The notes beneath the pieces are model-generated. The model was given only the letters and a program-made list of their open reading frames with translations, was not told where the DNA came from and made no database searches. Made by a program: the position numbers and the translations under genes. Source: Gammaproteobacteria bacterium (GTDB lineage: Bacteria > Pseudomonadota > Gammaproteobacteria > Magnimaribacterales > Magnimaribacteraceae). Taken from it: a stretch of 64,000 nt of DNA. The stretch lies in the NCBI GenBank assembly GCA_004214065.1, contig SGZM01000002.1, positions 1 to 64,000 of the forward strand, in the 5' to 3' direction. Shown here in pieces: positions 1 to 64,000 of the stretch. Within the stretch, counting starts at the first letter, position 1; each line of letters starts with the position of its first letter.

Positions 1-743
1 ATCTTGCTAGATCTCACTTAAAAATTATTAATTCAGTTTCTTCTATTAAAGGTTTAAAAAAAAATCCTCTAATGGTTTGTCCAACGGTTTACTGTAAAAG
101 TTTTGCGAAAGGAGATATAAAAAATAATAAATATCTCAAAGTTCTTGCAAGAGAAATAGATCCTTCAATATCCATATTATGGACTGGGGATGAGGTGGTA
201 AGCCAATCTATACCCCAAAAAGGTATAAAAGAATTGAAGAGTTTATTTTCAAATCCTATAGTAATTTGGGATAACTATTACGCTAATGATTACTGTCCTT
301 CAAGATTTTATATAGGACCATATAAAGGAAGGAAATCTCTCGATAGTCTCACAGAAGCTATCGGAATAAATCCAACGGGCATGCCCTTTACAGATATGAT
401 TTGTCTTTCTAGATTTATGGGAGAAGAAATAGATAGACAGATTATAGATAATTTCGATATACCTCACGAATTTATTAAAGTACTTCCTTACTTTTCAGAT
501 CCGTTTAAGAATTTACCCTCATTAAGCCTTGGGGGTATTGATAAACTATTAAAAACACAATATAAACTTTGTATTGAATGGAAGGGTGACTTGCAACTCG
601 AATGGGCACCTTTTTTATGGAAATTTTATCTAGATTTAATCTTACTAAAAAAAATAAAGACAGGAGATAGTCAATTTAATCTTGAACAGTGGTTAAACCG
701 AAGATATTCTGATCCACTCAAAAAAACAATTCTTAGAAATTAG
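1..743 (+). CDS. GH84-like beta-N-acetylglucosaminidase, 3' part (5' end outside window)
   Basis: The reading frame is open from base 3, so the gene begins before the window and only the last ~247 residues are visible. The segment WTGDEVVS, followed by [14 protein letters not shown] and GPYKGR, matches the conserved core of glycoside hydrolase family 84 (O-GlcNAcase and bacterial NagJ-type hexosaminidases), where the WDN...ND stretch lines the sugar-binding pocket. The upstream catalytic Asp pair lies outside the window. About 130 residues after the core are not recognised. The family removes beta-linked GlcNAc from glycoproteins or glycans; the substrate here is unknown. It ends 8 bases before an acyl-CoA ligase, so the two may be co-transcribed. 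Confidence 0.75.
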
Positions 744-751
744 GAGAGAAA

Positions 752-2374
752 ATGTTAGGAAATATGATGAGCGGTCAGTTGTTAATATCTGGTCTTATTG
801 AACATGCTGAAAAATATCATAGCGATGCAGAGATAGTTTCTAGGACTGTTGAAGGGCCGATTCATAGATACACCTATGCTGATGCCGCAAAGAGATCAAG
901 AAAGTTGGCAAATGCTTTAGAGAAGCTTGGATTAAAAGAGGGTGATACCGTAGGTACCCTAGCTTGGAATACTTTTAGGCATTTTGAACTATATTTTGGT
1001 GTCTCTGGAATTGGATGTGTTGTAAATACAGTTAACCCGAGACTTTTTCCAGAACAACTTACATACATAATCAATCATGCTGAGAATCAATATCTATTTA
1101 TTGATTTATCTTTTGTCGAGCTTGTCGAATCTTTGGAAGATGAACTGGTAGGCGTTAAAGGCTTCGTAATCCTTACTGACAAAGAGAATATGCCTGAAAC
1201 TAAACTACAGAATGCTATGTGTTACGAAGATTTAATTGCAGATGAGTCTGAAGAATTTACATGGCCTGAGTTCGATGAGAATACCGCTTCAAGTCTTTGT
1301 TACACTTCAGGTACAACCGGCAATCCAAAGGGAGTCTTATACTCACATAGATCCACTATATTACATGCTTGGATTGTTAGTTCTGGCAATGTAGCAAACG
1401 TTTCTAGCTCTACTTGTATTCTACCTGTGGTCCCAATGTTTCATGTTAATGCATGGGGTATTCCTTATGCGGGAGCTATGTTTGGAGCTAAGTTAGTTTT
1501 TCCAGGGCCTGCTCTAGACGGTGCTTCTGTTTACGAATTAATTGATAACGAAAAGCCGGACCTTCTAATGGGTGTTCCAACAGTTTGGTTGGGTCTTTTA
1601 CAACATCTAAATGAGACTAATCAAACTCTTGATTGCGTCGATACAGCTTTGGTAGGCGGATCGGCAGCTCCAAGAGCTATGATTCAAGAATTTGAAGAAA
1701 AACATGATGTTTTTTTAATGCACGGCTGGGGTATGACGGAAATGAGTCCATTAGGAACTGCAACTAGCAGAACAAAAGATATGGAGGATATGGATATTGA
1801 AAGAAGATATGACCTTCAACAAAAGCAAGGTAAAGCCTTCTTTGGAGTTGATATGACTATTGCTGATGATGATGGAAATGAACTTCCACATGATGGGGTG
1901 GCTTTTGGAAGATTATTGGTAAAAGGACCAACGATCGTTGAGCGATATTACAAATCAGAAGAGAGTGCTATGGATGCTAAAGGCTGGTTTGATACTGGGG
2001 ATGTAGCCAAGATTCATCCAGAAGGCTATATGGAAATTGTTGACAGAAGTAAGGATGTTATTAAGTCAGGTGGAGAATGGATTAGCTCAATCGATCTTGA
2101 AAACGCGGCAGTAGGTCATCCTGAAGTTGCTGAAGCCTGCGTTATAGGAGTTCTGCATGCTAAGTGGGATGAAAGACCTCTCTTACTCATAGTTAAGGCT
2201 GCAGGACAAGATCCAACAAAAGAGAGTATTAATTCTTTTCTTGAAGATAAGGTTGCTAAATGGTGGTTACCTGATGATATTGTGTTTGTTGAAGAATTAC
2301 CGCATACAGCCACTGGAAAACTTTTGAAAACTGGCTTGAGAGAAGATTTTAAAAATCATTTATTAAATAAATAG
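752..2374 (+). CDS. Acyl-CoA ligase, DmdB-like (AMP-forming)
   Basis: A 540-residue member of the ANL adenylate-forming family, which activates a carboxylic acid to an acyl-AMP and then an acyl-CoA. The AMP-binding loop [11 protein letters not shown] begins at residue 184, GWGMTEMSP is the A5 motif, WFDTGD follows, and the catalytic lysine motif is TGKLLK near the C terminus. The N terminus (MLGNMM...[10 protein letters not shown]), NPRLFPEQL and KSGGEWISS resemble, from memory, methylmercaptopropionate-CoA ligase DmdB and AlkK-type medium-chain ligases. Fatty-acid and DMSP-derived substrates cannot be separated by eye. The start has a good ribosome site (AGGAGAGAAA). A MaoC-type hydratase follows after 9 bases. 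Confidence 0.85.
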
Positions 2375-2383
2375 GAGAAAGTT

Positions 2384-2839
2384 ATGATTGGATTAGTCCC
2401 AGCAGAAAAATTAGCAGATTATGTAGGTCAAGAAATAGGCTCTTCAGATTGGTTTGAAGTCGACCAGGATAGAATTGATATGTTTGCCGATGCCACATTA
2501 GATCATCAGTTCATACACATCGATACAGAAAAGGCTACTCCTTTATTTGGTTCTACAATAGCACATGGATTCCTCTCTCTATCACTGGTCCCTCATTTAA
2601 CTTCTCAGGCAGTTTTAGCTCCTGAAAATTTAAAAATGGTATTTAATTATGGTTTAGATAAAGTTAGATTCATTAATCCTGTAAATGTAGGAGCAAAAGT
2701 TAGAACTCATAGTAAGTGTGTATCTGTCGATGATAAAGGTGATGGTCGATACTTAATGAAGACAGAAGTAGTAATGGAAATCGAAGGAGTTGATAAACCT
2801 GCGTATGTTGCAGAGACTTTATCTATGTTCGTAACATAA
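2384..2839 (+). CDS. MaoC-type hot-dog (R)-hydratase
   Basis: A 151-residue single hot-dog domain protein of the MaoC dehydratase family, normal length for the family. The hydratase motif is visible as FADATLDHQFIHID followed by GSTIAHGFL, supplying the catalytic Asp and His that add water to a 2-enoyl-CoA. It is preceded by GGAGAAAGTT and sits directly behind the acyl-CoA ligase, so the pair probably acts on the same acyl chain (activation, later hydration). The actual substrate is not evident. The gene ends 6 bases before the first TetR-like gene. Confidence 0.88.
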   Translation: MIGLVPAEKLADYVGQEIGSSDWFEVDQDRIDMFADATLDHQFIHIDTEKATPLFGSTIAHGFLSLSLVPHLTSQAVLAPENLKMVFNYGLDKVRFINPVNVGAKVRTHSKCVSVDDKGDGRYLMKTEVVMEIEGVDKPAYVAETLSMFVT

Positions 2840-2845
2840 ATTTAT

Positions 2846-3430
2846 ATGAAAAAATCTACCAAAAATCTTAAGGATAAGGTAGTAAACAGAGCTGTTAATT
2901 CTTTAAGGAGGAATAAAAGAATAGAGCAGATAAGCTTTGCTGCCATTGCTAAAGAGTTAAATGTGAGCATTGATGAAATAACCTCTTTTTATTCAAGCAC
3001 TGAAGACATATTCCTTGAAGCCCAGAAGAAAGATTGGGAATCGTTGCATAGGTATTGGGATAAATATATAAAACAGTCCAGCACTCCGGGAGATTACAAG
3101 AATGCCTTTGAAATCTTTTTCGAAAGATTTGTAGACACACTAAGTATGGATGCAGACTTACGTTTAGAACTATCCTGCTATTTACCAAAATGTGTTAAGT
3201 ACAGAGAGAGGAATAGGAAAAGAGTGAAACAAAAGTTTAATAAACTTATAAAAAAAGGGTGGCCAGGAAAAGATGTGAAAGTCCTGGATAGGCAAACAGA
3301 ACTTGTAACAGTTCTGTTTTATGGTTTTATTGATCACATAGTGCACATACCTAAAATTGAGCGAACTAGAATTCTTAGAGATTTCAGAAATATGCTTAAT
3401 TTACATCTTCAAGATAGAAAGTTTTTTTAA
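2846..3430 (+). CDS. Divergent TetR-like regulator, copy 1
   Basis: A 194-residue basic, helical protein. Residues ~20-60 have a TetR-style helix-turn-helix layout: ISFAAIAKELNVS, then a turn and ITSFYSSTEDIF, like the usual 'DIA..AGVS...Y.YF..KEDLF'. The C-terminal domain (KKGWPGKDVKVLDRQT and ending NLHLQDRKFF) is shared with the next gene and with nothing else I recognise. No clear ribosome site precedes the ATG, so it may be translated by coupling to the MaoC gene 6 bases upstream. Ligand and targets are unknown. The fold is inferred from pattern only. Confidence 0.7.
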   Translation: MKKSTKNLKDKVVNRAVNSLRRNKRIEQISFAAIAKELNVSIDEITSFYSSTEDIFLEAQKKDWESLHRYWDKYIKQSSTPGDYKNAFEIFFERFVDTLSMDADLRLELSCYLPKCVKYRERNRKRVKQKFNKLIKKGWPGKDVKVLDRQTELVTVLFYGFIDHIVHIPKIERTRILRDFRNMLNLHLQDRKFF

Positions 3431-3431
3431 G

Positions 3432-4016
3432 ATGAAAGTTGATATTCAAAAGAAGGTAAAAATAATCCAAAAGTCCATGGAATCAATCCGACGGTCTGAT
3501 ACAACACTTCATACAATTACTTTTCCCAGATTAGCTCAAGAACTACAAATACCAATGGAAGAATTAACATCCTTTTTTTTGAATGTAGAAGATATTTTTT
3601 TAAATGAACAGAAAAGAGTAAATAGGAAGATAGAAAAATTCCTTAATGAAGGAATACAAAATGCAAAAACAGCCAGTCAAGCTAAAGAGCTTTTAGAATC
3701 TGCAACCTTAAAATTAGTTGATCTTTTGCCCGAACATAGTGATTTAGTCTTTTCGGCATCTTTCTATCTGCCTAAATGTATTGAAGAAAGAGCTAGAGCA
3801 AAAAAATATTACAAGCAGACTTTTAGAAGAATAATCAAAAAAGGTTGGCCTGGAAAGGTAGATTCAGTACTAGATAGACAAACAGATTTGGTGCTTCTGT
3901 CTGTGTATGGTTTTTATGAATACTGCGCTAGAGTAAGTAAAAAAGAAGGAAAGGCTATACATAAAGATTTCACTAATATGATAAATCTGCATTTACAGGA
4001 CAGATTATTTTTCTAG
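3432..4016 (+). CDS. Divergent TetR-like regulator, copy 2
   Basis: A 194-residue paralogue of the preceding gene, exactly the same length when started at the ATG at 3432, one base after the previous stop. An upstream in-frame start would add 25 residues overlapping copy 1 and is unlikely. Shared features are a TetR-like helix-turn-helix ([13 protein letters not shown], then [12 protein letters not shown]), [18 protein letters not shown], and the identical ending [10 protein letters not shown]. It looks like a tandem duplication. The last 12 bases overlap the 3' end of the convergent gatB. Confidence 0.72.
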
Positions 4017-5450
4017 CTTAGATTTAAGAATATCGTTAACTTGCTTTGGATTCGCTTTTCCTTGAGAGGCTTTCATTACTTGACCAACAAAGAAACCAAA
4101 AAGCCTATCTTTTCCTGACCTGTATTGTTCAAGTTGTTCGGGATTGCCTTGAATAACTTCATCGATCATAGATTCTATTTCTTTATCATCAGTGACCTGT
4201 TTTAGTCCTTCACTTTGAATTATTTCATCAACTTCTTTACCTGAGGACCACATCTTCTCAAAGATATCTTTAGCTATCTTCCCTGAAATAGTCCCATCCT
4301 CTATTCTACTAATTAATTGTCCAAGTTTATCTGAAGACACTTTAGACTCTTTGATAGTTAAATTTTCGTTATTTAGTTCAGCAGATAGTTCTCCCATAAT
4401 CCAGTTTGCACTAAGTTTTGGAGAAGTTGATACTTTTGTGACTTCTTCAAAAAAATCGGCAAGATCTTTTTCTGCAGCTAAAAGGCCTGCATCGTATTCA
4501 CTAAGGCTAAATTGAGAAACAAACCTTTCTCTCTTTTGATTTGGCATTTCTGGCATAGTAGCCATTACTTCTTCTATGAATTCCTTTTTTAGGGTTATGG
4601 GCAATAAGTCAGGTTCAGGAAAATATCTGTAATCATTTGCAAACTCTTTAGACCTCATAGGTCGAGTTGTATTGACTTGAGAATCATAAAGTCTAGTTTC
4701 TTGTGTTATTTTATTTCCAGATTCTAGTTCATTAATTTGTCTTTCAATTTCGTATTGGATAGCTTTTTCAACGAAGCGAAATGAGTTTACATTTTTTGTT
4801 TCCGTTCTTGTGCCGAGTGTTTCATCTCCTATCTTTCTTACTGAGACATTGGCATCACATCTCATGGACCCTTCAGCCATATTTCCATCAGATATTTCTA
4901 AATATCTAATTATCGAATGTATTGACTTAAGGTAAGCTACAGCTTCTTCAGGAGTACTTATCTCTGGTTCAGAAACAATCTCTAGTAGGGGAGTCCCAGC
5001 ACGATTTAAGTCTATTCCAGATTGACCTTCGAAATCATCATGAAGAGATTTTCCAGCATCTTCTTCAAGATGTGCTCTTGTAACACCAATCCTTTTACCA
5101 CCTTTTTCAGTTTCTATATCTAAGTAACCATTCTCCACGATGGGTTTATCCATCTGGCTAATTTGATACCCCTTAGGTGAATCCGGATAGAAATAGTTCT
5201 TTCTGGCAAAACTTGTAGGGCTGTTGATTTCTGCATTAAGAGCTTTTCCAAGCTTAATGGCCATTTTAAGTACTTCTTCATTGAGCACAGGAAGTACTCC
5301 TGGCATAGCTAAATCAATATTACATGCTTGTGTGTTAGGCAGAGCCCCAAAGTCGGTACTTGCACCCGAAAAAAGCTTAGATTTTGTAGACAGTTGCACG
5401 TGGATTTCTAATCCAATGACGGCTTCCCATTCCTCTGAATAATTTTTCAT
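4005..5450 (-). CDS. gatB: Asp/Glu-tRNA amidotransferase subunit B
   Basis: A 481-residue GatB, the kinase/tRNA-binding subunit of the GatCAB amidotransferase that converts mischarged Asp-tRNA(Asn) or Glu-tRNA(Gln). N-terminal [30 protein letters not shown] and [13 protein letters not shown] are diagnostic, and the C-terminal YqeY-like tail ends in [17 protein letters not shown] chose the ATG at 5450 ([11 protein letters not shown]); a further 19 residues upstream would overlap gatA and are not family-like. It is last in gatC-gatA-gatB, 1 base after gatA. Its 3' end overlaps the convergent TetR-like gene by 12 bases. Confidence 0.97.
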
Positions 5451-5451
5451 C

Positions 5452-6906
5452 TTAAATATTTGGCATTTTCTTATGCCAGTTAGTATTTGATTGATATGAG
5501 TAAGCAAACTGAAGTAATTTACTTTCTTCTAGTGAGTTACCAACTAATTGCATTCCTAATGGCAGTCCTTCATGCTCTCCACATGGGATTGATAACCCGG
5601 GTAAACCCGCCAAGTTAGCAGGAATAGTAAAGATATCTTGTAAATACATTTCTATAGGATCGCTCGTTTTTTCACCGGATTTAAAAGATGTACCTGGAGT
5701 AGTTGGAGATAAAATAACATCTACGCTTTTAAAAGCTTCAGAAAAGTCGTTTGCTACAAGCTGTCTACATTTTTGAGCTTTTAAGTAGTATGCATCATAG
5801 TATCCGGCTGATAAAGCATAAGTTCCTATCAGTATTCTTCTTTTAACCTCCGCTCCAAACCCTTCCTCTCGAGTTCTCATGAAGAGGTCTTCTATATCCT
5901 TAGGGTCCTCACATCTATAGCCATATCTCACACCATCATACCTAGATAGGTTTGCAGAGCATTCTGCTGGTGCGATGATGTAATAGATTGGAAGAGAAAG
6001 ATTTATATTACTAAGTGAAACTTCAACTACTTCAGCTCCTAAGTTTTTATATACTTCTATTGCCTCTTCGATAGACTTTTCTACATATGAAGGCATTTCC
6101 TTCTCAAAGAATTCCTTGGGAAGTCCTATTTTCTTTCCTTTTATGGGGGTATCTAAATCTTTAACTAGATTAGGCTTTTCTAATTTGAGACTAGTGGAAT
6201 CTTTTGGATCATGACCAGACATAGCTTCTAAAATTAATGCAGCATCTTCAGCAGATCTCGCTACAACACCGCCTTGATCTAAGCTAGAAGCAAAAGCAAT
6301 CATTCCATATCTAGAAACCCTTCCATAAGTTGGCTTTATACCTGTTAAACCGCACAAAGAAGCTGGTTGTCTAATTGACCCTCCGGTATCGGTTGCAGTA
6401 GCTATAGGTGCAAGTTCGGCAGAAACGCATGAAGCAGAGCCTCCAGATGATCCTCCGGGAACATATTCAGTATTCCAAGGGTTTTTGACTGGACCAAAGT
6501 AACTTGTCTCATTAGAAGAGCCCATAGCAAATTCATCCATATTAGTTTTACCTAACATCACCATGCCTTCTTTATCTAATTTGTCATAAACGGTAGAAGA
6601 GTAGGGTGCTTCAAAGTTAGATAGCATTTTTGAGCCGCATGTAGTCAGCACACCTTTTGTACAAAAAATATCTTTATGAGCAATTGGTAGACCATCAAGA
6701 GGTAAATTATTCTTGTTCTTATATCTTTCATCTGCTGCTTTTGCCTGAGAAAGAGCTTGCTCTTCTGTAACAGTAATGAATGAATTAATTTGCTCATCAA
6801 AACTTGAGATTCTCTTTAAATAATGTGTTGTTAGCTCAGTTGAAGTGAAATCGCCTTTTTTTAATCCTTCTAGTTGTTCAACGAGAGATAGTTTGTGAAA
6901 GTCCAT
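5452..6906 (-). CDS. gatA: Asp/Glu-tRNA amidotransferase subunit A
   Basis: A 484-residue amidase-signature enzyme that releases ammonia from glutamine for GatB. The catalytic lysine lies in PIAHKDIF and the Ser-cisSer-Lys signature in [10 protein letters not shown], followed by [11 protein letters not shown]. The ATG at 6906 (MDFHKLSL) is preceded by GGAG at good spacing and follows the gatC stop by 1 base. A TTG 18 bases upstream is possible but less likely. Length is normal. It is the middle gene of gatCAB. Confidence 0.97.
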
Positions 6907-6907
6907 T

Positions 6908-7204
6908 CTAGTTTTCTCCGTCAATAACTTTAGGCACTAGAAACAAACCAGATTTAACAGAAGGTGCATTTTTCAGTAATTCTTCTCTTAGATTCTCTTC
7001 AGTCACCTCATCCTTTCTTGTTGGCTGGGACAAATCTAGAGGATGAGACATCGCATTAACCTCTGAAGTATCAGCTTCATTTAGCTGTTGAAATAGATCT
7101 AGAATATCTTCCAGTTCTTTTTTGAGAGAAGATAAAGAGTCTTCACTAACATTTATTCTAGCTAAATAAGCTATTTCTTTTAATTCTTGATCACTTAAGG
7201 CCAT
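6908..7204 (-). CDS. gatC: Asp/Glu-tRNA amidotransferase subunit C
   Basis: A 98-residue GatC, the small subunit that wraps around GatA and stabilises GatAB. The family pattern is visible: start helix LSDQELKEIAYLARI, then LDLFQQLNEADTSEV, and a C-terminal RKDEV...LL.NAP....G.F.VPKVI. It is first in the operon and is transcribed divergently from mreB across 120 bases of AT-rich DNA (7205-7324), in which I see no confident promoter. The same divergent gatC/mreB arrangement is found in Pseudomonas (from memory). Confidence 0.95.
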   Translation of the reverse strand: MALSDQELKEIAYLARINVSEDSLSSLKKELEDILDLFQQLNEADTSEVNAMSHPLDLSQPTRKDEVTEENLREELLKNAPSVKSGLFLVPKVIDGEN

Positions 7205-7324
7205 ATACAGAGTTTATTACTATAAAAAAGATGCGTAATGTAGCATATTGTAGCTTGCTCAAAAACAATGCTGTTGCTAGAGTTACAATAATACAGAATC
7301 AATGCAATTCTCATAGGAAAATAA

Positions 7325-8362
<1,038 letters not shown>

Positions 8363-8407
8363 CACTTAAAGATATCTTTCTTTACCCTCTCTGAGTATCA
8401 TTTACTT

Positions 8408-9262
8408 ATGCTGAGAAGAGAACACAAAGTTTCTAATATTAGCAGTGAAGCTATCTTTGCGATACCAGCTATGAAGCCTGGAAGGGTTGTACTGGCTATT
8501 GTATTTTGTTTAGTGCTTATACTTTCTGATATTAGGTATGAAACCTCAAAGCACTTTAGATCATATAGTCACGACCTGTTAAAGCCATTATATTTATTAG
8601 TAGAACTCCCATTTCAGGTGAGTGATTCAATAGTTGATTTTTTCTCTTCAAGAGAAGAACTTTCCAATAGGGTCATGTCTCTAGAAGATGAGTTAATTAA
8701 ACTCAAAACAATTACTCAATACATTGAAAATATGTCTTCGGACAATACGGAACTTAACTCCTTATGGGACTCAGCTAAATTTTCAAAAGATAACTATCTA
8801 ATAGCAGAGAAATATTCTCTTTCTCCTAATATCTTTCAACCATCTTTAGTATTAAAAATTTCAACTCAAAGTAATATACAGAAAAATGATCCTGTCCTTG
8901 CTGAGACAGGTTTAGTGGGCAGAATAAAAGGGATTGGTTATGGCAATGCTGAAGTTATGCTAGTTCAAGACGTGAGATCAATAGTTCCTGTTGTTTCAGA
9001 AACATCTCAATTACAGGGCACACTCAAGGGAAATGGTCTAGGTAGGTATGGTGAACTGCAATATGTTAAGAAAACTGCTTCATTTAAAGAAGGCGAGACT
9101 TTATACACTTCAGGATTAGCAGAAATATTTCCAAAAGGTGCAATAGTCGGCAGGATTATTTCAATAAATAATCCAATAGATAGTGAATTTTTAGAAGTTA
9201 AAGTTGAGTTTTTTCAATCTCCAAGTAACAAGAATTTTTTCTTAATATATAACGATGCGTAA
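8408..9262 (+). CDS. mreC: Rod-shape protein MreC
   Basis: A 284-residue bitopic inner-membrane protein. A transmembrane helix at ~27-43 (RVVLAIVFCLVLILSDI) follows a cytoplasmic tail, then a coiled coil near 75-105 (NRVMSLEDELIKL), then the paired beta-barrel domains with the family motif DPVLAETGLVGRI and GLAEIFPKGAIVGRI. MreC links MreB to PBP2/RodA. Its end overlaps mreD by 8 bases, so translation is probably coupled. Confidence 0.93.
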   Translation: MLRREHKVSNISSEAIFAIPAMKPGRVVLAIVFCLVLILSDIRYETSKHFRSYSHDLLKPLYLLVELPFQVSDSIVDFFSSREELSNRVMSLEDELIKLKTITQYIENMSSDNTELNSLWDSAKFSKDNYLIAEKYSLSPNIFQPSLVLKISTQSNIQKNDPVLAETGLVGRIKGIGYGNAEVMLVQDVRSIVPVVSETSQLQGTLKGNGLGRYGELQYVKKTASFKEGETLYTSGLAEIFPKGAIVGRIISINNPIDSEFLEVKVEFFQSPSNKNFFLIYNDA

Positions 9263-9755
9263 TTCCCGAAAAAATAAAGTTTGGATTTATTTATCGCTCA
9301 TAGTGGCCATTTCATTTGATCTCTTCTTACTGCCTGATTCCGTAATAAGTTGGAAGCCACTTTTCACCCTACTTTTTTTGATCTATTGGAATATGGCTTT
9401 ACCGGATAAAGTGGGAATTTTTGAAGCATTATTTTTTGGAGTGGTCTTAGATCTTTCAACTGGAACGGTCTTAGGATTGCACGCTGTTATGTTTGTTTTG
9501 ATAACCTATATTTGTCAAAGATTTTTTTATCAATTCAGAGTCTCACCTATCTGGCAACAAGCAACAATATTATTTTTTCTATTTTTTGTATTTAAACAAG
9601 TTTTTGCATTCGATTTATATAGTCTTCAAAAAGACAGCTCAATAGATTCTAGTTACATGTTAACTTCGTTTATTTTTGCACTAAGCTCAGCTTTTGTTTG
9701 GCCTCTAGTATTTTTTATTCTAAGAGGATATCGACGAAAACAAATAAGATATTGA
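9255..9755 (+). CDS. mreD: Rod-shape protein MreD
   Basis: A 166-residue very hydrophobic protein with about five membrane segments, the size and character of MreD. FFGVVLDLSTGTVLGLHAV fits the conserved 'G...D...G...G...' stretch of the family, and the C terminus is basic (RGYRRKQIRY). It is called mainly from position after mreC, with which it overlaps by 8 bases. It belongs to the inner-membrane elongasome. yhdP follows after 7 bases. Confidence 0.9.
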   Translation: MRNSRKNKVWIYLSLIVAISFDLFLLPDSVISWKPLFTLLFLIYWNMALPDKVGIFEALFFGVVLDLSTGTVLGLHAVMFVLITYICQRFFYQFRVSPIWQQATILFFLFFVFKQVFAFDLYSLQKDSSIDSSYMLTSFIFALSSAFVWPLVFFILRGYRRKQIRY

Positions 9756-9762
9756 TTTATCA

Positions 9763-12700
9763 ATGAAGAAGATAACTAATCTCTTGTTACTTGTATCCGC
9801 AATTTATCTTGCAATCGTATTGATTTTTTCTATAGCGCTGACAAACCAAAAATCATTTACTTTTCTAACTAATCTGATCTTTGTGGACAATGTAGATATA
9901 AAGTTTCAAGATTCAAGATGGCACCCAAGTAAACCCTTTCTACACCTTGAAAAATTTATTTTAAGATCTGATAAAGAGTACTTAATTTTAAAAGATATTA
10001 AGATTAATTTCTCTCTCTTGTATCCTTTTTCCAATGCACTCATCTCTAAAATTGAAGCAAATAAAACTACATTTCTTTACGAAAATGCTACCGAAACAGA
10101 TACAGAGATTAACTATCTGTATTTATTAAATTCCTTCTTTGGTTCGATTAACTTTAAACAATTTAAAGTCCTGGATAGTTATTCCACAGAACTCTTTAGT
10201 GGCAGCTTAGAAAGTTCATTATCTTCAAAATCTCCATATTTCAAGCTCATTGGAAAAGATGGAATTAACGGAAGATTTCAAATACATTTGATCTCTTCGG
10301 TAAACTCAAATGGAAATCTAATTAACGGCCATATTACCTCAACTAACTTTAGGTTAGATAGCGTACTAACAAAGAATTTTTGTTCAAAATGCGAACAAAA
10401 TCTTATTTTCACGACTGATTCAAGATTTTCATTATTCAATAATAAACTCATTGATTTATATGGAAATCTAGACTTTTCGTTAGAAAAAGAGATTTTTGAT
10501 GTGAGTTCTATATCAGCAAGTTTTAAGCTAGTAGATTCAGAGCAAAAGATAATACAGGTAGGTTCATATTTAAATCTAGATAAAGATCTAGTATTACCAG
10601 ATTTTTTACTTAACCTTAATAAACAAAAGCTAGAAATTAATATACCGAAGGTAGATATTGAAAACTTTAGCTCGTTAACTCAACTATCTAGTTTCAAAAA
10701 ATTAGGAGTAAACAGTTTAAAGGGTATCGTTAATAAAATAACTATAAAGCCATATACCCCAGATAATTTCATTAGAGGATCTTTCAACAATATAGATATA
10801 GAAAATAAATCATTTGATATTAAGGGCTTACAAGGAGATTTTAGTTATCAATCTAATAATTTCTATATAAATTTCGATTCTCCTTTTGTAACATTAGATT
10901 CAAAGAATCTATTCGACTCAATCTTAGACTTATATGATTTTCGGTCTCAAGTTTCATTTGCTTCGACTGAGGGAGTTACCAAAGTATTTTCTTCTCCAGT
11001 CTCTTTCATATTTAATAATGAGATTCTTGTAGGCTCTTTTTCCTTCGATTCCAGCCCACAAAATAGTTTAGGGCATATTTCTTTATTATTGAGCTCTAAG
11101 AAAATCTCAAAAGAAGTTGCTTTCTCGCTCTTTCCTAATACTTCTTATTTAAATTCAACTAAAACCTATCTTGAGGATTTAATTACATGTGGGAGTGTAA
11201 ATAATCCGATGCTTTTATTGAGATTACCCATAGATAGAAAATATGATTTTTCTTCTGCTTCTTTCTCATTAATAGGTAGTTCTGATGATTTATGTGCAAA
11301 TATTTATGGGTTTGATTTAAAAAATATTGAAATTGATTTTAGTATGCAGGATTTTTTATTTGAAGGAACAGTGGAGGAAGGTAATTTTTATGGTTCCAAA
11401 CTAAAGACAAATTTATCTATCTCTAATGATAAAAATTATACGTTTGAAGTTGAAGGAGATGTTGAAGGTCCATTTTCTAGTTTAATAAGATTAATTAATA
11501 ATGAGGATCCTGATCTAAATGATATAACAGGTACACACCAAACGAAATTCCGTTATAGGTCACCTTGGAAAAGCATAAATTCTTTATTGGATAAAGAATC
11601 AAACCTTTTCATTGAATCAGAGGTAAGGCAGGCTAGTTTGAACTTCGATCAATTCGAGTATTCATTTGAAAATATCTTCTCTTCAGTTAGCTATGATAGT
11701 AGTTTAGGAATAAAGGATGGCTTCATATCTCTTAAGCTTAATGATATACCTTTAGTTTTTGATCTGGATAAAAAAGCTTCAGAAACAAGACCTTCTATTT
11801 CTATTTTTTCTGTAAATGAGATTATTAATTTTAAAAAATTATTTCCAAAATCTTTAAGTACGAATATAACAGGTAACTCTTTAGCTGAAATAAAGTTAGA
11901 AGTCCCTTCATATCTAAGAGGAACAAAGGTACCCAAACCGCGAATATTATTCTCATCAAACTTAAATGGAGTCAGGATAGATATACCAAAGCCATTTTAT
12001 AAGACTAAACGGCAAGAAATTGGATTGGACTTAATCTACTCTCCTGCATTGAACAAACCAGTTTCAAGAATAAACTTTACATTCGGCAATATCTTGAGAG
12101 GCAAATTGGATTTATCCTCTTCCCTTGAGCAGGGTTTTCTAATAGCCGGTAAGGAAAAACAAAGTATTTCAATTGAAGAAGGTGTTTTATCTTTGATTGG
12201 AAGTTTTGAAGAATTTGATTTTAAAATTTTAGAATTACTTAACCTGAATCAAGGCAGGCAAGAAGTAGATTTAACAATAAAAAATTTAAAAATTGGTAGG
12301 TTATTATTGTCTGATACCTATTTTGACGGAGTAGATATTAGATCTGTTAGATCGGATGAATACAATGCTTTTGAGCTATCAAACAGGAATTTCAAGGGTA
12401 TATTCTCTTTTCCTAAATTACCAAATGAGATTCCACTTTTTTATTTTGATTTTATTGATTTAGAACTGTCTGGCGATAATTCATCTAGTTCTTTTCTATC
12501 AATCTACAATAATCTTAATACCAAGATAAGATTTGATGCTAAAAAGATTATCCTTAACTCCGAAAATTATGGTGATTGGAGTTTTGACCTAATTCCGGGT
12601 AAAGATGTCCTGACTCTTTCAAATTTATCAGGTAAATATAATAAGTGGGGCGTGAAAGCAAACAAGGATGAAGTTTCATCTCTGACTATATCTAAAGAAG

Positions 12701-13377
12701 GTCTCGGGTGGAAAACTGACCTTATTACCAAGGTATACTCAGGCTCACCTGAAAAAGCTTTCAAGCAAATCGGAGTAGAAACTAATTTCGAGATGGACAT
12801 ATTTAATATGGAAACAGATGTAACATGGAATTCTCTTCCATGGAATTTCGATCCTACCGAGGTATACGGTTTGATTGAATTAGATATAAAGGGTTTACTA
12901 ATTCAAGATCGTGAAGATATCCAAACACCCAATAACCTACTTAGATTGATTAACATATTTAACGTAACAGACTCTTTTGAGAAGGTTACTAATCTAGATT
13001 TTCGGAAATTATATAAATCAGGTTTTGGGGCAGACTCAGTTAAAGGTTCTTTAAAACTAACAAAAAATAACATAATTATTAAAGACCCTTTAACTTTTAA
13101 AAGTGGCTCTAGTGAGTTTAAGTGGAATGGCGAAGTAAGGAAAGGAGATAAGGGTAGCTTAGATGAAATAGATCTTGAGGTGGTAATGACCTTACCATTA
13201 AAGGAGTATCTTCCTGCATATGCTCTTATTCTTGGAGGTCCGGTAACCGCTGGAGTAGTTTACATTGCTGGTAAGGCATTTCAGAGAAACTTAGATCAGC
13301 TTAGTTCAGGAAAATGGTTTATAAAAGGCACTTTGAAAGAACCGAGAACTGATTTTGAAGGTTGGTTTGAGAATTAA
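9763..13377 (+). CDS. yhdP: AsmA-like intermembrane lipid-transport protein YhdP
   Basis: A 1204-residue protein with one N-terminal membrane helix (residues ~5-27) followed by a very long beta-rich periplasmic region. This is the layout of YhdP (E. coli ~1266 residues), a bridge-like carrier moving phospholipid toward the outer membrane. The C-terminal signature is visible: FKWNGEVR, MTLPLKEYLPAYALILGGP, AGVVYIAGKAF, then GKWFIKGTLKEP. In Pseudomonas and E. coli, maf/rng lie between mreD and yhdP; here they are absent. It converges on rpoN with a 24-base gap. Confidence 0.9.
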   Translation: MKKITNLLLLVSAIYLAIVLIFSIALTNQKSFTFLTNLIFVDNVDIKFQDSRWHPSKPFLHLEKFILRSDKEYLILKDIKINFSLLYPFSNALISKIEANKTTFLYENATETDTEINYLYLLNSFFGSINFKQFKVLDSYSTELFSGSLESSLSSKSPYFKLIGKDGINGRFQIHLISSVNSNGNLINGHITSTNFRLDSVLTKNFCSKCEQNLIFTTDSRFSLFNNKLIDLYGNLDFSLEKEIFDVSSISASFKLVDSEQKIIQVGSYLNLDKDLVLPDFLLNLNKQKLEINIPKVDIENFSSLTQLSSFKKLGVNSLKGIVNKITIKPYTPDNFIRGSFNNIDIENKSFDIKGLQGDFSYQSNNFYINFDSPFVTLDSKNLFDSILDLYDFRSQVSFASTEGVTKVFSSPVSFIFNNEILVGSFSFDSSPQNSLGHISLLLSSKKISKEVAFSLFPNTSYLNSTKTYLEDLITCGSVNNPMLLLRLPIDRKYDFSSASFSLIGSSDDLCANIYGFDLKNIEIDFSMQDFLFEGTVEEGNFYGSKLKTNLSISNDKNYTFEVEGDVEGPFSSLIRLINNEDPDLNDITGTHQTKFRYRSPWKSINSLLDKESNLFIESEVRQASLNFDQFEYSFENIFSSVSYDSSLGIKDGFISLKLNDIPLVFDLDKKASETRPSISIFSVNEIINFKKLFPKSLSTNITGNSLAEIKLEVPSYLRGTKVPKPRILFSSNLNGVRIDIPKPFYKTKRQEIGLDLIYSPALNKPVSRINFTFGNILRGKLDLSSSLEQGFLIAGKEKQSISIEEGVLSLIGSFEEFDFKILELLNLNQGRQEVDLTIKNLKIGRLLLSDTYFDGVDIRSVRSDEYNAFELSNRNFKGIFSFPKLPNEIPLFYFDFIDLELSGDNSSSSFLSIYNNLNTKIRFDAKKIILNSENYGDWSFDLIPGKDVLTLSNLSGKYNKWGVKANKDEVSSLTISKEGLGWKTDLITKVYSGSPEKAFKQIGVETNFEMDIFNMETDVTWNSLPWNFDPTEVYGLIELDIKGLLIQDREDIQTPNNLLRLINIFNVTDSFEKVTNLDFRKLYKSGFGADSVKGSLKLTKNNIIIKDPLTFKSGSSEFKWNGEVRKGDKGSLDEIDLEVVMTLPLKEYLPAYALILGGPVTAGVVYIAGKAFQRNLDQLSSGKWFIKGTLKEPRTDFEGWFEN

Positions 13378-13401
13378 ATTTTACTTAGTTTAGTTGCTAG
13401 A

Positions 13402-14688
13402 TTAAATGCTTTTCCTTTTTCTAGTGGATGGAATGTTTAGTTCTAATCTATATTTTGAAATTGTCCTTCTGGCAATATTTATCTCAAGCTTTTCTTCAAG
13501 AACTTTTTTTATATTTTCATCACTTAACGGGCTTTTTTTATTTTCGGATGTAACTATTTCGTCAATAAATAGTTTTAGGTCTTCGGAGGTTATATTTATA
13601 GATTGATTTTGTTTGTTTACTCTTTTTTTTAATAAACTCTTTAGCGTTGTTAGTTCATTGGGAAGTTGAATATATTTATTTCTAACTATTCTTGATACTG
13701 TGGAGGGGCTTATATTAAGTAGCTCGGCAATTTCTTTATTAGATAGCGCTTTTTTCTTAGAAGAACCATTTAAAAAATCAGATTGTATATTTACTATTAC
13801 TTCAGCAACCAAATAAAGAGTTTGTTGCCTTCTTTCAAGACCTTTTAAGAACGATTTTGCTTCATGTTTATTTTTATCTTTCGACTTCTCAACCTTGTTC
13901 TTTATTCTCTCTATTAGATCCTGCGACATAAAATTGTCATTTAAGGATACGTTCCAAGAATCTTTAGTCTTTATTGCTACAAGATCAGGTCGTGTATAAA
14001 ACTCAGTATGAGAACCAAAGCTACCTCCTGGATTTAAAGATAGTTTCAATAGATTAGCTTTTAGGGCTTGAGGTATTTCCTTTAAATTAATCTTATTTTC
14101 GATAATTTTATCAAGATTAGTTTCTAATAATGCCTTAGTTTCTTTATTTATATCTAAATGTTTTATTTGAACATCAAGCGATTCTCTAATATTTCTGAAA
14201 GCACAGCCAGGAGGATCTAAATTCTGAATACGATCTAAGATTTTTTCTATTATTTGATCTTGAATTATTATGTTGAAATCTTCATACACTATTCTCTTTA
14301 TATCATCGAATTCAAGCTCAGGATCTAACCTACCATTTTCTTCAATTGAATCTATTAAAACTTGACCTATAAGAAATTCAATATCATTAAGTGGTAAGAG
14401 TTCAAATTGATTGAGAAGATTTTCCTTAAGATCTATTTCATCATTTTGTAATTTTTCTATGTTCGAGTAATTATCGGCAGATAGAACACTCTTATACTGA
14501 TCTACTTTTAATTCATCTTGAAAGTAAGATACTTTCTTATCTTCGTCTTCCAAAAAGAAATCTTTAATCAAGTCATTAAGCTGGGAGCTGATTTCAAATC
14601 CACTCAATGATAATAACTTGATCTGCTCACCTAAGTTTGCAGTTAGGTTTAAGGAAAGTTTTTGTTTCTGTTTGAGACCTTGTTTCAC
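13402..14688 (-). CDS. rpoN: RNA polymerase sigma-54 factor, divergent
   Basis: A 428-residue sigma-54, shorter than E. coli RpoN (477). The C-terminal RpoN box is clear (ARRTISKYRLELNIPS), and the helix-turn-helix NKEIAELLNISPSTVSRIVRNKY precedes it. Core-binding landmarks LDPPGCAFRNIRE and LKANLLKLSLNPGGSF resemble the family. Region I is present but poor in glutamine, and the usual RGIFELKYFF stretch after NKY is replaced by LPNELTTLKSLL. I chose GTG at 14688, 7 bases after the lptB stop, because MKQGLKQKQKL then aligns with the E. coli start; a TTG at 14712 is the alternative. It is last in the kdsD-lpt operon. Confidence 0.9.
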   Translation of the reverse strand: MKQGLKQKQKLSLNLTANLGEQIKLLSLSGFEISSQLNDLIKDFFLEDEDKKVSYFQDELKVDQYKSVLSADNYSNIEKLQNDEIDLKENLLNQFELLPLNDIEFLIGQVLIDSIEENGRLDPELEFDDIKRIVYEDFNIIIQDQIIEKILDRIQNLDPPGCAFRNIRESLDVQIKHLDINKETKALLETNLDKIIENKINLKEIPQALKANLLKLSLNPGGSFGSHTEFYTRPDLVAIKTKDSWNVSLNDNFMSQDLIERIKNKVEKSKDKNKHEAKSFLKGLERRQQTLYLVAEVIVNIQSDFLNGSSKKKALSNKEIAELLNISPSTVSRIVRNKYIQLPNELTTLKSLLKKRVNKQNQSINITSEDLKLFIDEIVTSENKKSPLSDENIKKVLEEKLEINIARRTISKYRLELNIPSTRKRKSI

Positions 14689-14695
14689 TTCAGCT

Positions 14696-15412
14696 CTAAA
14701 AATCTTCTCCAAGATAAACTTTTTTTACAATGGGATCCTGCACAATATCTGATGGTTTACCATTGGCAATTATTTCTCCTTTGTTAACAATGAGAACTTT
14801 GTTGCAGATATTCATAGTATCTCTAACATTATGATCACTTATAAGAACTCCTATATTTTTATCATTTAGTCTGTAAATAGTATCTTTTAAATCAGATACT
14901 GCTATGGGATCAATTCCCGCAAAAGGTTCGTCCAAAAGTACAAATTTGGGATTAGTTGCTAGAGATCTTGCGATCTCAGTCCTTCTTCGTTCTCCACCTG
15001 ATAGTTTTACACCTATAGTTTTAGAGAATTCCAGTAAATTAAATTCTTTTAAAAGAGATTCTAAGACTTCTTTCCTATCTTTCTTGTGGATATCACTTCT
15101 TTGTTCAAGCGCTGAAAGTATATTTTCTTCTACTGTTAAGCCTTTGAAAACAGAAGATTCTTGAGGAAGGTAAGCAAGGCCCAAAGATGTCCGTTGAGAA
15201 ATATTCTGATCATCTATCTTTTTTTCTCCTAATTGAATTCCCCCCCTTTCAGATTTAACTAGTCCAGCAATCATATAAAAAAGAGTGGTTTTACCTGCTC
15301 CATTTGGGCCGAGAATGCCCAGAGTTTCTCCGCTGTTCATTTCAAAAGAAATATCTTTTACTGCCACCTTATCTTCATAAGTTTTATATAGATTTTTTAC
15401 TTTTAAGAGCAT
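14696..15412 (-). CDS. lptB: LPS export ABC ATPase LptB
   Basis: A 238-residue ABC ATPase of normal length. Walker A is GPNGAGKTT, the Q-loop region YLPQESSVFKGLTVEEN is typical of LptB, the signature is LSGGERRR, and Walker B LLDEPFAGIDPIAV is followed by the switch His in ISDHNVRDT. It powers LptFG extraction of LPS from the inner membrane. It lies 2 bases after the LptC/LptA hybrid gene and just before rpoN, the conserved gammaproteobacterial order. Confidence 0.97.
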   Translation of the reverse strand: MLLKVKNLYKTYEDKVAVKDISFEMNSGETLGILGPNGAGKTTLFYMIAGLVKSERGGIQLGEKKIDDQNISQRTSLGLAYLPQESSVFKGLTVEENILSALEQRSDIHKKDRKEVLESLLKEFNLLEFSKTIGVKLSGGERRRTEIARSLATNPKFVLLDEPFAGIDPIAVSDLKDTIYRLNDKNIGVLISDHNVRDTMNICNKVLIVNKGEIIANGKPSDIVQDPIVKKVYLGEDF

Positions 15413-15414
15413 GG

Positions 15415-16107
15415 TTAAGTGGCACTCACCTTGGCATTAATTGACTTAATTATCTTTCTTTCCAAGTAATCATAATAAATTGAATCAGCCTCTATTCTTA
15501 AACCCTTTTGATTAAATAAAGCATTACCCTCTAGAAGAATTCTATTGTTATCTAACAATTTAAGGCTATCTGCAGTTCCATTATTTTCAGTATCTTTTTT
15601 ATCTTTAAACTCGCCTTTGATAAATTCAAGATACGGTTCAAGATCTTCGTTAAAACTGTACTGGAAGCCTTGAGATGCTATATGAGATTGATCAAGATAT
15701 AGATCGGTTTCTGTGTCACTCTCTATAATTTTATTGACTAGGTTAATTTTAAGGCTTTCAGTCCTTAAATATGCTGAATTTTTGTTTGTTATAAAATTGA
15801 AATCTACAGATTTTTTGAAATCTATTATTTCTTCATTTTGATCATAGAGGGCAAAATTTGAGGAAATTCTAGATTTCTTAGATTTCGACTCCAATTCAGT
15901 TGATACATTACTTAGCTCGAAGACACCTTGTTGATACATGTTCATCTTATCCCCAGTCATATATATTTTTAGATTTTTCTGGCTAATTGAAAAGGACGGG
16001 CTATCAAGTTCTATCTTTAATTCTTCAATAAATTCTATTTTATTATTATCTGATGCGTACAGTATGAAGTTTAAAAAAAATATAAAAGACAGTATGAGTG
16101 TTTTCAT
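15415..16107 (-). CDS. LptC/LptA hybrid-like LPS transport protein
   Basis: A 230-residue exported protein standing where lptC and lptA normally form two genes. Residues 1-18 are a hydrophobic signal peptide ending LYA. Residues ~44-165 read like LptC: a G..M..Y stretch, then FALYDQNEEII, YLRTESLKINLVNKIIESD and IASQGFQY, which parallel LptC's 'TTDNAQINLVTQDVTSED' and 'SSGL'. Residues ~183-230 read like the OstA/LptA repeat: ILLEGNALFNQKGLRIEADSIYYD parallels LptA's 'VVLTGNAYLQQ...GDKITY'. It probably forms the periplasmic LPS bridge with LptB upstream partners. A plain LptC with an extended tail, and lptA encoded elsewhere, is the alternative. Confidence 0.75.
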   Translation of the reverse strand: MKTLILSFIFFLNFILYASDNNKIEFIEELKIELDSPSFSISQKNLKIYMTGDKMNMYQQGVFELSNVSTELESKSKKSRISSNFALYDQNEEIIDFKKSVDFNFITNKNSAYLRTESLKINLVNKIIESDTETDLYLDQSHIASQGFQYSFNEDLEPYLEFIKGEFKDKKDTENNGTADSLKLLDNNRILLEGNALFNQKGLRIEADSIYYDYLERKIIKSINAKVSAT

Positions 16108-16109
16108 TC

Positions 16110-17069
16110 CTATACTAAGCCTGCTTCTACAAGGTCATGCATTCTTATAATTCCCTCAGGAACTTGTTTACTGTTAACAACTGCCAAAGAATAAATTTTA
16201 TGCTCCTGCATTATCTCTAAAGCTTCTATAGCCAAACTGTCATTAGGTATGATTTTTATTTTCTCAGACATAAATTTAGATATAGGACTTTCTAGAGGAT
16301 CTTTCACTGAGTTTAGAGCTCTTCTGAGATCTCCGTCAGTAAAAATACCTTTAAGATTCCCTTCTTCTATAACTAATGCAACACCCAAGCCCTTTTTGCT
16401 TACTTCAATCAATGTTTTTGATAATGTTGTTTTTGGGGAAACTTTAGGTAAGTCTTTTCCTTTAGTCATGAGATCATTAACTTTTGTAATAAGCCTTTTT
16501 CCTAATTTTCCTCCAGGATGAGATTTTGCAAAATCTTCTCTACTAAAATTCTTAGCCTCTAGTAGGGCTACTGCTATTGCGTCTCCTAGTGCTAAAGCGG
16601 CTGTTGTACTTGTTGTTGGAGCCAAATCTAAAGGACATGCTTCATCCGCTATACCTGTATCCAGTGATAGGAAAGAGTTTTTGGCAATTGTTGAATTTTT
16701 TGAACCTGTAATAGAAAAAAAATCACACCCAATAGATTTCAAATAGGGTAGGAGTGCTATTACTTCTTCGCTTTGGCCCGAATGAGAGAAAATCAACACT
16801 TTATCATTTCTGCCTATCGATCCAGCATCTCCATGCAAAGCTTCTCCTGCATTTACAAATGCCGAAGGTGAACCTGTGCTAGATAAGGTTGCAGAAACTT
16901 TCTTTGCAATATGACCAGACTTACCAATTCCTAAAGTAATAATCTTACCTTTAGTATTAAGAAGTTTGTCACATAATGTATTGAAGTCCTTGCCTAAAGA
17001 CTTAGCTAAGATTTCTAATCCTTTTGCTTCAATTTTAATTGTTTTTTTAGCTGACTTAAGATGATTCAT
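16110..17069 (-). CDS. kdsD: Arabinose-5-phosphate isomerase
   Basis: A 319-residue enzyme making D-arabinose 5-phosphate from ribulose 5-phosphate, the first step of Kdo synthesis. An N-terminal SIS sugar-isomerase domain carries GIGKSGHIAKKVSATLSSTG, NAGEALHGDAG and SHSGQSEE; two CBS domains follow from ~residue 205 (VNDLMTKG, GIFTDGDLRR, AVVNSKQVPEGIIRMHDL). Its partner kdsA is at 51515. The Kdo-8-phosphate phosphatase gene kdsC, which normally follows kdsD, is absent here. The next gene starts 2 bases later. Confidence 0.97.
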   Translation of the reverse strand: MNHLKSAKKTIKIEAKGLEILAKSLGKDFNTLCDKLLNTKGKIITLGIGKSGHIAKKVSATLSSTGSPSAFVNAGEALHGDAGSIGRNDKVLIFSHSGQSEEVIALLPYLKSIGCDFFSITGSKNSTIAKNSFLSLDTGIADEACPLDLAPTTSTTAALALGDAIAVALLEAKNFSREDFAKSHPGGKLGKRLITKVNDLMTKGKDLPKVSPKTTLSKTLIEVSKKGLGVALVIEEGNLKGIFTDGDLRRALNSVKDPLESPISKFMSEKIKIIPNDSLAIEALEIMQEHKIYSLAVVNSKQVPEGIIRMHDLVEAGLV

Positions 17070-17086
17070 ATTATTTTTAGTTTAAG

Positions 17087-18034
17087 TTAGAAGGCATAAT
17101 ACAATGAAAAGAAATATGAACTTAGAAATACAAAGCTTAAGAAAAAGCCAGCCTTCTGTTCTTTTTTTGAAAGCATAAAAATATAAAATGCGAATAATAA
17201 TGTGACTAAGAAGAGTAAAATTAAAAGAGGAGACCATTCAGAATAACTCCAGCCGTAGGACATTTCAGGCCTCATGAAAAGACCGGGTATGGCTAGTACA
17301 CATAAACCATTAAATATGTTTGAGCCAATCAAAGTACCCGATACAGCTTCATACCTTCCTTTTAGTGCTAAAGAAACTGATGCAGCAATTTCAGGCAAGC
17401 TAGTTCCAATTGCCAAAACTGTATAGCCAATAAATAGTTGCCCCAAGTTATATTGATCTAAAATTAGATTAGCACCATGAGTTATTAGCCAAGCTGCAAA
17501 GACAAGTACAATTAAAGAGAGCAGAAGCTTAAAAAAAACATTTTCTTCAACTTCTGCAAAACTATCTATCTCTTCGGCATTACTATTTTTGTACCAAAAA
17601 GATATTACTGAAATCAAACAGCAAAGAAGTATTGCTGATGTGTAGATGCTAAAAGGATTAGTGGCGATCAAAAACCAAACCAAAAGGCTTGATATTAATA
17701 GTATTATTAAATTTATGAGTATTGACTTATCTTGACTGATATTAAGTTTTTTATAGGCAAGAATTAGCAACATAGAACCAAAAACTAGAGATAGGTTTGC
17801 TACATTTGAACCAATTACATTTCCTATGACCATAGTCCCTTTGTTTTCCATTGAAACGAAAAAAGTAGTTAACATTTCAGGAGCTGAAGTTCCAAAAGCA
17901 ATTACTGTTGATCCTATGAAGAAAGGAGAAAGGCCAAATTGTTTTGCGCTTAGGACAGAATATTTCTCAAGCTTTTCAGCACTTGTCCACATTAAGGCAA
18001 TTCCAAAAGTTATGGCAGAAAAGGCTAATATCAT
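17087..18034 (-). CDS. yrbG: Calcium/sodium antiporter YrbG
   Basis: A 315-residue inner-membrane exchanger of the CaCA superfamily with about ten hydrophobic helices. The two inverted alpha repeats are clear: FGTSAPEMLTTFFVS with GNVIGSNVANL, and IGTSLPEIAASVSLA with GTLIGSNIFN, carrying the ion-binding acidic residues. It heads the yrbG-kdsD-lpt-rpoN operon, as in E. coli. The upstream 80 bases are shared with the divergent mlaC. Confidence 0.95.
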   Translation of the reverse strand: MILAFSAITFGIALMWTSAEKLEKYSVLSAKQFGLSPFFIGSTVIAFGTSAPEMLTTFFVSMENKGTMVIGNVIGSNVANLSLVFGSMLLILAYKKLNISQDKSILINLIILLISSLLVWFLIATNPFSIYTSAILLCCLISVISFWYKNSNAEEIDSFAEVEENVFFKLLLSLIVLVFAAWLITHGANLILDQYNLGQLFIGYTVLAIGTSLPEIAASVSLALKGRYEAVSGTLIGSNIFNGLCVLAIPGLFMRPEMSYGWSYSEWSPLLILLFLVTLLFAFYIFMLSKKEQKAGFFLSFVFLSSYFFSLYYAF

Positions 18035-18074
18035 AAATTTATTCTAAGTTCTCAAGGAGAACTAATCCAGATGA

Positions 18075-18080
18075 TATAAT
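18075..18080 (+). promoter_or_regulatory. Candidate -10 element upstream of mlaC-murA
   Basis: A perfect TATAAT lies 35 bases before the mlaC start in the short divergent gap with yrbG. No good -35 sits 17 bases upstream, so this is a likely but unproven promoter for the mlaC-murA-hisGD run. Confidence 0.4.
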
Positions 18081-18114
18081 AAAGGTAAAAGAATCCAATT
18101 CATATTTATCAATT

Positions 18115-18723
18115 ATGAAAACACTTTTAAGAAACATTAGTTTATTAGTATTTTTAACTATTTATCCGCTCTATAACTTTGCAAATGAAATCTCTGCACA
18201 TGACTATGCGGCTAAGGTTCATGACGATATCATTCAAATAATTCAAACTAAGAATGCTTTATACATCGAAGATCCTGATAAATTTACAAAAGAGATTAGT
18301 GAAGCTTTTAGTCCGATAGTTGACTTCAATAGGATTGCTCGAAACGTAATGGGTAAACATTATAAGAAATCAACAAATACACAAAGGATTGCTTTTGCAG
18401 AGGCCTTTAAGACAAGTTTACTAGATACTTATTCAGGTACTCTAGTGGAATTTAAAGACGAAAAGATCGTAGTTCTGCCTCCTGAAAATACTTCAAAATC
18501 CAAGAATAAGGCTAAAGTAAAAATAGAGATCATAACTTCTTCAAGTATCTATCCTGGAACATACAGCATGTACTTAGACAAAGAGGGGAAATGGAAAATT
18601 ATCAACATAGTTGTGAATGGCATAAATCTGGGTAAGACCTTCCGAAGTCAGTTTTATTCCTTAATGGAAAAAAATGAAGAAAATATTAATCTAGTCATAG
18701 ATCAATGGATTGCTTCGGTCTAG
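18115..18723 (+). CDS. mlaC: Periplasmic phospholipid carrier MlaC (orphan)
   Basis: A 202-residue exported MlaC/Ttg2D-family protein that ferries phospholipids between membranes. A signal peptide spans residues 1-23 (ending NFANE), and the core shows FSPIVDFNRIARNVMGKHYKK, then LLDTYSGTLVEF, and the C-terminal GKWKIINIVVNGINLGKTFRSQF. In E. coli and Pseudomonas it lies within mlaFEDCB next to yrbG; here mlaF, mlaE, mlaD, mlaB and ibaG are all missing, and murA starts 3 bases after it. Confidence 0.95.
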   Translation: MKTLLRNISLLVFLTIYPLYNFANEISAHDYAAKVHDDIIQIIQTKNALYIEDPDKFTKEISEAFSPIVDFNRIARNVMGKHYKKSTNTQRIAFAEAFKTSLLDTYSGTLVEFKDEKIVVLPPENTSKSKNKAKVKIEIITSSSIYPGTYSMYLDKEGKWKIINIVVNGINLGKTFRSQFYSLMEKNEENINLVIDQWIASV

Positions 18724-19986
<1,263 letters not shown>

Positions 19987-19991
19987 ATGAT

Positions 19992-20621
19992 ATGAAAGTA
20001 AAGGATAAACCATTTGTGTTGGCCTTGCCAAAAGGTAGGGTTTTTGATGATTTTATACCTGTATTGCAAGATACGGAGTTTGCCTTGAAGGACGATCCGC
20101 AAAATTCAAGAAAGATGCTTCTTGATACAAAGAGACCAGAAGTAAAAATCTTGGTTATCAGAGGTTGGGATGTTCCTACTTATATAACTTCGGGTGCAGC
20201 TCATTTAGGAGTTGTTGGAAAAGATATTTTGAAAGAAAAGGAAGAAGAGGAGTTTGTGGAGTTAGCTGATTTAGGAATAGGTAAGTGCCGATTATCTCTA
20301 GCAGGTAACGAAAATCTTTTACTGGGTTCAAGTAAGTTAAAAATAGCCACAAAATACCCCAAAGCAGCGACTAAGTTCATGGAATCTATAGGAATTCAAG
20401 CTGAAATTATCTATCTTCATGGAGCACAAGAAATAGCGCCTATACTTGGATTATCGGATGCAATCATTGACTTAGTTGATACTGGTAAGACTTTAAAAGA
20501 AAATGGACTTGAAGAAATAAAATTTATTTCAGATATATCAACTCGACTGATCGCAAATAAAGCTTCACTTAAAACACAATCTAAATTAATAAATGAAATT
20601 AAAGAGGCTCTTTCAAAATGA
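19992..20621 (+). CDS. hisG: ATP phosphoribosyltransferase, short form
   Basis: A 209-residue HisG catalysing the first step of histidine synthesis. The N-terminal ALPKGRVFDD, GVVGKDIL and the PRPP loop IIDLVDTGKTLKENGL are diagnostic. It lacks the C-terminal regulatory domain of the long form, so by family knowledge it should need a separate HisZ regulatory subunit, not seen in this window. It overlaps hisD by 4 bases (ATGA). Confidence 0.96.
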   Translation: MKVKDKPFVLALPKGRVFDDFIPVLQDTEFALKDDPQNSRKMLLDTKRPEVKILVIRGWDVPTYITSGAAHLGVVGKDILKEKEEEEFVELADLGIGKCRLSLAGNENLLLGSSKLKIATKYPKAATKFMESIGIQAEIIYLHGAQEIAPILGLSDAIIDLVDTGKTLKENGLEEIKFISDISTRLIANKASLKTQSKLINEIKEALSK

Positions 20622-21916
20622 TTGTCTTTAATGAATTAGATACAAAAAAGAAGGGGTTTGAAGAAGAATTCTCATCTTTTTTAAGTCAAAAGAACTCGAT
20701 TGATGATGACTTAGTTAACTCTGTAAGAGATATTATTTCATCAATTAGAAAAAATGGTGACGAGTCTCTAAGAAGTCTTACTCTTAGATATGATAATCAT
20801 GATGTTGAAAATTTTTTACTGACTGAGAGAGAGATCAAGGCAAGCTTGGCAAGGATTGATAAAGATTTATTAAGATCATTAGAATACTCTTATAACAATA
20901 TTTTTGCTTATCAGTCAGATTGTTACAAGAATTTGAATTTAAGTTCCATCGATCGAGAAATAACTAGAAAATTTCGACCAGTAAGGTCAATAGCAATGTA
21001 TATCCCAGGTGGAAAAGCTTCTTACCCTTCAACGGTGTTGATGGCAGCTGCGCCGGCTCAAGCAGCAGGAGTCAAGGAAATATACCTAACAACACCTTCT
21101 GTTAATGGGGAAATAAATGATCTCACAATAGCTGCTGCTGTTATTGCTGGAATTGATAAGATTTATAAGATGGGCGGTGCTCAGGCAATAGCCGCATTTG
21201 CTCTTGGAACAGAACAAGTCCCAAAGGTTGATAAGATAATAGGACCGGGAAACATATATGTGGCAGAAGCTAAGAGACAGTTATATGGTGAGGTTGGTAT
21301 TGATTCTATTGCCGGGCCGTCAGAAATCGTAGTTCTCGCTGATGAAAGTTCTGATTCAGAGATAGTTGCTTGGGATTTAATGGCTCAGGCTGAGCATGAT
21401 GTTGATGCCTCTTCAATCCTAGTTTCCTCTTGTATGAAAACCATCTCAGAAGTTAAAGAAATTATTAATAATGAAATTCATCAACTAGAAAGAAAAGAAA
21501 TTATAAAAGAGTCATTAGAAAAAAATGGAATTATTATTGCGATTAATTCATTACAAGATTCTTCTAATATTATAAACCGTCTGGCTCCCGAACATTTACA
21601 TCTTGCCTATGACCATAATGAAAACTCGGAAGAGAAGAATTTAATTGCTGGGTTGATTTTAAAAGGTATGAATTCTGCTAATTCCTTTTCTGACTATGTC
21701 TTAGGTCCAAGTCATATACTGCCAACAAGCACCTCATCTAGATTTAGTTCCCCGTTATCAGTAGAAGATTTTTTAGTAAGTTATAGTTATGTGTCTTTAG
21801 ATAAGGCAAATAATCCAGCTAGATATAAAGAATATATAGACCACACTTCAATTATAGCCAGGGCAGAGGGACTTTCTGCTCATGCCATAGCAGCTGAAAA
21901 AAGATTAAAAAATTAA
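20618..21916 (+). CDS. hisD: Histidinol dehydrogenase
   Basis: A 432-residue zinc enzyme oxidising histidinol to histidine in two NAD-dependent steps. PGGKASYPSTVLMAAAPAQAAGV, the GPGNIYVAEAKRQL motif, GPSEIVVLAD, MAQAEHDVDA, and the C-terminal zinc-ligand region around GPSHILPTS and LSAHAIAAEKR are all present. Its stop codon shares TTAA with the stop of the convergent protease gene. hisC, which follows in Pseudomonas, is absent. Confidence 0.98.
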   Translation: MIVFNELDTKKKGFEEEFSSFLSQKNSIDDDLVNSVRDIISSIRKNGDESLRSLTLRYDNHDVENFLLTEREIKASLARIDKDLLRSLEYSYNNIFAYQSDCYKNLNLSSIDREITRKFRPVRSIAMYIPGGKASYPSTVLMAAAPAQAAGVKEIYLTTPSVNGEINDLTIAAAVIAGIDKIYKMGGAQAIAAFALGTEQVPKVDKIIGPGNIYVAEAKRQLYGEVGIDSIAGPSEIVVLADESSDSEIVAWDLMAQAEHDVDASSILVSSCMKTISEVKEIINNEIHQLERKEIIKESLEKNGIIIAINSLQDSSNIINRLAPEHLHLAYDHNENSEEKNLIAGLILKGMNSANSFSDYVLGPSHILPTSTSSRFSSPLSVEDFLVSYSYVSLDKANNPARYKEYIDHTSIIARAEGLSAHAIAAEKRLKN

Positions 21917-22962
21917 TTTATTCTTTCAGTCGTAAAAGCAAGTTCTAATATTTGATTGTTTCTTTCAATTTCTAAAAAAATGTCGTCACCAGGCTTAGAT
22001 CTCGCAAAAGTTTTATAAAGATTTTCATATGAAGCTTTATTGTTATCAATAGAGATTAAAATATCATTTTTTAGGAGTCCTCCTTTCGCAGCTGGTCCAT
22101 TTTTCGCAACTTGATCAATAACTATTTGGCCCTTGAGCAATAAACTCTGTCTATCTATACTAAAACCCAGCCATCCACGCCTAACTTCACCATACTGTAT
22201 TAAATCACTTACTATCTCCAGGGCAGATGTAGAGGGAATTGCTAGCCCAATACCTTCTGAACCTCCAGTTGAAGATCTTATTAATGTGTTAATACCAATT
22301 AGCCTTCCATTGGTATCGATTAAAGCTCCACCTGAGTTTCCTCGATTAATAGACGCGTCTGTTTGAATATAGTTTGAATAAGGGTTATCAAATTCTCTTC
22401 CACTAGCACTTATTATCCCCATGCTTACGGATTGGCCCAGGCCATAAGGGTTCCCTATGGCCAGAACAATATCTCCCACGTTTACACTGTCAGAGTCTTC
22501 TATCTCAATAGAAGGAAATGATACTTCGGAATCTTGTATTTTAAGGACAGCCAGATCAGTACCTTTATCTATACCGACCAGCTGAGCAATGAATTTTCTT
22601 CCATCACTGAGCTCAACAATAACTCTTATAAATTTTTCACCAACTACATGCTGATTTGTGAGTATATAGCCGTCTGAACTTAAGATAACTCCTGACCCTA
22701 AACTTGTTTTAATTTGCTCATTAGAGCCGAATATAGAATTAAGCTTTTGAGTGTACCGACTCCTTTTACTAATAATCTGTTCACTGTATATATTTACAAC
22801 AGCAGGAGACGCTTTCTTTATAGCCGCGTTGTAAGAGTAATTTAAATCTTCAGTTTTAGTATGCGTGGGCTCTGTTATTTCTGAAAAAAATAAATATAAA
22901 AAAATACTAGCTAAACCGGCTCCTATAAGCGTGGCTCCAATCAATTTAATATAGTTGTTCAT
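21913..22962 (-). CDS. DegS/AlgW-type periplasmic serine protease
   Basis: A 349-residue HtrA-family protease anchored by one N-terminal helix (residues ~5-26). The catalytic triad reads H105 (LTNQHVVG), D136 (GTDLAVLK) and S210 (RGNSGGALID), followed by a single PDZ domain at ~255-345. One membrane anchor plus one PDZ is the DegS/AlgW plan, which cleaves the anti-sigma factor RseA/MucA in the envelope stress response. Its place after hisD matches Pseudomonas algW. No rseA is in the window. The 3' end overlaps hisD by 4 bases, tail to tail. Confidence 0.92.
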   Translation of the reverse strand: MNNYIKLIGATLIGAGLASIFLYLFFSEITEPTHTKTEDLNYSYNAAIKKASPAVVNIYSEQIISKRSRYTQKLNSIFGSNEQIKTSLGSGVILSSDGYILTNQHVVGEKFIRVIVELSDGRKFIAQLVGIDKGTDLAVLKIQDSEVSFPSIEIEDSDSVNVGDIVLAIGNPYGLGQSVSMGIISASGREFDNPYSNYIQTDASINRGNSGGALIDTNGRLIGINTLIRSSTGGSEGIGLAIPSTSALEIVSDLIQYGEVRRGWLGFSIDRQSLLLKGQIVIDQVAKNGPAAKGGLLKNDILISIDNNKASYENLYKTFARSKPGDDIFLEIERNNQILELAFTTERIN

Positions 22963-23046
22963 TTCTTTTTTAGACCTTAATAATAATTTATATTTACTTA
23001 TTTACACCTAATTTTAATTAGACATCATAATTCTCTAAAGTTCTTG

Positions 23047-23075
23047 TTGAATAAGAAGGTTGTACACAGTAAAAT
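23047..23075 (+). promoter_or_regulatory. Promoter of rplM-rpsI(-petABC)
   Basis: TTGAAT and TAAAAT are separated by exactly 17 bases, 38 bases before the rplM ATG. The -10 is followed by a GC-rich discriminator (GCGCCCGCC), unusual in this AT-rich genome and typical of growth-rate and ppGpp-regulated ribosomal promoters. The rest of the 150-base gap (22963-23112) shows nothing else. Confidence 0.65.
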
Positions 23076-23112
23076 GCGCCCGCCTGCGTATTAAGTCAAC
23101 TAAACTATCATA

Positions 23113-23541
23113 ATGAGAACTGAAAGTTACAAAAAGTCAGATATAGAAGAATCCTGGATTTTATTGGATGCCAAAGGAAAAACCCTCGGAAGGTTTGCAA
23201 CTGAAATAGCCAAAATACTATCTGGGAAGAATAAACCTGAATATACACCTAATGCAGATTTAGGTGATTTCGTTGTAGTAGTAAATGCTAGTGCAATAAA
23301 CGTAACTGGTAAGAAGCTAGATCAAAAATTATATCATCGTCATTCAGGTTATCCAGGTGGAATAAAATCCAAACCTCTAAAAGATATTATGGAAAATAGT
23401 GCAAGCGAAGCAATAAAAAGCGCTGTTAAGGGCATGTTGCCAAAAAGTAAACTCGGAAGACAGATGTTCACTAAGTTAAAAGTTTACGATGATGAACATC
23501 ACCCTCATGCAGCTCAAAAACCTGTCACATTAGAACTATAG
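23113..23541 (+). CDS. rplM: 50S ribosomal protein L13
   Basis: A 142-residue L13, the E. coli length. Conserved segments are [44 protein letters not shown] and the C-terminal [20 protein letters not shown]13 binds 23S rRNA early in 50S assembly and in E. coli represses its own operon with S9. rpsI begins 9 bases later. Confidence 0.98.
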
Positions 23542-23550
23542 GAAAGAAAA

Positions 23551-23937
23551 TTGGATCAAATTATAACAGTCGGAAGAAGAAAAACCTCAACAGCAAGAGT
23601 GTTTCTCCAGAAGGGTTCAGGTGAGATCACCGTTAATAAAAAGAAGTTAGAAGTTTACTTCGGAAGAGAAGTAGCACAAATGGTTGTAAAACAGCCCCTC
23701 GTATCTACAGAACTTACTCAAGGTGTAGACATCAAGGCCACAGTCTCTGGTGGAGGAAGTTTCGGCCAGGCGGGAGCAATTAGATTAGGAATTGCCAGAG
23801 CTTTAATAGAGTACGATGAAACACTTAAACCTATTTTAAAGAAAGAAGGTTTTCTCACTAGAGATTCTAGGAAAGTTGAAAGGAAAAAAGTAGGTCTTAG
23901 AAAAGCTAGAAAAAGACCGCAATATTCAAAAAGGTAA
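23551..23937 (+). CDS. rpsI: 30S ribosomal protein S9
   Basis: A 128-residue S9 starting with TTG behind GGAAAGAAAA. Family hallmarks are [43 protein letters not shown] and the basic C-terminal tail ending RPQYSKR, which reaches the P-site tRNA. It is co-transcribed with rplM; petA starts 1 base after its stop. Confidence 0.97.
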
Positions 23938-23938
23938 T

Positions 23939-24535
23939 ATGCAACCAAAATCTCCTCCTAATCCGGGAAGAAGAAAATTTCTCATTGGTGCTACCTCTGC
24001 AGTAGGCGCAGTTGGTATAGCGGGAGCAGCTGTTCCTTTTATAAGTGCTTTTAATCCAAGTGCGGCAGCAGAGGCTGCCGGCGCTCCTGCTATTGCAGAC
24101 ATAGGTAAACTGGCTCCTGGTGAGATGATTATTGTTGAATGGAGGGGAACTCCTATCTATGTCGTTAAACATTCTGATGAGTCAATTCAAGAAATAGATA
24201 AAAACCTTGAAAGGCTTGCAGATCCAGATTCTGAAACAGAAGTCCAACCTCTTTATGCTAAGAATAAATACAGATCCAGAAAACCAGGTATATCAGTACT
24301 TTCTGCTGTATGCACTCATTTAGGTTGCGCTCCTAAGTACTATCCGCAACTCGGAGTAGTAGACTTTGATTCTGAATGGCAAGGAGGCTTCTTTTGTCCA
24401 TGTCATGGATCTAAGTTTGATTTAGCAGGAAGAGTTTATTCTGGTGTTCCCGCACCTGACAATTTAGCTGTGCCCCCACATTACTTTAAGACTGATGACA
24501 TCCTGGTCATCGGAGAAGATGGAGATTTAGCTTAA
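23939..24535 (+). CDS. petA: Rieske iron-sulfur subunit of cytochrome bc1
   Basis: A 198-residue Rieske protein. The N terminus has a twin-arginine type signal/anchor (RRKFLIGATSAVGAVGIAG). Cluster ligands are C125 and H127 in CTHLGC, and C153 and H156 in CPCHGS; C130 and C155 would form the stabilising disulfide. It carries electrons from ubiquinol to cytochrome c1. It forms petABC with its neighbours and overlaps petB by 1 base. Confidence 0.97.
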   Translation: MQPKSPPNPGRRKFLIGATSAVGAVGIAGAAVPFISAFNPSAAAEAAGAPAIADIGKLAPGEMIIVEWRGTPIYVVKHSDESIQEIDKNLERLADPDSETEVQPLYAKNKYRSRKPGISVLSAVCTHLGCAPKYYPQLGVVDFDSEWQGGFFCPCHGSKFDLAGRVYSGVPAPDNLAVPPHYFKTDDILVIGEDGDLA

Positions 24536-25773
24536 TGGTTACAAAAATAATGAACTGGTTCGATGATAGATTGCCCCTTACCGCCACTATCGAAAGACAT
24601 TTAACAAAGTACCCTGCACCTATCAATATGAACATTTGGTATCTAGCAGGTGTCTTGTTGGTAGTTGTTTTGGTTATACAATTAGCATCAGGTATATGGC
24701 TCTTAATGAATTATGAGCCTACCGCTGAAGGAGCTTTTGCCTCGATTCAATATATTATGAGAGATGTAGAATATGGTTACATCATTCGTTACATGCACAC
24801 AACGGGAGCATCTGCATTTTTTGCTTTGATATTCTTGCATATGTTCAGAGGTATGATGTACGGCTCTTATCAAAAACCAAGAGAGCTACTATGGGTTCTG
24901 GGATGGATCACTTACCTTCTTCTATGTATGCTTGGCTTTACGGGTTACGTTTTGCCATGGGGCCAAATGTCCTTTTGGGCTGCACAAGTAATAATGTCTT
25001 TATTTGGTTCAATCCCTTACATTGGTGAAGATTTACTTACTTGGATTAGGGGTGATTATCTTATATCAGGTATAACCTTAAATAGACTTTTCGCTTTTCA
25101 TGTAGTTTTACTTCCTTTGGCTTTAATTGCCGTTGTTTTTGTTCACATCTTAGCGCTCCACGAAGTTGGTTCTAATAATCCTGATGGTGTTGATGTTAAG
25201 AAGTTTAAAGATGAAGATGGGGTGCCTCTAGATACAAAACCCTTCTTTCCATATGACATAACCCATGACCTCTATGCTATAGGCGTTTTCTTGATTTTCT
25301 TTGTAACTATCATGTTCTTTTATCCAGACGGCGGAGGATATGTTATTGAATATGTGAACTACGAAGCTGCAGATAATCTTAAAACTCCAGAGCATATTGT
25401 CCCTTCATGGTATTACACTCCTTATTATGCAATGTTGAGAGCTGTTACTTTCCCTTTATTCGGATTAACGGCTAAGTTTTTAGGATTTGTTGTAATGGCA
25501 GCTGGAATAGCTATATTCGTTGCTCTTCCATGGTTAGACAGAAGTCCAGTTAAATCAATAAGATATAAAGGAAATTATAGTAAATTCTTCTTAGCTTTAT
25601 TTGTAGTTAGTTTTTTTGTCTTAGGTTACTTAGGTACAGTAACATCAACTCCAGGAAGGACGTTGGCCGCTCAAATCTTTACTGTGACTTATTTTGCTTA
25701 CTTTTTATTGATGCCTATATATACCAAGTACGAAAAATGTAAGCCTGTTCCAGATAGGGTTCAACTAGGATGA
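24535..25773 (+). CDS. petB: Cytochrome b of the bc1 complex
   Basis: A 412-residue membrane protein with two b hemes, held by His pairs in MHTTGASAFFALIFLHMFRG and FHVVLLPLALIAVVFVH. GFTGYVLPWGQMSFWAA is the Qo-site helix. The Qo 'PEWY' motif reads PSWY at residues 290-293. The full b-type core plus C-terminal helices are present, as in proteobacterial bc1. It overlaps petC by 4 bases. Confidence 0.97.
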   Translation: MVTKIMNWFDDRLPLTATIERHLTKYPAPINMNIWYLAGVLLVVVLVIQLASGIWLLMNYEPTAEGAFASIQYIMRDVEYGYIIRYMHTTGASAFFALIFLHMFRGMMYGSYQKPRELLWVLGWITYLLLCMLGFTGYVLPWGQMSFWAAQVIMSLFGSIPYIGEDLLTWIRGDYLISGITLNRLFAFHVVLLPLALIAVVFVHILALHEVGSNNPDGVDVKKFKDEDGVPLDTKPFFPYDITHDLYAIGVFLIFFVTIMFFYPDGGGYVIEYVNYEAADNLKTPEHIVPSWYYTPYYAMLRAVTFPLFGLTAKFLGFVVMAAGIAIFVALPWLDRSPVKSIRYKGNYSKFFLALFVVSFFVLGYLGTVTSTPGRTLAAQIFTVTYFAYFLLMPIYTKYEKCKPVPDRVQLG

Positions 25774-26609
25774 AAAAAACTATCTTATCAGCTTCATTAT
25801 TAGCTAGCTTAATTGCTTTGATTGCATCTGCTAATCTAAGTGCAGCAGCAGGAGCTCCTTGTGGCAATTATCTTTCTGAAGACGGTCTCACAAAAGGAGA
25901 ATGTAAAGAAGCTTATGTTGATGCATCAGATAAAGCCTCACTTCAGAGAGGAGCACAAGTCTACATGAATTATTGCTTAGGTTGCCATTCATTGAAATAC
26001 GCTAGGTATAAAAAAGTTTCTGAGGATTTAGAAATTCCTTTGAGCATGTTTCAAGATAATCTTATTTTTGGTGATCAAAAAATCGGTGATCTAATACTGG
26101 CAGGAATGGATCCTAAAGAAGCCAAAGAGTGGTTTGGAAATGCTCCTCCTGACTTGACTCTTGAAGCTGGACTACGAGGACCTGATTGGATTTACAGTTA
26201 CCTCACTAGCTTTTATATCGACGAATCTAGGCCTCTTGGAGTTAACAATAAAGTATATGAGAATGTTGGTATGCCTCATGTTCTGATTGATATGCAAGGT
26301 ACTCCAAGATCAGTTTGTAGACAAATGCCACTAATTGCTAGCAATGGAGGAATTAAACAAGATCCCTTAACAGGAGAGCAGTTAACCCAAGAAAAATGTG
26401 GTTTCCTTGAAGTTGATAATGGGACTGGTGAAATGACACCTGAAGAATTTGATCAAGCAATGTTGGACCTAACAAACTTCCTTGCTTACATGACTGACCC
26501 ATTAAAGATTGAAAGAGAAACTATAGGGACCTACGTCTTGTTATACCTCTTTATTTTCACAATGCTTAGCTATCTTCTCTACAGAGAATTTAAAAAAGAT
26601 CTTCACTAA
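25770..26609 (+). CDS. petC: Cytochrome c1
   Basis: A 279-residue cytochrome c1: signal peptide at 1-25 (ending LSAAA), the c-type heme motif C69-L-G-C72-H73, the GMPHVLIDMQG stretch with the candidate axial Met region, and a C-terminal anchor helix (YVLLYLFIFTMLSYLLYREFKK). It hands electrons to a soluble or membrane cytochrome c, implying a cytochrome c oxidase elsewhere. It ends the rplM-petC run; sspA follows after 20 bases. Confidence 0.96.
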   Translation: MKKTILSASLLASLIALIASANLSAAAGAPCGNYLSEDGLTKGECKEAYVDASDKASLQRGAQVYMNYCLGCHSLKYARYKKVSEDLEIPLSMFQDNLIFGDQKIGDLILAGMDPKEAKEWFGNAPPDLTLEAGLRGPDWIYSYLTSFYIDESRPLGVNNKVYENVGMPHVLIDMQGTPRSVCRQMPLIASNGGIKQDPLTGEQLTQEKCGFLEVDNGTGEMTPEEFDQAMLDLTNFLAYMTDPLKIERETIGTYVLLYLFIFTMLSYLLYREFKKDLH

Positions 26610-26629
26610 TTTCCGAATAGGAGTTTTTT

Positions 26630-27268
26630 ATGGTATCCCTTAGTAATAGAACGTCGATGGCACTCTTTTCAGATCCAATGGATCACTATAGCCATAGAGT
26701 CCGTATCGTAATGTGTGAAAAAGGAGTTACTAGTGAAATAATCGATACAGACATGAATAATTTAAGTTCTGAAATATTAGAAGTTAGTCCTTATGCAGAA
26801 TTGCCAGTACTTGTTGACAGAGATGTTTGCTTGTATGACTCTTTAATACTTATGGAATATTTAGATGAAAGGTTTCCTCATCCACCTCTTTTACCTGTAT
26901 ACCCAGTTTCTAGAGCTCATATCAGGTTATTCATTCAAAGAATTGAGAGAGATTGGTGTGGTTTATTTGATGAACTAATAAGTGGTAATCCCACTGAAGC
27001 CAAAGCAAAGAAACTCCGCTTGGAACTCAAGTCTCAAATACTTGCCATGTCTCCTCTTCTTAAAGAAAAACCATTTTTCATGTCTGACGAATTCAGTTTA
27101 GTAGATTGTTGTATTGCCCCTATACTATGGAGATTACCCCTGATAGGAATAGAATTGCAAAAAGATGCTAAAACAAAGCCAATATATGAATACATGCAAA
27201 GAATTTTCACCAAATCATGTTTTATAGACAGTCTCTCAGAATTAGAAAGAGATATTAGAGGTAGTTAA
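26630..27268 (+). CDS. sspA: Stringent starvation protein A
   Basis: A 212-residue protein with the glutathione-transferase fold: an N-terminal thioredoxin-like half (SDPMDHYSHRVRIVMCEKG; SPYAELPVLVDRD; YDSLILMEYLDERFPHPPLLP) and a helical C-terminal half (SLVDCCIAPILWRL). SspA binds RNA polymerase rather than acting as a transferase. In most gammaproteobacteria sspB follows; here it is missing and the convergent lpoA-like gene ends 3 bases away. Confidence 0.95.
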   Translation: MVSLSNRTSMALFSDPMDHYSHRVRIVMCEKGVTSEIIDTDMNNLSSEILEVSPYAELPVLVDRDVCLYDSLILMEYLDERFPHPPLLPVYPVSRAHIRLFIQRIERDWCGLFDELISGNPTEAKAKKLRLELKSQILAMSPLLKEKPFFMSDEFSLVDCCIAPILWRLPLIGIELQKDAKTKPIYEYMQRIFTKSCFIDSLSELERDIRGS

Positions 27269-27271
27269 CTT

Positions 27272-28402
27272 TTATAATATTTCAAATCCTTCATTAGTAA
27301 TTTTAAATACATACGGATCCCTTATTATCTGTTGCTGGCCTAGCTTTATCTTTCCTGTGAGGCCTTTATAAACAAAGTCACTCTTATTAACGCCGCCAAA
27401 TATAAGCAATAGGATTTCAAAAGAATCATATCCTGTAGCAAAATCTCTTGTCCTTTTTGTCTTAGGTATAAATTTTGGTAACTGTATGGGCATCATAATA
27501 GGCATATCAGAATTTATAGTTAAGAATAAGTCTACATCTCTAGTCTTATAAGCCTCATTGCCTTTCCAGCTATTTAGCAGAAAAAATTTAAAATCTTTTC
27601 CAGAAATATAATCTAAGGCAGGTTTTAAGTTCCTCGCTTCTTCTAATCCCACAGACAAGAAAATTGTATTAATGTCCTCCCTAACTCTACTTTCGCCAGA
27701 AATTTGAGAACCCAGTCTTCTTGATAATTTTCTTATCCTTTCTTTACTTCTATCAGCCATCATTAAATCTGAAAAAAGATCCTGACTGCTAACATCTTGC
27801 GTATATGTAGCTATCTCAATTATTTTTTTATCTTTTGCTTCAATGGCTTTTATTAATTTCTTCGCGTCATTAGTCTCATCGCTATCTAAAACAGCAAATC
27901 TTGTGTCTTGATCTTGAATTTGATCAATTAAAGCTTCTTTCTCTGATTCTCGAGATGCTATGAAAATGTACTTATATCCCTTTAGACTTTTTCTTTTATT
28001 GGAAATATAAAAGGTACTAGCTTTGCTTGATTTCTTTAAGCAAGAAATATTTGAAGAATTGGCTTCATTTTTTCTGATGTCTAAAATAATTGAAAAGGTA
28101 TCGCTTGGGTTTTGGTTACATTGCGTATTATTGACCTGGATAATTTTTATTTTAGGCTTGTAATTGATCTTTTCATTATAAAAATATGCATTTGCTAAAA
28201 AGCCTTCAACTTCTAAGGGCAGTGTTTCATTATTACCATCGCGGAAATAAAATAAATTGAATTCTGAAGGAAGAGATCTTATTTTGTAGTTAAAATCTGG
28301 CTTTTCAATTAGAGTGGTTATTGTATTACTTTGATCGTTCTTTTGAATAGATGAGCAAGCACCCATTAGAAGAATTAGCTGAAGTAATATTATATTTCTC
28401 AT
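27272..28402 (-). CDS. lpoA: LpoA-like lipoprotein (PBP1A activator), C-terminal domain only
   Basis: A 376-residue lipoprotein. The ATG at 28402 gives a short signal ending LLMGAC, with C16 as the lipidation site. Residues ~220-376 match the C-terminal domain of LpoA: SRRLGS...REDINTIFLSVGLEEARNLKPALDY, ATGYDSFEIL, and YKGLTGKIKLGQQQIIRDPYVFKI. The large N-terminal TPR domain of E. coli LpoA (678 residues in all) is absent. It is transcribed divergently from rsmI as in E. coli, with only 7 bases between the two start codons. Confidence 0.85.
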   Translation of the reverse strand: MRNIILLQLILLMGACSSIQKNDQSNTITTLIEKPDFNYKIRSLPSEFNLFYFRDGNNETLPLEVEGFLANAYFYNEKINYKPKIKIIQVNNTQCNQNPSDTFSIILDIRKNEANSSNISCLKKSSKASTFYISNKRKSLKGYKYIFIASRESEKEALIDQIQDQDTRFAVLDSDETNDAKKLIKAIEAKDKKIIEIATYTQDVSSQDLFSDLMMADRSKERIRKLSRRLGSQISGESRVREDINTIFLSVGLEEARNLKPALDYISGKDFKFFLLNSWKGNEAYKTRDVDLFLTINSDMPIMMPIQLPKFIPKTKRTRDFATGYDSFEILLLIFGGVNKSDFVYKGLTGKIKLGQQQIIRDPYVFKITNEGFEIL

Positions 28403-28409
28403 ATTAATT

Positions 28410-29249
28410 ATGGATAACAATTACGGTTCTCTTTTTATAGTTTCTACACCTATTGGCAATTTAGATGATATTACATTAAGAGCCATTGAAGTTCTCAATA
28501 ATGTAGATATTTGTGCTGCTGAAGATACTAGAAATTCAAAAATACTTTTTAATAAGTATGATATAAAAACTAAACTAACTTCTTATCATAAGTTCTCTGA
28601 AAAGAGTAAAACCCTATCCCTTATTGAAAGTTTAAAATCAGGCTTGGATATAGCTCTTATTAGTGATGCGGGAACACCATTGATATCTGATCCAGGAAAA
28701 TTCTTATTGGAAGATGCTATAAAGAATCAAATTAAGGTTATCCCTATCCCTGGAGCGACTTCAATCATACCTGCTCTTACTATTTCAGGGTTTAATCTAG
28801 ATAGTTTTTGTTTTTATGGTTTCTTTCCTCGACAGAGGAAAGCAAAGACTATCCTGATAAAAGAAATTGCCTCATCGACCAAGACTTCTGTTTTATTTGA
28901 AACAGGAAAGCGGATAGAGCAGATGTTTAATGATCTAACCAGTCAACTTCATCCTTCCACAAATATAGTTATTGCTAGAGAAATCACAAAATTACATGAA
29001 ACTATCTATAGAGGTGACCTTGAAACAGTTAAAAACAGTATTCTTGAATCAGACTTTGGGACTAAAGGGGAATTTGTGGTTGTTATTGAAGGTAAGATAA
29101 TGGAGCAGGATAGTGAAATTTCAGAAGAAGATAGAAGAATTATAAATATTCTTTTAGAAGAATTAGACCAAAAGCTAGCTTTAGAGATTGCCTCTAAAAT
29201 TTTAAAAAGGAAAAGAAACGAGATTTATAAGGTAAAAATCAAGAAATAA
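28410..29249 (+). CDS. rsmI: 16S rRNA (cytidine-1402 2'-O) methyltransferase
   Basis: A 279-residue tetrapyrrole-methylase fold enzyme that modifies C1402 in the ribosomal decoding centre with RsmH. VSTPIGNLDDITLRAIEVL, AAEDTRNSKILF, SDAGTPLISDPG and IPIPGATSIIPAL are diagnostic. The divergent start of lpoA is only 7 bases away, so its promoter must lie inside or very near the neighbouring reading frame. RNase P RNA follows on the same strand. Confidence 0.96.
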   Translation: MDNNYGSLFIVSTPIGNLDDITLRAIEVLNNVDICAAEDTRNSKILFNKYDIKTKLTSYHKFSEKSKTLSLIESLKSGLDIALISDAGTPLISDPGKFLLEDAIKNQIKVIPIPGATSIIPALTISGFNLDSFCFYGFFPRQRKAKTILIKEIASSTKTSVLFETGKRIEQMFNDLTSQLHPSTNIVIAREITKLHETIYRGDLETVKNSILESDFGTKGEFVVVIEGKIMEQDSEISEEDRRIINILLEELDQKLALEIASKILKRKRNEIYKVKIKK

Positions 29250-29273
29250 TTTCTATTTAAGCTATTTCAAATA

Positions 29274-29279
29274 TACAAT
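29274..29279 (+). promoter_or_regulatory. -10 element of rnpB
   Basis: TACAAT ends 6 bases before the predicted 5' G of RNase P RNA at 29286, correct for a -10 box. The -35 at 29251-29256 (TTCTAT) is weak. The promoter would fit in the 36-base gap after rsmI. Confidence 0.5.
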
Positions 29280-29285
29280 TCACTC

Positions 29286-29613
29286 GAGTCAGCTAGATAA
29301 TCGCTCAATTATTTGAGAGGAAAGTCCGGGCTCCTTTGGACAAGACGCCAGGTAACTCCTGGGAGATGCAAATCTACGGATAGTGCCGCAGAAAATAAAC
29401 CGCCTTTTTGAAGGTAAGGGTGAAAAGGTGTGGTAAGAGCACACCGCATATTAGGTAACTGATTATGGCAAGGTAAACCCCGTCTGGAGCAAGACCAAAT
29501 AGAGGCCCTTATGTTAGTCCTGACTGGGCCAGGGTAGGTTGCTTGAATTTTGCGGTGACGCAAAATCTAGATGAATGATTATCCTCGACAGAACCCGGCT
29601 TATAGGCTGACTC
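29286..29613 (+). ncRNA. rnpB: RNase P RNA, bacterial type A
   Basis: The catalytic RNA that matures tRNA 5' ends. Landmarks in order: gaggaaagtccgggctcc (from 29318), gccaggtaac, gtgccgcagaaaa, aaccgcc, ggtaagggtgaaa, ggtaagagcacaccgc, the P11/J region gtaaaccccg, gaccaaatag, gggtaggttgcttga, agatgaatga and the 3' cagaacccggcttat. The ends pair as P1: GAGTCAGC (29286-29293) with GCTGACTC (29606-29613). The -GGCTT- that contacts tRNA CCA is intact. A T6 run follows at 29619-29624 and may end transcription. Its place between rsmI and mraZ is the gammaproteobacterial norm. Confidence 0.97.
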
Positions 29614-29710
29614 ATGCCTTTTTTCACTTCTTCCTGGCCTTTTATTATTTTCTTACAGCGTGCTGAAAAAAATGTGTTGATTACACTATATTTTTACTGG
29701 TAATTTAATA

Positions 29711-29740
29711 AAAAGTGTGTAAAAGTGTGTAAAAGTGCAA
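29711..29740 (+). promoter_or_regulatory. Three 10-bp direct repeats, probable MraZ operator
   Basis: Three consecutive 10-base units, AAAAGTGTGT, AAAAGTGTGT and AAAAGTGCAA, lie 38 bases before mraZ. MraZ proteins are known to bind direct repeats with a GTG core (AAAGTGG-like in mollicutes, TGGG-like in E. coli) about one helical turn apart. A GATAAT at 29741-29746 abuts the array, so binding would block a promoter there. Confidence 0.6.
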
Positions 29741-29778
29741 GATAATGTAACACTTACATATTCTTGTAATAAAAGAAA

Positions 29779-30258
29779 ATGACTTTAGGTATATATGGCT
29801 CTAGCACACTTACCCTTGATACTAAGGGTAGAATCGTTATACCTGCAAGGTACAGAGAGCTTTTGCGTACATCTTGTGAAGGTGAAATGATAATTACTAA
29901 AGACCCACAGTATCCCGCTCTTATTATTTACCCAGGAAAAATTTGGAAGGAGATAGCTCAAAAGTTTGAGGCATTAGGTGGTTTGAATCAAAAAGTCAGA
30001 CCTATTCAATGGAAGATTTTAGGCAATGCTTCGGTAAATGAATTTGAAGTGGGTGAGAGAATGACTTTACTAATTCCTCAGATTTTAAGAGATTTTGCAA
30101 ACTTAGCTCCAAAGGAACATGTTGCTCTTGTGGGAATGGGTTCAAAATTTGAACTCTGGAACTTAGATAACTGGGAGAAAAAACAAGCTGGTCTTCAAAT
30201 ATCTGGAGAGGATCTAATTGATGACCTGCCTATTGCATTAGAGGAGATACCATTTTGA
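29779..30258 (+). CDS. mraZ: Transcriptional regulator MraZ
   Basis: A 159-residue MraZ that represses its own division and cell-wall operon. Two SpoVT/AbrB-like halves are visible: LDTKGRIVIPARYR (residues 13-26) and the weaker GERMTLLIPQILRDFA. A ring assembly binding tandem operator repeats is known for the family, and such repeats lie just upstream. Its stop overlaps the TTG start of rsmH. It opens the dcw cluster. Confidence 0.95.
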   Translation: MTLGIYGSSTLTLDTKGRIVIPARYRELLRTSCEGEMIITKDPQYPALIIYPGKIWKEIAQKFEALGGLNQKVRPIQWKILGNASVNEFEVGERMTLLIPQILRDFANLAPKEHVALVGMGSKFELWNLDNWEKKQAGLQISGEDLIDDLPIALEEIPF

Positions 30259-31139
30259 CAAAAGCTAATCATGAAGCTGTGATGGTCGATGAGGTGCTAG
30301 AAAATCTGGTCTTTAAACAAAATGGAAAATACGTTGACTGTACATTTGGAGCAGGCGGACACTCTTCAGAGATACTCAAGAAGCTTGATAAGAAAGGTTC
30401 TTTAATTTCAATTGACAAAGATAATAGGGCAGTAATCAATTTATCTTCAGAATTTAAAGATGATTCAAGATTTAGATTGATAAATGACACATTCTCTAAT
30501 CTTCAAAACTTGTTTAAAGATGAAGAAATAGATGGCATTTTGATAGATTTAGGAATCTCTTCTACTCAACTTGATGACCCTAATAGAGGTTTTAGCTTTC
30601 AGTCAGATGGACCTTTAGACATGCGCATAGACACTACTAGAGGACGAACCGCAGCAGAATGGATTAATACTGCAACAAAGAAAGAGATTGAAGACGTTTT
30701 ATGGCTGCTAGGTCAAGAAAAGGCCTCTAGACGAATAGCGAGCAAAATTTGTGAAATTCGTGAAAGAAAGGCAATTGAATCCACTAAGGAACTAACTGAT
30801 CTAATAGTTTCTTGCACATCAAGGAAATCTAAAAAACATCCAGCAACTAATTCTTTCAGGGCAATAAGAATGTTTATAAATAACGAAATTGAAGAGATAC
30901 AAAGAGTTTTGGAGGCAGCAAGCTATGTTTTGTGTTGCGGAGGAAGACTAGCGATTATCAGTTTCCATTCGATGGAAGATAGGATTGTAAAAAGATTTTT
31001 TCAGAGTAAAGATAGGATTGAATCAACTATCAAGTTTCAATATTTAAATCATAAATTTCTTAAACCTTCTCAGGAAGAGATTCGTTTTAATCCAAGAAGC
31101 AGGAGTGCAATTTTAAGAGTTGCTGAGAAAGTATGCTAA
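30255..31139 (+). CDS. rsmH: 16S rRNA (cytosine-1402 N4) methyltransferase
   Basis: A 294-residue SAM-dependent methyltransferase acting on the same nucleotide as RsmI. Motifs are YVDCTFGAGGHSSEIL, DGILIDLGISSTQLDDPNRGFSF, GPLDMRID and IISFHSMEDRIVKRFF. The start is TTG (TTGA overlap with mraZ), supported by GAGGAG 8 bases upstream and by homologous N-terminal sequence. Its stop overlaps ftsL by 7 bases. Confidence 0.96.
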   Translation: MTKANHEAVMVDEVLENLVFKQNGKYVDCTFGAGGHSSEILKKLDKKGSLISIDKDNRAVINLSSEFKDDSRFRLINDTFSNLQNLFKDEEIDGILIDLGISSTQLDDPNRGFSFQSDGPLDMRIDTTRGRTAAEWINTATKKEIEDVLWLLGQEKASRRIASKICEIRERKAIESTKELTDLIVSCTSRKSKKHPATNSFRAIRMFINNEIEEIQRVLEAASYVLCCGGRLAIISFHSMEDRIVKRFFQSKDRIESTIKFQYLNHKFLKPSQEEIRFNPRSRSAILRVAEKVC

Positions 31140-31423
31140 GAAATCAAAATAAAATATTTATCATTTCTTTGCTTATAGCTACTTCTTTTATAAGTTCTTA
31201 TAAATTATTAATTCAGACATATGATCACAGAACCGCTTTTGCACAACTTGAAAAACTTACATTAGAAAAAGAGGACTTATCTTTTCAATCAAATATTCTT
31301 ATAGAAGAAGTTAAATATTTTAACAATCAGATCTCATTAAGAAAATTTGCTTCTGAAAATCTAGGCATGATCACTCCGAATATCAAAGAGAGAATTTATC
31401 TCATTAGGAGAATCACAAAATGA
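31133..31423 (+). CDS. ftsL: Cell division protein FtsL
   Basis: A 96-residue small bitopic protein: a short basic tail, one membrane helix (residues ~8-25, IFIISLLIATSFISSYKL), then a periplasmic coiled coil (FAQLEKLTLEKEDLSFQ...) ending LRKFASENLGM, the family's conserved tail. It forms a trimer with FtsB (53607) and FtsQ (next gene) that activates septal synthesis. It overlaps ftsQ by 4 bases (ATGA). Confidence 0.9.
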   Translation: MLRNQNKIFIISLLIATSFISSYKLLIQTYDHRTAFAQLEKLTLEKEDLSFQSNILIEEVKYFNNQISLRKFASENLGMITPNIKERIYLIRRITK

Positions 31424-32082
31424 AATATTTTCTTTGCTTATTTATTCTTTCTATAACAGCCTGCTCAAGTCAAGACAGAGTTAATACGGGAAAAGTAACT
31501 TTTGATCTCTCGAAAGAACTTATCTCGAGTCTCGATACAACTAAGAAACAGATTGCCAATCATATACTCAATAAACAGGAGCCTTTGACCGGAAACTTTT
31601 TTCAAGAGTCATGGATATCTGTAATAAAAACAACAAATACTTTCAATAAAGATGTAATTGTGGAAATAAAAGAACATCAACCAATAGCTTCTCTAGGAAA
31701 AGATAAATTTATAACTCAAGAAGGAAAAATAATTTCTCCTAAAGAAAAGACGAAGCATATGAGCCTGATTAAAATATTAGGTTCAGAGGAGGAGGCTCAT
31801 TCACTGCTTGATAAAGCAATCTTACTCCAAAATATACTTAATATTAAAGAAAAGAATATTACAAGATTTGAACATAAAGGATCAGATTTTTATGAAGCAG
31901 AGGACGATACTGGGTCAAGGTATAGTTTTACTAAAGGGGATTTCCGGGTTCAGCTCGAGCGTCTCGAGGAATTTATATTGTTCGAGCTGAACTCAGGAAA
32001 TGAAGATCATATCAGATATATTGATTTGAGGTATAAAAATGCCATCGCTGTTAGTCACTTAAATATGGAGAAAACAATATGA
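31420..32082 (+). CDS. ftsQ: FtsQ-like division protein with lipoprotein signal
   Basis: A 220-residue protein recognised as FtsQ by its POTRA/beta domain: ESWISVIKTT..FNKDVIVEIKEHQPIASLG..KFITQEGKIIS (residues 63-106), and the C-terminal RYIDLRYKNAIAV (199-211), matching E. coli 'YVDLRYDSGAAV'. E. coli FtsQ has a cytoplasmic tail and a membrane helix. This one instead begins with a 15-residue hydrophobic segment ending ITAC, a canonical lipobox with C15, then polar SSQDR. It is coupled by 4-base overlaps to ftsL and ftsA. Its genomic position, between ftsL and ftsA, is unusual. Confidence 0.88.
   Translation: MKYFLCLFILSITACSSQDRVNTGKVTFDLSKELISSLDTTKKQIANHILNKQEPLTGNFFQESWISVIKTTNTFNKDVIVEIKEHQPIASLGKDKFITQEGKIISPKEKTKHMSLIKILGSEEEAHSLLDKAILLQNILNIKEKNITRFEHKGSDFYEAEDDTGSRYSFTKGDFRVQLERLEEFILFELNSGNEDHIRYIDLRYKNAIAVSHLNMEKTI
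31946..31994 (+). other. Strong inverted repeat inside ftsQ
   Basis: An 11-base perfect inverted repeat (GTTCAGCTCGA at 31948-31958; TCGAGCTGAAC at 31982-31992) extends to a 15-pair RNA stem if two G-U pairs are allowed, with a 19-base loop. It is GC-rich in an AT-rich gene and lies 85 bases before the ftsA start. Confidence 0.55.
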
Positions 32083-33305
32083 GTAATGTTAGTAGGAATG
32101 AAATGCTTGTAGGTGTTGATATAGGAACTTCTAAAGTTGTTGCTGTTGTTGCTGAAGCCAGAGGGTCACAGTTAGAAATAATAGGTCTTGGAACACATGC
32201 ATCAAAAGGCTTAAAAAATGGAGTTGTTGTTGATATTGAATCTACAACTAATGCTATTAAGAAATCCATCGAAGAGGCTGAAGCTATGGCAGGATGCCAT
32301 ATAGGTTCCTGCTATGTAGGGATATCTGGAAGTCATATAAGGGGTTTAAATTCAGAGGGAGTTGTACCTATTAGAGACGGCGAAGTGAAGTTTACTGATG
32401 TGGATAGAGTTATTGAGACTGCTCAAGCAATGGCTATCCCTGCTGATCAAAGATTACTTCATGTTCTGCCAAGGGATTATATAATTGATAAACAAGACGG
32501 TATAAAAGAACCGTTAGGTATGGCTGGTTCAAGATTAGAAGCCAAAGTCCATCTAGTCACATGTAGTGAAAATTCATCTCAGAATATTCACAAATGCATA
32601 AGTGCATCTGGCTTAGATGTAGAGGCATTTGTACTAGAGCAGCTTGCTTCTAGTTATTCTGTTCTTACTGAAGATGAAAGAAATTTAGGAGTTTGTCTTA
32701 TAGACATTGGGGGTGGAACTACTGATATTGCAGTTTTTGTAGATGGGTCAATTTGTTTTACAGATGTCATTCCAATTGCAGGTGATCATGTTACAAATGA
32801 CATAGCACAAGCCCTAAGGACTCCTCCAACTCAGGCTGAAACAATAAAACAAAGGTATGGTTGTGCTGTCAGTTCTATGACAAGACCTGAAGAAATTATG
32901 ATGGTCCCCGGTATGGGAGGAAGACCTGAAAGAGAGCTTTCGAGACAAGCTCTGGCAGATGTTTTGGAAAGAAGATACGTAGAAATTTTTAGCATGGCCC
33001 AACAGAAACTTAGTCTTAGCGGTTTCGATCAGCTTATTCCTGCTGGTATTGTTTTAACTGGCGGTGCTTCAAAAATTGAAGGCGCAACTGAATTGGCAGA
33101 GGAAATTTTTCATTCTCCGGTAAGAATGGGATCTCCTCATTCAGTTGAAGGCTTCTCCGAGATTATAAATAATCCAATTTATGCTACATCAGTTGGACTT
33201 CTCTTGTATGGACAAAAGCAATTACAAGAAGATCATTTAAATTATATTCACAGAGATAAAAATATAATAAATAGAATTTCTAGATGGTTTGGTGGAAATC
33301 TTTAA
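32079..33305 (+). CDS. ftsA: Cell division protein FtsA
   Basis: A 408-residue actin-like protein tethering FtsZ to the membrane. VGVDIGTSKVVAVV is the phosphate-1 loop, LIDIGGGTTDIAVF phosphate-2, and LTGGASKIEGATELA the adenosine motif; the 1C-domain region follows the first loop. The C-terminal amphipathic helix IINRISRWFGGNL is the membrane-targeting sequence. It overlaps ftsQ by 4 bases and lies 25 bases before ftsZ. Confidence 0.98.
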   Translation: MSNVSRNEMLVGVDIGTSKVVAVVAEARGSQLEIIGLGTHASKGLKNGVVVDIESTTNAIKKSIEEAEAMAGCHIGSCYVGISGSHIRGLNSEGVVPIRDGEVKFTDVDRVIETAQAMAIPADQRLLHVLPRDYIIDKQDGIKEPLGMAGSRLEAKVHLVTCSENSSQNIHKCISASGLDVEAFVLEQLASSYSVLTEDERNLGVCLIDIGGGTTDIAVFVDGSICFTDVIPIAGDHVTNDIAQALRTPPTQAETIKQRYGCAVSSMTRPEEIMMVPGMGGRPERELSRQALADVLERRYVEIFSMAQQKLSLSGFDQLIPAGIVLTGGASKIEGATELAEEIFHSPVRMGSPHSVEGFSEIINNPIYATSVGLLLYGQKQLQEDHLNYIHRDKNIINRISRWFGGNL

Positions 33306-33330
33306 TAGTTAATTAAAAGAGAGGTTAATT

Positions 33331-34479
33331 ATGAGTGAATGGGAAATAGTAGAAGAAGTTAAAGAAAATGCTTCAATTAAAGTTATAGGTGTTGGAGGCG
33401 GTGGAGGAAATGCTGTTCAACATATGGTTGAATCAGGCATAGAAGGGGCAGAATTCATATCTATAAATACAGATAGACAAGCATTAGAGAAAAACGATGC
33501 TAGTACAAAACTTATTTTAGGGTTGGAAATTACCGATGGACTTGGTGCAGGCGCAAATCCAGCTATAGGCAGAGAGGCTGCTCTTGAAGATAGAGATAAA
33601 TTAAGAGAAATGTTAAAAGGAACTGACATGGTTTTTGTTACTGCCGGTATGGGAGGTGGCACAGGCACTGGTGCGGCCCCGATAGTAGCTCAAGTTGCAA
33701 AAGAGCTAGGCATTCTTACTGTTGCTGTTGTTACTAAGCCTTTTGAACTTGAAGGAGCTAAGAGGATGAAAATAGCTCAGGAGGGCATTAAGGAATTAGT
33801 TGATGAAGTTGATTCTCTCATAACAATTCCAAATCAGAAACTTCTAGAAGTTCTTGGAGAAGATTGCAGTATGCTCGAAGCTTTCAAGCAAGCTAATGAT
33901 GTACTGGGTGGTGCGGTTAGGGGGATATCCGACATTATCATTAGACCAGGTTTAATTAATGTAGACTTCGCCGATGTTAAAACTGTTATGTCAGAGAAGG
34001 GCACTGCTATGATGGGGACAGGGATGGCTAATGGACCCGATAGAGCCAGAATTGCTGCTGAGCAAGCTGTTGCAAGTAAATTACTTGAAGATATTAGCCT
34101 TAAAGATGCTAAGGGAGTTTTGGTGAATATAACAGCTGGACCTGAGTTATCTTTAGGTGAAATAAAAGCCGTGGGAGATTGCATTAATGATTTTGCCTCT
34201 CCAGAGGCTATTATAGTTACAGGAACAGTACTTGATGAATCGGCAACTAATGATTTAACTGTTACTGTTATTGCTACAGGACTAAATTCTTCAGTTCAAA
34301 CTGCATCAAACAAACCTCAAAATGTGAGGGTTGTGAATGAGAGACAACCTTTGCCTCTAAGTGATGCTGCAAAACAGCTATTAGAAAATCCTCCTTCGAT
34401 TGAGAAGGCTGTAAAAAAAGATACAAATGAAGATGAATATCTTGATATACCTTCCTTTGTTAGAACTCAGCTTGATTAA
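33331..34479 (+). CDS. ftsZ: Cell division protein FtsZ
   Basis: A 382-residue tubulin homologue that forms the division ring. The nucleotide-binding GVGGGGGNAVQHM, the tubulin signature GGGTGTGAAP, and the T7 loop INVDFADVK are present. The conserved C-terminal peptide binding FtsA/ZipA is DIPSFVRTQ near the end. ftsI follows after 10 bases, rather than lpxC or the end of the cluster as is usual. Confidence 0.99.
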   Translation: MSEWEIVEEVKENASIKVIGVGGGGGNAVQHMVESGIEGAEFISINTDRQALEKNDASTKLILGLEITDGLGAGANPAIGREAALEDRDKLREMLKGTDMVFVTAGMGGGTGTGAAPIVAQVAKELGILTVAVVTKPFELEGAKRMKIAQEGIKELVDEVDSLITIPNQKLLEVLGEDCSMLEAFKQANDVLGGAVRGISDIIIRPGLINVDFADVKTVMSEKGTAMMGTGMANGPDRARIAAEQAVASKLLEDISLKDAKGVLVNITAGPELSLGEIKAVGDCINDFASPEAIIVTGTVLDESATNDLTVTVIATGLNSSVQTASNKPQNVRVVNERQPLPLSDAAKQLLENPPSIEKAVKKDTNEDEYLDIPSFVRTQLD

Positions 34480-34489
34480 TTTGTAGGGC

Positions 34490-36139
34490 ATGTCTTCTCG
34501 GATTCTCTATTCTTCAGGAAGAATAGTTTTTGTCCAATTTATCTTACTAATAGGGTTTTGTGCTCTTTTAGGTAGGTTAGTTTATCTTCAAATATATCAA
34601 GATGTTTTTTTAGATGATCAAGTTTTCACTAGACTAGATTCACAGTATTCGCTCTTAGCACCAAGAGGTAAGATATTAGATAGAAATGATAATATTCTGG
34701 CTCTCGATATAAAAGGATACAGTGTAGGTCTTGACCTGGAAAAATTTATATATGATCCACAGACCATCGTTACTCTTTCTAATATATTAAATAAGAATCC
34801 TATTACTTTAAGTAAAAGTCTTGAAGGTCGATTATCAGGCTATAAAGAGATAAGTAGAAATGTAAATTTAGAAACCAAAGAAAATCTTAAAGGTATGAAG
34901 GTATCAGGTCTCTACTTTCGTGAAAATTTAAGACGGAGCTATCCTGAAAAAGATATTATTTCTCATGTAGTCGGTCTTACTGATATAGATAGAAAAGGCA
35001 TACAGGGTGTCGAATTAATTTTTCAAAACGAACTTCTTGGAAAGGAGGGAAGCTTCGAAGGTATTAAGGGTGCAAAGAATATAAAACTTGAAGGAAAAAG
35101 AATAAAGGCCGAAGCTGGTAAAGATATTAAGTTAACTATAGATATAAACATTCAGTCTATTGCTTATCATGAATTAGAGAAAGCCATTAAAAAGAACAAT
35201 GCTCAGGCTGGCTCGGTAGTAGTTATTGACCCACAATCAGGAGATATTTTAGCTTTAGTTAATTCTCCTTCATTTGATCCTTCAAGAAGAAAAAATTTAA
35301 CAGATATGTCTGCGTTAAGAAATCGCGCAACTATAGATGTATTTGAGCCTGGTTCAGTTCTAAAGCCTTTAGCTATGTCTGCAATTGTGGAATCCAACAA
35401 GCATCCTTTATCTTCAAAAATTAATACATCTCCCGGATGGATAGAATTTGAAGGTTTTAGGACTAGTGATTTTAAAGATTACGGACTCCTAAACCTTTCA
35501 GAAGTAATTTCTCTTTCTAGTAATGTAGGGATGGTAAAATTATGTGAGAAACAAGACATAGAGCACCTTACGAATTACTATAAAAAGTTTGGAATTGGAA
35601 GATACCCAACATCTATTATGATTCCAGCGCGTGAAGGTTTTCTCCCTCATCATACTCAATTCACATCTAGAGACAAAGTAAGCTCTTGTTATGGTTATGG
35701 TGTTACATTATCTGCTCTACAGATTGCTCAAGCCTATTCAGTTTTTGCTAATGACGGAAATTTTATTGAGTTAAAGCTATTTACAGAACATAGCTTTGAT
35801 AAACCGATGAAGGAAAGGGTTATCTCTGAAGAGACAAATCAAATAATTTTGAAGATGTTAGTAGAAACAGTAAATTCAAAAAGCGGTACCGCATCTAAAG
35901 CTAGAATTAATAATATGATCGTTGCTGGCAAAACAGGTACAGCAAAAGAAACCTTAGCAGAAGAAACTACTTATACTGGAACTTTTGCAGGATTTGTTCC
36001 ATCTAAGGATCCTGAATTTCTGGCGGTTGTAGTTTTACACGGTCTATCTGGTGAGGATTATTCTGGCGGTAAAGTCTCAGCTCCAGTATTCTCAAATATT
36101 ATGCAACAAATCTTTCTATCAAAAGACTTAAAGATATAA
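34490..36139 (+). CDS. ftsI: Septal transpeptidase FtsI (PBP3)
   Basis: A 549-residue class B penicillin-binding protein. An N-terminal membrane helix (~residues 13-33) is followed by the pedestal starting LAPRGKILDRNDNILA. The transpeptidase active site is S289-VLK (SxxK), SSN at 343-345 and KTG at 481-483. It cross-links septal peptidoglycan with FtsW. It is adjacent to murE (no gap), as in the canonical cluster. Confidence 0.97.
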   Translation: MSSRILYSSGRIVFVQFILLIGFCALLGRLVYLQIYQDVFLDDQVFTRLDSQYSLLAPRGKILDRNDNILALDIKGYSVGLDLEKFIYDPQTIVTLSNILNKNPITLSKSLEGRLSGYKEISRNVNLETKENLKGMKVSGLYFRENLRRSYPEKDIISHVVGLTDIDRKGIQGVELIFQNELLGKEGSFEGIKGAKNIKLEGKRIKAEAGKDIKLTIDINIQSIAYHELEKAIKKNNAQAGSVVVIDPQSGDILALVNSPSFDPSRRKNLTDMSALRNRATIDVFEPGSVLKPLAMSAIVESNKHPLSSKINTSPGWIEFEGFRTSDFKDYGLLNLSEVISLSSNVGMVKLCEKQDIEHLTNYYKKFGIGRYPTSIMIPAREGFLPHHTQFTSRDKVSSCYGYGVTLSALQIAQAYSVFANDGNFIELKLFTEHSFDKPMKERVISEETNQIILKMLVETVNSKSGTASKARINNMIVAGKTGTAKETLAEETTYTGTFAGFVPSKDPEFLAVVVLHGLSGEDYSGGKVSAPVFSNIMQQIFLSKDLKI

Positions 36140-37579
36140 ATGAAATCAATTGAATTTCTTGAAGAACTAAAAGACCTAAAGAATTTTAAGAATATTGAGA
36201 TTGGCAGCATACATCTTGATAGTAGAGATGTTCAAAAGGATGGCATATTCTTTGCTTATAAAGGTAATGAGATGGACGGAAATACGTTCATTAAATCTGC
36301 GCTTGATAAAGGTGCAGCATTAGTTGTTTCTGACACTTACCAGAAAGATATTTCAGGTGTTATATATTTTGATCAGCTCAAAAAAAATATTGGTACATTC
36401 GTCTCAAGATTCTATAAAAATCCAAGTTCTAAGGTAAAAACCTTTTGTGTTACAGGTACAAATGGAAAGACTACATCTGTTGAAACTTTTTCTAGTATGA
36501 GTAACTTACTAGGAAATAAATGTGCCTATATGAGTACTATTAATTTTTCCAAAGATGGTTATTCATTAGAACAATCCAATCTCACAACTCCAAATTCTAT
36601 CAAAATCAATGGAAGCATTGCGGAAGCTTTAAAAAATGACGCTAAATTTTTTGCAATGGAAGCTTCTTCTCATGGCTTAGATCAAGATAGATTAAAAGGA
36701 CTAAGCATAGATTATGCCGTTTTGACTAGCTTTTCCCATGACCATCTTGACTATCATGGCAATTTAGAGAACTATAAATCTGCAAAACGAAAGTTATTTT
36801 TTAATTTAGACCCAAAAACAAGCATCATATGTATCGATAGTCCCTTTGGCAAACAGCTATATTCTGACTTAGTTATAGAAAATCATGATTCTTATAGTGT
36901 TTCTATAGAAGAAACAGCAGACTTTCAGGCTACTTTTGAAAAAAGCTCTTTGGGTTTAAAGGTAAATTTAAAGGCACTAGATAAATATTTTAATTTTGAA
37001 TTACAAACTATCTCAAGATATCTAGCTTCAAATGTGGTTTGTTCAATTGCAGCTTTAATTCTAGAGGGGGTTGACTCTGAATCTATTGCAGCAATCAGTA
37101 AAGAAATTAAATTACCCCAAGGAAGACTTGAAAAAATTATTAAAGATGACCGTATAATCTATATTGATTATGCCCATACACCAGAAGCATTAGAGTGTGC
37201 CTTGAAAGAGATTAGAAATTTTCATAAAGAACCTGTCTGGTGTCTATTTGGTTGCGGTGGCAATAGGGACAAAGAAAAGAGACCATTAATGGGGAGTATT
37301 GCTGAAAAATATTCTGATCATATAGTTATCACAAGTGATAATCCTAGGACTGAAAATAAAAGCGAAATAATAAGCGATATTCTTGAAGGTATATCCAATA
37401 AGAGAAAAGTTATACTTGAAGAGGATAGAAAAAAAGCAATAGAAACTGCTATTTCATCAATAAGAAATAATACGAAAAAAGATATTTTGTTAATTGCTGG
37501 AAAGGGGCATGAATCATATCAAGAAATTGATGGCTCTTTTTATGACTTTAATGACAAAAATATTATTCAATCTTTTTAG
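36140..37579 (+). CDS. murE: UDP-MurNAc-tripeptide synthetase
   Basis: A 479-residue Mur ligase adding the third stem residue. The ATP loop is [17 protein letters not shown]-type N-terminal HLDSRDVQKDGIFFAYKG, SSHGLDQDRL and DYAHTPEALE follow. The SDNPR motif indicates meso-diaminopimelate specificity rather than lysine. It starts immediately after the ftsI stop. Confidence 0.97.
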   Translation: MKSIEFLEELKDLKNFKNIEIGSIHLDSRDVQKDGIFFAYKGNEMDGNTFIKSALDKGAALVVSDTYQKDISGVIYFDQLKKNIGTFVSRFYKNPSSKVKTFCVTGTNGKTTSVETFSSMSNLLGNKCAYMSTINFSKDGYSLEQSNLTTPNSIKINGSIAEALKNDAKFFAMEASSHGLDQDRLKGLSIDYAVLTSFSHDHLDYHGNLENYKSAKRKLFFNLDPKTSIICIDSPFGKQLYSDLVIENHDSYSVSIEETADFQATFEKSSLGLKVNLKALDKYFNFELQTISRYLASNVVCSIAALILEGVDSESIAAISKEIKLPQGRLEKIIKDDRIIYIDYAHTPEALECALKEIRNFHKEPVWCLFGCGGNRDKEKRPLMGSIAEKYSDHIVITSDNPRTENKSEIISDILEGISNKRKVILEEDRKKAIETAISSIRNNTKKDILLIAGKGHESYQEIDGSFYDFNDKNIIQSF

Positions 37580-37589
37580 GTTTGCATAA

Positions 37590-38927
37590 ATGAAAAATCT
37601 AAAGCAACTGGCAGAGATTTCTAAAGGGAAATTATCAGGATCATCAATCAATATAGATAGTTTTAGTATTGATACTAGAACTATTAATCTCAATGAGGCT
37701 TATATTGCTCTTGAAGGCGAAAATTTTGATGGTCACGAATTTATTTCTGAAGCGGCCCTAAAAGGTGCTTCTGCTGTGATTGTTAATAAGCCTATTGAAG
37801 CAGATATTCCTCATATTATTGTTGCTGATACACTCGAATTCATGAAAAACATAGCCGAGTACAATCGTAATCAATTTAAAGGAAAGATGATAGGAATTAC
37901 AGGTACCAATGGCAAAACAACTACTAAGCAAATAGTTGCTAACTTATTAAATGGAACAAATCTTTGCCATAAAACTTTGGGGAATAAAAATAATCAGATC
38001 GGCGTACCTTATTCAATGCTCTCATTAGAGAATAAATATAAATATTCAGTTATTGAGATGGGAACAAGTGAACCTGGAGAGATAGAACTATTAAATGCTC
38101 GAGTAAAACCAGATATAGCAGCTATTACCAATGTCTCTATGGGGCACTTAGAGGGACTTCGGAATACTGAATCTATAGCTAAAGAGAAGGGCAATATATT
38201 AAATTTTTATTCCGATTCTGGAGTAGCAATTCTTCCAAGAGACTCTGAATTTTTTGATTTTTGGTCCGATAAAACTAATGCCAAAGAGATATCTAGTTTT
38301 GGTACCGATCAGAATTCTGACTTCAGGGTGGCTAATGCAGAAATTGATATAGAGAATAATTTAACCCATTTTCATTTGTATTTTGAGAATCAAAGAGAAG
38401 ATATGTCTATTAATGGCATAGGATTAAATAATTCTTTAAATGCTGCCTTGGCTACAGCAATAGGTCTTCATTGCGGCATTGAAATTAATGAAATTAAAAA
38501 CAGGCTGACACAAACTGACCTGCCTGAGAGAAGACTATCAGTTACAGAGTCATTAAATGGTTCACTTATGATTGATGATACTTATAACTCAAACCCTGCC
38601 TCTCTAAAGAATGCCCTAGATTCTTTAGACAAATTAGATAAAAAAAAGATATGCGTACTTGGGGAAATGAAAGAATTAGGATTAGATTCCAAGTTAATTC
38701 ATAAAGAAATGTACGAATATGCAAGCAAGAGAGTTGATAAAGTCTTATGTATAGGAAAATCTTGGTCAGAATGTGATTTTGATACCAATAAAGAACTAGA
38801 AATTTTTAATGATCAAGACCTACTTTATGATTACTTAGTTTCTATAATTGACGATAAGACTGTACTATTAGTCAAAGGGTCAAGATCTACCAGAATGGAT
38901 ATAATTGCCGATAAATTAAAAAAATAA
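37590..38927 (+). CDS. murF: UDP-MurNAc-tripeptide-D-Ala-D-Ala ligase
   Basis: A 445-residue Mur ligase that adds D-Ala-D-Ala. The N-terminal [28 protein letters not shown] loop [24 protein letters not shown] and [19 protein letters not shown] are typical. It overlaps the first base of mraY. Confidence 0.97.
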
Positions 38928-40009
38928 TGTTATTACCTATATTCGAATATCTGTCAGAATTTTTTGGACCATTCCGAGTTGTTGAATTCTTATCAACTAG
39001 AGCTATTTTGGCAACACTCACTTCATTACTTTTTTCTTTAATCTTGGGTCCTAAATTCATCAATAAGATGAAAGATATACAAATCCAACAAGTTGTAAGA
39101 ACAGAAGGTCCTGAAACTCACCTTTCAAAACAAGGTACACCTACCATGGGAGGTACATTAATATTAAGTTCTATATTTTTGAGTGTAATACTCTGGGGAG
39201 ACTGGGAAAACAGGTACCTTTGGGTTGCATTTCTTACTGCAATGTCCTTTGGAGTTCTTGGATGGGTTGATGACCGCTTAAAGATTAAACATAGATCAAG
39301 TGATGGACTTTCCGCTGGAAATAAAATCTTATGGCAGTCAGTTATAGCACTTCTAGCGTGCAGTTATTTATATTTTAGTCAGGAAAATATTTCAGAAACA
39401 AGTTTGATTGTTCCTTTCTTTAAAGATGTCTCTATCTCTCTTGGTTTGGGTTTTATTTTATTATCTTACTTAGTAGTAATAGGGACCAGCAATGCAGTAA
39501 ATTTAACTGATGGCTTAGACGGGTTAGCAATTTTACCTTGTGTAATGGTGGCAGCAGGCTTAGGAATCATAGGTTATTTAGCTGGGAATATCATTTATTC
39601 AGAATTTTTAAACATACCTTACTTACCCGGTACAGGAGAGATGATAGTTTTTTGTGGAGCTCTAGTTGGTTCTGGGATTGGTTTTTTATGGTTCAATACT
39701 TATCCTGCACAAGTATTTATGGGAGATGTTGGTTCCTTATCTCTTGGAGCATCTTTAGGCATCGTAACTGTCATAATCAGACATGAGTATGTTTTATTGG
39801 TTATGGGAGGACTTTTTGTTATTGAAGCTCTGTCTGTGATAGTTCAAGTAATCTCTTTCAAATTAACAGGAAAAAGAGTTTTTAATATGGCTCCGTTACA
39901 CCACCATTATGAGCTTAAGGGCTGGCCTGAACCAAGAGTAATAGTGAGATTTTGGATTATTACTTTTATGCTTGTTTTACTCGGGTTGGCGTTATTAAGA
40001 CTTAGATAA
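38927..40009 (+). CDS. mraY: Phospho-MurNAc-pentapeptide translocase
   Basis: A 360-residue ten-helix integral membrane enzyme making lipid I on undecaprenyl phosphate. Conserved loops are [45 protein letters not shown] and [13 protein letters not shown]. Length equals E. coli MraY. Its start shares a base with the murF stop. Confidence 0.98.
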
Positions 40010-40014
40010 TACCT

Positions 40015-41322
40015 GTGCAAGAGAAGATACCTTTAGTTATTGGTTTCGGTGTAACAGGAAAGTCTATAATAAATTACCTTGCAGATTCTCATTCAGAGAT
40101 CTTCCTAATAGAAGAGTGGGAAGAAAACCCTTCTTTAGAAGAAATAAAAAATATTGAATTAAAGGTTCATATAAATCCAGATATTAATGAAGAGTTATTT
40201 CAAAATATATCTAGAATATACTCTAGTCCGGGAGTTTCTGGCCAGCATGAAATATTTTCTTATGCTAAAAAATACAATATAAAGGTTTCCTCCGACATAG
40301 AAGAGTACCTAACTGCTCAAGAGGGTATTAAGGTTTTAGTAACTGGCACTAACGGAAAGACATCAACTTGTCTAATTATTGAGACGTTGTTTAAGTCAGT
40401 GTTTCCAAGCTTAACAATCTCAGTTCTAGGAAATATTGGTAACCCTGTTCTGCCGCACATAAAAGATGATATAGATATATCAATTATAGAGGTCTCGAGC
40501 TTTCAGTTAGAACTTTTAAATGAAATAGAGTTTGATATAGGGTTATTGCTTAATATTGAACAAGACCATATGGATAGATATTTAAGTTACCAAGACTATG
40601 AGAACATTAAATTTTTAGTACTGAAATATTCTTTATTTAACATATCTTACGACGATACCGATAGAGGTTTAAGCAACCCTTTAAATTATAAGGATATAGA
40701 GATACCCCAAGCTGTATTGGAGCTACCAACTTTTAAAAATTGGCCAATGCATGACATAGAAAATCTAAGAGCTAGTTTGGCTGTATTAAAGTGTTATTAC
40801 GAGAATTTTTATAACTCTTCATTTGACGAACTTACTCTTTCTAAAGAACTAGAAAGAGCCTTTATGGATTTTAGAAAGCCACCCCACAGATTTGAGATTA
40901 TAGAAAATTCTCTTGGAATAAATTTTATCAATGACTCAAAAGCTACAAATTTAGATGCAATGTTAAAAGCCATCAAAGCTGTTAACGAACTAAAGAAAGA
41001 TCAAGAAAGTATCCATCTAATATGCGGAGGAGATTTAAAGGAACAAGATACAAATTCAATAGATCTTAAAAGTATAAGCAGTGTTAGTAGAGTTTTAATT
41101 TATGGGAAAGATAAGGAGATATTATTTCAATCGATGAGACAGTATACAGAATGCCTCCTTGTAAATGACCTGGACGAGGCTGTGATGGAAGCAATGAAAC
41201 TTTCAAAAGAAGGAGATTATGTGATGCTTTCACCTGCTTGCTCGAGTCTTGATATGTTTATCAACTATCAAGAAAGAGGAGATAAATTTAAAAGGCTTAT
41301 AGAAGATTTATTAGATGAGTAG
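40015..41322 (+). CDS. murD: UDP-MurNAc-L-Ala-D-Glu ligase
   Basis: A 435-residue Mur ligase adding D-glutamate. The start is GTG. VIGFGVTGKSIINYL is the UDP-binding loop, VTGTNGKTSTCLI the ATP loop, GNIGNPVL, EVSSFQLE and FINDSKATNLDA complete the signature; SPACSSLDMF is at the C terminus. It overlaps ftsW by 8 bases. Confidence 0.96.
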   Translation: MQEKIPLVIGFGVTGKSIINYLADSHSEIFLIEEWEENPSLEEIKNIELKVHINPDINEELFQNISRIYSSPGVSGQHEIFSYAKKYNIKVSSDIEEYLTAQEGIKVLVTGTNGKTSTCLIIETLFKSVFPSLTISVLGNIGNPVLPHIKDDIDISIIEVSSFQLELLNEIEFDIGLLLNIEQDHMDRYLSYQDYENIKFLVLKYSLFNISYDDTDRGLSNPLNYKDIEIPQAVLELPTFKNWPMHDIENLRASLAVLKCYYENFYNSSFDELTLSKELERAFMDFRKPPHRFEIIENSLGINFINDSKATNLDAMLKAIKAVNELKKDQESIHLICGGDLKEQDTNSIDLKSISSVSRVLIYGKDKEILFQSMRQYTECLLVNDLDEAVMEAMKLSKEGDYVMLSPACSSLDMFINYQERGDKFKRLIEDLLDE

Positions 41323-42484
41323 AATAAATTTCCTTGAGAATTTTGATTATCTAAAACTAGACTATGTCTTGATATCTTTATTCTTTGTTATTAGCTTCTG
41401 TGGCTTGTTGATACTGGCTTCTGCTTCAGTCCATTTTTCTGATTCAATATATGGTAATCCTTCAGCAGTTTTTAACAGACAATTCTTTTATTTTCTCCTG
41501 GGTGTATCAGGTTTATTAATTTTTTTTTTACTGCCTCTAAGTTTTTGGTCAAACTATGATCGGGTACTATTAACCTTAGGATTTCTATTACTATTATTTG
41601 TTTTTGTTCCTGGTGTAGGCGTTGAAGTTAATGGAGCAAATAGGTGGATCAGATTTGCTGGGTTTGGTTTACAACCTTCAGAGATAATGAAATTTCTTAG
41701 TATTTTATATGTCTCTTGTTATTCAGTTAGAAGAATTAAAGAGATTCAATCTCATTGGCTAGGTTTTTTTAGACCGGCACTAATTATTGTCAGTATAATT
41801 TCTGTGATTTTAATTCAACCAGATTTGGGATCTTCAGCTGTTATTTTTATATCTGTTTTGGGGGTTTTATTTGTTGCTGGTGTCAAAATAAGACAATTTT
41901 TAATCGTCGCTCTTTTGGGCCTAATTGGGATTTCTTTAATGATAATTTTTGTGCCTTGGAGGTGGGAAAGGATCATTTCTTTTATTGATCCTTGGAGCAA
42001 TCCATGGGGAAGCGGTTATCAGTTAACCTTATCTTTAATGTCTATAGGAAGAGGTGATTGGTTTGGTGTTGGTTTAGGGGAAGGTCTCATGAAGATGGGA
42101 TACTTACCGGATGCTCATACAGATTTTATATTTTCTGTGATAGTGGAAGAAACTGGAATATTAGGTGGCTTATTGATTGTTTCTCTTTTATTTGGGCTCT
42201 CTTTCAGAGTCTTCTACATAGGACGAGAATCTTTGATAAGAAAGAATTTCTTTGGTTTTTATTTTTCATATGGAGTAGCCTTGTTGCTTGGATTGCATAC
42301 TTTTATAAATGTCGGGGTGGCTTGTGGACTTTTACCTACAAAAGGGTTAACCCTTCCTTTGATTAGTGCAGGAGGAACCAATCTTATAATTGTTTGTTTA
42401 ATGATAGGAATCATATTGAGAGTTGATTACGAAAATAAAAATTCTATGCCAGTGCCAAACTTTAATCGAAGAGCAAAATTTTAA
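41315..42484 (+). CDS. ftsW: Septal peptidoglycan glycosyltransferase FtsW
   Basis: A 389-residue SEDS-family membrane polymerase with about ten helices. ANRWIRFAGFGLQPSEIMKF, QPDLGSSAVIF, DPWSNPWGSGYQLTLSLMSIGRG and PDAHTDFIFSVIVEE carry the family signature and the catalytic Asp; GLTLPLISAGGTNLI is the C-terminal motif. It works with FtsI. It shares the TAATG junction with murG. Confidence 0.97.
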   Translation: MSRINFLENFDYLKLDYVLISLFFVISFCGLLILASASVHFSDSIYGNPSAVFNRQFFYFLLGVSGLLIFFLLPLSFWSNYDRVLLTLGFLLLLFVFVPGVGVEVNGANRWIRFAGFGLQPSEIMKFLSILYVSCYSVRRIKEIQSHWLGFFRPALIIVSIISVILIQPDLGSSAVIFISVLGVLFVAGVKIRQFLIVALLGLIGISLMIIFVPWRWERIISFIDPWSNPWGSGYQLTLSLMSIGRGDWFGVGLGEGLMKMGYLPDAHTDFIFSVIVEETGILGGLLIVSLLFGLSFRVFYIGRESLIRKNFFGFYFSYGVALLLGLHTFINVGVACGLLPTKGLTLPLISAGGTNLIIVCLMIGIILRVDYENKNSMPVPNFNRRAKF

Positions 42485-43548
42485 TGAATATTTTAATAAT
42501 AGCTGGAGGAACAGGAGGGCATGTTTATCCGGCCTTAAGCATTGCACGAGAATTTAATCAAAAAGGTCACTCTATATCTTGGATAGGTCAGGAGGGTAGT
42601 CTAGAAGAGAGAATTTGTCTTGATGAAAAGTATTTATTTTATCACGTGAAAAGTAAAGGCTATCTGGGCAAAGGTTTCATTCAAAAGCTTGTGGCGCTTT
42701 ATTTTTTCAAAGTAGCATTTATAAAAAGTTTTTTTTTAATAAAAAAGATCAAACCTGACTTAGTCATATCAATGGGAGGTTACGTTACGCTTGGTCCTGC
42801 TTTGGTAGGTTCTTTCTTCTCGCCATTATTCATTCATGAACAAAATAGTATTGTAGGATTAGCTAATAAAATATTGCATAGAAGATCACAAATTACTTTT
42901 GAAGCATTTCCTGAAACTTTTAGAAATTTTAAGCATAAAGTAGCTTGTGTCGGGAACCCTGTTAGAAAAGAAATAGCTGATCTATCTCATAAAGAGATAA
43001 GAGACTCTTCAATGTTTAGGATTCTGGTCTTGGGTGGTAGCCAAGGCTCTAAACAAATAAATGAGATTATAACTAGTGCCTTAAATCATAAAACAATCTC
43101 TCCAAAATGGTCTTTTGTCCATCAAACCGGGAAATTAGAGCACTATGACCTGAAGCAGGCTTACATCAATTCAGGAGCTAAATTTGAAATTAAAGAATAT
43201 ATTCATGACATGGCTAGCGAATATAGGAATTGCGATATTATTATTTCCCGTTCTGGAGCCATGACTGTTAGTGAAATTTGTTCTGCCGGTAAACCATCAA
43301 TCCTTTTACCCTTACCTTGGTCTGCTGACAATCATCAACGCATTAATGCCATGTATCTTCATGAAAAAGGAGCCGCGGAGGTAATAGAATCAAATATTTC
43401 AAATTCTGAGAGTCTTTTTAACCTATTAATTGGATTAGAAAACAATCATAATAAAAGGAAATCTATGATGCATGCAGCTTCTAAGGTCTTCCCTGAATTT
43501 ACTTCTGAAAAAATTTATAAGATTATTTATGAATCCCTCAAAATATAG
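42484..43548 (+). CDS. murG: Lipid II synthase MurG
   Basis: A 354-residue GT28 glycosyltransferase that adds GlcNAc to lipid I. The GGTGGHVYPALSIA loop, SMGGYVTLGP, HEQNSIVGLANK, VLGGSQGSKQINE, and the UDP-sugar site ISRSGAMTVSEIC with PLPWSADNHQ are present. It overlaps murC by 20 bases. Confidence 0.97.
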   Translation: MNILIIAGGTGGHVYPALSIAREFNQKGHSISWIGQEGSLEERICLDEKYLFYHVKSKGYLGKGFIQKLVALYFFKVAFIKSFFLIKKIKPDLVISMGGYVTLGPALVGSFFSPLFIHEQNSIVGLANKILHRRSQITFEAFPETFRNFKHKVACVGNPVRKEIADLSHKEIRDSSMFRILVLGGSQGSKQINEIITSALNHKTISPKWSFVHQTGKLEHYDLKQAYINSGAKFEIKEYIHDMASEYRNCDIIISRSGAMTVSEICSAGKPSILLPLPWSADNHQRINAMYLHEKGAAEVIESNISNSESLFNLLIGLENNHNKRKSMMHAASKVFPEFTSEKIYKIIYESLKI

Positions 43549-44929
43549 CCTTAACAATATCCATTTTATTGGTATTGGTGGAAGTGGTATGAGTGGTATT
43601 GCGGAAGTCCTTAATAATTTAGGCTATAAGATTTCAGGTTCTGATAATGCAAAATCTTCTAATACTCAACGATTAGAAGACTTGGGTATACAAATTGCAT
43701 ATGAGCATAGTGCATCTAATCTTGATGGCATCGATATGGTAGTCAAGTCAACAGCTATTGCTGATGATAACTCAGAAATAATTGAAGCTAAGAGGCGTTT
43801 AATTCCAATTCTTGCTAGAGCTGAAATGCTATCTAGTTTAATGAATAATAAAAGAGGCATAGCTATTGCTGGAACGCATGGCAAGACAACCACCACCAGT
43901 TTAGTAGCATCTATAATGAGTAATGCAGGTCTCGACCCAACCTTCATAAATGGTGGAATTATTAACAGTTTCAATTCCAATGCTCAATTAGGAAAAGGAG
44001 ATTATTTAATTGCTGAAGCTGATGAGAGCGATCAATCTTTCTTGTTATTGCAGCCCTCGGTATCAGTCATAACTAATATAGAACCAGATCATTTAGTGAA
44101 CTATGATGATAGTTTTCTGAACTTAAAAAATGCCTTTTTACAATTTATTAAAAATCTACCTTTCAATGGATTTTCTATTGTCTGTGGAGATGATGAAGTT
44201 ATTAAGGACTTAAAAACTAACTTTCAAAGACCTCTTATTAGTTACGGTTTTGAGATAGATAATGATTTTGTCTTGTCTGACTATAATTCTATTGGAACTC
44301 AATCTTATTTTAAGATGACATCCGATTCAGGATCAGTTGATCTAACTCTAAATATGCTTGGTAAGCACAATGCCCTTAATGCGGCTGCAGCCACGATCCT
44401 TTGTTTACAGGAAGGTATCTCTATTGATGTTATTCAAGAATCACTTAATAGTTTTATGGGTATAGATAGGCGTATGCAAATTTTAGGTGAGCATAGTATT
44501 AATAATCATAGTTGCATATATTTCGATGATTATGGTCATCATCCAACAGAAATAGAAAAAACAATAGAAGCTATTAAAGATTCCTACCCGGATCATAAGG
44601 TCGTAATGGTTTTTCAGCCCCACAGATATACTAGAACTAAAGATTTATTTCATGAGTTTGTACAAGTTTTACGTCAAGTTGATCAATTATTACTTCTTGA
44701 TATTTATTCTGCAGGAGAAGATGAACTAGATGGGGTAGACAGTGATAACTTACAAAAGTCATTGATTGATACAGGGTTCGACTCTGTTGAGTTAATAAAA
44801 GATAACCAAAGGGTAATCGATAATATTGATAAAAACATTGATTCAGATACTGTATTTGTATTTCAAGGCGCAGGAGATATATCTGCAATAAGCCAGCAGA
44901 TAAAAAGTGATTTTTTTTCAGATGGATAA
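43529..44929 (+). CDS. murC: UDP-MurNAc-L-Ala ligase
   Basis: A 466-residue Mur ligase adding the first stem residue. I chose ATG 43529 (MNPSKYSLNNIHFIGIGG), since the longer frame adds 19 residues overlapping murG. Motifs: HFIGIGGSGMSGIAEVL, GTHGKTTTTSLVA, EADESDQSFL, DDYGHHPTEI and QPHRYTRT. murB is not next to it. A run of eight T lies just before its stop. It overlaps ddl by 8 bases. Confidence 0.96.
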   Translation: MNPSKYSLNNIHFIGIGGSGMSGIAEVLNNLGYKISGSDNAKSSNTQRLEDLGIQIAYEHSASNLDGIDMVVKSTAIADDNSEIIEAKRRLIPILARAEMLSSLMNNKRGIAIAGTHGKTTTTSLVASIMSNAGLDPTFINGGIINSFNSNAQLGKGDYLIAEADESDQSFLLLQPSVSVITNIEPDHLVNYDDSFLNLKNAFLQFIKNLPFNGFSIVCGDDEVIKDLKTNFQRPLISYGFEIDNDFVLSDYNSIGTQSYFKMTSDSGSVDLTLNMLGKHNALNAAAATILCLQEGISIDVIQESLNSFMGIDRRMQILGEHSINNHSCIYFDDYGHHPTEIEKTIEAIKDSYPDHKVVMVFQPHRYTRTKDLFHEFVQVLRQVDQLLLLDIYSAGEDELDGVDSDNLQKSLIDTGFDSVELIKDNQRVIDNIDKNIDSDTVFVFQGAGDISAISQQIKSDFFSDG

Positions 44930-45875
44930 TAAATCTTTATTAAGAAAAAGTAATATCTTAGTTCTTTCTGGAGGCTGGTCAGCTGAAAGAGAAATATCTA
45001 TCAGGTCCGGATCGGCAGTCGCTGATGCTTTACAAAGAAATGACATTTCATTCACTCACATTGATCTGAAGTCCAAAGAAGACGCTCAAGACTTATCTGA
45101 AGAATATGATTTAGCCTTTATTGCTTTGCATGGAAGAGGAGGTGAGGATGGATTTATTCAAGAAGTTTTGGAATCTAAAAGCATTAAATACACTGGCAGT
45201 GATTCAAAATCCTGCAAGGTTTCATTAAACAAAATTGAAGCTAAAAAGATATGGCGAGATTTACTTTTACCTACACCTGACTTTGTAGAAATTAACCAAG
45301 CTGGAACGCCTAATATGAAATTAACTCCTCACTTGTCTGGTGGAGATGATATAACCGCTTTAGATAAAACTTTTGTAGTTAAGCCAGCAAATGAAGGCTC
45401 AAGTTATGGAATATCTATTGTCAGACCAGGTATAGGTAGTCTAGAGGGCGCAATGAAGAAAGCATCTCAATTTGATTCTTCTATTTTAGTCGAAGCATTT
45501 GTAGAAGGCAGAGAGCTAACCGTCTCAATTTTAGATGATGAAGTCTTGCATCCTATTTTTATACAACCTTCGGGCGAATTTTATGATTTTGAATCCAAAT
45601 ACTCTAACTCCGGCACTAAGTATATTAAAGCTGATTTATCCAATGAAAAACTAGAGGAAATTAAAGATTACGCTTGGCATGCGTTCTCTACCTTGGGATG
45701 TAAAAATTGGGGAAGAGTCGATTTTATAGAGGACGAAGAGGGAAACTTTCAAATAATTGAGGTAAATACTGTTCCTGGTTTAACAGAAACAAGCTTATTC
45801 CCTAAGGCTGCTTCATATGCGGGTTTATCTTTTGATGAAGTGGTAATGAAAGTGCTTCAATTATCTTGCAAATAG
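44922..45875 (+). CDS. ddl: D-alanine-D-alanine ligase
   Basis: A 317-residue ATP-grasp enzyme of ordinary length. The ATG at 44922 is preferred to a GTG 15 bases upstream. Signature: LSGGWSAEREISIRSG, ALHGRGGEDGFIQ, FVVKPANEGSSYGI, and the metal-binding FQIIEVNTVPGLT. In most gammaproteobacteria ftsQ-ftsA-ftsZ follow; here the cluster ends, and the rpsF promoter begins inside its last codons. Confidence 0.96.
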   Translation: MDNKSLLRKSNILVLSGGWSAEREISIRSGSAVADALQRNDISFTHIDLKSKEDAQDLSEEYDLAFIALHGRGGEDGFIQEVLESKSIKYTGSDSKSCKVSLNKIEAKKIWRDLLLPTPDFVEINQAGTPNMKLTPHLSGGDDITALDKTFVVKPANEGSSYGISIVRPGIGSLEGAMKKASQFDSSILVEAFVEGRELTVSILDDEVLHPIFIQPSGEFYDFESKYSNSGTKYIKADLSNEKLEEIKDYAWHAFSTLGCKNWGRVDFIEDEEGNFQIIEVNTVPGLTETSLFPKAASYAGLSFDEVVMKVLQLSCK

Positions 45876-45894
45876 CTAGACTTAGCCATAAAAT
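45866..45894 (+). promoter_or_regulatory. Promoter of rpsF-rpsR-rplI
   Basis: TTGCAA (within the last codons of ddl) and TAAAAT are 17 bases apart. The -10 is followed by GCAGCGCACC, a GC-rich discriminator like that of rplM. It fits a ribosomal-protein promoter 57 bases before rpsF. Confidence 0.65.
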
Positions 45895-45950
45895 GCAGCG
45901 CACCTTGCTCTACATAGCTTATATGAGAGCTTTAAACCAAAAGGAAAATA

Positions 45951-46430
45951 ATGAGAAATTACGAAATAGTCTTTTTAGTACACCCTGATCAATCCGATCA
46001 GACCTCATCCATAATATCCAAGTTAGATAAGCTGGTAAATGACTCTGGCGGAAATGTTCATCGCTCTGAAAATATTGGAAATAGAAAATTGGCATATCCT
46101 ATTCAAGATCAATTTAAAGCAAGTTATGGACTTCTCAACGTAGAATGTAACCAAGAAACTATTAATGAGATAAAGAACTCTTTTAAATTTAATGACTCAA
46201 TCATTAGGAATCTAGTTCTTAGTGTTAATAAAATTCACAAAGACACCTCTTCACTTCTTATGCAAACTAAAGAAGATAATGAAAAAGATACATACCAAGA
46301 AGCTAGGGATGCTGCAAATAAAGCAGAAGAGAGAGAAGCCCAAAACGCTTCTAAAACTGAAAAACCTGCAGATATAAAATCAAGCTCAAATGAAGCTCCA
46401 GAAGAAGAAACTAAAAAGGAGGGCGAGTAA
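45951..46430 (+). CDS. rpsF: 30S ribosomal protein S6
   Basis: A 159-residue S6. The first ~95 residues are the canonical fold ([34 protein letters not shown]). The C-terminal ~60 residues form a charged tail rich in Glu, Lys and Ala, longer than in E. coli (131-135 residues), where the tail carries added glutamates. Good AAGGAAAA ribosome site. It overlaps rpsR by 1 base. Confidence 0.95.
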
Positions 46431-46693
46431 TGGCTAAAAAACAAAAGAAAAATTTTAAGAGAAAAAGCGATTTTGATAACAGACCTAAATATTGTAAATT
46501 TACATCGTTAGGAATTGAAGAAGTTGATTTCAAAGATATAAAGCTTCTTAAGGAATACATAACAGAAACAGGAAAAATAATACCTGCAAGAATGACTGGT
46601 ACTTCTGCAAAATACCAAAGACAACTCAACAAAGCTGTGAAAAGAGCAAGACATCTTGCGCTCTTGCCATATACAGATTCACATTATAATTAA
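46430..46693 (+). CDS. rpsR: 30S ribosomal protein S18
   Basis: An 87-residue S18, S6's partner on the 30S platform. YKDI-type core [27 protein letters not shown] and [21 protein letters not shown] are highly conserved. The N terminus is basic ([13 protein letters not shown]). It sits between S6 and L9 with gaps of a few bases. Confidence 0.97.
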
Positions 46694-46696
46694 GCT

Positions 46697-47152
46697 ATGG
46701 AAGTAATACTTTTAGAAAAAGTTGCCCAATTAGGTGATCCGGGAGATTTGGTTAATGTTAAATCAGGTTACGGTCGCAATTTCCTAATACCCACAGGAAA
46801 AGCTGTAAGAGCAGATGAAGAGAATAAGGCAGAATATGAAAAAAGACGGGAAGCTCTTATTTCTGCTGAAGCTGATAGAAAAGATGCAGCTATAAAATTA
46901 TCAGAATCTATGGGATCTTTATCTATTGCGATTAAAGCACCAGTTTCAGAAGAAGGCACGCTTTATGGATCAATAGGTACTAGGGAAATTTCGGAAGCTT
47001 TGATAGAAAAAGGCTTCGAAATTGAAAAAAGCGCAGTTCGCTTGCCAGAAGGTGTGTTAAAAGAAGTAGGGGATTATACTATTGATATAGAATTACATCC
47101 CGAAGTCATAACACCTATTTCCCTATCAGTTTCAGCTTCAGAAGAAAGTTAA
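46697..47152 (+). CDS. rplI: 50S ribosomal protein L9
   Basis: A 151-residue L9 with the N-terminal domain MEVILLEKVAQLGDPGDLVNVKSGYGRNFLIPTGKA (broken here by residues as read), a long connecting helix rich in Ala, Glu and Lys, and the C-terminal rRNA-binding domain with GTLYGSIGTREISEAL and DIELHPEV. Length matches E. coli (149). It ends the ribosomal operon; dnaB follows after 62 bases. Confidence 0.95.
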   Translation: MEVILLEKVAQLGDPGDLVNVKSGYGRNFLIPTGKAVRADEENKAEYEKRREALISAEADRKDAAIKLSESMGSLSIAIKAPVSEEGTLYGSIGTREISEALIEKGFEIEKSAVRLPEGVLKEVGDYTIDIELHPEVITPISLSVSASEES

Positions 47153-47170
47153 AAAGTAACTTGTCTTAAA

Positions 47171-47186
47171 CTCCCTCAAATGGGAG
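47171..47186 (+). other. Short hairpin between rplI and dnaB
   Basis: CTCCC and GGGAG form a 5-pair stem with a 6-base loop. No T run follows, so it is not a convincing terminator; it may mark the 3' end of the ribosomal transcript or processing. Confidence 0.35.
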
Positions 47187-47214
47187 AATTGATGTCTTTC
47201 CTCAAAAAAAGGTC

Positions 47215-48612
47215 ATGGCATTAGAAACTTTACCAAATCGAGAATTACCCTACTCAACAGAAGCTGAGAAAGCTGTGTTGGGAGGAATAATGCTTAAAAA
47301 TGAAACATGGGATCTTATATCCGATTTAGTAAAAGAAGACGATTTTCACAAGGAAGAGCATAAGTTAATTTATAGAACTATCAATGATCTTCAAGATGCA
47401 GGTAAACCTGTCGATGTGATTACTGTCCAAGAGGCAATTGAAGGAAATGGGGACCTGCCAAAGTTAATCAATTCAGGAGGAAAAGATTATCTAGCTTTAC
47501 TTGCTAAAGAGACTCCAAGTGTAGCGAATATTCAGAGTTATGCTGACATTATTAAACAAAGATCTAATTTAAGAAGACTAATAATTGCCGCAGATAATAT
47601 TTCTAAAGTTGCAAAGGAATCTGACGCTTCAGGCAGCGACAGAATCATAGATGAAGCCGAAGAAAAAATTCTTAGTTTAAGAGATGATCTGAATAGATCT
47701 GTAGGCCCTAGGGAAGTTAAAGAGTTATTGGGCCCAGTTTACGCAGATATTCAAGAATCCTCTGAAAGTGGTAATTCTTTAGTTGGAGTGAGTACAGGTT
47801 TTACAGAAATTGATGAAGTGACCCTCGGCTTTCAAAAGTCTGATTTAATTATCATTGCTGGAAGACCTTCTATGGGTAAAACAGCTTTTGCTTTCAACAT
47901 TGCTGAAAATGTTGCACGTCAAACAGATCAGACAGTTTTGTTATTTAGTATGGAAATGTCATCAGAGCAGGTTGTCAGAAGATTTATTTCTAGCATCTCA
48001 AGTATAGATCTTCAGAGACTGATGAGAGGTCAATTAGAAGAATATGACTGGGAAGGCATCGATAAGGCGCTATCTGTGTTAAGTCAAAAGCAAATCTTAT
48101 TGGATGACACACCGGCACTATCCCCCTCTGAAATAAGAGCCAGAGCACGGAGAGTTAAAAGAGAACATCCTGACTTAGCCATGATTGTTATTGATTATCT
48201 CCAATTAATGCAAGTACCAGGAAGAGGGGATAATAGAGTGGCCGAGATTAGTGAAATAAGTAGATCTCTAAAGGCATTAGCAAAAGAACTAAATGTTCCA
48301 GTAATTGCATTATCGCAACTTAATAGGGCTGTTGAAACAAGACCCAATAAACGTCCAATCCTTGCAGATTTAAGGGATTCCGGGGCAATTGAGCAAGATG
48401 CAGATGTAATAGCGTTCCTTTATAGGCATTCTTATTACGATCCAACTGATCTAGAAAGCAAAGGCAAAGCTGAAGTCAATATTGCTAAACAACGAAATGG
48501 CCCTACAAAGGCAGTACCAGTGGCCTTTATTGAGAATACAGCAACATTCCAGAATTTAGCTAAGAGTGATAGGTTTCCTCCTAGGTATTATGATGAAAGT
48601 GACGATTCATAA
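47215..48612 (+). CDS. dnaB: Replicative DNA helicase DnaB
   Basis: A 465-residue hexameric helicase. The N-terminal primase-interaction domain (PYSTEAEKAVLGGIML) leads through a linker to the RecA-like domain with Walker A GRPSMGKTAFAFN, Walker B AMIVIDYLQLM, and SQLNRAVETRPNKRPILADLRDSGAIEQDAD. No intein. Its place after rplI is the usual gammaproteobacterial order; alr, the usual next gene, is absent. Confidence 0.98.
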   Translation: MALETLPNRELPYSTEAEKAVLGGIMLKNETWDLISDLVKEDDFHKEEHKLIYRTINDLQDAGKPVDVITVQEAIEGNGDLPKLINSGGKDYLALLAKETPSVANIQSYADIIKQRSNLRRLIIAADNISKVAKESDASGSDRIIDEAEEKILSLRDDLNRSVGPREVKELLGPVYADIQESSESGNSLVGVSTGFTEIDEVTLGFQKSDLIIIAGRPSMGKTAFAFNIAENVARQTDQTVLLFSMEMSSEQVVRRFISSISSIDLQRLMRGQLEEYDWEGIDKALSVLSQKQILLDDTPALSPSEIRARARRVKREHPDLAMIVIDYLQLMQVPGRGDNRVAEISEISRSLKALAKELNVPVIALSQLNRAVETRPNKRPILADLRDSGAIEQDADVIAFLYRHSYYDPTDLESKGKAEVNIAKQRNGPTKAVPVAFIENTATFQNLAKSDRFPPRYYDESDDS

Positions 48613-48703
48613 TTTATATAAATTGTCATAAACCTGTCCAATTTTCTCCTTGCAAGACAAACTATAATTGTTAAATTAATCAAAATAAGAATTTAAGAAG
48701 TTT

Positions 48704-49777
48704 ATGAAAATTTACTATACAGAAGAGACACCTAGAAAAATTAGGGATTATGATATTTCAGAACCAGAGCTTGGACCTGAAGAAGTTGAAGACATTGCAG
48801 AAATATTTAAGACTCCATTAACTGGTACTTATAACTGGGACTATTCAATACAAGATAACAGGATTGCAAAACTTTATGAGCTTGGAAAAAAGCTTAATTG
48901 GAATGTTTCTATGGATATTGATTGGGATAGACCCATGGTCGTATCAGAAGAGATTCCAGTTATGTTCTGGGATGAGTATCCCCCTTATAAAAAACTGACC
49001 GATGAACAGAAAAGAGAATTTTTAAGACACAGAGGGGCAAGTCAATTTAGTCAATTTTTACATGGCGAACAAGGAGCTCTTCTTGTGGCATCGCAGTTGG
49101 TATCGTGTGCACCTACCTATCAGGCTAAGCTGTATGCTGCTTCTCAAGCATTTGATGAAGCTAGACATGTTGAAGCTTTTACAAAATATATACAAACTAG
49201 ATCCAAGCTAATGTATCCAGTTGGCTCTGGTCTTAAAAGTTTATTAGATAAAATTTTGACAGATGAAAGATGGGACTTAAAGTTAATTGGGATGCAAATT
49301 ATCATTGAAGGCCTTGCCTTGGCTGCATTTAATACTGCTAAAGCAGTAACTCCTGATCCTGTACTTAGAGACATATTGCATTTAATTATTAGGGATGAAG
49401 CCAGGCACGTTACTTTTGGTGTTAATTATCTTGAAGACTTTATAGAAAATCTTACTGATGAAGAGCGAGAAGATAGAGCCATGTTTGCGTATGAAGCTTG
49501 CGTTATAAGTAAAGAAAGATTATTTCCCACTGATGTATTTAGAAAATTTGGTTGGGATGAAGCTGAAGCAAGAGATTTTTCTAATAAAGCAGGATTTGCA
49601 ACAGAATTCCAGAGACTACTTTTTTCAAGAGTTGTACCAAACCTTTCAAGAATAGGCTTACTTACCGACAAAGTAAGACCCCTCTATGAAGAGCTAGGTG
49701 TCCTTGAGTTTGAATCTCATACATCTGATGATATTTCTTGGGCTGAGCTTGAAAAACCACTAGATTTAACGGCTTAA
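48704..49777 (+). CDS. Ferritin-like diiron protein, function unknown
   Basis: A 357-residue protein of the ferritin/RNR-R2-like superfamily. The complete diiron ligand set is visible: E122 (HGEQGAL), E152 and H155 (DEARH), E202 (IIEG), E232 and H235 (DEARH). This E...ExxH...E...ExxH pattern fits an oxygen-activating diiron enzyme, such as AurF-like N-oxygenases or R2-like oxidases. It lacks an R2 C-terminal tail and no nrdA is nearby, so it is not called a ribonucleotide reductase. It probably has its own promoter (a TATAAT near 48664), and no functional partner is adjacent. Confidence 0.8.
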   Translation: MKIYYTEETPRKIRDYDISEPELGPEEVEDIAEIFKTPLTGTYNWDYSIQDNRIAKLYELGKKLNWNVSMDIDWDRPMVVSEEIPVMFWDEYPPYKKLTDEQKREFLRHRGASQFSQFLHGEQGALLVASQLVSCAPTYQAKLYAASQAFDEARHVEAFTKYIQTRSKLMYPVGSGLKSLLDKILTDERWDLKLIGMQIIIEGLALAAFNTAKAVTPDPVLRDILHLIIRDEARHVTFGVNYLEDFIENLTDEEREDRAMFAYEACVISKERLFPTDVFRKFGWDEAEARDFSNKAGFATEFQRLLFSRVVPNLSRIGLLTDKVRPLYEELGVLEFESHTSDDISWAELEKPLDLTA

Positions 49778-49838
49778 TTAATTTAATTTTATTGTTCCTG
49801 TCGCAGGTTTTTGTTAATCTGTAATCCCATCGTTGTGA

Positions 49839-52336
<2,498 letters not shown>

Positions 52337-52347
52337 TAGGACCGTAT

Positions 52348-53622
52348 ATGAAAATTAATTCCATTGAAGGATTTGAAGTTATAGATTCAAGAGGTAATCC
52401 AACCGTGGGCGCAAAGGTTAACCTTGAAGATGATAGTTTTGGCATTGCTTTTGTGCCTTCAGGTGCTTCTACGGGGCAACACGAAGCAAATGAAAAAAGA
52501 GATGGAGATTCAACAAGATATTTAGGCAAGGGTGTATTAAATGCAGTTGAATCTATTAGAAAAGATATTGGACCTTTGCTGAAAGGAAAAAATGTTGAAG
52601 ATCTTTTAAAAAATGATAAGTTAATGATAGATTCTGATGGGACAGCCAATAAGAAAAACTTTGGAGCAAATGCTATTCTAGCTGTCTCAATGGCATCAGC
52701 TAATGCGGCCGCCACTTCAAAGAATATACCCTTATACAAATTTCTGAATGAACAGTATTCTTCTTACTGCAATCAAGAAATACTTCCTTCTTTACCTATT
52801 CCTATGATGAATATTCTTAACGGCGGTGCCCATGCTGATAACCCAATTGATTTCCAAGAATTTATGATACAGCCGAAAGGTTTCAACTCCTTCTCCGAGT
52901 CTTTGAGAGCTGGTATTGAGATATTCCATACCTTAAAAGGTATCCTAAAATCAAAAGGATTGAATACTTCTGTTGGAGACGAAGGCGGGTTTGCTCCCAA
53001 CCTGCAATCACCAGAAGAAGCTTTAGATTTTATAATGATAGCAATAGAGGAGGCAGGGTATAGTCCAGGAGATCAGGTAGCAATTTGTTTGGATATAGCA
53101 GCTACTGAATTTTATTCAAATTCAATATATACATTAGATGGAATGAATAAAAAACTTAGTGCAGATGAGATGATTAGTTACATCAAAGACCTCTGCAAAA
53201 AATATCCAATAAATTCAGTTGAAGATGGACTGGACGAGAATGATTGGGACGGTTGGGCTCAATTGACTGAATCTTTAGGGTCTGAAGTTCAACTTGTAGG
53301 TGATGACTTATTTGTGACTAACGCAGATAGGATATCTAGGGGAATAAAAGAAAAATCTGCCAATGCTGTTTTAGTTAAAGTAAATCAGATTGGTACTATT
53401 TTTGAAACTTTTGAAGCTGTTAAAACTTCAGTTAGTAATAACTTCAACACAGTTATTTCTCACAGATCAGGAGAGACAGAAGATACATTTATTGCGGACT
53501 TAGCTGTAAGTCTTGCTTCGGGACAAATAAAAACTGGTGCACCATCTCGATCTGATAGAGTGGCAAAATATAATAGATTGTTAATGATAGAGTTGGAGAC
53601 AGGCTTATGTATTGGCCCTTAA
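52348..53622 (+). CDS. eno: Enolase
   Basis: A 424-residue glycolytic enolase. EVIDSRGNPTVGAKV, PSGASTGQHEA, NGGAHADNPIDFQEFMI, VGDEGGFAPNL, the metal and catalytic residues around VEDGLDENDWDGW and QLVGDDLFVTN, and SHRSGETEDTFIADLAVSL are all present. Its last 16 bases overlap ftsB. Confidence 0.98.
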   Translation: MKINSIEGFEVIDSRGNPTVGAKVNLEDDSFGIAFVPSGASTGQHEANEKRDGDSTRYLGKGVLNAVESIRKDIGPLLKGKNVEDLLKNDKLMIDSDGTANKKNFGANAILAVSMASANAAATSKNIPLYKFLNEQYSSYCNQEILPSLPIPMMNILNGGAHADNPIDFQEFMIQPKGFNSFSESLRAGIEIFHTLKGILKSKGLNTSVGDEGGFAPNLQSPEEALDFIMIAIEEAGYSPGDQVAICLDIAATEFYSNSIYTLDGMNKKLSADEMISYIKDLCKKYPINSVEDGLDENDWDGWAQLTESLGSEVQLVGDDLFVTNADRISRGIKEKSANAVLVKVNQIGTIFETFEAVKTSVSNNFNTVISHRSGETEDTFIADLAVSLASGQIKTGAPSRSDRVAKYNRLLMIELETGLCIGP

Positions 53623-53957
53623 AGAAAGTTTTTTTCTTGTTTAAAGCACATCCTTTATTCTTCTCTTCTTGCTTAATACTTAGCTGCCTCCTGGCTGTAA
53701 CACAATATCAATTCTGGTTTGGTGAATATAGCAGGGCTGATCTCAATACTTTAAAAGATGAAATATCTCTCGTTGAATTAGAAACCGATATTATCAGGAA
53801 GAAAAATGAAGAACTTTTACAGGAGAAAGAAAAGTTAAATTCTGGCAAAGAGGCTCTAGAAGGTGCAGCAAGGATCGAACTAGGAATGATAAAACCAGGT
53901 GAAAAGTTTTATGTTTTTAAAGACGAAACAAAAAAAGAAACTCTAAAAGATAACTAA
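53607..53957 (+). CDS. ftsB: Cell division protein FtsB
   Basis: A 116-residue bitopic protein: an N-terminal helix (~residues 17-34, FFSSCLILSCLLAVTQYQF), the 'QYQFWFGE' exit sequence, a coiled coil (LKDEISLVELETDIIRKKNEELLQEKEKL), and EGAARIELGMIKPGEKFYVF, matching the FtsB ending 'EE.AR.ELGMIK.GETFY'. It partners FtsL and FtsQ. The position between eno and ispD is canonical. Confidence 0.95.
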   Translation: MYWPLKKVFFLFKAHPLFFSSCLILSCLLAVTQYQFWFGEYSRADLNTLKDEISLVELETDIIRKKNEELLQEKEKLNSGKEALEGAARIELGMIKPGEKFYVFKDETKKETLKDN

Positions 53958-53958
53958 A

Positions 53959-54651
53959 TTGATTAAACCATTTGTTGTAATATTGCCTAGCGCAGGGTCA
54001 GGTTCACGTTTTGGTTCAGATACACCTAAACAATATGAAAAAATAAATGGAAAACTAGTTCTTGATTACTCTATAGAGATTTTTTTAGCAATTAAAGAAT
54101 GTAAGAAAATAGTGATTGCGATTTCTGATTACGATAATTATCACTTAAATTTGAAGCAAGACAGTCGAATAGATATTATCCATGGCGGTTTATCTCGTGC
54201 AGAATCTGTAAGAATAGGTTTTAAACATTTAATCTCCAGCGGTTTACAAGAGGATGTATTAATTCATGATGCGGCTAGACCTTGTTTAGAACTTTCCCAA
54301 GTAAAAGATTTTCTTCAGTGTTTTTTTTCTGGAGATCATAGCGGTATGATTTTTGCTAAACCCTCTGCTAATAGTTTAAAAACTTCTTTTGATGGTGAGG
54401 TGATAAGTAAAAATATTGATAGGTCTGAGATATGGGAAGCGCAAACTCCACAAATATTTAATTTTAAGAAACTTTATAATGCTTATGATTTATATAAAAA
54501 TGACATAAGCCTTCTTACAGACGAGTCCTCTCTTTTTGATGGATTAGAAGACCAAATACTTTTATATGAAACTAAATCTAAAAATATAAAAATTACTTAC
54601 AAAGAAGATTTAAAATTGGCTGAATATTTATTGAAAGCTATTGAGGACTGA
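53959..54651 (+). CDS. ispD: MEP cytidylyltransferase
   Basis: A 230-residue enzyme of the non-mevalonate isoprenoid route. LPSAGSGSRFGSDTPKQYEKINGK is the CTP-binding loop (cut here for length), HDAARPCLE and EIWEAQTPQIFNF follow, with TDESSLFDG near the end. The start is TTG, one base after the ftsB stop. ispF follows after 4 bases. Confidence 0.95.
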   Translation: MIKPFVVILPSAGSGSRFGSDTPKQYEKINGKLVLDYSIEIFLAIKECKKIVIAISDYDNYHLNLKQDSRIDIIHGGLSRAESVRIGFKHLISSGLQEDVLIHDAARPCLELSQVKDFLQCFFSGDHSGMIFAKPSANSLKTSFDGEVISKNIDRSEIWEAQTPQIFNFKKLYNAYDLYKNDISLLTDESSLFDGLEDQILLYETKSKNIKITYKEDLKLAEYLLKAIED

Positions 54652-54655
54652 ATCT

Positions 54656-55126
54656 ATGCGAATTGGACAGGGTTATGACGCACATAGAATAAAACCTGGA
54701 AAAGGAATAATTCTTGGAGGAATTCCAATAGAATGTGACTATTCGATTGAAGCTCATTCTGATGGAGACATCATAGTTCACGCTTTAATTGATGCTTTAC
54801 TTGGGGCTGCGGCTTACGGAGATCTAGGAACTTATTTTCCCTCCGAAGATGAATCCATAAAGGACATTTCTAGCCTTTCTATGTTATCAACTGTTCTAAA
54901 TAAACTTGAAGAAGATAACTATAAGATTAAGAATATTGACTTAACTTATGTAGGCCAAGTACCTAAACTAAACACCCATCGAGAAGAGATAAGAAATAAT
55001 CTTTCGAAAGTTACTAAAATAGATATCGAAAATATTAGTTGTAAGGCCACCACAACAGATGGCTTGGGTTTCGAAGGAAAATTTGAAGGCATATCTTGTC
55101 ATTGTGTTGTACTTATCGAAAGGTAA
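54656..55126 (+). CDS. ispF: MECDP synthase
   Basis: A 156-residue trimeric zinc enzyme acting two steps after IspD. MRIGQGYDAHRI gives the metal-binding Asp and His, LGGIPI, AHSDGDIIVHALIDALLGA and CKATTTDGLGFEG are diagnostic. The ATG at 54656 is preferred over an upstream start overlapping ispD. In most gammaproteobacteria truD follows; it is absent here. Confidence 0.97.
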   Translation: MRIGQGYDAHRIKPGKGIILGGIPIECDYSIEAHSDGDIIVHALIDALLGAAAYGDLGTYFPSEDESIKDISSLSMLSTVLNKLEEDNYKIKNIDLTYVGQVPKLNTHREEIRNNLSKVTKIDIENISCKATTTDGLGFEGKFEGISCHCVVLIER

Positions 55127-55135
55127 AAAAGATTA

Positions 55136-55906
55136 ATGTTAAAAATATTACTTTCTAATGATGACGGTTACGATGCCCCAGGTTTAGAGGTATTGTTTAA
55201 TACCCTTAAAACCTTTGCAGATCTATTTGTAGTAGCTCCAGAAGTTAATAATAGTGGCGCTGGATGCTCAATCACTACTAATAAACCAATGAGAGTAACT
55301 AAACGCAGTAATGGTTTTCTATCTGTTACAGGAAAACCAGCTGACTGTGTTTATTTGGGAGTTCATGAGTTGGCGCCCTGGAAACCAGATCTCGTTATCA
55401 GTGGAATCAATTTAGGAGCAAATATGGGTGAGGACCTTCTTTATTCCGGTACTGTAGGAGCAGCCTTAGAGGCTAGAGATCTTCTTTACCCTTCCATAGC
55501 TATTTCTGCAGCAGCCTTTCATCAGCCTGGCTCAAAAGACTATATGGAACCTAATTATGATACTGCAGCTAATGTGGTCCTAGATATATTGCAAAATTAT
55601 GATTTAAATGAAATAGATCCATCAATTGTTCTAAATATCAATACACCGAATGTAAGTTTTTCAAATGATCTTGATTACAAAGTGACTTCAGTTGGTTCAT
55701 GGGGGCCCAGAAATCCTCCTCAAGTTGAAAAAGATAAAAGTGGAACAGTTGCTTATTGGACAACTCATAGAGATAGGTATTTAAAGAATGAAGCAAACTC
55801 AGATATAAAAACTTTAGAAGAGAATCTTGTTTCAATTTCACCAATTTTTCCTAATTACACAGTTAATGAGATAACAAAACAAAACTTGAACTTAAAAAAG
55901 AAATGA
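55136..55906 (+). CDS. surE: 5'/3'-nucleotidase SurE
   Basis: A 256-residue metal-dependent survival phosphatase. The N-terminal LLSNDDGYDAPGLEVL with the DD metal pair, APEVNNSGAGCSIT, GKPADCVYLG, and SGINLGANMGEDLLYSGTVGAALEA are the family signature. It overlaps pcm by 4 bases (ATGA), the classical surE-pcm pair. Confidence 0.97.
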   Translation: MLKILLSNDDGYDAPGLEVLFNTLKTFADLFVVAPEVNNSGAGCSITTNKPMRVTKRSNGFLSVTGKPADCVYLGVHELAPWKPDLVISGINLGANMGEDLLYSGTVGAALEARDLLYPSIAISAAAFHQPGSKDYMEPNYDTAANVVLDILQNYDLNEIDPSIVLNINTPNVSFSNDLDYKVTSVGSWGPRNPPQVEKDKSGTVAYWTTHRDRYLKNEANSDIKTLEENLVSISPIFPNYTVNEITKQNLNLKKK

Positions 55907-56586
55907 CTATAGATAAAGGTGTCTTGCAAGGCCAGGGGATGACCTCTTTACGAACTAGGCAACGTCTAATAGAACGACTGACTGAAAAAGGTATTGCTGA
56001 TGTAAGGATTTTAGAGGCAATGAGAGACAGCCCAAGACATTTATTTTTAGATGAAGCACTTTCAACAAGAGCTTATGAAGAGCTTGCTTTACCAATCGGG
56101 TATCAACAAACAATTTCTCAGCCTTATATTGTTGCAAGAATGACTGAATGTCTGATATCGGACGAACGTTTAAGCGACAAACCACTTAACAATACTTTAG
56201 AGATAGGAACTGGGTGCGGTTATCAAACTTATTTACTATCTCTTTTCTCTAAAAAAGTCACAACGATAGAGAGAATAGAACCTTTACAAGAAAAGGCTAA
56301 AAAAACACTTAAAGGATTAAAAGTAAATAATGTGAATTTTAAAGTCGATGACGGGAATAACTTAGATCAAAAAAAATATGATGCAATTTTATCGGCTGCT
56401 GCACCTCTACAAATACCTCAAAATTTAAAAGAACGACTTAACATCGGTGGAAAATTGATCCTACCAGTAGGTGATAGCAGACAACAAATTCTTACCTTGG
56501 TAAAAAGAGTTTCCAAAGATAAATATATAGAAGAAAAATTAGAAGAGGTTTTGTTTGTACCTTTACTTAAAGGAGTGGTTTCATAA
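55903..56586 (+). CDS. pcm: Protein-L-isoaspartate O-methyltransferase
   Basis: A 227-residue SAM methyltransferase starting repair of damaged aspartyl residues. VDRD-type motifs: PRHLFLDEALSTRAYEE, LPIGYQQTISQPYIVARMTE, and the SAM loop EIGTGCGYQTYLLSLF. Normally nlpD and rpoS follow; here a DUF368 gene takes their place. Confidence 0.96.
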   Translation: MTIDKGVLQGQGMTSLRTRQRLIERLTEKGIADVRILEAMRDSPRHLFLDEALSTRAYEELALPIGYQQTISQPYIVARMTECLISDERLSDKPLNNTLEIGTGCGYQTYLLSLFSKKVTTIERIEPLQEKAKKTLKGLKVNNVNFKVDDGNNLDQKKYDAILSAAAPLQIPQNLKERLNIGGKLILPVGDSRQQILTLVKRVSKDKYIEEKLEEVLFVPLLKGVVS

Positions 56587-56630
56587 ATAATAAAGAAAAT
56601 AATTTATCTTTATTCTTCAAGGGAGTTGCC

Positions 56631-57428
56631 ATGGGTGTGGCTGAAATTATACCCGGTATCTCAGGAGGGACTTTAGCTTTGATATTGGGAGTGTACGAAA
56701 GACTTATTAATGCTATTCATGGATTTAATTTTTCACTTTTCCATTTAGTCAGAAAAAGAGAGCTAAAAGAAGCTTGGCAACAAATTGATGGCACTTTCAT
56801 TCTAATACTCTTCGTAGGTATGCTGGTCTCAATTTTTATGCTCTCTTCATTAATTTTATTTTTCATGGACGAGTACCCAATTGTCTTTAAATCTTTTCTC
56901 TCAGCCATTTTGTTGTGCTCTGCTTTCTTAGAACCTCTGAAACCAAAAATATCTAAATCTTTCTTAATTGGACTTTTTATATCTCTCATCGTTTGTAGCA
57001 CTCTTTACCTTTTACCTTCGAAAGAAATAATAGAAATAAAGTCATGGTACGTATTCTTTTCGGGATTTATAGCGATCACTGCTTTAGTGGTGCCTGGAAT
57101 TTCAGGTAGTTTTATTTTACTTCTATTGGGTTCTTATACAACAATGCTGCAAGCTGTAAGAAATCTAGATTTTCTGATTATTTCTATCTTTCTTTTGGGT
57201 GCTGTTATTGGATTACTTAGTATTGTGAGAGTAATAAAGTTACTTTACGAAAGACAAAAGGATTTGTTATTAGCAATTTTTTTTGGATTAATTATTTTTT
57301 GTATTCCACTCATATGGATTAGTACAACTAGTGCTTTAAATAGCTCTATAGCAGTCTTGCCCATATTGACTGGCATCTCATTCGGAGTATTCTTAATTTT
57401 CTTAATTCAGAAACTAAGACGAAATTAA
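56631..57428 (+). CDS. DUF368 membrane protein
   Basis: A 265-residue polytopic protein with about eight helices and two copies of the family's re-entrant motif: [17 protein letters not shown] at the start and [17 protein letters not shown] mid-protein. DUF368 proteins have been linked to undecaprenyl-phosphate recycling (PopT family). The ATG at 56631 follows AAGGGAG. Upstream sequence in the same frame reads LSLFFKGVA, which looks like the usual family N terminus, so translation might begin earlier, near 56583, at an atypical codon. Its stop shares TTAA with fdxA. Confidence 0.88.
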
Positions 57429-57748
57429 CGTTCGATCAAATCAAATTTATCTTTAACTTCTCTCCAATTACCTGAGTCAGGAAGAGGATCTTTTTGCTCT
57501 ACTATATTTGGCCATTCCATGCAGAGCTCTGCATTTAATTCTATATACTTTATTTGATCATCAGGTACTTCATCTTCGGAATAGATTGCATCAATAGGAC
57601 ACTCTGGTTCACACAAAGCACAATCTATACACTCATCTGGATTGATGACTAGCATATTAGGGCCCTCATAGAAACAATCTACGGGACACACTTCAACACA
57701 GTCTGTTAATTTGCACTTAACACAAGCATCTCCAACAATAAAAGCCAT
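57425..57748 (-). CDS. fdxA: Ferredoxin, 7Fe type
   Basis: A 107-residue ferredoxin with two cluster motifs: [18 protein letters not shown] and [16 protein letters not shown], giving [3Fe-4S] and [4Fe-4S] clusters as in Azotobacter FdI and Pseudomonas FdxA. The start at 57748 ([13 protein letters not shown]) matches the family; an ATG three codons earlier is possible. It lies tail to tail with the DUF368 gene and head to head with pncC. Confidence 0.95.
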
Positions 57749-57801
57749 AAAAGACATTTTATCAGTTAAAGAATATTTCAGTAACCATCACCTAGACAAA
57801 G

Positions 57802-57820
57802 ATTAGAATTCTGTTCTAAT
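57802..57820. promoter_or_regulatory. Inverted repeat in the fdxA/pncC divergent gap
   Basis: ATTAGAA and TTCTAAT are a perfect 7-base inverted repeat with a 5-base spacer, in the 95-base gap between two divergent genes. The size fits a dimeric repressor or activator site. No known consensus (Fur, LexA, IscR) matches well. Confidence 0.4.
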
Positions 57821-57843
57821 GGTTTCTATTACTATCTGGCAAA

Positions 57844-58332
57844 TTGGAATTAAATAATTTAGAAAAACTTAGTGCTAATTTGGGCACGCTTCTGCAGAAA
57901 AACAAAATGTATTTTACCTCTGCAGAATCTTGTACAGGAGGATTATTATCTCAATCCATAGTCTCTGTCCCTGGAAGTTCTGCATGGTTTGGTTGCAGCT
58001 TTATAACTTATTCAAATATCTCAAAACATAAGATCCTTGGTGTTTCTAAAGAAACACTTAAGTCCTTTGGGGCTGTAAGTGAGGAGGTGGTTGGAGAGAT
58101 GGTTATTGGTGCTTTAAAGGAGAGTAAGGCTGACCTAGGTATTGCCATAAGTGGAATAGCTGGTCCCGGAGGAGGCACTCCGGAAAGGCCTGTTGGAACG
58201 GTTTGCTTAGCTTGGAAAATTAATGGGGAACCCGAAATAAAGAAAACTTTTTTATTCAAAGGGAGTAGAAATGAGGTACGTTATAAGACTGCTGTTAAAG
58301 CATTAGAGGAGGCAATAAGCTTATTCAAATAA
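57844..58332 (+). CDS. pncC: Nicotinamide-nucleotide amidase (CinA C-terminal domain)
   Basis: A 162-residue stand-alone CinA C-terminal domain that deamidates NMN to NaMN. TSAESCTGGLLSQ holds the catalytic Ser, GSSAWFGCSFITYSN, GAVSEEVV and ISGIAGPGGGTPERPVGTV are the signature. The start is TTG; the next ATG would remove the first helix. It sits just upstream of recA, as in Pseudomonas and E. coli (ygaD). The N-terminal MoaB-like half of CinA is absent, which is normal for this form. Confidence 0.94.
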   Translation: MELNNLEKLSANLGTLLQKNKMYFTSAESCTGGLLSQSIVSVPGSSAWFGCSFITYSNISKHKILGVSKETLKSFGAVSEEVVGEMVIGALKESKADLGIAISGIAGPGGGTPERPVGTVCLAWKINGEPEIKKTFLFKGSRNEVRYKTAVKALEEAISLFK

Positions 58333-58343
58333 AATTTAAATAA

Positions 58344-58363
58344 TACTGTTTATTTATACAGTA
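58344..58363. promoter_or_regulatory. LexA (SOS) box upstream of recA
   Basis: CTGT-N8-ACAG at 58346-58361 matches the gammaproteobacterial LexA consensus exactly and extends to TACTG...CAGTA. It covers the putative -35 of the recA promoter, so LexA bound here would block transcription until DNA damage. Confidence 0.9.
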
Positions 58364-58374
58364 TTTTGTATAAT
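58346..58374 (+). promoter_or_regulatory. recA promoter
   Basis: A consensus -10, TATAAT (58369-58374), lies 17 bases from CTGTTT (58346-58351), which overlaps the LexA box. The recA ATG is 29 bases downstream with GGAGAAAT before it. Confidence 0.75.
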
Positions 58375-58402
58375 GCAATAATATTCGAATTGGAGAAATA
58401 TT

Positions 58403-59422
58403 ATGGCTCAAAAAAAGGTGACAGATATAAAAGAAGTAGACAAATCAAAACAACTGGATAATGCGTTAGGTCAGATTGAAAGACAATTTGGTTCTGGAAC
58501 AGTTATGCGCATGGGTGAAAAAAGGCATGAAAAGATTCCTGCAATTCCAACTGGCTCACTTGGCTTAGATCTAGCCTTGGGTATAGGTGGACTCCCTAGA
58601 GGAAGAATAGTAGAAATATATGGCCCTGAATCTTCAGGTAAAACTACCTTAACACTCGAAGTAATAGCCCAATGCCAAAAACTTGGAGGAACAGCTGCTT
58701 TTATTGATGCCGAGCACGCTTTGGATCCCATATATGCTGCAAAGCTAGGCGTAAATGTAGATGAACTTTTAGTTTCCCAACCTGACACAGGTGAACAGGC
58801 TCTCGAAGTTGCAGATATTATGGTTTCTTCCGGTGGTATTGATATTCTGGTAATAGACTCTGTGGCAGCACTAGTTCCTAAGGCTGAGATAGAAGGTGAA
58901 ATGGGAGATCATCATGTAGGCTTGCAGGCAAGACTTATGTCTCAGGCATTAAGAAAGATAACTGGAAACGTAAAAAAATCAGATACCTTAGTTATTTTTA
59001 TTAATCAAATAAGACACAAAATAGGAGTGATGTTTGGCAGCCCTGAAACAACAGCTGGCGGAAACGCGCTTAAATTTTATTCTTCTGTGAGAATGGATAT
59101 AAGGAGAATTGGTACTGTTAAAGATGGCGATGAGGCTGTAGGTAACGAAACAAGAGTTAAAGTTGTCAAAAATAAAGTATCACCTCCTTTCAAGCAGGCA
59201 GAATTCCAAATCCTCTATAACAAAGGAATTAATAGGCTGGGCGAGTTGATAGATAAGGGTTCTGATTTAGATATCATAGAAAAAGCTGGAGCCTGGTACA
59301 GCTATGAGGGAGAGAAAATAGGGCAAGGCAAAGCTAACTCCATAGAGTTTCTTGAACAAAATCCTAAATTACTCAAAACAATCGAAAAGCAGGTTATAGA
59401 AGCAATCAATAAAGAGGACTAA
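58403..59422 (+). CDS. recA: Recombinase RecA
   Basis: A 339-residue RecA. Walker A is GPESSGKT (residues 74-81), Walker [12 protein letters not shown], with [33 protein letters not shown] and [12 protein letters not shown] of loop L2. The C-terminal domain is short and ends EAINKED. It carries out homologous recombination and triggers LexA self-cleavage. recX, its usual neighbour, is missing. Confidence 0.99.
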
Positions 59423-59464
59423 TTTCTCTTTCTCATAAAGCCTGTTTTGTTATAGGATTCTAAT

Positions 59465-59487
59465 GTGGCGACGTTTAAAGTCGCCAC
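59465..59487 (+). terminator. Hairpin after recA
   Basis: GTGGCGAC and GTCGCCAC pair perfectly over 8 bases with a 7-base loop (GTTTAAA), 42 bases after recA. Only three T follow, so as an intrinsic terminator it is imperfect, but the GC-rich stem stands out. It also lies in the 5' leader of the thiolase gene. Confidence 0.55.
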
Positions 59488-59511
59488 TTTCATGAATATA
59501 AAGGAGAGATT

Positions 59512-60690
59512 ATGGGAAATGCGTATATTGTTGGTGCGGTAAGGACACCCGGTGGAAGAAAGAATGGTAAATTGAGCCAATGGCATCCTACTGATTTGGG
59601 TGCATTAGTTTTGGATGAAATTGTTCAAAGAACTGGAGTTAAACCAGAACTGATAGATGACGTAATATTTGGTTGTGTAAGTCAATCTGGAGCTCAATCA
59701 GGTAATGTTGCAAGAAATGCAGTACTTGCATCTTCGCTTCCAGAATCTGTACCAGGAACTACTGTAGATAGGCAATGTGGATCTTCTCAGCAAGCTATAC
59801 ATTTTGCTGCTCAAGCAGTTATGTCAGAAACACAGGACATCGTGATAGCGGGCGGTGTGGAGGTAATGAGCCAAGTGCCTATTGGAGCTGCTGTAATAGA
59901 TAGCTTCAAGGCTGGCCATGGACAGCCTTACGGTGGAAAGGGGACAAGTGAAAGATATCCTGGAGTTCAATTCAGTCAATTCACTGGAGCTGAAATGATG
60001 GCAGATAGATGGGATATGTCTCGTGAAGAGCTAGATTCTTTTGCTCTAGCTAGTCATCAGAAAGCTATAAACGCTACTGAAGGAGGCTTTTTTGATAGAG
60101 AAATTGTTCCTGTTGAAGGAGATCTGCCTAATGGTGATAAAGAAATGGTGACTGTTGATGAAGGTATAAGATTTGATGCTAGCGAGGAAAGTCTATCGGG
60201 TTTAAATACCCTTTCAGAAGATGGTGTTTTAACAGCAGGAACTTCTAGCCAAATTTGCGATGGTGCAGCAGCAGTTATGCTGGTCAATGATGCTGGTCTA
60301 GAAAAACTTGGTTTAAAACCTAGAGCCAAGGTTGTTGCGTTAGCACTAGCAGGAGATGATCCTGTTATTATGCTCACCGGTCCTATACCTGCCTCTAAAA
60401 CTGTTCTAGATAAAGCATCTATGTCTATTGAAGATATAGATTTATATGAAGTTAATGAAGCATTCGCACCTGTTCCTTTGGCATGGGCTAAAGAACTGAA
60501 TGCAGATTTGGATAAATTAAATGTCAATGGAGGCGCTATGGCCTTAGGTCATCCTCTTGGAGGGACTGGCGCTAAGCTTATGACAACATTACTTCATGAA
60601 CTAGAAAGAAGAGAAGCAAGATTTGGGTTGCAGGCTATATGTGAAGGTGGTGGAACTGCGAACGCAATGATTATAGAAAGACTAAGCTAG
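59512..60690 (+). CDS. Acetyl-CoA acyltransferase (thiolase)
   Basis: A 392-residue thiolase that forms or cleaves beta-ketoacyl-CoA. The nucleophile is C89 in DRQCGSSQQA, H347 lies in LGHPLGGTG, and the second cysteine C377 in CEGGGTA. NEAFAPVPLAW is the NEAF motif. It fits the FadI/steroid 3-ketoacyl-CoA thiolase type of marine gammaproteobacteria; chain-length preference cannot be read. AAAGGAGAGATT precedes the ATG. Its stop shares CTAG with proS on the other strand. Confidence 0.93.
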   Translation: MGNAYIVGAVRTPGGRKNGKLSQWHPTDLGALVLDEIVQRTGVKPELIDDVIFGCVSQSGAQSGNVARNAVLASSLPESVPGTTVDRQCGSSQQAIHFAAQAVMSETQDIVIAGGVEVMSQVPIGAAVIDSFKAGHGQPYGGKGTSERYPGVQFSQFTGAEMMADRWDMSREELDSFALASHQKAINATEGGFFDREIVPVEGDLPNGDKEMVTVDEGIRFDASEESLSGLNTLSEDGVLTAGTSSQICDGAAAVMLVNDAGLEKLGLKPRAKVVALALAGDDPVIMLTGPIPASKTVLDKASMSIEDIDLYEVNEAFAPVPLAWAKELNADLDKLNVNGGAMALGHPLGGTGAKLMTTLLHELERREARFGLQAICEGGGTANAMIIERLS

Positions 60691-61961
60691 GTCTTTATAA
60701 GTGAAATTAAGTCCTGATGAGAGACTAGTTCAGGTTTCTCATCTTGCCTTTTCTTAAATTCAATTTCGCCTGTTTCTAGAGTTCGTTCTCCTATTATTAC
60801 CGTTGCAGGTATCCCAATAACTTCCATGTCGGAAAACTTAACACCAGGTCTCTTATCCCTATCATCCCATAGGACTTCAATGTCATTCTCTTTAAATAAT
60901 TGATAAATTTCTAAACATTTATCTTTTATCTCTTTTTTATCTTTCGTATTAACTTCTACAAGAGCAACCTGATAAGGAGCTAGGGCACTTGGCCAGACTA
61001 TACCTTTTTCATCATGATTTTGTTCTATAGCTGCAGCTACAATTCTAGAAGCACCTATCCCATAGCAGCCCATTTCAGGATAAATATCATGATCTTCTCC
61101 AGGAATCCTTAGATTTAGGACTTCAGAATATTTTTTTCCTAACTTAAAAATATGACCTACTTCTATTCCTCTTTTTAACTTAAGAATTCCGTTACCATCT
61201 GGACTTGGTTTTCCTTCTAAGGAAAAGGGGTCTTGACCTTCTTGCAACTCTGTTAGTAATTCCGCATTTATTGCATATTCACTTTTGTCACTAAACGCTA
61301 GTAGATCTTCACCAGATTCAGCAAGCACATGAAATTCTTCAGATTCTGACCCTCCAATAGCACCACTATCTGCTTTAACAACTCGATAGTCTAATCCAAT
61401 CTTATTGAAAATCTTTGTATAAGCTTCTTTCATTATCAGATAGCTATTACCTAGACTTTCTTTGTCAAGATCAAAAGAATAAGCATCCTTCATTATAAAT
61501 TCTCTAGACCTCATCACTCCAAACCTAGGTCTAATTTCATCTCTAAATTTAGTTTGGATTTGATATAAGGTTACAGGAAGCTGTTTATAGCTTGTTAAAA
61601 GATTTTTGCACAGGTCTGTAATAATTTCTTCATGAGTTGGGCCTAAACAAAATTTATTTTCATGCCTATCTAAAAAAACTAGAAGCTCTTGCCCATATTG
61701 ATCTATTCTCCCTGAGTCTTCCCAAAGTGTGGCAGGTTGAACCATAGGCATAAGGATTTCCTGAGCTCCTGCGAAATTCATTTCTTCTCTAATAATATTT
61801 TCTACTTTTTGAAGGACTTTCTTTCCTGTCGGAAGCCAGTTATAAATTCCTGAAGAAACCTGTCTTATCAAGCCAGCTCTAATCATTAGTTTATGACTAA
61901 CAATCTCTGCATCAGAAGGATTTTCTCTTTGCGTCCCTAAAATTAACTGTGAAGCTTTCAT
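60687..61961 (-). CDS. proS: Prolyl-tRNA synthetase lacking the editing domain
   Basis: A 424-residue class II synthetase. Catalytic motifs are GLIRQVSSGIYNWLPTG, PTHEEIITDL, FRDEIRPRFGVMRSREFIMKDAYSF, and MGCYGIGASRIVAA, followed by the anticodon domain. Sequence on both sides resembles gammaproteobacterial ProRS (E. coli 572 residues), but the ~180-residue INS editing domain between motifs 2 and 3 is gone; only ~20 linker residues remain (231-250). Such a form should not hydrolyse Ala-tRNA(Pro) by itself. Confidence 0.96.
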   Translation of the reverse strand: MKASQLILGTQRENPSDAEIVSHKLMIRAGLIRQVSSGIYNWLPTGKKVLQKVENIIREEMNFAGAQEILMPMVQPATLWEDSGRIDQYGQELLVFLDRHENKFCLGPTHEEIITDLCKNLLTSYKQLPVTLYQIQTKFRDEIRPRFGVMRSREFIMKDAYSFDLDKESLGNSYLIMKEAYTKIFNKIGLDYRVVKADSGAIGGSESEEFHVLAESGEDLLAFSDKSEYAINAELLTELQEGQDPFSLEGKPSPDGNGILKLKRGIEVGHIFKLGKKYSEVLNLRIPGEDHDIYPEMGCYGIGASRIVAAAIEQNHDEKGIVWPSALAPYQVALVEVNTKDKKEIKDKCLEIYQLFKENDIEVLWDDRDKRPGVKFSDMEVIGIPATVIIGERTLETGEIEFKKRQDEKPELVSHQDLISLIKT

Positions 61962-62023
61962 ATTTTTTGTTTGATAATACTAACATATAGCTAGTTTTCG
62001 AGAATCTATATAATTAAAATTGC

Positions 62024-62029
62024 TATAAT
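62024..62029 (+). promoter_or_regulatory. Candidate -10 for the fmdB-like/aspS pair
   Basis: TATAAT sits 44 bases before the small gene, in the 111-base divergent gap with proS. No clear -35 is visible. Confidence 0.35.
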
Positions 62030-62072
62030 TGCTGATTAGTTATAAATACAATTCTTTATTGATAAAGTTTTT

Positions 62073-62342
62073 ATGCCAACATATATTTTTAAAAATACTA
62101 AAACAAACGAGATTTTCGAACAACAAATGCGAATCTCGGAATTAGACTTGTTTAAAAAGGATAATCCTGACCTAGTCCAGATGCCTACAGCACCCTCGTT
62201 TAGATTAAAAGGTACTGGTTGGTATGAAACAGACTTTAAAACAGGAAACAAAAAAAATATTGCTAAAAGTGACAACGAGAGTACTTCAACAAAAAAATCT
62301 ACAGAAAAGAAAGAAGATAAACCTAAAAAAGCTTCTTCTTAA
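62073..62342 (+). CDS. FmdB-like small protein without zinc cysteines
   Basis: An 89-residue protein. The start MPTYIF and the segment FRLKGTGWYETDFKTGNKK match FmdB-family zinc-ribbon proteins (typically 'MPIYEYRC..CG' and 'FRLKGSGWYVTDF'). None of the four zinc-binding cysteines is present; the ribbon is replaced by KNTKTNEIFEQQMRISELDLF. The C terminus is a Lys/Ser/Thr-rich disordered tail. It precedes aspS by 7 bases, the usual FmdB-aspS pairing of gammaproteobacteria. Function unknown. Confidence 0.8.
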   Translation: MPTYIFKNTKTNEIFEQQMRISELDLFKKDNPDLVQMPTAPSFRLKGTGWYETDFKTGNKKNIAKSDNESTSTKKSTEKKEDKPKKASS

Positions 62343-62349
62343 AAATTAA

Positions 62350-64000
62350 ATGAAAAGAACACATAAATGTAATCAAGTTACTAGTGATTTAATAGGTCAG
62401 GAAATTTCTGTTTCTGGTTGGATACATCGCAGAAGGGATCATGGAGGGGTAATCTTTTTTGATCTTAGAGATGATAATGGCCTAGTCCAGGTAGTCTACA
62501 ATCCTGATTCAAAAGACACCTTTGCCCTTGCTGAAACATGCAGAAACGAATATGTTATTTTCTCTAAAGGAATCGTACAGGCACGACCAGAAGGAACTGT
62601 TAATGATAATTTGGTTACTGGAAAAGTAGAGATAGTGGCCTCTGGTTTAGAAATAGTTAATTCCTCTCAACCCATCCCATTTCAATTAGATGAATACAGT
62701 TCTGTCGGGGAAGAAACTCGCCTAAAGTATAGGTTTCTAGACTTAAGAAGAGCTGAAATGCAAGACAATCTTAGATTAAGATCAAAAGTTTCAACATCTC
62801 TTAGAAATTATCTTAATACCCAAGATTTTGTAGAGATTGAAACACCATTGTTAACTAAAGCAACTCCTGAAGGCGCTAGAGATTATCTAGTTCCGAGTAG
62901 AACTTTTCCTGGATCTTTTTTTGCTCTTCCTCAATCTCCTCAATTATTTAAACAAACCTTAATGGCTTCAGGGTTTGAGAAATATTACCAATTCGCAAAA
63001 TGCTTCAGAGATGAAGATTTACGAGCTGACAGACAACCAGAATTCACTCAATTGGATATTGAATTATCTTTTGTTGAATCAGAGGACGTAATTAGTTTAA
63101 TTACAGAAATGATACAAAAAGTTTTTAAAGAGACACTATCTGTTGATTTGGGTGAATTTCCAAGAATTACCTATAAAGAATCTATTGAAAAATATGGAGT
63201 AGATAAACCTGATCTTAGAAATCCTTTAAAATTACTTGAAGTTAAGAACTTATTTAAAGAATGTGATTTTAAAGTTTTTAGCGAACCTGCAAATGATGAA
63301 GATTCAAGAATAGCTGCAATGAGGGTTCCTAATGGAAAGATGCTAACTAGAAAACAAATAGATGACTATACAGATTTTGTTGGAAATTATGGTGCTAAAG
63401 GTTTGGCCTATATCAGAGTGGAAGATCCATCTAAGGGCAAGGAAGGGTTGCAGTCACCTATTATTAAATTCATAGAAGACTCAATTATCGATTCTCTGTT
63501 AGCTGTTTTAGAGGTGCAAGAAGGTGATATTATCTTCTTTGGAGCCGGCAAAAGAAATATTGTTAATGATTCATTGGCCCCTCTAAGGGATCTGATAGCT
63601 CACGATCTAGATTTACTAACCTGTGAGTGGGCTCCATGCTGGGTAATTGATTTTCCTATGTTTGAAAAGAATAAATCTGGAGAACTTACGCCGCTGCATC
63701 ATCCTTTCACTTCCCCTAATTGCAGCATAGATGAATTAAAAGAATCACCTCTTGATGCTGTTACTGATGCCTATGATGTAGTTTTGAATGGCACTGAGCT
63801 TGGAGGGGGATCGGTTAGGATACATGATACAAAAATGCAGAATACGGTTCTAAATCTTTTAAATATTGATGATAAAGAAGCTGATGAAAAGTTTGGCTTC
63901 CTTATTTCTGCCCTACAACATGGTTGTCCACCACATGCTGGATTAGCTATAGGTTTTGATAGATTGATTATGTTAATGACAGGGTCAGATTCTATAAGAG
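62350..64000 (+). CDS. aspS: Aspartyl-tRNA synthetase, 3' end beyond window
   Basis: The frame is open to the window end (550 residues seen; E. coli has 590). The N-terminal OB anticodon domain (SGWIHRRRDHGGVIFFDLRD), class II motif 2 (FRDEDLRADRQPEFTQLD), the bacterial GAD insert, and motif 3 (GLAIGFDRLIMLM) are visible. H31 and G82 match the non-discriminating Pseudomonas enzyme rather than E. coli, so it may also charge tRNA(Asn), for repair by GatCAB encoded at 4005-7204. Missing residues are the last ~40. Confidence 0.97.
   Translation, partial: MKRTHKCNQVTSDLIGQEISVSGWIHRRRDHGGVIFFDLRDDNGLVQVVYNPDSKDTFALAETCRNEYVIFSKGIVQARPEGTVNDNLVTGKVEIVASGLEIVNSSQPIPFQLDEYSSVGEETRLKYRFLDLRRAEMQDNLRLRSKVSTSLRNYLNTQDFVEIETPLLTKATPEGARDYLVPSRTFPGSFFALPQSPQLFKQTLMASGFEKYYQFAKCFRDEDLRADRQPEFTQLDIELSFVESEDVISLITEMIQKVFKETLSVDLGEFPRITYKESIEKYGVDKPDLRNPLKLLEVKNLFKECDFKVFSEPANDEDSRIAAMRVPNGKMLTRKQIDDYTDFVGNYGAKGLAYIRVEDPSKGKEGLQSPIIKFIEDSIIDSLLAVLEVQEGDIIFFGAGKRNIVNDSLAPLRDLIAHDLDLLTCEWAPCWVIDFPMFEKNKSGELTPLHHPFTSPNCSIDELKESPLDAVTDAYDVVLNGTELGGGSVRIHDTKMQNTVLNLLNIDDKEADEKFGFLISALQHGCPPHAGLAIGFDRLIMLMTGSDSIR

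Follow-up and report, generated by a model that had tools for sequence, protein, structure and literature searches.

The mlaC locus

This locus raises the question of which inner-membrane partner MlaC could have where the genes for the MlaFEDB complex are missing beside it. The window, the whole stretch of 64,000 nucleotides that was analysed (contig SGZM01000002.1, order Magnimaribacterales), carries mlaC at 18115–18723 on the forward strand. The gene is intact, and its 202-aa product, a predicted periplasmic lipid carrier, matched the Pfam MlaC family (PF05494) with 144 bits (E = 4e-42) against a curated cut-off of 26 bits. The AlphaFold2 model, built on a 20-sequence alignment, had a pLDDT of 85.9 and matched crystal structures of the Ttg2D/MlaC family with query-normalised TM-scores of 0.72–0.77.

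The E. coli K-12 record, in which kdsD-yrbG and mlaF-mlaE-mlaD-mlaC-mlaB-ibaG-murA form two divergent halves, served as the reference for gene order. By this comparison the locus has lost mlaF, mlaE, mlaD, mlaB and ibaG, as an initial annotation of the sequence had claimed. That annotation had also described a preserved yrbG/mla junction and an mlaC placed directly before murA, and both features were seen. The gene yrbG (17087–18034, reverse strand; Na/Ca exchanger family, PF01699, 150.6 bits) diverges from mlaC across an 80-bp junction (18035–18114) that corresponds to the site of mlaF-mlaE-mlaD in E. coli. Downstream, murA (18727–19986, forward strand; EPSP_synthase domain, 367 bits) begins 3 bp after mlaC, with mlaB and ibaG missing between them. 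A further conserved neighbour, kdsD (16110–17069, reverse strand), encodes SIS and CBS domains.

Between kdsD and lptB, an lptC-like ORF of 230 aa (15415–16107, reverse strand) scored over the cut-off for LptC and just over the cut-off for the LptA/LptD_N domain, the latter a weak match at its C-terminus. No separate lptA or kdsC lies around this ORF, where the E. coli gene order would place them. In 6 of 13 stretches read from the order, the ORF in the lptC slot was merely 125–142 aa long.

Retention of MlaA and MlaC across the order

The order, a group of bacteria with small genomes, was sampled with 101 genomes from 19 genera and four families, 39 of them near-complete. MlaC was found in 90 genomes and MlaA in 82, each including all 39 near-complete ones, while neither the MCE/MlaD domain (PF02470) nor MlaE (PF02405) matched in any of the 101, or in any of the 39; the E. 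coli controls were positive for both. PF02470 covers PqiB and LetB as well, and a canonical mlaFED, PqiB or LetB elsewhere in the order genomes was thus ruled out. In terms of the six Mla components, MlaA is present in 39/39 near-complete genomes, MlaD and MlaE are each found in 0/101, and MlaF and MlaB are absent at the locus when the window is compared with the E. coli order.

The initial annotation had held that MlaD and MlaE were lost, that a complete mlaFED operon elsewhere would speak against this, and that MlaC would need another inner-membrane partner. The search for such an operon found none, and the order-wide absence of MlaD and MlaE bears out the need for a different partner. Its reading of a deletion scar was accurate as to the missing genes, but the state is shared by the whole order and is neither local nor fresh. 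Its description of MlaC as an orphan has to be given up, as the order has retained MlaA. The window's own assembly (1.13 Mb, 73% complete) gave no MlaA match, which its incompleteness can explain.

The mlaC stretches read, 13 in number and drawn from the four families, all have murA as the neighbour of mlaC; in one of them (L087) an ORF of 94 aa that overlaps mlaC lies between the two genes. Among these 13, yrbG was recognised beside mlaC in the four stretches of the window's own family only.

Loss of the surrounding operon might suggest that MlaC itself is a decaying remnant. This is hardly credible, given that MlaC occurs in every near-complete genome, that no MlaC match listed among the order genomes has an internal stop, that the protein is predicted to have the MlaC fold, and that a set of residues is conserved order-wide.

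An RND permease tracks the loss of MlaE

A permease of about 825 aa of the MMPL/RND type was taken as the candidate partner, since its presence follows the loss of MlaE and its gene is linked to mlaC or mlaA in other genomes. Its distribution was determined in 184 genomes drawn evenly from the class, using an RND profile from alignment A1 (E ≤ 1e-60). The scores split into members, with a best match of at least 558 bits, and weaker matches of at most 336 bits. Two genomes had matches in two pieces: G192 (559 and 408 bits) was counted as a member and G212 (336 and 253 bits) as a non-member.

The MCE domain was absent in 20 of the 184 genomes; 12 of the 17 such genomes outside the order keep MlaC and 13 keep MlaA. 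MlaE was absent in 23 genomes (20 listed as such, with G260, G263 and G268 obtained by elimination) and MlaC in 14. The RND subfamily was present in all 17 genomes with MlaC and without MlaE, which belong to 15 families, compared with 16/153 genomes having both proteins (Fisher test, p = 1.1e-14, relatedness ignored; 2.3e-14 if G212 is included). Again ignoring relatedness, p was 1.7e-12 without the window's own order, and 1.9e-9 when the genomes that seeded the profile were also removed (10/10 versus 16/153). Where MlaC was absent, the subfamily occurred in 0/6 genomes without MlaE and in 1/8 with it (G179, which has the RND and MlaE). Two of the 17 genomes with MlaC and without MlaE, G263 and G268, still have MCE matches. 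One further genome of the class sample, G147, showed an MlaE match (E = 6e-41) and no MCE, MlaC or MlaA match.

In a quickly built tree of MlaC, the 12 rows without MlaE from outside the order required nine changes, at least four of them forced by well-supported branches, so MlaE was likely lost several times. Next to a copy of mlaC, the RND was found in two (G201 and G242) of the 16 genomes that have MlaC, MlaE and the RND, and the RND-linked mlaC copy of G242 groups with the MlaC of the order (SH-aLRT 99, set of 20).

MlaC itself was compared between genomes with and without MlaE. The MlaE-positive controls came from 20 stretches, of which L282–L284 were dropped for lack of an MlaC ORF by profile; among the 17 retained, those from G130 and G222 belong to genomes that also carry the RND. 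An order-type signature (E. coli positions N165, N/D172, D/N189 and W197) was present in 34/36 order rows, in 4/12 other rows without MlaE and in 0/18 rows with MlaE (the 17 controls and E. coli). This signature reads as a mark of the clade, not as proof of a change of partner. The MlaD-contact residues of E. coli MlaC were rejected as a diagnostic, being not specific: most also vary in the MlaE-positive controls.

Linkage of the RND to mla genes

Outside the order, 14 genomes have MlaC and no MlaE, and in 6 of them the RND adjoins mlaC and/or mlaA. G134 has kdsD facing away from RND-mlaC-murA, which puts the RND in exactly the mlaFED slot of E. coli; this RND is 76–77% identical to loci titled Gammaproteobacteria. 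RND, mlaC, mlaA, yrbG and kdsD lie together in G224, and the arrangements elsewhere were mlaA-RND-mlaC in G146, lolA-RND-mlaA-yrbG in G183, a second mlaA followed by the RND in G123, and mlaA-RND-mlaC in G268, which has an MCE match and no MlaE match. The remaining eight genomes (G102, G103, G137, G141, G192, G243, G260 and G263) showed no such adjacency in what was read, which covered about 1.5 kb on each side of the RND in G102, G103, G137, G260 and G263. In G260 the RND adjoins a YrbG-family gene, on a different contig from mlaC. The LolA gene of G183 (209 bits), directly 5' of RND-mlaA-yrbG (noted at L104:2530–5719), hints at a possible link between a lipoprotein carrier and the RND.

Named genomes were scanned with a second RND alignment (A2); at least 552 relatives were confirmed and 80 were kept. 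Of these 80 loci, 20 have mlaC and/or mlaA no more than about 1 kb from the RND, 12 of them both genes. The linked loci came from records titled Deltaproteobacteria or Desulfobacteraceae, Nitrospirota, Planctomycetota (or its orders), Candidatus Lambdaproteobacteria and 'Proteobacteria', and in many cases their mlaA, mlaC and RND genes overlap or are separated by a few bases. Pfam confirmed MlaC in L175, L194, L213, L233, L266 and L270, and MlaA in L189, L233 and L270. For the other 60 loci, some of them on short contigs, the profiles found no mla neighbour; they include five from Marinobacter, three from Microbulbifer and three from Alcanivorax, as well as L271, where no RND ORF was recognised by the profile. 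Mapped on a quickly built RND tree of the 80 rows, mla adjacency needs at least nine changes. The unlinked loci and the 16 genomes of the class sample (possibly also G212) that have the RND together with both MlaC and MlaE imply that the RND has, or had, another role.

A different partner had been named in the initial annotation, which pointed out that YhdP is encoded nearby. A yhdP gene does lie about 5 kb from mlaC (9763–13377, forward strand; PF13116, 159 bits), and ORFs of 1203 and 1224 aa, which may be YhdP, occupy a like place in two of four own-family stretches. MlaC could then pass its lipid on to a bridge protein of the AsmA-like kind, for instance YhdP or TamB. We regard this as very unlikely: what ties YhdP to MlaC is proximity, whereas for the RND there is co-occurrence as well as adjacency.

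The RND of the order

The RND homologue of the window's own genome has 824 aa and is encoded outside the window (L151:4886–7360, genome G000, contig C39). It is 45% identical to the mla-linked RND of G134, 44% to that of G224, 42% to that of G183 and 38% to that of G146. Against the MMPL family (PF03176, cut-off 20.5 bits) it scored 66.9 bits and the G134 protein 98.6 bits.

Membership of the RND subfamily was confirmed in 35 of the 39 near-complete order genomes, counting copies cut at contig ends (G041, G042 and G063) and one in pieces (G083). It was unconfirmed in four, G057 having no MMPL match and G072, G074 and G077 weak ones. Weak MMPL scores do not exclude the RND, as the genus g17 illustrates: its scores are weak, yet an RND lies about 23.5 kb from mlaA in all five genomes. 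These copies were located by reading along the mlaA contigs, and that of G087 runs off its contig.

No RND adjoins mlaA or mlaC in the own-order stretches read. This would fit a passive carrier, with MlaC moving between MlaA and the inner membrane without a dedicated partner and the RND a bystander. We consider such a shuttle unlikely in view of the 17/17 co-occurrence, the repeated operons and the presence of the RND in 35/39 near-complete genomes of the order.

The best matches of the RND among solved sequences were HpnN. HpnM is an MlaC-family protein that is paired with HpnN in hopanoid transport, and the window MlaC scored nearer to HpnM (NCBIfam TIGR03481, 52.8 bits; cut-off 160.1) than to the NCBIfam MlaC model (38.4 bits), both values being far below the cut-offs. 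These matches raise the idea of a pair of the HpnM/HpnN type, in which MlaC and the RND would export a special lipid (hopanoid-like or of another kind) in place of phospholipid, with MlaA serving something else. Two results make this distinctly improbable: the RND reached 90.3 bits against a cut-off of 751.85 for the HpnN model (TIGR03480), and 12 of the 80 named loci have MlaA next to RND and MlaC. The RND likewise stayed below the cut-off of the HAE3 RND subfamily (TIGR00921; 171.8 bits, cut-off 351.9).

The order has a second type of RND, of about 765 aa (L162–L166), which was rejected as the partner at 23–25% local identity to the mla-linked RNDs. In all five of these loci (L162, L163, L164, L165 and L166), exported-looking proteins of 260–266 and 385–422 aa are encoded directly upstream, suggesting another lipid or outer-membrane export cluster. 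Near the 825-aa RND of the order, bolA was found close by in three loci checked from three families (L151:3629–8492 in the own genome), and in the stretches read, a CoA-transferase-like gene lies 3' of the RND in three of the four families. That the first of these genes might be a retained ibaG was ruled out, the gene being bolA.

Structure of the RND and a candidate docking loop

The predicted model of one mla-linked RND (L199; pLDDT 88.2) matched the folds of MmpL3/4/5, NPC1-type proteins and HpnN, which are lipid-handling RNDs, and that of Patched. With transmembrane helices numbered by the usual RND layout, the Asp of TM10 is kept in 127 of 128 aligned members and a His four residues on in 125. 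The matching position of TM4 is Leu, Ile, Met, Phe or Val in 127/128 and Asp in five outgroup RNDs.

Residues 509–540 of the L199 model form a disordered loop (pLDDT < 50). At least 25% of the loop residues are Asp or Glu in 119 of the 128 members, and the loop is absent from the five outgroup RNDs, which have some ten residues there. Loop Phe residues had on average 3.00 acidic residues within three positions, compared with 2.04 in shuffled loops; the observed value was reached by 0 of 1000 shuffles, with related sequences counted singly. The loops were delimited by alignment columns, with a raw cut for G056, G035 and G040.

In E. coli, the cleft of MlaC is predicted to take both the C-terminal tail of MlaA (I241, L245 and I248) and the β6–β7 loop of MlaD (F118 and L123), a prediction backed by mutational and binding data (PMC10245069). 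The K-12 stretches concerned read IQDDLKDI in MlaA and GFEDPEL, including FEDPEL, in MlaD. The MlaA tails of the order, for example DDFIDDMEDFLID, resemble both the E. coli docking stretches and the RND loop (27 rows from 24 genomes; the L078 MlaA ORF of G141 was left out). From these likenesses at the sequence level, we infer that the acidic/aromatic loop of the RND may act as a docking arm for MlaC. All 12 MlaA proteins of the three-gene operons are without the acidic tail, while their RNDs keep the loop, so a shared motif fails to explain docking at the outer membrane in those cases.

A proposed MlaA–MlaC–RND shuttle

Taken as a whole, the evidence makes it probable that a lipid shuttle of MlaA, MlaC and the RND stands in place of MlaFEDB in the order. 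The outer-membrane and periplasmic parts would be MlaA and MlaC, and the inner-membrane station would be the MMPL/HpnN-like permease of about 825 aa. MlaC would dock on the RND, probably through the disordered acidic/aromatic periplasmic loop, much as it is predicted to dock on the MlaA tail and the MlaD β6–β7 loop. Lipid would then pass between the MlaC pocket and the RND, with the proton motive force, acting through the conserved Asp and His of TM10, presumably replacing ATP. As to direction, HpnN and MmpL proteins export, and NPC2–NPC1 is a precedent for an import-like hand-over.

A wider proposal, to which we give about even chances, is that MlaA–MlaC–RND constitutes a distinct kind of intermembrane lipid shuttle, proton-driven and present in several phyla, that it has replaced the ABC/MCE complex several times in the Gammaproteobacteria, and that it is the sole Mla-type shuttle left in this order. 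In that proposal MlaC could swap partners because MlaA, MlaD and the RND share an acidic/aromatic docking motif. A natural Mla version with an RND in place of the ATP-driven MCE half would separate the role of MlaA and MlaC from that of the inner-membrane engine. RND transporters would then take part in the general lipid homeostasis of the outer membrane, and the order would offer a natural system for testing the direction of transport.

Comparison with known systems

No description of an MlaA–MlaC–RND system was found in the open-access papers searched. The Mla pathway has been attributed to all Gram-negative bacteria, the role of its ATPase activity being unclear (PMC11289387), and its direction of transport has been described as controversial (PMC10665443). 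In the latter work, Grasekamp et al. applied the Pfam models used here to a survey of all Mla components; the section consulted makes no mention of MlaA and MlaC without MlaEFD.

The system proposed here shares with the Mla pathway of E. coli (MlaA, MlaC and MlaFEDB) its MlaA and MlaC homologues and the ancestral position of mlaC beside murA. It differs in that the order gave no MCE or MlaE match and that an RND is proposed instead of the ABC/MCE complex. Veillonella also has a variant that drops canonical Mla parts, but there the opposite half is kept, MlaEFD with a long MlaD and without MlaA and MlaC (PMC10665443). The Mpc chimera of Brucella is another rearranged Mla-type system; unlike the present one, it combines MlaE/MlaD-like parts with a PqiC-like lipoprotein and is without MlaC (PMC12436622).

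HpnM/HpnN likewise joins an MlaC-fold carrier to an MMPL-type RND, and HpnN provides the nearest solved sequences to the RND described here. However, the proteins of the order score far below the HpnN and HpnM cut-offs, MlaA is present in the order, and the RND subfamily has the acidic loop and is without the Asp that the outgroup RNDs carry in the N-half (TM4). In the pairing of NPC2 with NPC1, a soluble lipid carrier also passes its cargo to an RND-fold permease, in keeping with the NPC1-type fold matches of the RND model, although that system is eukaryotic, handles sterols and uses an unrelated carrier.
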